A stretch of DNA of 32,204 nt from a virus: positions 1 to 32,204 of IMG/VR virus record IMGVR_UViG_3300033553_000805, one strand, 5' to 3'. The notes beneath the pieces were generated by a model. It had not been told where the DNA came from, searched no databases, and saw only the letters and a list, made by a program, of their open reading frames with translations. The position numbers were made by a program, and so were the translations under genes. This document shows positions 1-32,204 of the stretch, piece by piece. The number at the start of each line of letters is the position of its first letter. The first letter of the stretch is position 1.

Positions 1-777
1 CTAATAATTGCTAACAAAAACCTCCCTCACCTTCTTCTTACTTCCAGCTCCCCGGAGCGTATATTCGATCTCTTTTGTTGATCTAATGTTCATGTCTCCG
101 TATAGCTCCCGAACAAGCTCACAGTCGTTGTAGCTGAGCAGAAACTTGCCATCGATGTTGTGGAGTACTTCGGCCAGCTTTCGGTGTTCTTTCTCTCCAA
201 AGCCACCCGTATTCTGATAGTAGCTCTCTGTCGACACATAAGGAGGATCGCAATAGAAAAAGGCATCCGGCTTGTCATACGTTGCGATAAGCTTTTCAAA
301 GCTCATATTCTCAACCGTGACGAACTTCAACCTCTCAGACCATTTATGAAAGCCTCTGTAGATATCTTTAGGACGTCTGCTCTTGGCATTCATGGCGAAG
401 GTCGTGCCTTTTGCTCCAAAGCTCTGGCTGATTAGGTAATAATAAAAAGCTGCTCGCTCGATGTTGTTCAGGGGCTTCATTTTTCCCTGATAAATATCAT
501 AGAAGATCTCCCGGCTGATCAGCATCTTATTCAAGTACCAGGACAAGCTGCTCGGGTTGGTCCTGATGGCCCGATGCAGGTTGACCAGTTCGCCGTTGAT
601 ATCATTGACGACTTCAGCCTGTTTAGTCGTTGACGGCACAGGCTTTCGATACAGTACATTCAGAGCACCGCCGAACACTTCAACATACAGTCTATGTTCA
701 GGCATCATAGCCACAATATCATCAGCAAGCTTTGACTTGCCACCTATCCACGCAAAGGGAGCGCGCAGTGTTTTCAT
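1..777 (-). CDS. dam: DNA adenine-N6 methyltransferase (Dam, D12 class)
   Basis: Transfers a methyl group from S-adenosylmethionine to N6 of adenine in DNA. Visible motifs are the N-terminal AdoMet-binding motif (FAWIGGKSKL, close to the D12 class F-x-G-G-K), EVFGGALNV, and the catalytic DPPY in FYCDPPYV about 180 residues in. Length (258 aa) is typical of Dam/M.EcoRV-like enzymes. An in-frame GTG at 792 would add five residues, but the ATG at 777 has an AAGGA five bases upstream, so I prefer it. It is the last gene of the tail/lysis region and follows a terminator-like hairpin, so it may be expressed separately. Mu also ends with a DNA-modification gene (mom); by analogy this one probably protects phage DNA from host restriction. 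Family certain, role inferred. Confidence 0.93.
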   Translation of the reverse strand: MKTLRAPFAWIGGKSKLADDIVAMMPEHRLYVEVFGGALNVLYRKPVPSTTKQAEVVNDINGELVNLHRAIRTNPSSLSWYLNKMLISREIFYDIYQGKMKPLNNIERAAFYYYLISQSFGAKGTTFAMNAKSRRPKDIYRGFHKWSERLKFVTVENMSFEKLIATYDKPDAFFYCDPPYVSTESYYQNTGGFGEKEHRKLAEVLHNIDGKFLLSYNDCELVRELYGDMNIRSTKEIEYTLRGAGSKKKVREVFVSNY

Positions 778-816
778 ACAGATCCTTGGCACTGAGACAT
801 ATTTTCTCAGCTTCTT

Positions 817-841
817 AAAAATACCGAATAAACTATCGGTA
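817..841 (-). terminator. Candidate intrinsic terminator after the lysis genes
   Basis: Read on the minus strand, TACCGA (836-841) and TCGGTA (822-827) form a 6-bp stem with an 8-nt loop, followed directly by five T residues (817-821). It sits between the Rz1 stop (870) and the Dam start (777), so it could reduce read-through from the late operon into the methylase. The stem is short, so termination may be partial. Confidence 0.5.
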
Positions 842-869
842 CTGCAGCTGCTCCCAGGTGGCTGTAGCC

Positions 870-1157
870 CTACTCCTTTTTAATTACAATATAAATTATC
901 CTTTGTATATCTTCCCAACACTCAATAGCAGCTGATCTAAGCTGCACAACATACTCTGACGCTTCGCTTTGCATCGTCATTTTCTTGGGGACCGGCACTT
1001 CTGGACAATCCAAAAAATCAGCAGGAATGTCATGCTTATGCTCTTGAGCTTTGATTATGGTCTGGGGCGGCAGGAACTCGGTCTGCTTCGTTCCGCATCC
1101 ACTCAAAAGTATCAAGCAACACAGGAGCAATAGGTCCATCGTCTTCTTTTTTCGCAT
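870..1157 (-). CDS. Rz1-like outer-membrane spanin lipoprotein
   Basis: A 95-residue protein with a basic N-terminus (MRKKK), a short hydrophobic stretch and a lipobox LLSGC at about residues 17-21, so the mature protein should start at an acylated Cys. It starts inside the Rz-like gene in another frame and extends past its stop, the nested/overlapping arrangement typical of Rz/Rz1 pairs. Such lipoproteins join the inner-membrane spanin across the periplasm and fuse the two membranes at the end of lysis. The ATG at 1157 has AAGGA six bases upstream. Unlike many Rz1 proteins the mature part is not strongly proline-rich, although it has PPQ and PEVPVPKK. The call rests on lipobox plus position. 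Confidence 0.75.
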   Translation of the reverse strand: MRKKKTMDLLLLCCLILLSGCGTKQTEFLPPQTIIKAQEHKHDIPADFLDCPEVPVPKKMTMQSEASEYVVQLRSAAIECWEDIQRIIYIVIKKE

Positions 1158-1509
1158 TTCGTATCCTTGCTAATATTTTATTCTCACGCTTCAATCGCTC
1201 AACTTCAGCTATATGGCTTTGATGAACAGCCTTCATGATCTCTTTTTGTTCACTCTTATAGCTTTCAAACAGATCTGTATTCTGTCTGTTCTGTTCAACG
1301 ACTCCAACGTATTCCTGCGCCATGAACTGCAAAGACTTTTCCACTCCCCTAACCTCTTTGGAGAGCTTGATGATCTTCTCTTCTTTGGATGAGATAACAG
1401 ACTCCTGGTGATAGAAGAGTCCTACAAGCACGCCGATCAGCAAGAGCCATCCGACCCACTTGATCCATCCCGGCATTGCTAGTCCTGCAACTGCATCAAA
1501 TATCGCCAT
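1036..1509 (-). CDS. Rz-like inner-membrane spanin
   Basis: About 157 residues from the ATG at 1509, which has AAAGGA upstream; a longer in-frame reading to 1575 would run deep into the transglycosylase gene and lacks such a site. A hydrophobic segment (WIKWVGWLLLIGVLVGLFY, about residues 15-33) is followed by a long charged alpha-helical stretch with coiled-coil character, giving the i-spanin layout: inner-membrane anchor with a periplasmic coiled coil. It overlaps the end of the transglycosylase by 31 bases and contains the start of the Rz1-like lipoprotein out of frame. With that partner it should disrupt the outer membrane in the last step of lysis. Confidence 0.78.
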   Translation of the reverse strand: MAIFDAVAGLAMPGWIKWVGWLLLIGVLVGLFYHQESVISSKEEKIIKLSKEVRGVEKSLQFMAQEYVGVVEQNRQNTDLFESYKSEQKEIMKAVHQSHIAEVERLKRENKILARIRNAKKEDDGPIAPVLLDTFEWMRNEADRVPAAPDHNQSSRA

Positions 1510-2042
1510 CTCTTTATCCTTTCGACATAGGTGATAGTCTCTTGTGAATGCTGCCCTGTAACCAAAGGAAGACACTCAATGATGTCGGCATAGAACACCG
1601 CCATCTCACACTCTTTTTGAGCCTTGAGTATATTGCCAAGACCGGCATTGTATGAAGCCTGTGCGAGCCACTGTCTGTCCTGTCCAGGCCTTGGGCTGGA
1701 CCACTGTTTTCGCTGCAGGCGCATGTACCTCGCACCAGCCTCGATCGCCAGCTTTGCATTGTGCGGAGAGCTTGTCTTGTCATAGCCGAACTTCCCGACC
1801 ATCTCTTTCCACGTAGCGGGCATGAACTGTGCCACACCTGCAGCACCGACAGGAGATACGGCGGAAGGCTTCAGCCTGCTCTCCTGGTAAAGTTGCGCCT
1901 TCCAGTCCAGCCAAAACGGCCAGTCCGCCCAATGCAGCTTTACCGCTTTCTTGATATCATGATCATAATGATCAGGAAAAGACCAGGCCGACAGCGACGC
2001 CGACAGCCAAAATACGAAGACCGTTATAAAGAGCAAGCGCAC
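1479..2042 (-). CDS. Lytic transglycosylase (SLT fold), phage endolysin
   Basis: A 187-residue protein with an N-terminal hydrophobic signal (LLFITVFVFWLSASLSAWS) and a soluble lytic transglycosylase domain. The catalytic Glu is E54 in YQESRLKPSA; the G-AAGVAQFMPATW block (about 66-78) and SYNAG (130-134) are the other conserved motifs of the family. It should cleave the MurNAc-GlcNAc bond of peptidoglycan, forming 1,6-anhydro-MurNAc. The signal suggests export by Sec or as a signal-anchor-release endolysin. The GTG start at 2042 has AAAGGA six bases upstream. It lies between the holin candidate and the spanins, so it is the endolysin of the lysis cassette. Confidence 0.9.
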   Translation of the reverse strand: MRLLFITVFVFWLSASLSAWSFPDHYDHDIKKAVKLHWADWPFWLDWKAQLYQESRLKPSAVSPVGAAGVAQFMPATWKEMVGKFGYDKTSSPHNAKLAIEAGARYMRLQRKQWSSPRPGQDRQWLAQASYNAGLGNILKAQKECEMAVFYADIIECLPLVTGQHSQETITYVERIKRWRYLMQLQD

Positions 2043-2199
2043 GGGGATCCTTTCTTATGATTTCCATTGTCTCTTTGAAGGGGTATCCTCCAAGCAAATC
2101 TAGCAAACGCAGCATCATCCACACTGCAAAGAGTGCTGCAATGACAAACATCAGTCTGCCTACAGCACTAAGCCCCATCATCAATATTTCACTTTCCAT
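1972..2199 (-). CDS. Small two-helix membrane protein, holin candidate
   Basis: About 75 residues from the ATG at 2199, which has AAAGGG five bases upstream; an earlier in-frame start (2250) would overlap gene D. Two hydrophobic segments (about residues 8-30 and 58-75) flank a charged loop containing EIIRKDPR. Small size, two membrane segments and a place directly before, and overlapping by 71 bases, the endolysin gene point to a class II-like holin or antiholin. I do not recognise the family, so the function rests on position and topology. Confidence 0.6.
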   Translation of the reverse strand: MESEILMMGLSAVGRLMFVIAALFAVWMMLRLLDLLGGYPFKETMEIIRKDPRALALYNGLRILAVGVAVGLVFS

Positions 2200-2219
2200 T
2201 TTTTCCCTTTGTGTTAAGA

Positions 2220-3155
2220 TTAATTCTCTATCTCTATACTCATCGACCATCCACCATCGAAGGAATGATTGACTGACTTGATCGAGTACTCGCCATCATC
2301 TTCACCGGCTCCGGTAAGCTTTAGCGTTCCTCCAGCATAGATCTCCTTCCCGTACATGCTGATCGATCCAGACTTGATGCCTCGTTTAGCACTTTCAAGT
2401 TTTGCGGCCGCTTTTGCTTGCGCTTCGGCCGGTGTCTTGAACTGTCCATCAAGTTTAAGTATCGGATCCCCGCTTCCGACTGTGATACTTTTAACTGCAT
2501 TCTCTTTCGTATCGTGCCATGTAGCAGTGCAAGAGCTGTAAAGTGTCTTATTTGCATACTTTATAAGCGGCGTGCCATCTGAACACTCTTTTGCATCTAT
2601 CTCAAATACAGGAAGATCATCAGACTTTTTACCTTCTTTTATTCTCTTCATAAGTACAAGCGTGTTGTTCTTGACGCTGAAGATCCCGTTGTAATCAGAA
2701 GCGATCCGCGTCATAAAGGCGAGGTCGCTCTCTGCCGTCTGCGAGATGTGCGTCACTTCCATGTCGTCAAAGTCACTCTTCAGTTTCAGTGCATTGCGAT
2801 CTGCTATCATCTGCGCCACTGCTTTTAAAGAGAGCTTCTCGTAGCTCATGTCACGTTTCTGCTTCAGCGACTCGGAGAAGTCTGCTCCGGTTGCCGTGAT
2901 CGTCAAGCCAAAGCGATCGCGCTCGGTTGTCTGCACAAGAAAAAGCCCGCAGTAAAACAGGGATGTCTCCTCATATCCCAGCCATAGCTTGATCTTGTCT
3001 TTATACTTCGGTCTCTTGAAATCACCGGCGACTCGGATGGTGATCTCGTCGCTCTGGTTACCGTCCTCGTCCTTAAACGATATGGACGACAGGTCTGCCG
3101 TGAGCTGATTGGTAACATCCTTGCCATTTGCTTCGACTTTGAATACAGGAGTCAT
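2220..3155 (-). CDS. D: Baseplate hub / tail protein D (late control gene D family)
   Basis: A 311-residue member of the P2 gpD / Mu gp45 / VgrG hub family. The pattern is the usual one: an N-terminal beta-rich region (FKVEANGKDVTNQL, then FKDEDGNQSDEITIRV), a central block with AESDLAFMTRIASDYNGIFSV and a final beta-rich part ending in YSIKSVNHSFDGGWSMSIEIEN. In the virion it forms the ring at the end of the tail tube that holds the spike and connects to the baseplate. It follows X with the start codon directly after the X stop, the standard U-X-D order. Confidence 0.9.
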   Translation of the reverse strand: MTPVFKVEANGKDVTNQLTADLSSISFKDEDGNQSDEITIRVAGDFKRPKYKDKIKLWLGYEETSLFYCGLFLVQTTERDRFGLTITATGADFSESLKQKRDMSYEKLSLKAVAQMIADRNALKLKSDFDDMEVTHISQTAESDLAFMTRIASDYNGIFSVKNNTLVLMKRIKEGKKSDDLPVFEIDAKECSDGTPLIKYANKTLYSSCTATWHDTKENAVKSITVGSGDPILKLDGQFKTPAEAQAKAAAKLESAKRGIKSGSISMYGKEIYAGGTLKLTGAGEDDGEYSIKSVNHSFDGGWSMSIEIEN

Positions 3156-3362
3156 TTACCAGAGCGCCTTTGTCGCTGATACGCTCTGCACTGTTTTTAT
3201 CTCCGGTAAATAAACAATGTCACCGGCGCGTAATACGGTACGATCAAGCAGATGTTCATTTGCCTCCATGACGGTGTTCATCACATCGGCGTCAAGGCTT
3301 TGGTAGGCTTTGAAGATGATCGTATCCAATCGTTCACCTTCTCGCGGTCTGTACTGATTCAT
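3156..3362 (-). CDS. X: Tail protein X (LysM-like, P2 gpX family)
   Basis: 68 residues matching the small tail protein X family: a RxGERLDTII start, a central helical pair (VMNTVMEANEHL) and an RAGDIVYLPEI end that resembles a LysM fold. P2 X is an essential tail protein, thought to act near the tube or hub. Its ATG overlaps the stop of U (3359-3362), so translation is probably coupled, and it is followed directly by D. Confidence 0.88.
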   Translation of the reverse strand: MNQYRPREGERLDTIIFKAYQSLDADVMNTVMEANEHLLDRTVLRAGDIVYLPEIKTVQSVSATKALW

Positions 3363-3724
3363 TTGAAATACCTTTGCAATGGGATTGAGAACTCCTGATA
3401 GCGATACTTGCCGTCTTTCAAAAAGCCGCTTTTAGTACGGCTCAAACTGTCAATAGTGACCAGATAGCTCTCGCCGGTGCCAAGGGTCAAGCGCACCGGC
3501 TTTTGCTCTTTTGCTATATCTTCAAAATCTTTCAGAGCATTAGTACTTTGCATGATCAGCTTTCCGCTGAAGGTGATGCTCTCTTCCCACTTTCCAGCCT
3601 TCTGGGTGTGTTGATGATTCCCGGCACGGTCTTGCCGGTTCCACTTAAAAGAGATTTGATGCTGAATGCTCTCAAGATCAGCCTTGTTTAGTTCAAATAG
3701 AAAGTCGTTTAGCTTTGCCAGCAT
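3359..3724 (-). CDS. U: Tail protein U (P2 gpU family)
   Basis: A 121-residue protein with the gpU pattern: an N-terminal helix/strand segment, then WEESITFSGKLI, a variable helix, and a C-terminal beta-rich block with ESYLVTIDSLSRTKSGFLKDG and QEFSIPLQRY. Family members act at the end of the tail tube or in tail completion. It lies between the tape measure (its start codon directly follows the T stop region in transcription order) and X, with a 4-base overlap with X. Confidence 0.87.
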   Translation of the reverse strand: MLAKLNDFLFELNKADLESIQHQISFKWNRQDRAGNHQHTQKAGKWEESITFSGKLIMQSTNALKDFEDIAKEQKPVRLTLGTGESYLVTIDSLSRTKSGFLKDGKYRYQEFSIPLQRYFK

Positions 3725-5836
3725 CTATATCTCCTCATCTGAATAGCTTCGGTTGCGCTTGCTTTGCGCCTGAGAGTTTAAAGCCTTTTGGACCGCACGC
3801 TCTACGTCAACATCGCTGGACGGGTTATTCACTTCTATCTTTATACTGTTTGTCGTATTCCCTGTTTTTTGTGGGGAGCCCTTGGTCTGCAACGGTTCCT
3901 TTGCCGCCAATACCGGATTAGCATTGGCCGCACTGTATTGAGTAGCATACTCACCGGCGGTTGTGCCAAATGCAGCTTGTGGAACCTTTTTAAGATCGGA
4001 GGCCTCCCCGCCGGAGAAGTCGAAAAACGTACTCGCGGTCTTCATCCACCCGGCGACCGTCTCGATCTTACTCATAATGGCGCCGAAGATGCCGTCGAAG
4101 ACACCGCCTATAAAACTGGCCGCTGCGCTGAAGATGCTTTTTACGCCATCCCAGATGCCGCCGAAATAGGCCCCGATTGAATCCCAGTGTTTATAGATAA
4201 GCCCAAGGGGCGTGAAGTTGAGGATTGCAGTTTTAGCCATTTCTACCCCGACATGGAATATGTTTTTTACCCCATCCCACAGCCCACTGAAAAATTGGCT
4301 TATTAGCCCCCAGTTATTCATGATCATGCCAAGCGGGGTCCATCCTAGATAGGTTTTTATAAAAGATACACTTGCGCTAAATATGCTTTTTACCCCATCC
4401 CATAACCCGCTGAAAAATCCTGATATAGGCTCCCAATATTTATAAATCACCAAGGCGGCCAGGCCTATGCCGGTAATGATCAAGCCTATCGGGTTCATAA
4501 GCATGGCTTTTCCGACTGTAGCAAGCACGCCTCCCATAAAACTTATTGCCGTACTTGTCATGGCAAATCCTACTGCAAGCATAGGAAGGGCCATGCCGAT
4601 GGCAGCGATCGGAATGAGTATAGCCCCGCCGACGGTGAGTAGAGTACCGAGGCCTGCGACGGTGTAGCCTATGACTTTTGCGGCGGTCTTGTTTTCGCTT
4701 GTCCATGCCGAGATCCCGCTCACCAGGTCGCCGACGACCACCGCGACCATCGAAACTGCAGGGGCGAACATCTCGCCGACTGTGCTTGATAGATTGGTGA
4801 ACTGCTGGCCCATGATCTCAAACTCTTTTCCCTTGTTCATCGCCAGCGCCATCTCGACTGTCAGCTTCGTGCCGTTTTCCATGTGGCCGTTCAGGGTCTT
4901 TTGTGCGCTTGTGAGATCTTCTTTCTTGTCGATGAGACTCTTGATGATCTTGACCGCTTCGGCTGATCCGAAAGCCTCTTTGAGCATGTCCGAGTTTTCG
5001 ACTACGCTCAGGTCGCCGACATTGTCCTGGATGCGCTGCAGGATCTCGACCATCGGCAGCATCTTGCCTGCGCTGTCCGTGAACTCGATGCCGAGTTTGT
5101 TTTGTGCTTTTCCCACATTGTCGAGGAAGCCGCGATAACCGGTGGCCGCTTCGCTGGCGCTGTTAAAAGAGCTTTTTGCGACACCGATGATGGAGAGCTC
5201 TTCCGCGAGAGTGACGCCCATCGATGCGGCGGCCGCTCCGATGTTTGAAAGGCCCAGTGTCAGGTCTGCTCCGTCGGTTCTGAACGCCTTCGTGGCGCCT
5301 GCTATAGCACCGCTGAACTGGGTCGCGAACTGCACGTCATCGCCGAAGTCTTTTCGGAAGATGCCATGTCCGAGCGCAAAGAGTTTTGTCATCTCGGCCG
5401 TCGTGGACTTGGTAGCGGAGCCAGTCATCGCCGCAATTTTCGTAAACTCGCCGACTGCGGTGTCAGAGAGCGTGGAGATACCGGACTTGATATCATAGGA
5501 CGCTTTTATGAAGTCGGGCGCGGTCGTGCCAGCGAACTGGTTTGAGAACTCTTTTGCGCTTTTCGTTATCGCGTCTATGCCCAATGTGCCGATGCCGAGC
5601 GAAGCGATCTCGCCCTGCGACTGTGCGAGGAGATTGTAGGCGTTGACCGTATCCATTACCGGGGAGAGCATAGCCCTGCCCGCAGCGTAAGATGCCGTCC
5701 CCGCGATTGCAAGTTTTCCGCTTATCGCCTGGAGTTTTGTGGAGAGATCGCCGACGCTCTTGTTTGCTTTTCCCATGACGGGCGAGAGCATATCCGTAGC
5801 GCTTAGAAGGACTCCGAGCGTGAACATCTTATCCAT
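3725..5836 (-). CDS. T: Tail tape measure protein (gpT-like, TP901 family)
   Basis: 703 residues. The N-terminal half has the TP901-type core (ATDMLSPVMGKANKSV at the start, then a helical region with alternating Gly/Ala), the middle is hydrophobic (about 380-460) and the C-terminus is charged. Three related copies of a W-x-x-I-x-x-F-x-G-L/I-WDGVK-I-F motif lie near residues 464-483, 505-523 and 545-566, about 40 residues apart. The protein sets tail length and is ejected with the DNA. The ATG at 5836 has AGGAG seven bases upstream. The hydrophobic stretches may help form a channel in the host membrane during injection. Confidence 0.92.
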   Translation of the reverse strand: MDKMFTLGVLLSATDMLSPVMGKANKSVGDLSTKLQAISGKLAIAGTASYAAGRAMLSPVMDTVNAYNLLAQSQGEIASLGIGTLGIDAITKSAKEFSNQFAGTTAPDFIKASYDIKSGISTLSDTAVGEFTKIAAMTGSATKSTTAEMTKLFALGHGIFRKDFGDDVQFATQFSGAIAGATKAFRTDGADLTLGLSNIGAAAASMGVTLAEELSIIGVAKSSFNSASEAATGYRGFLDNVGKAQNKLGIEFTDSAGKMLPMVEILQRIQDNVGDLSVVENSDMLKEAFGSAEAVKIIKSLIDKKEDLTSAQKTLNGHMENGTKLTVEMALAMNKGKEFEIMGQQFTNLSSTVGEMFAPAVSMVAVVVGDLVSGISAWTSENKTAAKVIGYTVAGLGTLLTVGGAILIPIAAIGMALPMLAVGFAMTSTAISFMGGVLATVGKAMLMNPIGLIITGIGLAALVIYKYWEPISGFFSGLWDGVKSIFSASVSFIKTYLGWTPLGMIMNNWGLISQFFSGLWDGVKNIFHVGVEMAKTAILNFTPLGLIYKHWDSIGAYFGGIWDGVKSIFSAAASFIGGVFDGIFGAIMSKIETVAGWMKTASTFFDFSGGEASDLKKVPQAAFGTTAGEYATQYSAANANPVLAAKEPLQTKGSPQKTGNTTNSIKIEVNNPSSDVDVERAVQKALNSQAQSKRNRSYSDEEI

Positions 5837-5849
5837 TGCTTTTCTCCTG

Positions 5850-5858
5850 TGCTATAAT
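5850..5858 (+). promoter_or_regulatory. Extended -10 promoter TGC-TATAAT
   Basis: A perfect TATAAT with a TGn extension. No convincing -35 is present at 16-18 bases. The predicted start of transcription falls at or next to the ATG at 5865. The same GCTATAATGATG string occurs before the plus-strand gene at 32028. Confidence 0.5.
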
Positions 5859-5864
5859 GATGAT

Positions 5865-6059
5865 ATGAACATACACAGTACACTCAGATCATTATTACAG
5901 CTGTTTATCAACCTGATCGCTGGATCAGCGCTGTCTCTTTTGGCCGGTGCGGCAGGTGCATTTTTGCATCCATACCTCGGGCTGGCTCTCTTCTTGTTTT
6001 GTGCTTCCATTCTCATAACGGCGGCTTTCAAACTGCACTTTGACTTTCAGCTATCCTAA
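5865..6059 (+). CDS. Small membrane protein on the opposite strand, possible moron
   Basis: A 64-residue protein read against the tail operon, in the gap between the tape measure and the E/E' genes. Two hydrophobic segments (LQLFINLIAGSALSLLAGAAGAF and LGLALFLFCASILITAAF in overlapping terms, about residues 11-34 and 38-56) are joined at HPY. An extended -10 (TGC-TATAAT, 5850-5858) lies six bases before the ATG and there is no ribosome binding site, so the transcript would be leaderless or nearly so. An opposing gene with its own promoter between tail genes fits a moron, perhaps for superinfection exclusion or host fitness. That role is inference; the family is not recognised. Confidence 0.5.
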   Translation: MNIHSTLRSLLQLFINLIAGSALSLLAGAAGAFLHPYLGLALFLFCASILITAAFKLHFDFQLS

Positions 6060-6102
6060 GCGCCCAAACTTCGATACTTTTAGGCTGTGCAGCATTCGCC
6101 CA

Positions 6103-6563
6103 CTACTTAGCTGTGTCGTTCAAATATTTATTCGCTTCATCAAAGTAAAACTTCCAGTCCGCGCACGGCATCCCAAGCTGCTCTTCATAGCCGAACCCGT
6201 ACAGAGAGGCAATATTGCCAACTCCTTTCAAAAACTGGGTTCTTTCGATTAGGACAAAAAAGGCGCAAGAACACCTTTTATTTTTTTATATACACTGGGA
6301 GCGAGTGCATCCATCTCGTCGATGTCCAAACCAACAAGATTCCCGATCAATATCATCTCGTAAGTCACAGGGTCAAGCGCAGGGTTGGCGGCATTCGCTG
6401 CGATTCTAATATCACGCATCTGCGGCTCACGACACTCAAGCTCAGTCACTTTTTTTTCTGCGATAGTGACAGGCTCTTCAAATTTGATCAAGCTTTTTTT
6501 ATCTGCTCCAAAGCTAAAAATTACCATATCTTTTTTTGCTACTTCTTCTACTGGTGCTGCCAT
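6103..6563 (-). CDS. gpE-E' frameshift product, tail assembly chaperone fusion
   Basis: The gpE frame (6249-6563) holds a T TTT TTG heptamer at 6255-6261, two codons before its stop. A -1 slip there opens a frame of 50 sense codons to a TAG at 6103-6105 with no stop in between, giving a product of about 153 residues. The added tail reads as real protein (SLYGFGYEEQLG, then DWKFYFDEANKY). P2 makes gpE+E' at this same heptamer sequence, and most long-tailed phages make two tail-assembly chaperones in a fixed ratio this way. The short and long forms would coat the tape measure while the tube assembles. Slip site and open frame are seen directly; frameshifting in the cell is inferred. Confidence 0.8.
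6249..6563 (-). CDS. E: Tail assembly chaperone gpE
   Basis: 104 residues, the unshifted product. It resembles phage tail assembly chaperones of the P2 E / TAC type: a beta-like N-terminal part with KSLIKFEEPVTIAEKKVTEL, then RDIRIAANAANPALDPVTYEMILIGNLVGLD and EMDALAPSVYKKIKGVL. The ATG at 6563 has AGGAG in the spacer after the preceding small gene. It is placed just before the tape measure gene in transcription order, as expected, with the plus-strand moron candidate in between. Confidence 0.82.
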   Translation of the reverse strand: MAAPVEEVAKKDMVIFSFGADKKSLIKFEEPVTIAEKKVTELECREPQMRDIRIAANAANPALDPVTYEMILIGNLVGLDIDEMDALAPSVYKKIKGVLAPFLS

Positions 6564-6567
6564 GATT

Positions 6568-6729
6568 TTATTCTCCTTCTGAGATTATTTTGAATTTACC
6601 GACCGCTTCTTTCTCGAGCAGCTCCATCTCTTTTTTAGTGACCGTCTTTTCCACACCGCTTCGAAGGACGAGGAGATCTTTTTTCTCCTTACCCTTGATG
6701 TTGATGTAGTGTGTTGCCAGGACCTTCAT
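6568..6729 (-). CDS. Small protein between tail tube and gpE
   Basis: 53 residues, rich in Lys and Glu, starting MKVLATHYINIKGKE and ending KFKIISEGE. Its ATG overlaps the stop of the tail tube gene (ATGA at 6729) and its end carries the AGGAG site for gpE, so it is well fitted into the operon. No family is recognised. Its position suggests a tail assembly or connector role. Confidence 0.65.
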   Translation of the reverse strand: MKVLATHYINIKGKEKKDLLVLRSGVEKTVTKKEMELLEKEAVGKFKIISEGE

Positions 6730-7214
6730 CACGACACCGCCGCTTTAACTTTTTCGTAGATGTCTACGCCGCCGATCTTCGCGATGTAGTTCGAAAGATC
6801 GATGTCGATCACCTCGGTGCCGTCAAGCTCCATGCGGTAGACGTTCACATACATCTTTCCTTTCGTCTTCATTGTGTCGCCGCTCTTCCACGCATCCGGC
6901 TCGATGTCCATAGGTCCGCCAAGCGTTAGGACGGCACCCTTATTGACGCCGTCCTCCTGATAAGATCCCTTCGCTTTTAGCTTCGCGTTCTGAAGCTTCG
7001 CGGCCTCTTTGTAAATAACCTCATTCAAGATGTTGATCTCGAAGGAGAACTCCATCGGCTCAAGTAGACCGGTGTCTACATGCTGTCCATTCTGGACCTC
7101 TTTTTTAGTTTTAACCGTGGGCGGTGTAAGACTCTCTACCGTGCCGAGAAGGCCGTAGCCGTCGACGAAGATATTCACCTCTTTGATTCTCGATGGTAAT
7201 TTACGTGCTGCCAT
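6729..7214 (-). CDS. FII: Major tail tube protein (gpFII)
   Basis: 161 residues of the P2 FII tube family. The typical features are KEVNIFVDGYGLLGTVESLTPP at the N-terminus, a central FEINILNEVIYKEAA segment, a GGPMDIEPDAWKSGD loop and a C-terminal YVNVYRMELDGTEVIDIDLSNYIAKIGGVD, where the last strands close the ring. Hexamers stack into the inner tube of the contractile tail. It follows the sheath gene with a 10-base gap. Confidence 0.92.
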   Translation of the reverse strand: MAARKLPSRIKEVNIFVDGYGLLGTVESLTPPTVKTKKEVQNGQHVDTGLLEPMEFSFEINILNEVIYKEAAKLQNAKLKAKGSYQEDGVNKGAVLTLGGPMDIEPDAWKSGDTMKTKGKMYVNVYRMELDGTEVIDIDLSNYIAKIGGVDIYEKVKAAVS

Positions 7215-7224
7215 TTAAAGCTCC

Positions 7225-8358
7225 TTAGCTCAATCTTTCAAATACGACGCTTGAATAAGCGTCAACGCGGTCGAATGTAACCTTTATCAGTGCGGGAGAC
7301 GGTGTCTCCTGCGACGCAATCGTGAAGTAGAACTCGTTGTTGGTGATCGCGGTCGGCGTTGTCAAGTCCAGGTTCAGGTAGACATTGAAGCCGAGCATGA
7401 CGTCCTGCCCTACAAGTGTGGCCATAAACGCACGCAGACTGTCCTGCGCCGCATCGAGCGCCGCAAGGTCCCGGTCTACTGCCCAGAAGATGCCGTCAAG
7501 CACCGCGAACGAAGCCAGGTCGAAAATGCGTACTCTGCGGGCATCCTGCCAGATCGGGTCAATGTCGCAGGTCTGATAGTTCCAGCTGCGAATACCGCTG
7601 TAGTTGATGAAGCTGGTGATCTGCTTCTCGGTCAGCGGGTCGGTCTCATCCTGGAACCCTGCAAGGAACTCCCGGTTGACCTTGACGCCGCTCACAGGCA
7701 GAACCCGGTTAGATATGGAGTAGCTATACCCGATGTCTTTGCTACCGTCTATCGACGCACGCAGGTACGCCATGACGATAGATGCCGAGTACTCGTCCGT
7801 ATCGGACAACACTGTGTTCCAGTCGTTTAGATTTGTGAATACCGGCGTGATACGGCGGGACCCCAATGCGTCACGCTTCGTGATGGCATCGGCGTTATCT
7901 ATAGCGTCCATGTCTGCAAAGCCGCGCCCCTTGATCTTGTCAAGCGTAGCGACCATGGCGATCTGAACGTCGACGGACGTTGACCAGTCGCCTACACCCA
8001 TAATGTCCGGTCTGAGACCGAAGAGAGACGGTGCCATAGCGACCAGGTTCACCGCCGTAATGACATTGCTCTTCTCTGTAGCCTCCAAAGCATCTACATG
8101 GGCCACTGAGATGATAAGCGGAATAATGAGGCCGTACTTGTCCTCGCCATATTTCAAATACTTAAGCAGGTTCCCGCCTGTAGCCGCTGCGAACCCCGTA
8201 TCTGCCAGCGCAGCCTTGATGCTGTCAAAATAGTGCAGCCCGGCTGTCACACCTGCGTCTGCAGTAAGAACCAGCGCCAACGGAATAGTGCTCGATACAC
8301 TTATCGGGCGTGCGCCCGAACTTGTTACGTCGACAACGACGCCTCTGGTTAAACTCAT
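7225..8358 (-). CDS. FI: Contractile tail sheath protein (gpFI)
   Basis: 377 residues of the P2 FI sheath family. Seen are an N-terminal SLTRGVVVDVTSSGARPIS strand region, a domain with VAMAPSLFGLRPDIMGVGDW, and a conserved C-terminal half with INYSGIRSWNYQTCDIDPIWQDARRVRIFDLASFAV, the part that forms the inner sheath layer and the linking arms. The sheath contracts to drive the tube through the envelope. Its ATG overlaps the end of the DUF1353 gene by four bases. Confidence 0.93.
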   Translation of the reverse strand: MSLTRGVVVDVTSSGARPISVSSTIPLALVLTADAGVTAGLHYFDSIKAALADTGFAAATGGNLLKYLKYGEDKYGLIIPLIISVAHVDALEATEKSNVITAVNLVAMAPSLFGLRPDIMGVGDWSTSVDVQIAMVATLDKIKGRGFADMDAIDNADAITKRDALGSRRITPVFTNLNDWNTVLSDTDEYSASIVMAYLRASIDGSKDIGYSYSISNRVLPVSGVKVNREFLAGFQDETDPLTEKQITSFINYSGIRSWNYQTCDIDPIWQDARRVRIFDLASFAVLDGIFWAVDRDLAALDAAQDSLRAFMATLVGQDVMLGFNVYLNLDLTTPTAITNNEFYFTIASQETPSPALIKVTFDRVDAYSSVVFERLS

Positions 8359-8699
8359 TTAGAACTCCTTTTGTAGTGGGTTGGATATTTGGCGCGGTGG
8401 TATAGATTCACCGCCGTATAGAATGCCCAGACCGTAAATCTGGATGCTCCGTTCTCTTGTATTGCTTCTTTGAAAAGGTCGTCAGCAAGCGGGTATTTTT
8501 CCAGCTCACAGAGGTAGTCGTGGACAACCACCCCTTTCATAAAGTCGCTGCGATGCGGCGGCCAGATGCTCCATAGCGCGCGCGGGATATTTGCCCCGTT
8601 CGTCACAAAGCCAGCGGGGATTTGTATGTTTTTGTATTTGAACGGGGCGAGCAACCGGTATCGGTTGCCGCTGATCGGTTCGAGGGTCAGGATCTTCAT
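8355..8699 (-). CDS. DUF1353 family protein
   Basis: 114 residues with the DUF1353 pattern: a beta N-terminus, IPAGFVTNGANIPRALWSIWPP, then VVVHDYLCE and a C-terminal helix. The HD in VVVHDYL and nearby polar residues are conserved in the family, whose function is not established. It occurs in many phages next to tail genes. Here it is coupled by 4-base overlaps both to the preceding chaperone-like gene and to the sheath gene. Confidence 0.82.
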   Translation of the reverse strand: MKILTLEPISGNRYRLLAPFKYKNIQIPAGFVTNGANIPRALWSIWPPHRSDFMKGVVVHDYLCELEKYPLADDLFKEAIQENGASRFTVWAFYTAVNLYHRAKYPTHYKRSSK

Positions 8700-9214
8700 A
8701 ACAGATCCTCCTGAGCCTGTCTTGCACCGATCATCACGCCTACTGCCGAAGAGTATAAATCTGCTTTTTCGATAATCTTACCGACCAGATAATCCTTCGG
8801 CACACCTCTCGCATCTGCAAGCGCATCGATCATCGGTGTAGCAACTAGCGGATCGGCCAGGTATGTTCTTGCCTCCGTCTCTTGTTTCGTCCAGCTTGTG
8901 CGCTCGGCTTCGGGCACTCCGCTTATGAGCGCGTAAACTTTCGCATCAAACTCGTCATTAATAACTTGAAGTTTTCGCTTGACCTGGCTTGTCTCTTTGA
9001 CGAGCAGTGAAAAGGCATCCTTCGTTATCTCAACACAGTTGATCTCAAGCGGCTGTGAAGCGATAAGCGCGGTGATCTCTGCTTCTGTCTCCGCCTCGAT
9101 GCTCACTGCGGGCACGTCAAAGTAATTTACTTTGACAGTCTCGCTGCCTCCTCTAAACTCAAGCACCGTGTGCTCCGCCTGCACTTTTTGAAAACTCACA
9201 TATTTAATAAACAC
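8696..9214 (-). CDS. Tail-fibre-associated or assembly protein
   Basis: 172 residues. The C-terminal half (WTKQETEARTYLADP, PMIDALADARGVPKDYLVGKIIEKADLY, then GARQAQEDLL) is a helical module that is frequent in proteins encoded after phage tail fibre genes and is thought to help fibre folding or attachment. The N-terminal half is beta-rich and not recognised. The start is a GTG at 9214 with GGAGGAG upstream; the codon overlaps the stop of the small Avd-like reading frame. Confidence 0.6.
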   Translation of the reverse strand: MFIKYVSFQKVQAEHTVLEFRGGSETVKVNYFDVPAVSIEAETEAEITALIASQPLEINCVEITKDAFSLLVKETSQVKRKLQVINDEFDAKVYALISGVPEAERTSWTKQETEARTYLADPLVATPMIDALADARGVPKDYLVGKIIEKADLYSSAVGVMIGARQAQEDLL

Positions 9215-9341
9215 GATTGACTCCTCCTTGGTAATAATTTAAAAACGTCCGCCCTCTTGGGAAATGGTTGAGATAAACTGTAAGTAGCTTAATCATCTCC
9301 ATGTATTTTCGGTTGAGTACCGCTTCGCTGTGGACTCCCAT
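9204..9341 (-). pseudogene. Avd-like fragment of a diversity-generating retroelement
   Basis: A 45-residue reading frame directly after the fibre gene. Its core (KYMEMIKLLTVYLNHFPR) resembles the first helix of the accessory variability determinant Avd, the four-helix-bundle protein that usually follows the variable gene of such elements. Full Avd proteins have about 110-130 residues, so this would be the N-terminal third joined to unrelated sequence (TFLNYYQGGVNRVY). It has GGGGAG eight bases before the ATG at 9341 and ends overlapping the next gene's GTG. The similarity is from memory of the family, not from a search, so it is tentative. Confidence 0.4.
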
Positions 9342-9370
9342 TAGCTACGCTCCCCGCTCACTGTCGTTCC

Positions 9371-11164
9371 CTACACACATAAGAACGAGGCCCGCCCGCC
9401 GACAAAGTCGCTCGAATGCGTGCGCGAACCGTTGAGATTGACCGTCGCGACCCCGGCACCCGAAGAGTAAACCCAGTTGCCGCCGCGGATACAAGCCATT
9501 TGGTCAATAAGGTTTCGGTAAAAACCATCATTCCCGAAGTCGGTCGTTCCTGTTATACTCACCCCTGTAGCAGCTGGTATACCGAACATTGTTCGCTTGT
9601 ATGCTGCACTTGTTCTGTCAGTACTCATCGCGAATACTTGGTTGGTTCCGTTCCCGAAATAGACTGTACTGACGTCAAATACGACATCCGAGATATCAAC
9701 TACATCATAAAGGTTCAGGTCATAAGCACCGCCCGATCCTGCTGTGATGCTGTCGTTCATGATGGTTCGAATGTCCGCACTCTCTTTTAGCATCAAGAAG
9801 CCGTTTGCCGTGTATCGGATGAAGCCCGAAGCAACTTCCCACATATTTCCGTTCAGGTCTGCTATACCGCAGGCTTGGCCGTTGTGCGTAGTCTTTGCAA
9901 AGTTTGATGCCGAGCCGGTTAGGCCACAGTTGCTATAGCCCGAAGAAGCGTATAGAACGCTCGCGTCCTGCACATCTGAGAGGGCATTGTTATTGCAGCC
10001 CTTTGGAAGTTTCGGGAGCACGTCGATAAAGGCGCAGGCTATTGTAGAGAGGGCCACTTCGCCGTGTGCTTTGGCCATTCGTGCGAGCATAGAGTAGTGA
10101 TAAGCCGGAGTCAAAAATGCTTCTACAGACATCGTCTTCACCGCGGTGTAAAGTCCGCCGTAATTGTTGACCGGGGCGCCTGCGAGTGTTGAGATCGGGT
10201 TGTGAACTGAGTTCGTACTCATCGGGTCTTTGAAGCGCTGGGCTGAGGCGATCGTGCCGTTTTTGGTGATCTGGTACTTAGCGATAAATACGCACGGGAT
10301 TTCAATCCCCCCGTTGATGAAGCTTCGCTCTAGTACAAAGCCTGTAGCTGGGACATCACTATACTCGAAAGTGTTCCCGGTGATTTTGATGTAATGCTTA
10401 GGCATACAGCAGAGTATTGCGCCGCTATAGCCGTGCATGTAATTCCCGTAATTCTCATGCCCGATCACATCATGGCCGCTCAGAGGAATGGCACCTATCT
10501 GCTCGTACCATGCCTTTTGTGCAGTAGCCACACCAAAGCCGATCTCACCTTTTACGCCGAGGGAGTAGATGAGCGGGTCAAGGCCTGTGCGGATATCGAC
10601 ATATTTTTTTGAGGCCGCGTGCTGTGCTGCTGTCGGGTCGGGGATGATCGGGCTGCTCTCTAGGGTGAGCGTGCCGGTTTTTGTTTGGTCGCCAGCAATC
10701 TTCAGATAAGTAGCATCTGTAAAAGCTCTGCTTGCAAGCACGACAGCCGGGTCTATTTTGAGCTCAACCGAAGAAGCGCTGCTGACTTCTATGATGACTT
10801 TGATATAAAGATCTTTTGCAGATCCGCTGGCTAGTGTTGGCTTGTAAGTGTCCGGGTAGCTTCCGATGGCGATCATGTCTCCGGCAAGATCGAATAGGCC
10901 TACTTCGCGCACGGTAAAGCCGCCGTCTGTAGATGGGATGTATCCCTCTGCGACTATCCAGTCAGGGTTTACCGGATCAACATCAATACTATTAAGCGCA
11001 GCGCGCCATACCTCGTTCGCAAGGACATTATCTGTCTGATCAGGGACGATCTCGACCCCGTTGCCGTCGCCTACAGCGATGTGAGTCAGCTGTACTACAG
11101 TGCCCAGCGCCGTAGCGTTGGCGATTTTTGCTTTTCCGATGTCTGTTAAAATTGTATAAAACAC
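9371..11164 (-). CDS. Tail fibre with C-type-lectin-like, DGR-variable C-terminus
   Basis: 597 residues. The N-terminus (MFYTILTDIGKAKIANA, then GGFTVREVGLFDLAGDMIAIGSYPDTYKP) is the tail-collar/fibre attachment domain of gpH-like fibres. A segment with PTAAQHAASKKYVD is a common linker. The C-terminal part (GIADLNGNMWEVASGFIR, then RGGNW near 560-564) belongs to the C-type lectin / formylglycine-generating-enzyme fold used by retroelement-diversified receptor-binding proteins. The last 38 residues have a conserved frame (RGGNW, AGV, VNLN, VGGRAS) around positions whose codons look altered from AAC/AAT. It should bind the host receptor. The GTG at 11164 has AAGGAG upstream. Confidence 0.88.
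   Translation of the reverse strand: MFYTILTDIGKAKIANATALGTVVQLTHIAVGDGNGVEIVPDQTDNVLANEVWRAALNSIDVDPVNPDWIVAEGYIPSTDGGFTVREVGLFDLAGDMIAIGSYPDTYKPTLASGSAKDLYIKVIIEVSSASSVELKIDPAVVLASRAFTDATYLKIAGDQTKTGTLTLESSPIIPDPTAAQHAASKKYVDIRTGLDPLIYSLGVKGEIGFGVATAQKAWYEQIGAIPLSGHDVIGHENYGNYMHGYSGAILCCMPKHYIKITGNTFEYSDVPATGFVLERSFINGGIEIPCVFIAKYQITKNGTIASAQRFKDPMSTNSVHNPISTLAGAPVNNYGGLYTAVKTMSVEAFLTPAYHYSMLARMAKAHGEVALSTIACAFIDVLPKLPKGCNNNALSDVQDASVLYASSGYSNCGLTGSASNFAKTTHNGQACGIADLNGNMWEVASGFIRYTANGFLMLKESADIRTIMNDSITAGSGGAYDLNLYDVVDISDVVFDVSTVYFGNGTNQVFAMSTDRTSAAYKRTMFGIPAATGVSITGTTDFGNDGFYRNLIDQMACIRGGNWVYSSGAGVATVNLNGSRTHSSDFVGGRASFLCV
9374..9487 (-). other. Candidate DGR variable repeat (VR)
   Basis: The last 38 codons of the fibre gene. 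Related variable proteins commonly have Asn codons (AAC/AAT) in the template at exposed positions; here the matching positions hold TAC, GGT, CAT, AGC, GAC and TTT, i.e. NNC/NNT codons changed at the first two bases, between unchanged blocks (TGG, GCC GGG GTC, GTC AAT CTC AAC, GTC GGC GGG CGG). This is the mark of adenine-directed mutagenesis. No template repeat or reverse transcriptase is seen in the window, so the comparison is with the family consensus only. Confidence 0.55.
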
Positions 11165-11167
11165 TTT

Positions 11168-11785
11168 TTACGCTCCTTGTGGATAGATGATGGTTGTTTC
11201 GACCGCGTGGTGTGCGGCGGCCAGGTATTGCACGGCAGAGATCAGGATAGGGTCGGGGAAGTACGGATAAACCGTTCCGTTCTCACCGCTGTGAACTGAG
11301 CACGCGTGATACATCGTTGCGCGGCTGAGCATGGAGATCTTTATGTTTTCGAGCACGCTTCGTGCGTTCTTTTGCTTTGCGCAGGTCTTCTCGAGCTTTG
11401 TTATCAGCGCGGAACTGAGACCGCTTTCGCTTGCATTTATCTCTACGCGAAAATTGTAAGGCTCACCTGCGTACTCAAACCACTCAACAACTTTGACTGT
11501 ATCGCTCAGCGCTTCGACGGGGCCGATTAGTGCGCGAGCCGTGCCTGCGTATTTCATCGTGTCAAAAGCAGCTCTGATAACTTTGCGCGATGTCGCTTCG
11601 CTCAGTCCGGAGATGTCCACGTTCGACTCCCAGGCAAGAAAAGGCAGTAGCGAGACGTGACATAGTTCGGGAGAGACTTTCAGAAGTGTCAGACTCATCC
11701 CCGCGCGGTCCTCTCTGGACATCGTCTCGTAAGACTTCCAGGCATCACTCATATAAGCAGGCAAAAGGCTCATGTCGCGGCTCAT
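11168..11785 (-). CDS. I: Baseplate/tail protein I (P2 gpI family)
   Basis: 205 residues of the P2 gpI family: an N-terminal SLLPAYMSDAW segment, LCHVSLLPFLAWESNVD, then VIRAAFDTMKYAGTARALIGPVEAL and a strand-rich part with EWFEYAGEPYNFRVEI. The conserved LPxLAWexxVD motif is present. With J it forms the baseplate wedge. It overlaps the J stop by four bases and is followed directly by the fibre gene, the usual J-I-fibre order. It differs from the head gene that is also called I in Mu. Confidence 0.9.
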   Translation of the reverse strand: MSRDMSLLPAYMSDAWKSYETMSREDRAGMSLTLLKVSPELCHVSLLPFLAWESNVDISGLSEATSRKVIRAAFDTMKYAGTARALIGPVEALSDTVKVVEWFEYAGEPYNFRVEINASESGLSSALITKLEKTCAKQKNARSVLENIKISMLSRATMYHACSVHSGENGTVYPYFPDPILISAVQYLAAAHHAVETTIIYPQGA

Positions 11786-12879
11786 GTAAAGTTGAGTGTC
11801 AAGGTAGTTATCCTGATCACTTCGTGCGCCGAGGCATTGATCGCGGCCGGGTTGGTAATCGTTACGTCTTTGACCTGTTCGCTCTCAAGTAGTCCGTACT
11901 GCTTGGCGATACTGAGACTTTTTCCAAAGATCATCGTGTTTGCGTCGATACGGCTCTGGATCAGCTCACGAACATTCGTCTCGTAGGTCATGTCGTAGAG
12001 CACGATGTCGGCAACGATGGATCCGTTTATAATGGTCGCCGAGTTGACCTGGACGCTGTCCGTCAGAGGGCGCACCTCTTCTTTGTTGAGGGCAGCATTG
12101 ACACGGTCTATCATCACCTGATCTGCCGTGTACGGGTCTATATTTGAGAGAAGATAGACTTTAACAGTGCCTACAGTATCGTCGATGATCTTCACGTCTG
12201 CAACCCTGGCGTCTGCTGTCTTGGAGAAGTACTTGTATGTCAGGTCTGATCCTGCCGTAGATTTATGCTCACGACTCAGCCAGACGCGCTCACGGTAACG
12301 CTCATCGTCTTCGACATCTGCGCCCTCATGGAAGGTCTCATCCTGCGTAGCGGTCGCCACATACGGAAGCGGGGTAACGATCGTCTCCGTCTTCAGGGCA
12401 CTCGCTTCGGTAAAGCTTTGAAGCTCGACTATGCCCGTGCTGCTAAGCTCTCCCGCAGCAATTGTTACATCAGCAAGCAGCAGCGCAAATGCGCCTTTCG
12501 TATCCGTAAGCTGAAGACCTGCACGGAGGGTCACGTCATACGTCAACGCGACAGACAGACTGAAGGTAAAAGCAGCATAGGGCTTTGAGCCTTCCAGCCG
12601 GAGCACGCCGTAACGTGTCGTGCCAAGATGGTCCAGATCTGCGCTTTTTGCGAAAGCCAGAAGCTGGGACTTTGCCATGTTATTAAGACGTGTACGCAAC
12701 AAAATCTCTTCATAAGCATCCGTCTCGATCATCGTCATTAGGTCATCGCTCTCACTGGGGACGTACTCGATGCCCTTTGTTTTCATGAGTTCTATGACAC
12801 GTGCAAGCTTTCGTGCCTTGATCGTCTCAAAGTCAAATACCTCTATCACGTTTGGTGCCGGCAGATCAAGCAGCTGCAT
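11782..12879 (-). CDS. J: Baseplate wedge protein J (P2 gpJ family)
   Basis: 365 residues. The conserved baseplate J features are an N-terminal ExDAYEEILLRTRLNNMAKSQLLAFAKSADLDHLG segment, a central beta domain (AGLQLTDTKGAFALL), the EGADVEDDERYRERV motif and a C-terminal domain with VNAALNKEEVRPLTDSV. It forms the baseplate wedge (T4 gp6-like). It overlaps W by 14 bases and I by four. Confidence 0.93.
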   Translation of the reverse strand: MQLLDLPAPNVIEVFDFETIKARKLARVIELMKTKGIEYVPSESDDLMTMIETDAYEEILLRTRLNNMAKSQLLAFAKSADLDHLGTTRYGVLRLEGSKPYAAFTFSLSVALTYDVTLRAGLQLTDTKGAFALLLADVTIAAGELSSTGIVELQSFTEASALKTETIVTPLPYVATATQDETFHEGADVEDDERYRERVWLSREHKSTAGSDLTYKYFSKTADARVADVKIIDDTVGTVKVYLLSNIDPYTADQVMIDRVNAALNKEEVRPLTDSVQVNSATIINGSIVADIVLYDMTYETNVRELIQSRIDANTMIFGKSLSIAKQYGLLESEQVKDVTITNPAAINASAHEVIRITTLTLNFT

Positions 12880-13177
12880 CTATGACCTCCTCATAACCAA
12901 GGTTCATGGTTTTATAAATTCCGTTTTCGATATATCCTATCTTGAAGATAGCCTCGTCACCGACTTCGATCTGTACATTTTTCAAGATGCATCGCGGCTC
13001 ATTTATCTCGATCGCTTCGCTTGTGTAGCGAATTGCATCGAGGCGCCATTCGTCCGTCACCGTCTTGTCTATAAGCTCAAAAAGACGTGAGCCGTACTCC
13101 GGCATCATCACGCGGCTTCCAAGAGGAGTAGCAAGAATGCGCGAGATCGACTTTTCAACGCTGATTTGCCTTATCAT
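12866..13177 (-). CDS. W: Baseplate protein W (gp25/gpW family)
   Basis: 103 residues from the ATG at 13177, which overlaps the stop of V (ATGA); the longer in-frame reading to 13387 is rejected because it runs antiparallel in sense through V with no support. The family motif is clear: EKSISRILATPLGSRVMMPEYGSRLFELID, and EPRCILKNVQIE. T4 gp25-like proteins start sheath assembly at the baseplate wedge. Confidence 0.92.
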   Translation of the reverse strand: MIRQISVEKSISRILATPLGSRVMMPEYGSRLFELIDKTVTDEWRLDAIRYTSEAIEINEPRCILKNVQIEVGDEAIFKIGYIENGIYKTMNLGYEEVIDAAA

Positions 13178-13776
13178 GGTCTGTCTCCCGTGTTTGATCC
13201 GCCTGGCGTTACCCCGGTATGGACGTGGTCCGTCAGGCTTCCTTTTGAATCTGAAACAGAGGCGTCCGTACTTATGTCGCTCGTAACATGCAGAGGCCCG
13301 TCTATGGATACCGAAGGTGCACTCATAGAAATAGAAGCGGAAGCAGATATGTTTACCGATGTCGCGGTAATAGTTGCAGCGGTGCAAATGATCGTGACCT
13401 TGGCTGCTGCTTGGATCTTGAGCTCTTTTGCTTGAGTGTCGTAGCTGATACGCGTACCGTCTTCATACTCGATGATCTCAGTCGTATCATTTGCGCCGGT
13501 AGGCTCTTTTCGTCCCTTGTTAAAAATACCGCGAATGATAAACCCGCTATCGGCTTCACCAAATGGACTGATGACCAAGACCTGCTCACCCGCACGAACA
13601 GGAATCCAATGTCGCTTAAAGCTGTTGCTAAAGTTCATCACCGGCAAAAAGTCACTTGCCGATTCCTCGCTCGTTTTGACACGTGCCAGGGCTTTACCGT
13701 CAACACTTTTAGTCTCCGTGACCGTACGAAAACGGGCAAGGTTGTTGATTTTGCGCAGTATTTCAGCGAGATTCAT
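13174..13776 (-). CDS. V: Baseplate spike protein V
   Basis: 200 residues. The N-terminal part has the OB-fold pattern of P2 gpV (RVKTSEESASDFLPVM, HWIPVRAGEQVLVISPFGEADSGFIIRGIFNKG), the middle is a repetitive beta-helix (short alternating I/V/S/A segments from about 125 to 165), and the end has DHVHTGVTPGGSNTGDRP. The His-x-His near the tip is the expected metal-binding site of the needle. A trimer forms the membrane-piercing tip. It is coupled to W. Confidence 0.92.
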   Translation of the reverse strand: MNLAEILRKINNLARFRTVTETKSVDGKALARVKTSEESASDFLPVMNFSNSFKRHWIPVRAGEQVLVISPFGEADSGFIIRGIFNKGRKEPTGANDTTEIIEYEDGTRISYDTQAKELKIQAAAKVTIICTAATITATSVNISASASISMSAPSVSIDGPLHVTSDISTDASVSDSKGSLTDHVHTGVTPGGSNTGDRP

Positions 13777-13993
13777 TTTTGCCCATCTCGTGCAGATACT
13801 CTCGTGCGGCGTCCGGAGGAAGAAACTTCATGGAAACCACAGTTAATGCACGTGTCATCTTCTTTAGTTCCGCTAGTTCGGCCTGCTGATTTTTGTTAGA
13901 CTGGAACATTGCCGTGCCCAGTCTCCACATCGGGATGACAAAGACAACAACCATGAAGTTTGCAAGAGGAACGTAGGGAATAAATGCTTCCAT
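13763..13993 (-). CDS. Small membrane protein at the head of the tail operon
   Basis: 76 residues from the ATG at 13993 (an upstream GTG adds one residue). One hydrophobic segment (about residues 8-26, ANFMVVVFVIPMW) is followed by a polar helix (FQSNKNQQAELAELKK). It overlaps the start of V by 14 bases and its start overlaps the stop of the 23-codon gene upstream (TGATG). The family is not recognised; a holin-type or membrane-anchoring role is possible from size and topology only. Confidence 0.6.
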   Translation of the reverse strand: MEAFIPYVPLANFMVVVFVIPMWRLGTAMFQSNKNQQAELAELKKMTRALTVVSMKFLPPDAAREYLHEMGKNESR

Positions 13994-14064
13994 CACTTAG
14001 CCTCGCCCGTTTCGTGAATGATTTCTTTGACGCCGCCTGAAAACAATTTAGCCATCCAGTTCAT
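13993..14064 (-). CDS. 23-residue leader peptide or small gene
   Basis: Encodes MNWMAKLFSGGVKEIIHETG plus three residues. AAGGG lies six bases before the ATG, and the TGA overlaps the next ATG, so it is set up for translational coupling. It is the first reading frame after the minus-strand late promoter, with a leader of about 25 bases. The sequence faintly recalls the N-terminus of small phage holin-like proteins, which is speculation. Confidence 0.5.
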   Translation of the reverse strand: MNWMAKLFSGGVKEIIHETGEAK

Positions 14065-14093
14065 ATTCGTCCCTTGTGATTTAAATAGTGGGC

Positions 14094-14184
14094 GCATTGT
14101 AAACCGAAGGCGTTCCGCTCTTCCACTCAGCAACATGAGTAAGGAAGATGAATAGAAAACAGGAATGCTCCTGCCTTACAATGC
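14094..14184. promoter_or_regulatory. Divergent late promoter region with mirrored activator sites
   Basis: The gap between the tail and head operons (14065-14212). Two arms are inverted copies of GGAA-N10-TTACAATGC: on the plus strand at 14162-14184, on the minus strand at 14116-14094. Each arm carries TACAAT as a -10 box (plus 14177-14182, minus 14101-14096), giving leaders of about 25 bases on both sides, and neither has a good -35, as expected for activator-dependent promoters. Inside lies an interrupted palindrome ACTCA-N6-TGAGT (14125-14140), flanked by CTTCC (14120-14124) and GGAAG (14143-14147), a candidate dyad for the Mor/C-like protein. The binding protein is inferred. Confidence 0.6.
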
Positions 14185-14212
14185 CGGCTGACGATTAAAC
14201 CACGGAGAACTA

Positions 14213-14653
14213 ATGCTTTCAGCCTTTCAGACGCAGCTTATAGCCCACATCAACACCGAGCATAAAGCCAAAGAGTACTTCGGTGAACTCTCTGACAAGA
14301 ACCGGCTTAAAATGGTAAAAAACGATCTGCCCCTGGTCCTGGTCGATTTTGTAAGCAGCGATGCTGAAGATGCTTATAGTGAAGCAGCTGCATTCAATCT
14401 CTACATACTGCATGCGACCTACTCAAAAAACGAAGACCTTCGCACGCAGACAAACCTTTCCCTGCTTGACTTCGTGCACTCTATCAAACGTCTTATCGTT
14501 CAGCAATCTTTTGCAGACTCAAGTCCTATAGAGATTAAAAAGACAAAAAAGATGCTTGATGCTGCAGTGGACGGAGCTTATCTTACTGTCTACACAATGA
14601 ACATCACCGCGACAATTTACGATACACAACCCCTGGAAGGAGCACCACTGTAA
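14213..14653 (+). CDS. Mu gp37-like head-tail protein (DUF1834 type)
   Basis: 146 residues, first gene of the head operon. The pattern (KNDLPLVLVDFVSSDAEDAY, then AFNLYILHATYSKNEDLRTQTNLSLLDFVHSIKRLI and a C-terminal strand pair) fits the DUF1834/gp37 family of Mu-like phages, proteins of the neck or tail completion complex. GGAG lies seven bases before the ATG. Its stop overlaps the protease start (TAATG). In Mu it lies after gp36; here it stands at the head of the operon, away from gp36, so the gene order differs. Confidence 0.7.
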   Translation: MLSAFQTQLIAHINTEHKAKEYFGELSDKNRLKMVKNDLPLVLVDFVSSDAEDAYSEAAAFNLYILHATYSKNEDLRTQTNLSLLDFVHSIKRLIVQQSFADSSPIEIKKTKKMLDAAVDGAYLTVYTMNITATIYDTQPLEGAPL

Positions 14654-15534
14654 TGAACAAAAACCGCATAGGTTGTACAACAGATCCCAAAGATCTTGTC
14701 GCACTAAAGACCACAATTGAGATCAAGCCGGACGAATGGCAGCGCATCGGCTTAACCGGAAAATGGGACGGCCATCCGACCGGAACTTTTGAGATGAACG
14801 AGAAGATCTTTAACCAGATGGTCGCTAACTATAAAGAGGCACAGATCGACACCGTGTGTGACTACGAGCACCAGACGCTTCGGGGCATGAAGGCTCCGGC
14901 TTCAGGCTGGATCGTAAAAGATCCGGTCAGCCTCAAGGTGGAAGGCGGCGAACTCTTTGCGAAGATCGAGTGGACGCAGAAGGCAAAAGCACACATCGAA
15001 GCGAAAGAGTACAAATACCTTTCGCCGGTCTTCGCGCCCAACACAATCAAGCAAAAAGATGCTGCCAACATAGGCTGGTCACTCCACTCGCTTGCCCTGA
15101 CCAACAAGCCCTTTCTTGAAGAGCTTGACGAAATACGGGCCAACAAACTAACCCAACTTCAACATCACAAGGAGGATACACCGATGACCGAAGAGGAAAA
15201 AAAACAGATGGAGGATCTCAAAAAAGAGAACCAAGATCTAAAAGATTCAAATGTCGCGCTTAAAAACGCAAACGCCAGTCTGGAAGACCAGGCGAAGGTA
15301 CTCAAAGAGAAAGAGGCAGAGGCGACAGTCGATGCGGCGATCGCTGCCAAAAAGCTCCACCCGGATCAAAAAGAAGCATCACTAGTAATGTGTAAAAAAG
15401 ATCCGGAAGGCTTCGCTGCCATGATGGAAAAAGCGGTACCTATGGTTCAGGTGCCGGGCAACGATATGTTTGACAATAAAAACAGTGGCAATGGTGATGG
15501 CGTAGATGTCGTTGCTATGGCTTTAAATTCATAA
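14653..15534 (+). CDS. Mu I-type prohead protease with scaffold domain
   Basis: 293 residues. The protease part (about 20-175) has the Mu gpI pattern: GKWDGHPTGTFEMN, VCDYEHQTLRG, APASGWI, YLSPVFAPN and GWSLHSLALTNKPFL. The C-terminal part is a highly charged coiled coil (EEEKKQMEDLKKENQDLKDS and on), the scaffold region. The protease matures the capsid shell and removes the scaffold. The same gene appears to make the scaffold alone from an internal start (see next entry). Confidence 0.88.
   Translation: MNKNRIGCTTDPKDLVALKTTIEIKPDEWQRIGLTGKWDGHPTGTFEMNEKIFNQMVANYKEAQIDTVCDYEHQTLRGMKAPASGWIVKDPVSLKVEGGELFAKIEWTQKAKAHIEAKEYKYLSPVFAPNTIKQKDAANIGWSLHSLALTNKPFLEELDEIRANKLTQLQHHKEDTPMTEEEKKQMEDLKKENQDLKDSNVALKNANASLEDQAKVLKEKEAEATVDAAIAAKKLHPDQKEASLVMCKKDPEGFAAMMEKAVPMVQVPGNDMFDNKNSGNGDGVDVVAMALNS
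15184..15534 (+). CDS. Nested scaffold protein (Mu gpZ-like), internal start
   Basis: In frame with the protease. An AAGGAGG at 15169-15175 lies eight bases before the ATG at 15184, a better ribosome site than most in the window, and the product is exactly the 116-residue coiled-coil scaffold domain. In Mu, gpZ is made from the C-terminal part of gene I in the same way. It should fill the prohead during assembly and be removed by the protease. Confidence 0.78.
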   Translation: MTEEEKKQMEDLKKENQDLKDSNVALKNANASLEDQAKVLKEKEAEATVDAAIAAKKLHPDQKEASLVMCKKDPEGFAAMMEKAVPMVQVPGNDMFDNKNSGNGDGVDVVAMALNS

Positions 15535-15545
15535 GGGAGTATTAG

Positions 15546-15986
15546 ATGCCATTAGAACTACGTGGACTACGCGAAAGCGATGTCATTATTCAAAAGATTC
15601 AATCTGTCAACGGTGCGGTAACGGTAGCTGTCGACACAACGCTTGATATCGGAACACTTCTGACCACTGCCGACGGCGGTGTCACATGGACAATTCGCCA
15701 GGAGGCTGACTGGGTCGCCGGGTCTTATGCTGTGGATGATGTTTTCTATCACTTGGGACATATCTGGAAATCACTCGCTGCTACGAACGTGACAGAACCC
15801 GGAACGGACCCTGCAAAATGGGAAGATCAGGGTTTCTGGAATGCCAATGGTGTGCTCGTCGAAGGTCTTGATCTTACGGGCAATGCCAATGTACTGACAG
15901 CAGGATATGTGGTTGAAAGCAACCTTACAGGCTTCGAAGAAGCTCTACGCCATCAATTATTTGATCGCAATATCATCTTGAAATAA
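15546..15986 (+). CDS. Head decoration/fibre protein with carbohydrate-binding-like module
   Basis: 146 residues between protease and capsid, the slot of decoration proteins such as lambda gpD. The C-terminal segment (NVLTAGYVVESNLTG) resembles such proteins. The middle (WVAGSYAVDDVFYHLGHIWK, then GTDPAKWED) has the spacing of aromatic residues of a CBM5/12 chitin-binding-type module. It probably sits on the capsid surface, and the module may bind cell-surface or particle glycans. The domain call is by pattern only. Confidence 0.6.
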   Translation: MPLELRGLRESDVIIQKIQSVNGAVTVAVDTTLDIGTLLTTADGGVTWTIRQEADWVAGSYAVDDVFYHLGHIWKSLAATNVTEPGTDPAKWEDQGFWNANGVLVEGLDLTGNANVLTAGYVVESNLTGFEEALRHQLFDRNIILK

Positions 15987-16000
15987 GGGAGAGATAAAAC

Positions 16001-16981
16001 ATGCTTACAGCAATGAAACTGTGGACTATCGTGGCCACAATGCAACTGATCAATCAGATCAAAACCGCACCGTCGTTTGTATTTGATAAATATTTCAAAT
16101 CAAGTCAAAAAGGGGTCATGGGTTCAACCATCGAAGTACCGATCAAAAAAGGTGCAGGCATTGTCCTTGAGTCAGTAAGCCCATCGGCCGAACATCTTTA
16201 CCAAGAAGAAAATGATGTGTACAAGCTAACTATCTCCTTGCCGCGCTTTCCGCTTGAGACAGTGATCACTGCAGCAGATATGAATGAGATCAAGTCACTT
16301 ACTGATGAAGCAGAGCAGACTCAAGCCTTGTCGCAAAAGATCGGTGAGATTGTCGGTGAGCACAAAGAGAGCTTTATGACGACCTTGGAGTTCATGAGTG
16401 TCGGTGCCATGTTTGGAAAAGTCATGGACGGAAAAGGAAATATTCTTTTTGAATTCTCGTCCGGAGCAACTCCTGTAGATTTCAAAAGCGATAAAAACCT
16501 GATCACTTCGTTAAATGAAGTTGATGATGCCTTGGTTGAAGAGCTTGGGAAAGAAGTACCCTTTAGCATCCTTGCAGATCGTTCGTTCATCAGCGGTATA
16601 GCAGCTCGAGCAGCAGCAGAAACACTTTTCGAACAGGGCCAGGCAAAATGGATTCAGGAAGACAACAAACGTGTTCTTGAGGTCCACGGTGTCAAATACA
16701 TCCCGTATACCGGCAAATATAAAAATGCCAAAGGCCAGGATAAACAGTTTATCGCAACAAACGAAGGGCTTGTCATTCCTGAAAGTGCTGAAGTGTTCAA
16801 GCTCTATTATGGACGTGCGAACCATACCGAAGCTTTGAACAAAGCTCCGAAATTGTTCTTTACTGCAGCTCCGGAACCGCTTCCAAAAGGTCGCGGTTAT
16901 GCCATCTTGAGTGAGATGCGTGCCATTCCGGTATGTATCCGCCCGGGTGCTCTGATCAAACTCAAGTGGACTACAGTCTAA
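16001..16981 (+). CDS. Major capsid protein, lambda gpE-type
   Basis: 326 residues. The C-terminal half has the Phage_cap_E pattern: VHGVKYIPYTGKYKNAKGQ, IPESAEVFKLYYGRANHTEALN, the late LPKGRGYAILSEMRAIPVCIRPGALIKLKW. It is therefore an HK97-fold shell protein closer to lambda gpE than to Mu gpT, which is unusual beside a Mu I protease. It follows the decoration protein with a 14-base gap and is followed by a long non-coding gap with hairpins. The protein is likely the most abundant in the virion. Confidence 0.82.
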   Translation: MLTAMKLWTIVATMQLINQIKTAPSFVFDKYFKSSQKGVMGSTIEVPIKKGAGIVLESVSPSAEHLYQEENDVYKLTISLPRFPLETVITAADMNEIKSLTDEAEQTQALSQKIGEIVGEHKESFMTTLEFMSVGAMFGKVMDGKGNILFEFSSGATPVDFKSDKNLITSLNEVDDALVEELGKEVPFSILADRSFISGIAARAAAETLFEQGQAKWIQEDNKRVLEVHGVKYIPYTGKYKNAKGQDKQFIATNEGLVIPESAEVFKLYYGRANHTEALNKAPKLFFTAAPEPLPKGRGYAILSEMRAIPVCIRPGALIKLKWTTV

Positions 16982-17130
16982 CCTGAGCCAGTTGAAGGGC
17001 CTTGCCCTTTAACTACATATCTCGCCCAGAAACGATTTAAGCCTTTATTCGACTCCTTTGTTGCTAAGAAGTTTTAAATCGTTCCTCGTCAATTTTAAAC
17101 ACCTATTAAACGCAAGGAGAGCGCATACCT
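16982..17130 (+). other. Non-coding gap with two inverted repeats after the capsid gene
   Basis: 149 bases, AT-rich, no credible gene. A 10-bp stem with one G-T wobble and a 3-base loop lies at 16991-17013 (GTTGAAGGGC / GCCCTTTAAC), without a T tract, so more likely an mRNA-stabilising or attenuating hairpin than a strong terminator. A second, perfect 10-bp inverted repeat (AACGATTTAA at 17031-17040, TTAAATCGTT at 17074-17083) encloses 33 bases. A ribosome site for the gp36-like gene (AAGGAG) is at its end. The gap lies at the border of two head-gene blocks whose order differs from Mu. Confidence 0.55.
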
Positions 17131-17511
17131 ATGATAACAAAAGCAGACCTCCAAAAAGAAGTCAGTGACAACGAGCTGCAACAACTCTCTGATCTCAATG
17201 CTCTGGGCATGATCGATGAGCTTATTGTTGAAGACGCTATCAATGATGCCATCGCCTTTATCCAGTCATTTATCATCATTCCCTCAGACCCTACGCCATA
17301 CCTGCGCTCTATCGCTGTCGAACTCACGCTGTATGAACTGAGAAAAAAGCACGCGTTGCACGATGAAGATGTCCGAAAAGGCTGTGAAGAGAAACTCATC
17401 CGCATGGCACGCGGTACCGTCCCCACAACGATGACTGAGCAGGCAGCGCCGCGCAAGACCGGCAATGCCTTCCGTCATGGAAGAACAGCCATGAGCTTCA
17501 AAGGATTCTAA
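17131..17511 (+). CDS. Mu gp36-like protein (DUF1320)
   Basis: 126 residues with the DUF1320 pattern: MITKADLQKEVSDNELQQLSD, then DAINDAIAFIQSFI and IAVELTLYELRKK. The family, Mu gp36, is a head-completion or neck adaptor protein of the lambda gpFII / HK97 gp6 type in fold. Its stop overlaps the ATG of the small terminase gene (TAATG). Confidence 0.82.
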   Translation: MITKADLQKEVSDNELQQLSDLNALGMIDELIVEDAINDAIAFIQSFIIIPSDPTPYLRSIAVELTLYELRKKHALHDEDVRKGCEEKLIRMARGTVPTTMTEQAAPRKTGNAFRHGRTAMSFKGF

Positions 17512-18002
17512 TGGCAACCAAACAGCAAAAGATAGAGATAGCCCGGGCGCTTTACATCGTTGGCAGGAATGAAGAAGAGATCGCTGCTATCCTCGGCTCG
17601 TCAAAGCGCACTGTTCAAAACTATAAAACAGAAGACAGCTCAAGCGGTTACGACTGGGATGTGCTGCGTGCTGAAAAACATATATCTGCAGACAACCCGC
17701 GCCGTGAACACTTGTATAGTGACTTCATCGGCTACATGCACGACACGCTCAAAGAGGTGCGAAACGACGAGAAGATCAGCGCCTCGGATAAGGCAGACAA
17801 GATCGTCAAGCTCTCCGATGCATTCTCAAAGATGAAGGGTATCGTGCGGCACGAAGACCCGGAGGCATACAAGCGCGGCATCATCAAGCATGTCGTCCAG
17901 GTCATCGGCGAAGGCATCAGGTCGCGCGGCGACAAGGCGATGCTGGAGCGCTTCATCGAGATCGTCGACGAAGCCGGGGAGCGCCTCGATGTCGCTATTT
18001 GA
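17511..18002 (+). CDS. Small terminase-like protein (Mu gp27, DUF1804 type)
   Basis: 163 residues. The N-terminus is a helix-turn-helix (KIEIARALYIVGRNEEEIAAILGSSKRTVQNYK) followed by SGYDWDVLRAE, the hallmark of the DUF1804 family of Mu-like small terminases; the rest is helical and charged. It would recognise the phage end and recruit the large subunit. It overlaps the large terminase by 14 bases. Confidence 0.75.
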   Translation: MATKQQKIEIARALYIVGRNEEEIAAILGSSKRTVQNYKTEDSSSGYDWDVLRAEKHISADNPRREHLYSDFIGYMHDTLKEVRNDEKISASDKADKIVKLSDAFSKMKGIVRHEDPEAYKRGIIKHVVQVIGEGIRSRGDKAMLERFIEIVDEAGERLDVAI

Positions 18003-19725
18003 CAAAGAAGAGCTGCGCCGACTCTTAGCCGACACAAAAGCTGAACTGCTAGATGAAGGCATAGACGAACGTACTGCAGAACGCCTAACGCGCAAAGAGT
18101 ACGTCAAGTGGCTCGGTGACTACTCTTCGTCCCTCAAAGAGACGATCCAGGCAAACGTAACGCTGCCGGCAGAAGAGCGTGAAGAGCGGATCAGGCGCCA
18201 GCGTGCAGACTTCCACTACTTCCGGACAACTTATTTTCCGCACTACTACTACCTGCCGGGCAAGTCTGAGCTGCAGGCAGGCCTTGAAGAAATCTACCAC
18301 CGCATTGCCGGAGATCACATTCAGGATCTAAGTCAGGCTGCTGCCCATGCTCTCGGCGAGAAGTTCGCCGTCGGGGCACCGCGTGGTCATGGCAAGACGA
18401 CAGATGCACACCTTGTCTTTTTTGTCTGGTGTATCGTCAATGACCTCAAACACTTCCTGACGCTCTTTAGTGACGCCGTAGAACTTGCAGAGACTATCGT
18501 AGAGTCTATCAAAGCAGAGATGGAAGAGAACGACAATCTTAAAGCAGACTTTCCTCATGCTACAGGCAGAGGCAAGGTGTGGAAGATTGGAAAGATCGTC
18601 ACACGAAACAATATATGTGTTCAAGCATTCGGTTCGGGCAAGCGTGTTCGCGGTATCAAACACGGTGTCCATCGTCCAGACCATGCAGGAATCGACGACC
18701 TCGAGAACGATGAGAACGTCCGTAGCCGTGACCAGCGCGACAAGCTGGAGGCATGGCTGGACGAGGCGGTAGGCAACCTTGGAAGTGCCGATGGCAGCAT
18801 GAGTATACTCTATACCGGGACCCTGCTCCACAACGACGCCGTATTGGCGCGCAAGCTGAAGCTAAAGTTCTGGAACCCGAGGATCTACCGTGCCATTATC
18901 ACCTTCCCCAAGCGCATGGACCTCTGGGAACGCTATGCCCAGCTCTACAAACACGTCGGGCTCGACGAGGCCCACGCCTTTTACGAGGGGAATCGGCCGG
19001 AAATGGACGAAGGCGCCAAGGTGCTCTGGCCCGAGGCGGTGCCTCTGGAGACCTTAATGCGCAAGCGTGCCGAAGCACCGCGCTCCTTTGCAAAAGAGCT
19101 CCAGAACAACCCGAACTCCGAGTCGCAGCGTTTCAAACGCGAAAAAATGCACTTCTATAAAAATGCCCCGGCAAACCTTGAGTGCTATGGATGGTGCGAC
19201 CCCGCAGGCAACGGAAAGAAGTCCGACTTTACCAGCACGACCATCCTGGGCATCGACCGGCAGATGCGCAAGGCCTACATTCTTGTCTCTGACAACAGGG
19301 TATTAGGATCGCGGCAGATCATCGACAACGCCATCGACCTGCAGCGCCTTTTTAAGTGCAAGAAATTCGGCTTCGAGACAAATGGCGGACAGTTTCACTT
19401 AAAAAACTGGCTGCTAGAAGCCGCCTTCGACGCCGGTGTTCATATGCCCCTCAAGGGTTTTCACAACTCGAAGAACAAAGACGAGCGCATCGAGTCGCTC
19501 GAGCTTCCAATCGAGAACGGGCAGATCCTGCTACATGAAGACCAGATGATTCTGATTCAGCAGCTTGAAGATCACCCTGACGGAGATCACGATGACGCTC
19601 CAGACAGCCTCGAAGGATGCTATATGCTCAGCAGACTGGCAAAACAGAAAAAAAGCGGCAGTGGCAAGGCCAGGACAAACCGACGAACAGCAAGAAACAG
19701 ATCAGAAAGAGGGAGACGACAATGA
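17989..19725 (+). CDS. Large terminase (Mu gp28 family)
   Basis: 578 residues from the ATG at 17989, with GGGGAG eight bases upstream; the reading frame open to 17890 would only add a low-complexity out-of-context segment over the small terminase. The ATPase motor has Walker A GAPRGHGKTT (129-138) and an IDDLEND segment (235-241) in the Walker B position. The nuclease part has GWCDPAGNGKKSDF (D404), FETNGGQFHLKNW (about 463) and HDDAPDSLEG (about 553), giving the three acidic sites. It packages phage DNA by headful into the prohead and cuts it. Confidence 0.92.
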   Translation: MSLFDKEELRRLLADTKAELLDEGIDERTAERLTRKEYVKWLGDYSSSLKETIQANVTLPAEEREERIRRQRADFHYFRTTYFPHYYYLPGKSELQAGLEEIYHRIAGDHIQDLSQAAAHALGEKFAVGAPRGHGKTTDAHLVFFVWCIVNDLKHFLTLFSDAVELAETIVESIKAEMEENDNLKADFPHATGRGKVWKIGKIVTRNNICVQAFGSGKRVRGIKHGVHRPDHAGIDDLENDENVRSRDQRDKLEAWLDEAVGNLGSADGSMSILYTGTLLHNDAVLARKLKLKFWNPRIYRAIITFPKRMDLWERYAQLYKHVGLDEAHAFYEGNRPEMDEGAKVLWPEAVPLETLMRKRAEAPRSFAKELQNNPNSESQRFKREKMHFYKNAPANLECYGWCDPAGNGKKSDFTSTTILGIDRQMRKAYILVSDNRVLGSRQIIDNAIDLQRLFKCKKFGFETNGGQFHLKNWLLEAAFDAGVHMPLKGFHNSKNKDERIESLELPIENGQILLHEDQMILIQQLEDHPDGDHDDAPDSLEGCYMLSRLAKQKKSGSGKARTNRRTARNRSERGRRQ

Positions 19726-21122
19726 AGGGCGTACGCATAGGCAGACAATACCCGAGTAAATATATTGCAAACAAAACAACAAAACGGACAGCGGCCGCAG
19801 CCCCTGCAAGCGACCTGCTGACGTCGCTAATGAACAACCTGCCCGTCGACCAGGAGTGGCTTGATCATGACGAAATGCGACGCATAACACGTGACGGCAC
19901 CGTCATAGCAGCGTTCGGCAGCAGAAAAGCGGCAACGCTAAAAAAAGAACTTCTAATCGACACGAAAGACGAGCAGCTCAAGCTGGCTATCGAGAAGAGT
20001 TTCGGCTACAAGACGCTGCGCAAGATCCTCGATACACCGATGCAGGGCTGCGCCGTCTTCGAGCTGAACTGGACAGATGATGGCCTGTGGCGCCCGGAAC
20101 TCGTCGAGCGCAATTACAGGACCTTCGTCGTCGAAAAGGGCGTGCTGAAGTTCGCCCGCTATGGCATGTCCGAGGAGATCCCGCCCTACAAAGTACTTTA
20201 CAACACCTATGAAGAGAAGTTTGACCGCCCCATGGGCACACCCATTGCCGAGGCGCTCTTCTGGCCGGTTAAATTTAAAAATGCCTCACTGGAGTTCTGG
20301 GTAAAGTTCCTTGAAAAATACGGCACACCGTGGGCTATCGGCAAGACCTCTGGTGACAAAGACGATATGGCAGACGAGCTCTACGCTATGCTCGGAGGCG
20401 ACAGTGCTGTCATAGACGAAGAGGATAGCATAGAGATCACTCAGATCCAGAAGGCCGGTGACTTCGACAAGATAGCAGAGTACTGTGACAACCAGATCCG
20501 CTCTATCATCCTGGGCGGAAACCTGACGTCAGAAGTAAAGGGCGGCTCGTTTGCAGCCGCAGGCGTGCACAATGACATCCGCGAAGACATCGCCATGGCA
20601 GATGAGAACCTCACGCTCGACCTCATACGCGAAGCCGCACGGATGATCAAAGAGATCAATAACATCAGCGCTGATGTTACCATTGCTCTAAAAGACAAGG
20701 ACGACCCAAATATCGCGCTGGCACAGCGCGACAAGAGCATCAGCGAGATGGGCTGGACACCGACGCAAGAGTACATTGAGAAGACCTACAACATCACGGT
20801 AGAAAAGACGGCCGCCGTACCGGTGGCAAACAGAACTGCACCCGGCAGGCTCTTTGCGTTCAGCAGGGAGAAACCGGCAGACGCGCTCGAAGGAGCGGCA
20901 GGAGGGATCGACTTGAAAAAAATAGAACTATCATTTCAGACTCAAATTATAGACATTTTAGACAAGGCAGAGACTTTCGAAGAAGCCATCGAAGGGCTGC
21001 AGGCCGCTTACCCCAAGACAGACATCTCTGAACTTCAGGAGCTGATGGAGTCGGCCATGACCAACGCAGAGATCCTTGCCAGAGCAGAGGTTGAGGACGA
21101 GAGCATCGAAGAGGAAGAGTAA
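19722..21122 (+). CDS. Portal protein (Mu gp29, DUF935)
   Basis: 466 residues from the ATG at 19722, which overlaps the terminase stop (ATGA) and has GAGGGAG seven bases upstream. The DUF935 features are GCAVFELNWTDDGLWRPELVERNYRTFV, KFDRPMGTPIAEALFWPVKFKNASLEFWVKFLEKYGTPW and ILGGNLTSEVKGGSFAAAGVHNDIRED (with intervening residues). A dodecamer forms the DNA channel at the head vertex. Confidence 0.92.
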   Translation: MKGVRIGRQYPSKYIANKTTKRTAAAAPASDLLTSLMNNLPVDQEWLDHDEMRRITRDGTVIAAFGSRKAATLKKELLIDTKDEQLKLAIEKSFGYKTLRKILDTPMQGCAVFELNWTDDGLWRPELVERNYRTFVVEKGVLKFARYGMSEEIPPYKVLYNTYEEKFDRPMGTPIAEALFWPVKFKNASLEFWVKFLEKYGTPWAIGKTSGDKDDMADELYAMLGGDSAVIDEEDSIEITQIQKAGDFDKIAEYCDNQIRSIILGGNLTSEVKGGSFAAAGVHNDIREDIAMADENLTLDLIREAARMIKEINNISADVTIALKDKDDPNIALAQRDKSISEMGWTPTQEYIEKTYNITVEKTAAVPVANRTAPGRLFAFSREKPADALEGAAGGIDLKKIELSFQTQIIDILDKAETFEEAIEGLQAAYPKTDISELQELMESAMTNAEILARAEVEDESIEEEE

Positions 21123-21832
21123 TGGCTGTCTCCTTCGACTTCGGCCTTGTCCCCAAAGCGGTCATCGAGTACCTGCGGGCCAAAGGCTACAAACTTACCT
21201 TCGACTATGACGAGCTCATCAAAGAAGCACACCACAAAGCTTTTACTATTGCTAAGATCACCCGGCTTGATCTTCTCGAAGATGTCCACAAGTCGCTGCT
21301 CGACGCCATGGAAAATGGCAAGGGCTTCAAGGAGTGGAAAGAACAGATCACGCCGGTACTACAGGAGAAAGGATGGTGGGGAGAGGTTGAGTCTGTTAAC
21401 CCGGAGACGGGAGAAGTGAAAGATATCTACGTCGGCAGCCGCCGTCTGCGCAACATCTTCAAGACAAACATGCGTGTCGCCTATAATGTTGGGCGCAACC
21501 GGCAGCAGCGTTCGCTCAAGGTGAGCGAGTACTGGCGCTACAGTGCCGTCATGGACAGAGGAACCAGACCAGCGCATGCGGCACGCGACGGCATGGTACT
21601 GCACCGTGACGACACGTGGTGGAGTACAAACTACGCACCGAACGACTGGGGATGCCGCTGTAAGATTCGAGCCTATTCGAAACGTCAGATCGAAAAGCGT
21701 GGCTGGGCAATCGAGAAAGAGGCACCGGATAATATCGCAGGTAAAGATTGGGATTACGACATCGGTGCCGCATCGTCCAAAGAGCTGGACGTGCACCTGG
21801 TCAAAAGAGAGAAAGCGAGTAAGCTGCTATGA
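21122..21832 (+). CDS. MuF-like head protein (Mu gp30)
   Basis: 236 residues of the Mu F / phage head morphogenesis family. The conserved core is FKTNMRVAYNVGRNRQ, then YWRYSAVMDRGTRPAHAARDGMVLHRDD and the terminal APNDWGCRCKIRAYS Cys-Arg-Cys motif. A few copies sit at the portal inside the head. No extra C-terminal toxin domain is present. Starts overlap the portal stop by one base; its end overlaps gpG by four. Confidence 0.9.
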   Translation: MAVSFDFGLVPKAVIEYLRAKGYKLTFDYDELIKEAHHKAFTIAKITRLDLLEDVHKSLLDAMENGKGFKEWKEQITPVLQEKGWWGEVESVNPETGEVKDIYVGSRRLRNIFKTNMRVAYNVGRNRQQRSLKVSEYWRYSAVMDRGTRPAHAARDGMVLHRDDTWWSTNYAPNDWGCRCKIRAYSKRQIEKRGWAIEKEAPDNIAGKDWDYDIGAASSKELDVHLVKREKASKLL

Positions 21833-22311
21833 AGATAACGATTAAAGCTACGGGGACAGAAGAGATTGAAGCTCTGTTTGAGAAGATCTCTCGACGAGCA
21901 GCACACATGCAACCGGCAATGGATGAAGTCGGAAACTACTTGCAGAACATCATCGAAGAGAGCTTCGAGAGCGGCCGCTCTCCGGATGGAGAAGTGTGGT
22001 CTCCTCTGGCTGATTCCACATTGATCAAAAAAAGCAAAGACGGGAAACCGGTTTCGATGGGCAAGCTGCTCTACGAAGAAGGCACACTCTTCGAAAGCAT
22101 CACCTACGAAGCCGACAGCGACAGCATGGCCGTCGGTGTAAACGCCTACAGCAAAGGAGACTATCCTTATCCTGTAGTGCATCAGTTCGGTTCAAAAGAT
22201 GGGAAAACACCGGCACGTAGATTCATGCCGATCGATAGTAATGGGGAATTGGATGATGGGGTAAAAGAGGAGATTCTAGACCTGCTGGAGGATTTTTTAG
22301 CAGGTCTCTAA
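21829..22311 (+). CDS. G: Virion morphogenesis protein gpG
   Basis: 160 residues of the Mu gpG (phage virion morphogenesis) family: a helical first part (ALFEKISRRAAHMQPAMDEVGNYLQNIIEESFE), then SPDGEVWSPLADSTLIKKSK and GDYPYPVVHQFGSKDGKTPARRFMPID. It is a head-tail joining factor; P2 S and HK97 gp10-like proteins are related in fold. It is the last head gene, and its stop overlaps the convergent Mor/C-like gene's stop by four bases (22308-22311). Confidence 0.88.
   Translation: MKITIKATGTEEIEALFEKISRRAAHMQPAMDEVGNYLQNIIEESFESGRSPDGEVWSPLADSTLIKKSKDGKPVSMGKLLYEEGTLFESITYEADSDSMAVGVNAYSKGDYPYPVVHQFGSKDGKTPARRFMPIDSNGELDDGVKEEILDLLEDFLAGL
22278..22307. terminator. Hairpin at the convergent junction
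   Basis: A perfect 9-bp inverted repeat (AGACCTGCT at 22278-22286, AGCAGGTCT at 22299-22307) with a 12-base loop, lying in the last codons of gpG and ending one base before the stop of the opposite gene. No T tract follows on either strand, so it may act as a bidirectional 3'-end stabiliser or a weak terminator. Confidence 0.45.
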
Positions 22312-22574
22312 AACAGCGAGGGTTCGCGTACTTCTTTGAGTATATCGTAGATACGCCCCAGACTGAGGTCGTACTTGGTGGCAAGCTCTTTGGGAGAGAG
22401 CTTGTTTTCAACGTAGTCATCGATGATCTTGGTGTTGCGGCCGTTTAGCTTGAACGAGGGCACGTAGATGGGCATGCCGCCGTACTCTTCCATGAGTTCT
22501 TCATCGCTAAGCTTATCCTCCCGGATGCGCCGTGTGAACTCTTCGAAGATGTCTTTGTTTGTAACTTCTGCCAT
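22308..22574 (-). CDS. Mor/C-family transcription activator
   Basis: 88 residues. The middle carries the Mor/C hallmark, a GG-x-x-IYVP beta-strand segment (EYGGMPIYVPSFK), followed by a helix-turn-helix (NTKIIDDYVENKLSPKELATKYDLSLGRIYDILKE). Mu Mor and C are longer (about 130-140 residues); the N-terminal dimerisation part is shorter here. It is the last gene of the early operon, as expected for the switch to late transcription. The likely targets are the divergent late promoters at 14094-14184. Its own upstream gap contains ACAATGCCG (minus strand, 22626-22618), identical to nine bases of the plus late promoter, so self-control is possible. Confidence 0.8.
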   Translation of the reverse strand: MAEVTNKDIFEEFTRRIREDKLSDEELMEEYGGMPIYVPSFKLNGRNTKIIDDYVENKLSPKELATKYDLSLGRIYDILKEVREPSLF

Positions 22575-22646
22575 TTCCGTCCCTTTTCTGCTACAATTTT
22601 ACGACTAAGTTTTGTTGCGGCATTGTGAGGGACTTCCTCTCGGTGC
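22575..22646 (-). promoter_or_regulatory. Gap before the activator gene with a possible promoter
   Basis: 72 bases. On the minus strand it holds GGAA, then ACAATGCCG like the late promoters (but with seven instead of twelve bases between them), then TAAAAT further on and a weak GGGA before the ATG. A separate promoter for the activator is plausible, though unproven. Confidence 0.35.
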
Positions 22647-23057
22647 TCATTCAAGCATCGACTTCAAGGCGATAATCAACTTCTGCGCTTCTTCCGATTT
22701 AAGTTCATCAAGACCTCCTGTTTCCTTTTTCATCTGACGCTTCACAAAGCCAAGCAACGCCTTCTCGCTCTTGTCTCGTGCCTTCTCTTTCCAAAGCGCC
22801 TCGATGTAGGCCTGCTGTTTTTGTGTGATCTGCCCGCTCTTTTCTTTTTCAGGGAGAACATCGCATTTAAAGTTCAGGTAGTCAACCAGCAAGACCAGAT
22901 CGCTTACGCTCAGCTTCTTGGAGCTCGAAGCACCGAAATGCGTCTCAAGCAGCGCGACATACTCCTCTTTGTTCTCTTTGTAGTAGTTCTGATAGCGCTT
23001 TGAGACATGCACCTGCTTGATCAGGCTTGTCTGGTAGGCTTTTTGTTTAGCTGTCAT
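22647..23057 (-). CDS. gemA: GemA / Mu gp16-like protein (DUF1018)
   Basis: 136 residues with the DUF1018 pattern: KQKAYQTSLIKQVHVSKRY, then EYVALLETHFGASSSKKLSVSDLVLLVDYL, ITQKQQAYIEALWKEKARDKSE, LLGFVKRQMKK and a final EEAQKLIIALKSML. GemA of Mu modulates host gene expression and DNA supercoiling-related functions and is found in most Mu-like phages, placed between early genes and mor, as here. The start overlaps the previous gene by 11 bases. Confidence 0.82.
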   Translation of the reverse strand: MTAKQKAYQTSLIKQVHVSKRYQNYYKENKEEYVALLETHFGASSSKKLSVSDLVLLVDYLNFKCDVLPEKEKSGQITQKQQAYIEALWKEKARDKSEKALLGFVKRQMKKETGGLDELKSEEAQKLIIALKSMLE

Positions 23058-23490
23058 CCCGGCTCTCCCCGTTGGCGTTGTTTTTGATCGTATTGCGGAT
23101 ATCTTCGATAAGCGAGCTCAGCTTGGCATCGCCGACGCAGTTCTCAAACTCACCCTTTGCACGTTCTTCAAAAGGAAGCTCCCGAGGTTTAAGCACAGGC
23201 CGTGGCACGTACTCGTGTTCGGCCTGTATCTGCGTGAAGACTATCTTCTTTCGCAGCTGCTTCTCCTGGTAGACAAGCCGCATCTGCGAGAGTATCTCTT
23301 CTTTTTTCAGAGCGAACTCCTGCACAAGGGCCGGGTGTTTAAAATGCAGCACAAGGGTAGTTCCCCTGATGCCGCCGTAAATGAATCCTTTTTGCAGGGC
23401 CTCGCTCATCACCGTAACAAGCTCTTTGATGGCCACCTGTTCCAGATGCGAAGGATGCTTGGACAGAAAGGTTTCCGGGTTCTTTTTCAT
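23047..23490 (-). CDS. DUF721 (DciA)-like protein
   Basis: 147 residues. The stretch GGIRGTTLVLHFKHPALVQEFALKKEEILSQMRLVY resembles the core of DUF721/DciA proteins, which bind and help load the replicative helicase DnaB in bacteria lacking DnaC. The C-terminal half (PRPVLKPRELPFEERAKGEF and on) is polar. It follows the large inverted repeat and has AAAGGAAG six bases before its ATG. If the similarity holds, the phage may recruit host DnaB to its replication forks. The family call is by eye only. Confidence 0.45.
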   Translation of the reverse strand: MKKNPETFLSKHPSHLEQVAIKELVTVMSEALQKGFIYGGIRGTTLVLHFKHPALVQEFALKKEEILSQMRLVYQEKQLRKKIVFTQIQAEHEYVPRPVLKPRELPFEERAKGEFENCVGDAKLSSLIEDIRNTIKNNANGESRDDS

Positions 23491-23506
23491 TGTTCTTCCT
23501 TTTGCT

Positions 23507-23607
23507 TACAACACTTACAACACAGCAACACTACAACACACAAACAAGCTCTAAAACCCTATATACAGGGGTTTTTCTTCAAGTGTTGCTGTGTTGTAAG
23601 TGTTGTA
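23507..23607. repeat. 26-bp perfect inverted repeat made of TGTTG-type units around a terminator-like hairpin
   Basis: The arms at 23507-23532 and 23582-23607 are perfect reverse complements. Each arm is itself built from 8-9-base units (CTTACAACA, CTTACAACA, CAGCAACA; the left side continues with CTACAACA and CACAAACA), so it looks like a row of iterons. The 49-base centre holds AAAACCC (23553-23559) and GGGTTTT (23569-23575) followed by T residues, a terminator in either direction. It lies between the RepA-like ATPase and the DUF721-like gene. Confidence 0.85.
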
Positions 23608-23611
23608 GCAT

Positions 23612-24511
23612 TTATAAGATGTGGTATATTTTTGCGTTTTTTGCACCCTTTTCAAAATCCCAAAAACGCTTCGTATATTTTTGCATCAATGCAATGGAAT
23701 GCTTGTCAGCTGCCTTATATCCGGCTTCGGTCAAAAGTTTGTTTTGACCAATGCCTTCGTTATTTTTTTCTAACACCCCACGTACATTGTCAATAAAACT
23801 TTTTTCTTCCGGTGTGATTATCGCCGTCTCATACTCGATCTGCATCAGAGCATAAGAGTTGTTGTTGAGCTCGAATGCCGTTCGCCTGACATCAAAGCGC
23901 GGTGCTTCTGCTTCGAGCGCAAAGACGTCGTGTTCTTTTGTCGATGAGACAAGGTTCACCAGGTACATATTGTCTATCGCGCTGCGCAGTACTGAAGAGC
24001 CCTTATAGCCCTTTTCGCTCTTGTTGGAGTGGTGCAGCAGTATGACCGTCGCTCCGGCGTTGCGAAGAGCCTTGACCTTGTGCATAAACTTCTTTGACGC
24101 GCCGTCGTCATTTTCGTTGGTAAAGTCCGTCACCGAGTCAAAGAAGAAGATGTACTTCCTGTACGCACCCGGCTCGGCACAGGAAACAAGCTTGTTTAAA
24201 ACCTCGTGACTCTCCATTCCCGCAACCTCGGGGTGAATGTAGTCAAACCTCCCGTTACCCCGCTCTATCACCCTGTCGACACCGCGCTCGACCAGAGCAG
24301 AGAGCGGATTGTCAAAGTCCAGATACATCACGTGATGCTCGGTATTGTCAAAAAGATACGAGGACAAGCCAAGAGCCAGACGGCTTTTCCCTTGTTTCGG
24401 CGGAGCATAAAGCATCGTAATCGCCTGTTCAACCAGGAATCCGTCAATAATATAGTTCACCTTTTGGTTAAAATGCTCCGGTCTGAGTCCCTTGCCTTTA
24501 AATGGGTTCAT
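23612..24511 (-). CDS. RepA-like RecA-fold ATPase (AAA_25 type)
   Basis: 299 residues from the ATG at 24511 with AAAGGA eight bases upstream; the in-frame ATG at 24556 lacks such a site. Walker A is APPKQGKSR (36-44), Walker B FFFDSVTDF (D125), and LLHHSNKS (159-165) is the conserved His motif of RSF1010 RepA-like hexameric helicases and related ATPases. A C-terminal domain (about 225-299) looks like a winged helix. It may be a DNA helicase, helicase loader or recombination ATPase. Such genes are typical of plasmids and satellite elements, less so of Mu-like phages. Neighbouring repeats and DUF721-like gene support a DNA replication role. Confidence 0.75.
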   Translation of the reverse strand: MNPFKGKGLRPEHFNQKVNYIIDGFLVEQAITMLYAPPKQGKSRLALGLSSYLFDNTEHHVMYLDFDNPLSALVERGVDRVIERGNGRFDYIHPEVAGMESHEVLNKLVSCAEPGAYRKYIFFFDSVTDFTNENDDGASKKFMHKVKALRNAGATVILLHHSNKSEKGYKGSSVLRSAIDNMYLVNLVSSTKEHDVFALEAEAPRFDVRRTAFELNNNSYALMQIEYETAIITPEEKSFIDNVRGVLEKNNEGIGQNKLLTEAGYKAADKHSIALMQKYTKRFWDFEKGAKNAKIYHIL

Positions 24512-24558
24512 TATTTTTTTCCTTTTTGAATGTAAAATGTAAGCAAATAGACTCAATC

Positions 24559-24578
24559 GGTCCCACCGAAGTGGAACC
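24559..24578 (-). promoter_or_regulatory. UUCG tetraloop hairpin with a competing hairpin
   Basis: On the minus-strand RNA, GGUUCCAC-UUCG-GUGGGACC forms an 8-bp stem (one U-G pair) closed by a C(UUCG)G tetraloop. Its 5' side overlaps a second possible hairpin (AACCU-UAAC-AGGUU), so the two exclude each other. It lies in the gap before the RepA-like ATPase gene. No T tract follows. Confidence 0.45.
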
Positions 24579-24617
24579 TGTTAAGGTTATTGTTTTATCA
24601 CGCAGACTTTTCTAATC

Positions 24618-24998
24618 TCAAATCCCACTTTCCTCTTCCTCCTTGAGCAGACCACGCTCCAGCATGATCTTTTTCTGTGCCTCCACATGTTTTTCAAGTT
24701 TTTTAAACGCATAGAAAAATCCATCAAACTCGATCTGCATATTCTTTGGCAGTTTCTTCATTGCATAGCGCCTATAACGCGCGTTGTATACGTCGACCTT
24801 TTTATTCCATGTGTTTACGAGTCTATGATACTTCTCTCTGTGAAGGTTATCAATAAACACATCGTCCCGAACCGTTGCAATTGCCGGGATGATATTCGCT
24901 AGCATGGTTGCAAGGTCCTGTCCGGTGAACTGTTTCAGCTCCTTTGCTAACGCCTGCCTTCGCAGCTCATCATTTCTACTTACCGATGCACCCATCAC
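24618..24998 (-). CDS. Unknown helical early protein
   Basis: 126 residues, mostly charged helix (RRQALAKELKQFTGQDLATMLANIIPAIATVRDD, then NARYRRYAMKKLPKNMQ and FKKLEKHVEAQKKIMLERGLL). No family recognised. Its ATG overlaps the stop of the HD gene (ATGA), so it belongs to the early operon. The basic centre would allow nucleic acid binding. Confidence 0.6.
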   Translation of the reverse strand: MMGASVSRNDELRRQALAKELKQFTGQDLATMLANIIPAIATVRDDVFIDNLHREKYHRLVNTWNKKVDVYNARYRRYAMKKLPKNMQIEFDGFFYAFKKLEKHVEAQKKIMLERGLLKEEEESGI

Positions 24999-25507
24999 TC
25001 ACCCTCCCTAAGCTCATAGAACCGGTGCAGAAACATCTCCCAGGCCAGAGGGCTTTCAACCGCATCGATTTTACGAGTGTTCGCGTATTCATCGAGCCCC
25101 CATCCCTCAGCACTTCCGAAAAAGCTCACAGCTTCTGCGTAAAGCGCCTGGTTGTCCGCTTTTTTAATAGCCGGATGGCATGTCTGCACATCGAAAGTCT
25201 TCTCAATTAGCTGTTTCACCATCTCTTCTACCCGTTGATACTCAGGCAGCAGTCGCTTCAGCGGTCGCACCATGTCCTGGACATACGCCTCCGTCGCATC
25301 GTGCAGCAGCGCAGCCAGAGCATGCTCTTTGGGCACAAGGTGCGAAACGATCACCGAGTGCTGCGCAACGCTGTAAAACTCCGGGCAGTGGCCTCCAAAA
25401 CGGCACATCTTGCTAAGCGCAGAGGCGATATCTTCGATCTTCACCTCGTTTTCCATGATCTTGTCAAAATAAAAACGGCCGCCTGCCGTGACGATAAAGT
25501 TACTCAT
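24995..25507 (-). CDS. HD-domain phosphohydrolase (YfbR-like)
   Basis: 170 residues. Metal ligands visible are H40 in CRFGGHC, H50 in SVAQHS, and H69-D70 in ALLHDATEAYVQDM; the series IASALSKMCRFGGHCPEFYS is typical of phage members of this family. YfbR-like enzymes dephosphorylate deoxynucleoside monophosphates, so the phage may use it to alter the host nucleotide pool. Coupled by 4-base overlaps to its neighbours on both sides. Confidence 0.82.
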   Translation of the reverse strand: MSNFIVTAGGRFYFDKIMENEVKIEDIASALSKMCRFGGHCPEFYSVAQHSVIVSHLVPKEHALAALLHDATEAYVQDMVRPLKRLLPEYQRVEEMVKQLIEKTFDVQTCHPAIKKADNQALYAEAVSFFGSAEGWGLDEYANTRKIDAVESPLAWEMFLHRFYELREGE

Positions 25508-25965
25508 TGTCCAAACCCCAGCAGCTCTTGCAGCGTCGTGTCACATTCTGCGACATTCTCACGCCCCTCTTTAAACCCGAGAGCATAAGCTTCTTGCACG
25601 AAGTCCCTTGCCTTCTTGATGCTGATGTACTTTAAAACAGGCTGTTTCTGCGTAGCGGCAGGGTCGTCTATGATCCGCTGTTCCGGACGCGCAAGATCCG
25701 GCTTCCTGGCCGTCTCTTTTTTGCACGCTTTGCAGGTGCTCTCATGTCCGTCTTTCATCTGTTTGTTCGTATAAAACTCATGTAACGGCTTGTCCTCTTC
25801 GCACCTCTTACATACTTTCGTTTCCACCTCTTTCTCCTTGTTTTCATTAGAACCCATTCCGCCCGCGAGTTGTTTTCTCGAAGTCGGGACTATGCCTTTG
25901 CTCTTGCACATCAGCATATACTCATGATAAGCCTGGTCCGATATGCCGGTATCGACATCAGCCAT
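25504..25965 (-). CDS. Zinc-ribbon protein
   Basis: 153 residues. A zinc ribbon is formed by CKRC (about 52-55) and CKAC (about 78-81) around EEDKPLHEFYTNKQMKDGHEST, a module common in phage proteins of unknown role and some HNH-linked proteins; no HNH residues follow. The C-terminal part (ISIKKARDFVQEAYALGFKEGREN) is a helix. It could bind DNA or a host protein. Confidence 0.65.
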   Translation of the reverse strand: MADVDTGISDQAYHEYMLMCKSKGIVPTSRKQLAGGMGSNENKEKEVETKVCKRCEEDKPLHEFYTNKQMKDGHESTCKACKKETARKPDLARPEQRIIDDPAATQKQPVLKYISIKKARDFVQEAYALGFKEGRENVAECDTTLQELLGFGQ

Positions 25966-26185
25966 TGCCTATCTCCACTAAGCAGATTTCCTTTTCATCG
26001 GCCCCATAGATACGAAAGCTCAGCTTCTCCGTATCCACGTCTTTTTCAAGATCACACAGCACAAGACGTCCTTCATGCGCTCTGAGGGCATCATGTTTTA
26101 AATGCTCTCCGTCAAAAGTGATGCCGCCGTTCCCGACAACACGGCGTATCGGAAGATAAGGTTCATGTTTTAGTTTCTTAGGCAT
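25958..26185 (-). CDS. Small beta-rich protein resembling the MuA C-terminal barrel
   Basis: 75 residues from the ATG at 26185, which has AAGGAG seven bases upstream and overlaps the amidase stop region; the longer frame to 26284 would run over the amidase. The stretch GGITFDGEHLKHDALRAHEG, then LSFRIYGADEKEICLVE resembles the barrel in the transposase of this same phage (RLGGALYQHVKLASFVGEHV, then VYVYEMNHAPICIAE). It may be a stand-alone copy of that domain. The similarity is weak and seen only by eye. Confidence 0.55.
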   Translation of the reverse strand: MPKKLKHEPYLPIRRVVGNGGITFDGEHLKHDALRAHEGRLVLCDLEKDVDTEKLSFRIYGADEKEICLVEIGNG

Positions 26186-26723
26186 CAAACATCTCCTTGC
26201 CGATCTCCTTGACCCCTTCCACATAAGCCACCACCAGGTCATCGTAATAATCAAGAGCGACACGGCAATCCGCATCATTGTCAATGAAAAAAGGCTCGCA
26301 GATCACGCAGGGTGCCTTGGTATGACGAAGCAGATACCCGCCGCGATCTTCAGTGTGCCGCGGCTTGATCCCTCGATCACGAAGCTTAAGCGCATCGACC
26401 AGATGCTTTTGAAGTACTTCGGCCATGCGCATGCTCTTCTCAGAGCTGTGATAGTAAAGCACTTCCGTACCGGTGGCGCGGGTATCAAAAGCATTGCAGT
26501 GCAGACTCACGATCATGTCCGGCTCAACATCGTCGTTAACCTCAAAAGGCAGGTCGCGGTAATTGTTTCGATACACGATCCGGCAGACAATGTCCGCCTC
26601 ACCCAGCGCATCGCTGATGTCATGCGCCAGCTCATTGTTGAAGGCGTATTCGTTCATTCCTCTGTTTGTGTTTTCGGCACCGGGTGAACTCTCCTTGTGC
26701 CCTACTATCAGCGCTACCTTCAT
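26178..26723 (-). CDS. N-acetylmuramoyl-L-alanine amidase (Amidase_3)
   Basis: 181 residues, no signal peptide. Zinc site residues of the family are visible: H9 in VGHKES, a Glu in NEYAFNNELA (E25 or E31), H75 in VSLHCNAFD; the catalytic Glu is E143 in CEPFFIDND. It should cut the bond between MurNAc and the peptide stem. It lies in the early operon, 24 kb from the lysis cassette, which already has a transglycosylase. It may be a second endolysin, or serve another purpose. Confidence 0.88.
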   Translation of the reverse strand: MKVALIVGHKESSPGAENTNRGMNEYAFNNELAHDISDALGEADIVCRIVYRNNYRDLPFEVNDDVEPDMIVSLHCNAFDTRATGTEVLYYHSSEKSMRMAEVLQKHLVDALKLRDRGIKPRHTEDRGGYLLRHTKAPCVICEPFFIDNDADCRVALDYYDDLVVAYVEGVKEIGKEMFDA

Positions 26724-27394
26724 TTTTCCTCTCCCTCTTCACGGATTCTGCTGATCTCGCTCTCTTTGATCTGTACTGAAGCAATATCAAGCACGATATT
26801 CTTCAGCTCGCCATCTATCTTCCTGCCGTCACGCTCTTTGAAGCGAATGTACGACTTCGTGCCGGCGATCTCCGTGGCGTCGTCGATCATCGCCATCGCT
26901 TCAACCCACTTCGGATGCTCTATCTTGTATGATTTGAGCGATATAATCTGCTTCGCGTCGACTTTTCCGTTCTTGACGTCGAAGGCTTTCAGGATCAGTG
27001 TCTGTATCTCAGGGTCGGCATGGGCCGTCTTTTCTGTCAGATACTCGTTTACCTTCTCTTTTGCCAGTGCAAGCTTCTGGTCAAAAGTGATCAGTTTCGC
27101 GACTGCGATCTGCACCTCTGCAGTTCCGTCGTAATTTTTCAATGTTACCGCCCCGGTGCTGCTTGCAGCAAGACGATCCATGTTGTACTCTTGTCGCAGC
27201 ATGTCTACGAAGTCGTAGCACTCCGCAAACGCGCGTGTTTTGAACTCGACCATGCGTTCATGTTCTACCTTCGCACCGGCGACAAGGTTTTCGACGACCT
27301 CGTCTTCGAGTTTCTTGTCTACCGGAACCAGGTCCGGGTGGACAAGTTCTCCTCTTTTGTTTTGCCAGTGACCGCGTACATCTATCTTTGCCAT
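26720..27394 (-). CDS. DUF3164 family protein
   Basis: 224 residues from the ATG at 27394, which has AAGGAAG upstream; the in-frame ATG at 27436 lacks one. The family pattern is KIDVRGHWQNKRGELVHPDLVPVDKKLEDEVVENLV, FKTRAFAECYDFVDMLRQEYN, then GTAEVQIAVAKLITFDQKLALAKEKVNEYL (with intervening residues). DUF3164 is common in early regions of Mu-like phages, near host nuclease inhibitor genes; its role is not established. No Gam homologue is seen here. Confidence 0.82.
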   Translation of the reverse strand: MAKIDVRGHWQNKRGELVHPDLVPVDKKLEDEVVENLVAGAKVEHERMVEFKTRAFAECYDFVDMLRQEYNMDRLAASSTGAVTLKNYDGTAEVQIAVAKLITFDQKLALAKEKVNEYLTEKTAHADPEIQTLILKAFDVKNGKVDAKQIISLKSYKIEHPKWVEAMAMIDDATEIAGTKSYIRFKERDGRKIDGELKNIVLDIASVQIKESEISRIREEGEEK

Positions 27395-27456
27395 AGAACT
27401 TCCTTGTTTTGATTTTAAGTGCAAGCACTCCGTCATCCCCAGCCTTGGGCTGAAGA

Positions 27457-27624
27457 CTAGGAATGCTCTTTTACCGAGAAAACAAAGCTGACATCCTCGT
27501 GTTTAAACGGAAGGATCTCGTTGCCGATTTGTACGTCAAACCTCTCTTCAAGCACACGCTTCACCTGCCCGGTAAAGCCGGGCTTCACGAGGACCGTATC
27601 CCCGACCTCTATCTCTTTTTCCAT
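27457..27624 (-). CDS. Small KOW-like protein
   Basis: 55 residues: a beta-barrel-like start (EVGDTVLVKPGFTGQVKRV) of the KOW/SH3 type, then FDVQIGNEILPFKHEDVSFVF. The ATG overlaps the stop of the upstream 29-codon gene (TGATG) and has a GAGGTGG site upstream. It may bind RNA, DNA or a protein partner. No family assignment. Confidence 0.6.
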   Translation of the reverse strand: MEKEIEVGDTVLVKPGFTGQVKRVLEERFDVQIGNEILPFKHEDVSFVFSVKEHS

Positions 27625-27713
27625 CAATGCCACCTCTTTTTATGTTCAAAATACCTGTAGATGTCCGAGGCTACCCAGCCCAGGGCAAACACGCCTATAT
27701 AAATCATCCACAT
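27624..27713 (-). CDS. 29-residue single-span membrane peptide
   Basis: Encodes one hydrophobic segment (MWMIYIGVFALGWVASDIY) with a basic tail (KKRWH). GGAGG lies about seven bases before the ATG, and the gene is overlapped at both ends by neighbours (the HTH gene and the KOW-like gene), so it looks translated. Too small for a family call. A superinfection or membrane-signalling role is possible. Confidence 0.55.
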   Translation of the reverse strand: MWMIYIGVFALGWVASDIYRYFEHKKRWH

Positions 27714-28042
27714 TCCTTCACCTCCATCGTGTTAAATTCGCACGCCGCGCAGTGCCCTCGCACGTCCATATAGAGCCTCTCTTGATGCACCCTTCCCTCT
27801 GCGGCCCACTGCGCATAGCGGCCACACACCTTTGCATGGATCTCCCCAAGAACAGGGCATTGAACTTCTGAACTGTTCAGGTAGGCAAAGGTCTCGTCGA
27901 CGATATGGAGGATTTTTTCGGGTTTGGGGTAAATCTCTTTGAGGATCTGGTTGACGGTCGTTGCACTTTTGCCTATGCGCTTTCCTGCTTCACGCTGACC
28001 GAGTAGGTCGCAGGCCCTGCTCAATAGCTCTAATGAGTTCAT
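27704..28042 (-). CDS. Early HTH protein with Cys motif
   Basis: 112 residues. A helix-turn-helix (LLGQREAGKRIGKSATTVNQILK) is followed by the motif VQCPVLGEI-x4-C (residues about 60-73) and GHCAAC near the end, possibly a metal site of four Cys. The V-x-CPVLG-x-I pattern recurs in early regulators of many Mu-like phages. It probably controls early transcription, perhaps as a Ner-like factor. It overlaps the winged-helix gene by 53 bases. Confidence 0.68.
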   Translation of the reverse strand: MNSLELLSRACDLLGQREAGKRIGKSATTVNQILKEIYPKPEKILHIVDETFAYLNSSEVQCPVLGEIHAKVCGRYAQWAAEGRVHQERLYMDVRGHCAACEFNTMEVKECG

Positions 28043-28562
28043 CTCGCTTCTCCTTGTCGATAAACAACGTTCGTTTATTCTTTGTTCTTGGGCCGTCTTC
28101 TATGACCCCAAAAGCTTTAAAATCTTTGAAACAACGAATGACAACAGCTGCTGACACATTCATGCCAACACTCTCAACAATCTCTTTTTTTGTCATGTAC
28201 TTTTGTGTCATTGCACTTAGAAGTTTTTGCTTTTCTTTGGCCCACGAAGCATCATCTACATCAATATTCTCTTTGATATTGTGGTCATACATATTTCCAT
28301 TGACCATTGAGGGGCATATAGGACCCGTATCTTTCAGCATCACATAGACACGTTCAACATACTGATTTCGCTCAACCTCTTCAAGTCGAATGTATCCAGC
28401 CATTTCTAAATGCCACAACACGGGTTTAATGTAGGCTTGAGTAAGATCAAGCACCGTCATCACGTCGCCGACACGAAAAAGTTTATTTCGGCGGATGTAT
28501 TTCCAAACCTTTTCTTTATTCGTCTGCTTTCGTTTACAACGTTTAAGATTTGCTGATCCCAT
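27990..28562 (-). CDS. Early winged-helix protein
   Basis: 190 residues from the ATG at 28562, which has AGGGG upstream; the frame open to 28613 is not supported by a site. Two winged-helix-like parts: NKEKVWKYIRRNKLFRVGDVMTVLDLTQAYIKPVLWHLEMAGYI with VERVYVMLKDTGPICP, and a second one from about 110 (LLSAMTQKYMTKKEIVESVGMNVSAAVVIRCFKDFKAFGVI in parts). The DTGP-x-x-P end of the first module is seen in early proteins of other Mu-like phages. It starts within the end of MuB. DNA binding is likely. Confidence 0.66.
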   Translation of the reverse strand: MGSANLKRCKRKQTNKEKVWKYIRRNKLFRVGDVMTVLDLTQAYIKPVLWHLEMAGYIRLEEVERNQYVERVYVMLKDTGPICPSMVNGNMYDHNIKENIDVDDASWAKEKQKLLSAMTQKYMTKKEIVESVGMNVSAAVVIRCFKDFKAFGVIEDGPRTKNKRTLFIDKEKRDELIRAIEQGLRPTRSA

Positions 28563-29250
28563 GCTCGACCCCTGATGCCTTAAATGTAGCGAGATCGACG
28601 CTGTCGATACCATTCATTTCACAAAACTTCTCCAGTCTCAGCAGCATGACTTTGATCTGTCTCAGGTTGGGGTACTTTGTTACGAAGAAATTTATCAGAT
28701 CGGCTTCAATGATCACCGCGCACAATCCGCAGTACTTCTCGATATCGCTCCTGCCTATCTGCTCAAACACGATCAGCTCTACGATACGGCTGTAATAGTG
28801 GCGGTGGCGTTTAAACTTAGCGTTCGCCTCCTCCATTCCGACAAAGAAGAGGATGATATTTGTCTCGTCATGCAGATCGCGCAGCATCTCCAGCACGTTT
28901 GTCTTGTCCGCTTTGAGCAGCGCGTCCACCTCGTCTATGATCACCGTCCGCGGCTCGACCAGAAATGACTCCCGGATGCGTTCATACTTGGCGGGTGAAT
29001 GCCCGGTTGCGTCAAGCGTGAGCTCGGTGCACAGCTTCGAAAGAAGAGAGCTTTTCGACCAGGTCTGCGCAGCTCTTAACAAGATCGCGTTCTCCTTGGC
29101 GGCGATACGTTCTAAAGAAAAGGTTTTACCAAGTCCAAAGTTCCCAAATCCAAGCCCCATCCTTGGGGCCGTTGAAGGAAGCGAATCCAGATTTGAAAAA
29201 GCTTCGACTAATTTGATATAATTTTGCGTTTCGACAAACTCTTCGCGCAT
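28543..29250 (-). CDS. B: Transposition AAA+ ATPase (MuB/TnsC-like)
   Basis: 235 residues from the ATG at 29250, with AGGAG six bases upstream; the open frame continues to 29433 but overlaps MuA. Walker A is GFGNFGLGKT (34-43), Walker B RTVIIDEVDALL (D106, E107), and a sensor region is at LFFVGME. MuB binds target DNA in an ATP-dependent filament, activates MuA and directs it away from phage DNA (target immunity). Mu B (about 312 residues) has an extra N-terminal HTH domain, which is absent unless an upstream start is used. Confidence 0.9.
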   Translation of the reverse strand: MREEFVETQNYIKLVEAFSNLDSLPSTAPRMGLGFGNFGLGKTFSLERIAAKENAILLRAAQTWSKSSLLSKLCTELTLDATGHSPAKYERIRESFLVEPRTVIIDEVDALLKADKTNVLEMLRDLHDETNIILFFVGMEEANAKFKRHRHYYSRIVELIVFEQIGRSDIEKYCGLCAVIIEADLINFFVTKYPNLRQIKVMLLRLEKFCEMNGIDSVDLATFKASGVEHGISKS

Positions 29251-29339
29251 GATGACTCCTATTTGTGGCCAGGGTTTCCCCGACAGTTGATTTGTTCGGT
29301 CTTTTTTCTTCGTCCATGAATCGAAAGACTCGACCATCG

Positions 29340-29353
29340 GCCGCATACGCGGC
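29340..29353 (-). other. Short GC hairpin at the end of MuA
   Basis: GCCGC-ATAC-GCGGC just after the MuA stop (29357), in the 106-base gap before MuB. No T tract, so it may only set the MuA to MuB ratio through mRNA stability. The rest of this gap holds no gene on either strand that I can support. Confidence 0.35.
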
Positions 29354-29356
29354 TGA

Positions 29357-31510
29357 CTATCCAATCCTTTTTGCCTTTTCTGCCATCTCCCACAGATCGG
29401 GATACGCGTTGGCGATCTTCTTTGTGCTTTCATCCACCATGTTGTTGTTAATGTCCCACAGCAGACGGTCGTAAAAGTTCTGAAACATAGGCCTGCCCGA
29501 GGGCATCAGTTTCTCGCCTTGCATGTTCATTACGTTCGATCTTTCGACAGTTTCCACGTCCTGCTCGGCAAAGGTTCTGTCCATGACAGCACGGATAGCC
29601 GGTGTAGACTTGGAAACTGCCATCGTAGAAGCCGGAAGCTCTCTGCCGCGCTCAAGCGCAGCGGCCTCGATGCGGTCCTTGATGGTCGGGTCAAGCCGTC
29701 GGCTCGTCTCCTCCCACTCCTCCGCCAGCTTCGCCATTTCACGGCTGATGCGGTGCGACATGCGCTTACCCTCTGCCAGTTCGGCGCGGCTCTTGCCGCT
29801 CCAGTCATAATCCTCCGCGATGCAGATCGGCGCATGGTTCATCTCGTAGACGTAAACGATCCCCATGTTGTCATCCGTCATGATCCGCACATGTTCACCG
29901 ACAAAAGAGGCCAGCTTGACGTGCTGATAAAGCGCGCCGCCAAGGCGTATGCCCTTTTTCCCGACCTTTCGCTCGAAGCTTTCGCCCAGCAAAATGTCGA
30001 GCATACGCGGGTCGGGAACCATCTTCACCCAGCTCACGCTGTCGTGCCACTTCTTGATCGGCGCCATGTTCAGCGTGCCGTGTTTTCGGCGCTCGTAGAT
30101 GTTATCGACCCAGGCGTCTATCCATTGCTGCAGTGCTGCCGCATCCACGGGCACCTGTATCTCAAGCCCGAGGTTCTCCTTCTTGATGCGAAACGCGTCC
30201 ACAAAAGATTTCTTCTCTCGCGTCTTGGCCTCCTCGTACCATTTCGACTTGCTCTCTATCTTGTGGGCAAACCCCCGCCGCGACTCGATGCGCGACTTTT
30301 CCGCCACGCTGTGCCCGGTGTAGCCCTCAAGCTCCTCGAACAGCTCCCGCGACATCGTCCCGAACATCCGCTCGATGTGCGGTTTCATGTCACCCGAAAA
30401 CGGCGGCACCGTCTCCTGCGTGATGCCGAGGTTGTAGCAGATGGACGCGAAGTGGTTCGACTTATAGTCCTTGCCGTTGTCGATCACCACGTTCTCCGGG
30501 ATGCCGAGCTTCAGCATCGCCTTTCGAAGCAGCCGGGCGATAGAGTAGCTGCTGGAGCGCTCATCTACCCAGAACGTCACCCGTCGGCTGAAGACATCGA
30601 TCATCCCCAGGATGGCATAACGCTTGCCATCTTTGGTAATGACGTCCGCAGGCGTAGAGTCGAGCTCCCAGTAGTGGTTCGGGTACTTCGCTTTTTCGTC
30701 GAGGCTTCCGAACCCCGCCATCCGCTTGTTTTTCCATCCGTCCGCGTCCTGGACAAACTCGTACATACTCGCGTTCTTGATCTTCCAGCGTTTTAAGAAG
30801 TTGTTGAGCACGTCATAGCTCACCATCTCCTCTGCAAAACCGTGCAGCATGTTCTGGTAGATCGCACTGACCCGCAGCGGGTTGTCACGCCTGCACAGCA
30901 TCCGCACCGCCATATCCTGCTGCTCCTGGCTCATCAGCGTCGTGCCTTTTTTCGTTCCGCGCTTGTCAAGCAGGGCGATGAGCGGCGACGTGCCCGACGC
31001 TCTGGCCTCTTCGACCGCCTTCTTCCAGCGAAACAGCTTCATCTCTGTCGTCTTGATCAGTGAAAATTCACTCCCAAGCTCCCGGATAAACTGCTTTGCC
31101 GTGATCCGCTTGTCTCGGTTCTCATACCGTTCGCAGGCCTCCATCCGAAGCAGAGCCTTTTCGCGCTGCTCTTTGGTCGCATTCAGGTACTCGCTCATGT
31201 CCGGAGCTACGACGTCGGCCGCTTCCGATGCCTTTTTTTCAGTTTTTGAATCTGAAATGTTAGTTATTGCATCAAATGCGCAGGGCAGCCCGGCCTCGTC
31301 GTAGGTGTCGGGCCGCTCAAGCGTACCGGCAGCGATCGCTGCACTCAGGGCCGACTTATCGACGCCGATCAGCAGCTTCTTTCCGCCTCGCCCTTTGCCG
31401 TCGATGTAAACATATAAATATTTATCAGCACCGCGTTTAACGGCCTTTTTCAATGCTTCATATCCAATATCTAAAACCTTGGATGCCTCTCTTCCGTCAA
31501 CATAAACCAT
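29357..31510 (-). CDS. A: DDE transposase (MuA-like)
   Basis: 717 residues. The N-terminus (about 1-55, EASKVLDIGYEALKKAVKRG) is the Mu DNA-binding domain for the transposase sites. The RNase H-like core has D284 in WELDSTPADV, D344 in VVIDNGKDY and E380 in KPHIERMFGTM, the DDE triad. A beta-barrel follows at about 510-560 (GGALYQHVKLASFVGEHV). The end, about 600-717, is charged, as in domain III that contacts MuB and ClpX. It carries out strand transfer at the prophage ends for integration and replication. The ribosome site is weak (AGGT), so a lower rate of synthesis is possible. Confidence 0.95.
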   Translation of the reverse strand: MVYVDGREASKVLDIGYEALKKAVKRGADKYLYVYIDGKGRGGKKLLIGVDKSALSAAIAAGTLERPDTYDEAGLPCAFDAITNISDSKTEKKASEAADVVAPDMSEYLNATKEQREKALLRMEACERYENRDKRITAKQFIRELGSEFSLIKTTEMKLFRWKKAVEEARASGTSPLIALLDKRGTKKGTTLMSQEQQDMAVRMLCRRDNPLRVSAIYQNMLHGFAEEMVSYDVLNNFLKRWKIKNASMYEFVQDADGWKNKRMAGFGSLDEKAKYPNHYWELDSTPADVITKDGKRYAILGMIDVFSRRVTFWVDERSSSYSIARLLRKAMLKLGIPENVVIDNGKDYKSNHFASICYNLGITQETVPPFSGDMKPHIERMFGTMSRELFEELEGYTGHSVAEKSRIESRRGFAHKIESKSKWYEEAKTREKKSFVDAFRIKKENLGLEIQVPVDAAALQQWIDAWVDNIYERRKHGTLNMAPIKKWHDSVSWVKMVPDPRMLDILLGESFERKVGKKGIRLGGALYQHVKLASFVGEHVRIMTDDNMGIVYVYEMNHAPICIAEDYDWSGKSRAELAEGKRMSHRISREMAKLAEEWEETSRRLDPTIKDRIEAAALERGRELPASTMAVSKSTPAIRAVMDRTFAEQDVETVERSNVMNMQGEKLMPSGRPMFQNFYDRLLWDINNNMVDESTKKIANAYPDLWEMAEKAKRIG

Positions 31511-31519
31511 CGCCGTGAC

Positions 31520-31891
31520 CTACGCCGCGTCGATATCAAGAGGCTGCAGCGGGAAGAACGGGCAGTGAAGGTAGTCGATGCCCATCTTATCCATCGCCTC
31601 ACGGAGTTTGACGCCGGACTCGCCGGTGAGTTTATTCTCCCCAGCGATGAAGTTGTCGAAGATCCTTAGCAGCGCCTTGTCAGCTTTTTTCCAACCGTCT
31701 TCGTCCTTGCTGTACAACCCGGAGAGGATCAAAAACCCCGAGGACTTCACACCGTACTTGTTGTTTAGCTGGCGACGGATGTACTCCGCATGTAGTTTGC
31801 GGATAGCGTGGTCAAGCGTAAGCACCTCTCCTCTCTTTCCCGCCTGCTCAACAAGCTCGATCGCTTTGAGCATCTGTTCTCTTGGACTCAT
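31520..31891 (-). CDS. Unknown protein before the transposase
   Basis: 123 residues, basic, mainly helical (EQMLKAIELVEQAGKRGEVLTLDHAIRKLHAEYIRRQLNNKYG), followed by a segment with DGWKKADKALLRIFDNFIAGEN. No family recognised. It is the first gene of the early operon, with GGAGGG before the ATG and the stop nine bases before MuA. In Mu this place belongs to ner, so a regulatory role is possible. There is no clear HTH. Confidence 0.6.
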   Translation of the reverse strand: MSPREQMLKAIELVEQAGKRGEVLTLDHAIRKLHAEYIRRQLNNKYGVKSSGFLILSGLYSKDEDGWKKADKALLRIFDNFIAGENKLTGESGVKLREAMDKMGIDYLHCPFFPLQPLDIDAA

Positions 31892-32027
31892 GTGCCCTCC
31901 TTATTTAAAATTTGTATGCTTACACTGGAACCGCCAAAATGCGGATCTTGTCTAAGCACCGGGTAATACCCACGGTGAAGCCCTCTGCTATAATGATGTT
32001 CCACAACAAACAAAAGAAAAGGACTTC
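31892..32027. promoter_or_regulatory. Divergent early control region
   Basis: 136 bases between divergent genes. A palindrome GGGTAATACCC (31961-31971) with CC and GG flanks is an operator candidate. On the plus side an extended -10 TGC-TATAAT (31986-31994) precedes the small gene at 32028 with a leader of about 26 bases. On the minus side TACAAAT and TTAAAT lie close to the early ATG. The MuA end sites and the repressor gene are not recognisable here. Confidence 0.45.
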
Positions 32028-32204
32028 ATGATGGATAACAAAGCAGTAGCGATTGAACTAATGAAATTAGGATTTGAAACACCAAAGATCAACTTCTCAG
32101 AAGGTGATGTTCCTAGTATGAAAGATGCTCAGGATGAAAGAATAGATCTTCTTATAGATACCTATACCAACATCCTCAATAAGCTTGAAAAACAACTTTC
32201 CTAA
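32028..32204 (+). CDS. Small acidic protein divergent from the early operon
   Basis: 58 residues from the ATG at 32028 (or 57 from 32031); AAAGGA precedes them. The product (MMDNKAVAIELMKLGF at the start, LIDTYTNILNKLEKQLS at the end) is acidic and helical; there is no HTH, so it is not an obvious repressor. Its stop is the last base of the window. It could be the first host gene or a phage lysogeny gene. Unknown family. Confidence 0.6.
   Translation: MMDNKAVAIELMKLGFETPKINFSEGDVPSMKDAQDERIDLLIDTYTNILNKLEKQLS

Follow-up and report, generated by a model that had tools for sequence, protein, structure and literature searches.

The diversity-generating retroelement (DGR) of Bordetella phage BPP-1 is organized as mtd-avd-TR-brt, an order in which a lectin-fold tail-fibre target with its variable region (VR) precedes the accessory gene avd, the template repeat (TR) and the reverse transcriptase (RT), and a GRNA-loop element lies after the VR. 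Phage DGRs carry GRNA-loop hairpins with stems of 7–10 bp (PMC3240598). TaqVP, the DGR variable protein of Thermus aquaticus (5VF4), carries its VR at the same C-terminal place as the fibre described here, with which it shares 16% identity. Losses of the DGR engine are already on record: the RT is fragmented or deleted in Epsilon crAss-like phages, whose receptor-binding protein retains the VR pattern (PMC11054128), Treponema denticola isolates carry DGR target genes without a TR or RT (PMC4891356), and a decayed RT copy is reported from Pseudogulbenkiania (PMC3521204).

The 32,204-nucleotide stretch of DNA analysed here, which we call the window, thus adds another case of a known phenomenon. 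Its intact relatives have the BPP-1 order and, as in BPP-1, a lectin-fold fibre target, with a likely counterpart of the GRNA-loop element after the VR, but the window itself is a Mu-like prophage with a P2-type tail fibre in which avd and RT are reduced to stubs and the TR is missing. The Epsilon crAss-like phages are unrelated to the window, whose scar can be placed to the single base by comparison with close relatives that are intact, and the orphan targets of T. denticola, left like this one after loss of the core cassette, are bacterial proteins rather than a prophage fibre. We found no earlier report, in the literature searched, of a base-level scar with intact sisters together with a count of independent losses. 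Our analysis indicates that the fibre tip is very probably an orphaned DGR target, its engine lost by a single deletion and its specificity now fixed.

The fibre gene sits among Mu-like and tail-module genes, and the window also encodes head, terminase, portal and baseplate genes. The features that bear on the argument are these:

8696–9214, minus strand: next tail-module gene, phrog_2618, function unknown; follows the RT in intact relatives
9196–9252, minus strand: RT stub, last 18 codons plus stop, 79% identical to residues 414–432 of the RT of the relative L025
9253–9254, no strand: apparent deletion junction; the matching bases of L025, 2464 and 3986, are separated by 1,521 bp
9254–9341, minus strand: avd stub, 29 codons from the start of the accessory gene, by alignment to L025:2377-2766
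9358–9369, minus strand: GAACGACAGTGA, a short GA-NN-GRNA-NN-GA element just past the fibre stop, recognized by family enrichment
9371–11164, minus strand: tail-collar fibre, GTG start, 597 residues (ORF call, PF12571, AlphaFold2 model, TaqVP match)
9388–9496, minus strand: orphan VR, 109 nt, by homology to the L025 (81%) and L011 (74%) template repeats
28543–29433: TniB-like ATPase
29357–31510: transposase with rve and Mu C-terminal domains

The N-terminus of the fibre is a phage tail-collar domain (PF12571, Pfam, E = 2e-55), and its C-terminal ~400 residues are predicted to adopt a C-type-lectin/formylglycine-generating-enzyme fold. An AlphaFold2 model built on an alignment of 28 family sequences has a mean pLDDT of 79 and a pTM of 0.86, and is unreliable at residues ~182–242 and 367–371. 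Its best solved match is the DGR target TaqVP (5vf4; Z = 24.1 over 290 aligned residues), with weaker matches to Mtd (Z ~10) and TvpA (Z = 9.1) and then to formylglycine-generating enzymes (8–8.5). The C-type lectin fold that the original prediction had proposed is thereby borne out by structure prediction, and the modelled fold carries the VR at its C-terminus.

Relatives of this fibre differ in how much of it they share. A second prophage in the same genome (L010, G000:C5:116682-117266) encodes a fibre with residues 1–195 in common at 90%, while its tip is unrelated, lacks a VR and gives a weak Collar-domain match; the sequences present this pair as an apparent example of tip swapping. The fibre open frame of L011 (L011:8434-11347) is 971 codons long and matches residues 150–597 of the window fibre only; at the N-terminus it therefore differs from the window fibre and is longer. 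Phage GenBank records hold distant fibre relatives only, at 27–35% identity, and the plasmid search returned no fibre relatives. Campylobacter phages CP220, CP21, CPt10 and their relatives share the lectin scaffold at 27–29% (query 8–275 of 399); these matches end before the VR, so those proteins may be VR-less cousins.

The last ~37 codons of the fibre are the VR of a DGR. The tip motif RGGNWVYSSGAGVATVNLNGSRTHSSDFVGGRASFLCV, with its alternating fixed and variable positions, is present where it had been predicted, although the VR extends from 9388 to 9496, slightly upstream of the 9374–9487 first proposed. Six codons that had been taken to derive from asparagine codons (TAC, GGT, CAT, AGC, GAC and TTT) all lie opposite AAC or AAT in the templates of L025 and L011, GGT being codon 23 of the window-versus-template alignment. 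As the window's own template is lost, its adenine contrast was measured on the relatives' templates, using only those template columns at which L025 and L011 agree: the window VR mismatches 8 of 19 adenine columns and 2 of the 61 columns with another base (Fisher p = 9e-5), a contrast that is weaker against either single relative's template (p = 0.002 and 0.004). From these stand-in templates, the VR differs mainly at adenines. Outside the VR, the fibre and that of L025 differ by 237 synonymous and 76 non-synonymous codons, and inside it by 1 and 15 (p = 2e-8), suggesting that the fibre is under purifying selection save where the DGR wrote. Comparison of fibre tips among related prophages thus gave the result expected of a DGR target, with VR differences almost all non-synonymous and concentrated at template adenines. 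At the relatives' AAC/AAT sites, 10 of 10 window codons end in C or T, as a fairly recent last rewriting would predict.

The closest relatives of the window fibre, L025 (85% amino acid identity) and L011 (82%), both retain intact cassettes in the order fibre(VR), avd, TR and RT, with the TR ~451–560 nt past the fibre stop; the avd of L025 (L025:2377-2766) matches PF22296 (bAvd family). On a fibre tree built without the VR, the window falls between these two intact relatives. The window aligns to L025 over the whole fibre and 117 nt past its stop, to 9254 (avd codon 29), and the alignment restarts at 9253, with identity of 79% upstream of the breakpoint and, on its downstream side, 95% over 3.2 kb. 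A single clean deletion of 1,521 bp appears to have removed most of avd, the entire TR and nearly all of the RT. What remains of the accessory gene is the 29-codon stub, which continues out of frame into a 45-codon ORF (9204–9341). The RT stub overlaps the start of the next gene, 8696–9214, and retention of this overlapping tail may explain where the deletion ends. No direct repeat common to both deletion ends was found, and a deletion whose ends share no sequence is not easily put down to VR-TR recombination or to a misassembly caused by repeats. We rejected VR-TR recombination as the cause, the breakpoints lying in avd and RT, outside the repeats. Among the viral contigs searched with the junction sequence, the window is the sole carrier.

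A simple sequence of events very probably underlies these observations. An ancestor would have carried the cassette fibre(VR)-avd-TR-RT, as L025 and L011 still do; its RT, together with Avd, would have made error-prone copies of the template RNA, miscopying adenines, and this mutated cDNA would have overwritten the VR, so that the lectin scaffold stayed constant while its receptor-binding tips were renewed. The single 1,521-bp deletion at 9254/9253 would then have taken most of avd, all of the TR and nearly all of the RT while sparing the fibre and the next tail gene, and the last written specificity would have become fixed, open to further change by ordinary mutation only. The homology, the adenine pattern, the scar, the lack of an engine in the assembly and the repeated losses across the family are direct observations; we infer the past homing in this lineage from its relatives and the present freezing from the absence of an engine.

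The site just past the fibre stop retains a further trace. The window element reads GA-AC-GACA-GT-GA at 9369–9358 and has a stem of 2 Watson-Crick pairs, as opposed to the 7–10 bp reported in PMC3240598; the BPP-1 hairpin has a GC stem of that longer length, while the one here is short and flanked by GA mismatches. Across the family the element is 12 nt long, mostly GAGCGATAGCGA, and lies 0–45 nt past the VR stop; it is carried by 58 of 86 intact and 9 of 29 engine-less relatives, compared with a background of 0.2–0.3% of equal-size windows. By analogy, the element is likely the counterpart of the BPP-1 retrohoming hairpin with its GRNA loop, in a minimal form with flanking GA mismatches. No hairpin of 6 bp or more follows the VR in the window, and such long hairpins are present in 15 of the 86 intact relatives; the short GRNA element describes the post-VR site better than a long hairpin does. 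The window and L011 have the same sequence at the VR 3' end (GTCGGCGGGCGGGCCTCGTT).

The retained element and the VR 3' end shared with L011 would also suit ongoing diversification of the VR in trans, with the engine supplied by another DGR of the host or by a superinfecting relative and the local loss tolerated. Service of distant targets by one RT is known in Pseudogulbenkiania and Treponema (PMC3521204, PMC4891356), which gives this reading a precedent, and an intact cassette exists in G003, a genome of the same genus as the window's. The original prediction had held that the window contains neither an RT nor a template repeat. That claim is confirmed: no template-like repeat was found within the window, and of the RT no more than the final 18 codons are left. 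In the assembled genome (2.18 Mb, 15 contigs, ~89% complete), the only near copy of the VR was the VR itself; and searches with Pfam RVT_1, the L025 RT protein, an 11-RT profile and the 1,521 bp of L025 engine DNA gave no match beyond the VR and the RT stub. As a positive control, the 11-RT profile finds the intact RT of G003 (E = 5e-162). The search for a VR near copy and an RT thus yielded neither, and neither a functional RT nor a TR is present in the window or the assembled genome. The second prophage, on contig C5, has a different tip without a VR, which also speaks against supply in trans. With the genome ~89% complete, an engine could sit on an unassembled piece, so its absence is strong but not absolute, and we consider supply in trans very improbable. 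Between the two alternatives first put forward, the deletion scar, the avd and RT stubs, the intact sisters and the lack of an engine in the assembly favor a lost system with a frozen tip, while mutagenesis from elsewhere finds neither RT nor template in the assembly; the tip is most likely frozen.

Even less probable is a false deletion, introduced when a metagenome-derived contig was assembled, in a prophage that is really intact. The 15 contigs and 89% completeness do suggest a metagenome-assembled genome, and a VR/TR repeat of ~109 nt can confuse assemblers, but the breakpoint falls in avd and the RT 3' end, off that repeat, the ends have no sequence in common, the missing DNA does not turn up at any other place in the assembly, and unrelated assemblies show comparable scars whose breakpoints differ. 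That the tip is a conserved lectin/formylglycine-generating-enzyme motif under ordinary positive selection and never a DGR target is almost certainly wrong: such folds exist outside DGRs, but the avd and RT stubs directly downstream refute it, and 86 relatives with matching templates or RTs and differences that fall almost only at template adenines also speak against it.

Loss of the engine from this cassette is not confined to the window. We collected 122 distinct fibres with a readable tip by scanning GTDB species genomes and IMG/VR, by further scans that used family members as seeds, and by searching 228 genomes from the family to which the host belongs. By cassette status, 86 look intact (a fibre followed by avd, a TR ~450 nt downstream and/or a DGR-type RT), 29 are lost or disrupted, the window included, and 7 are cut by contig ends, so that 29 of 115 resolvable members are engine-less. 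In the 86 intact pairs, the VR differs from the TR at 57% of A, 1.0% of C, 0.8% of G and 3.4% of T, which reads as textbook adenine mutagenesis; selection of template candidates by their adenine mismatches accounts for part of this contrast, while the close match at C, G and T and the conserved TR position are not products of that selection. The best solved match of the relatives' RT profile is 8ub7 (E = 2e-75), an entry titled only 'Reverse transcriptase', which we take to be the BPP-1 DGR RT.

Twelve engine-less members bear scars with distinct breakpoints or remains (the window, L158, L151, L018, L118, L173, L186, L143, L119, L072, L147 and L195), pointing to about a dozen separate loss events independently of any tree. 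The others have no recognisable cassette between the fibre and the next gene, or other DNA there; in L091, an avd match (residues 24–123) is present with no RT or TR found. Engine status on the fibre tree without the VR, which took in 28 of the 29 engine-less members and left out L091, requires 22 changes, at least 19 of them forced by well-supported branches. These changes fall almost always at single tips, with clustering little above that of shuffled labels (33 of 500 as low). The tree alone cannot separate gain from loss, a distinction that the stubs do make, and recombination of the tail module could inflate the count of changes. At the nearest intact template's AAC/AAT sites, 98.8% of codons in intact VRs and 94% in engine-less VRs end in C or T (p = 0.001); the lower share fits slow drift after recent losses, with transferred labels adding noise.

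The window therefore offers a base-resolved case of a hypermutation system apparently switched off by deletion, its product kept and intact sister phages available as a control. With 29 of 115 cassettes lost or disrupted through at least 19 independent changes, mostly at single tips, discarding of the engine after adaptation can be tested against simple decay. A speculative and rather doubtful extension is that engine deletion is a recurrent selected end-game, in which the DGR finds a good tip and engine-dropping lineages keep it until the receptor changes, arising repeatedly and rarely founding clades, and in which orphan VRs that retain homing signals may be written anew during co-infection by an engine-bearing relative.

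Two further observations concern cassettes of this family. In L072, avd is broken after about 44–72 codons by unrelated sequence ~350–990 nt past the fibre stop that may be an insertion element, with no RT after it; its intact sister L069 is 94.5% identical over 1.5 kb of DNA outside the VR. In 23 intact cassettes (L025:2745-4040, L011:11744-13039 and others of Campylobacterota type), the TR lies in the VR's frame inside the RT open frame, with possible start codons upstream that in close relatives stand beside the avd stop (peptide MxxxGQHxNM...). The template may therefore be translated as an N-terminal tail of the RT, and a TR overlapping the RT ORF corresponds to DiGReF group 3 (PMC3521204).
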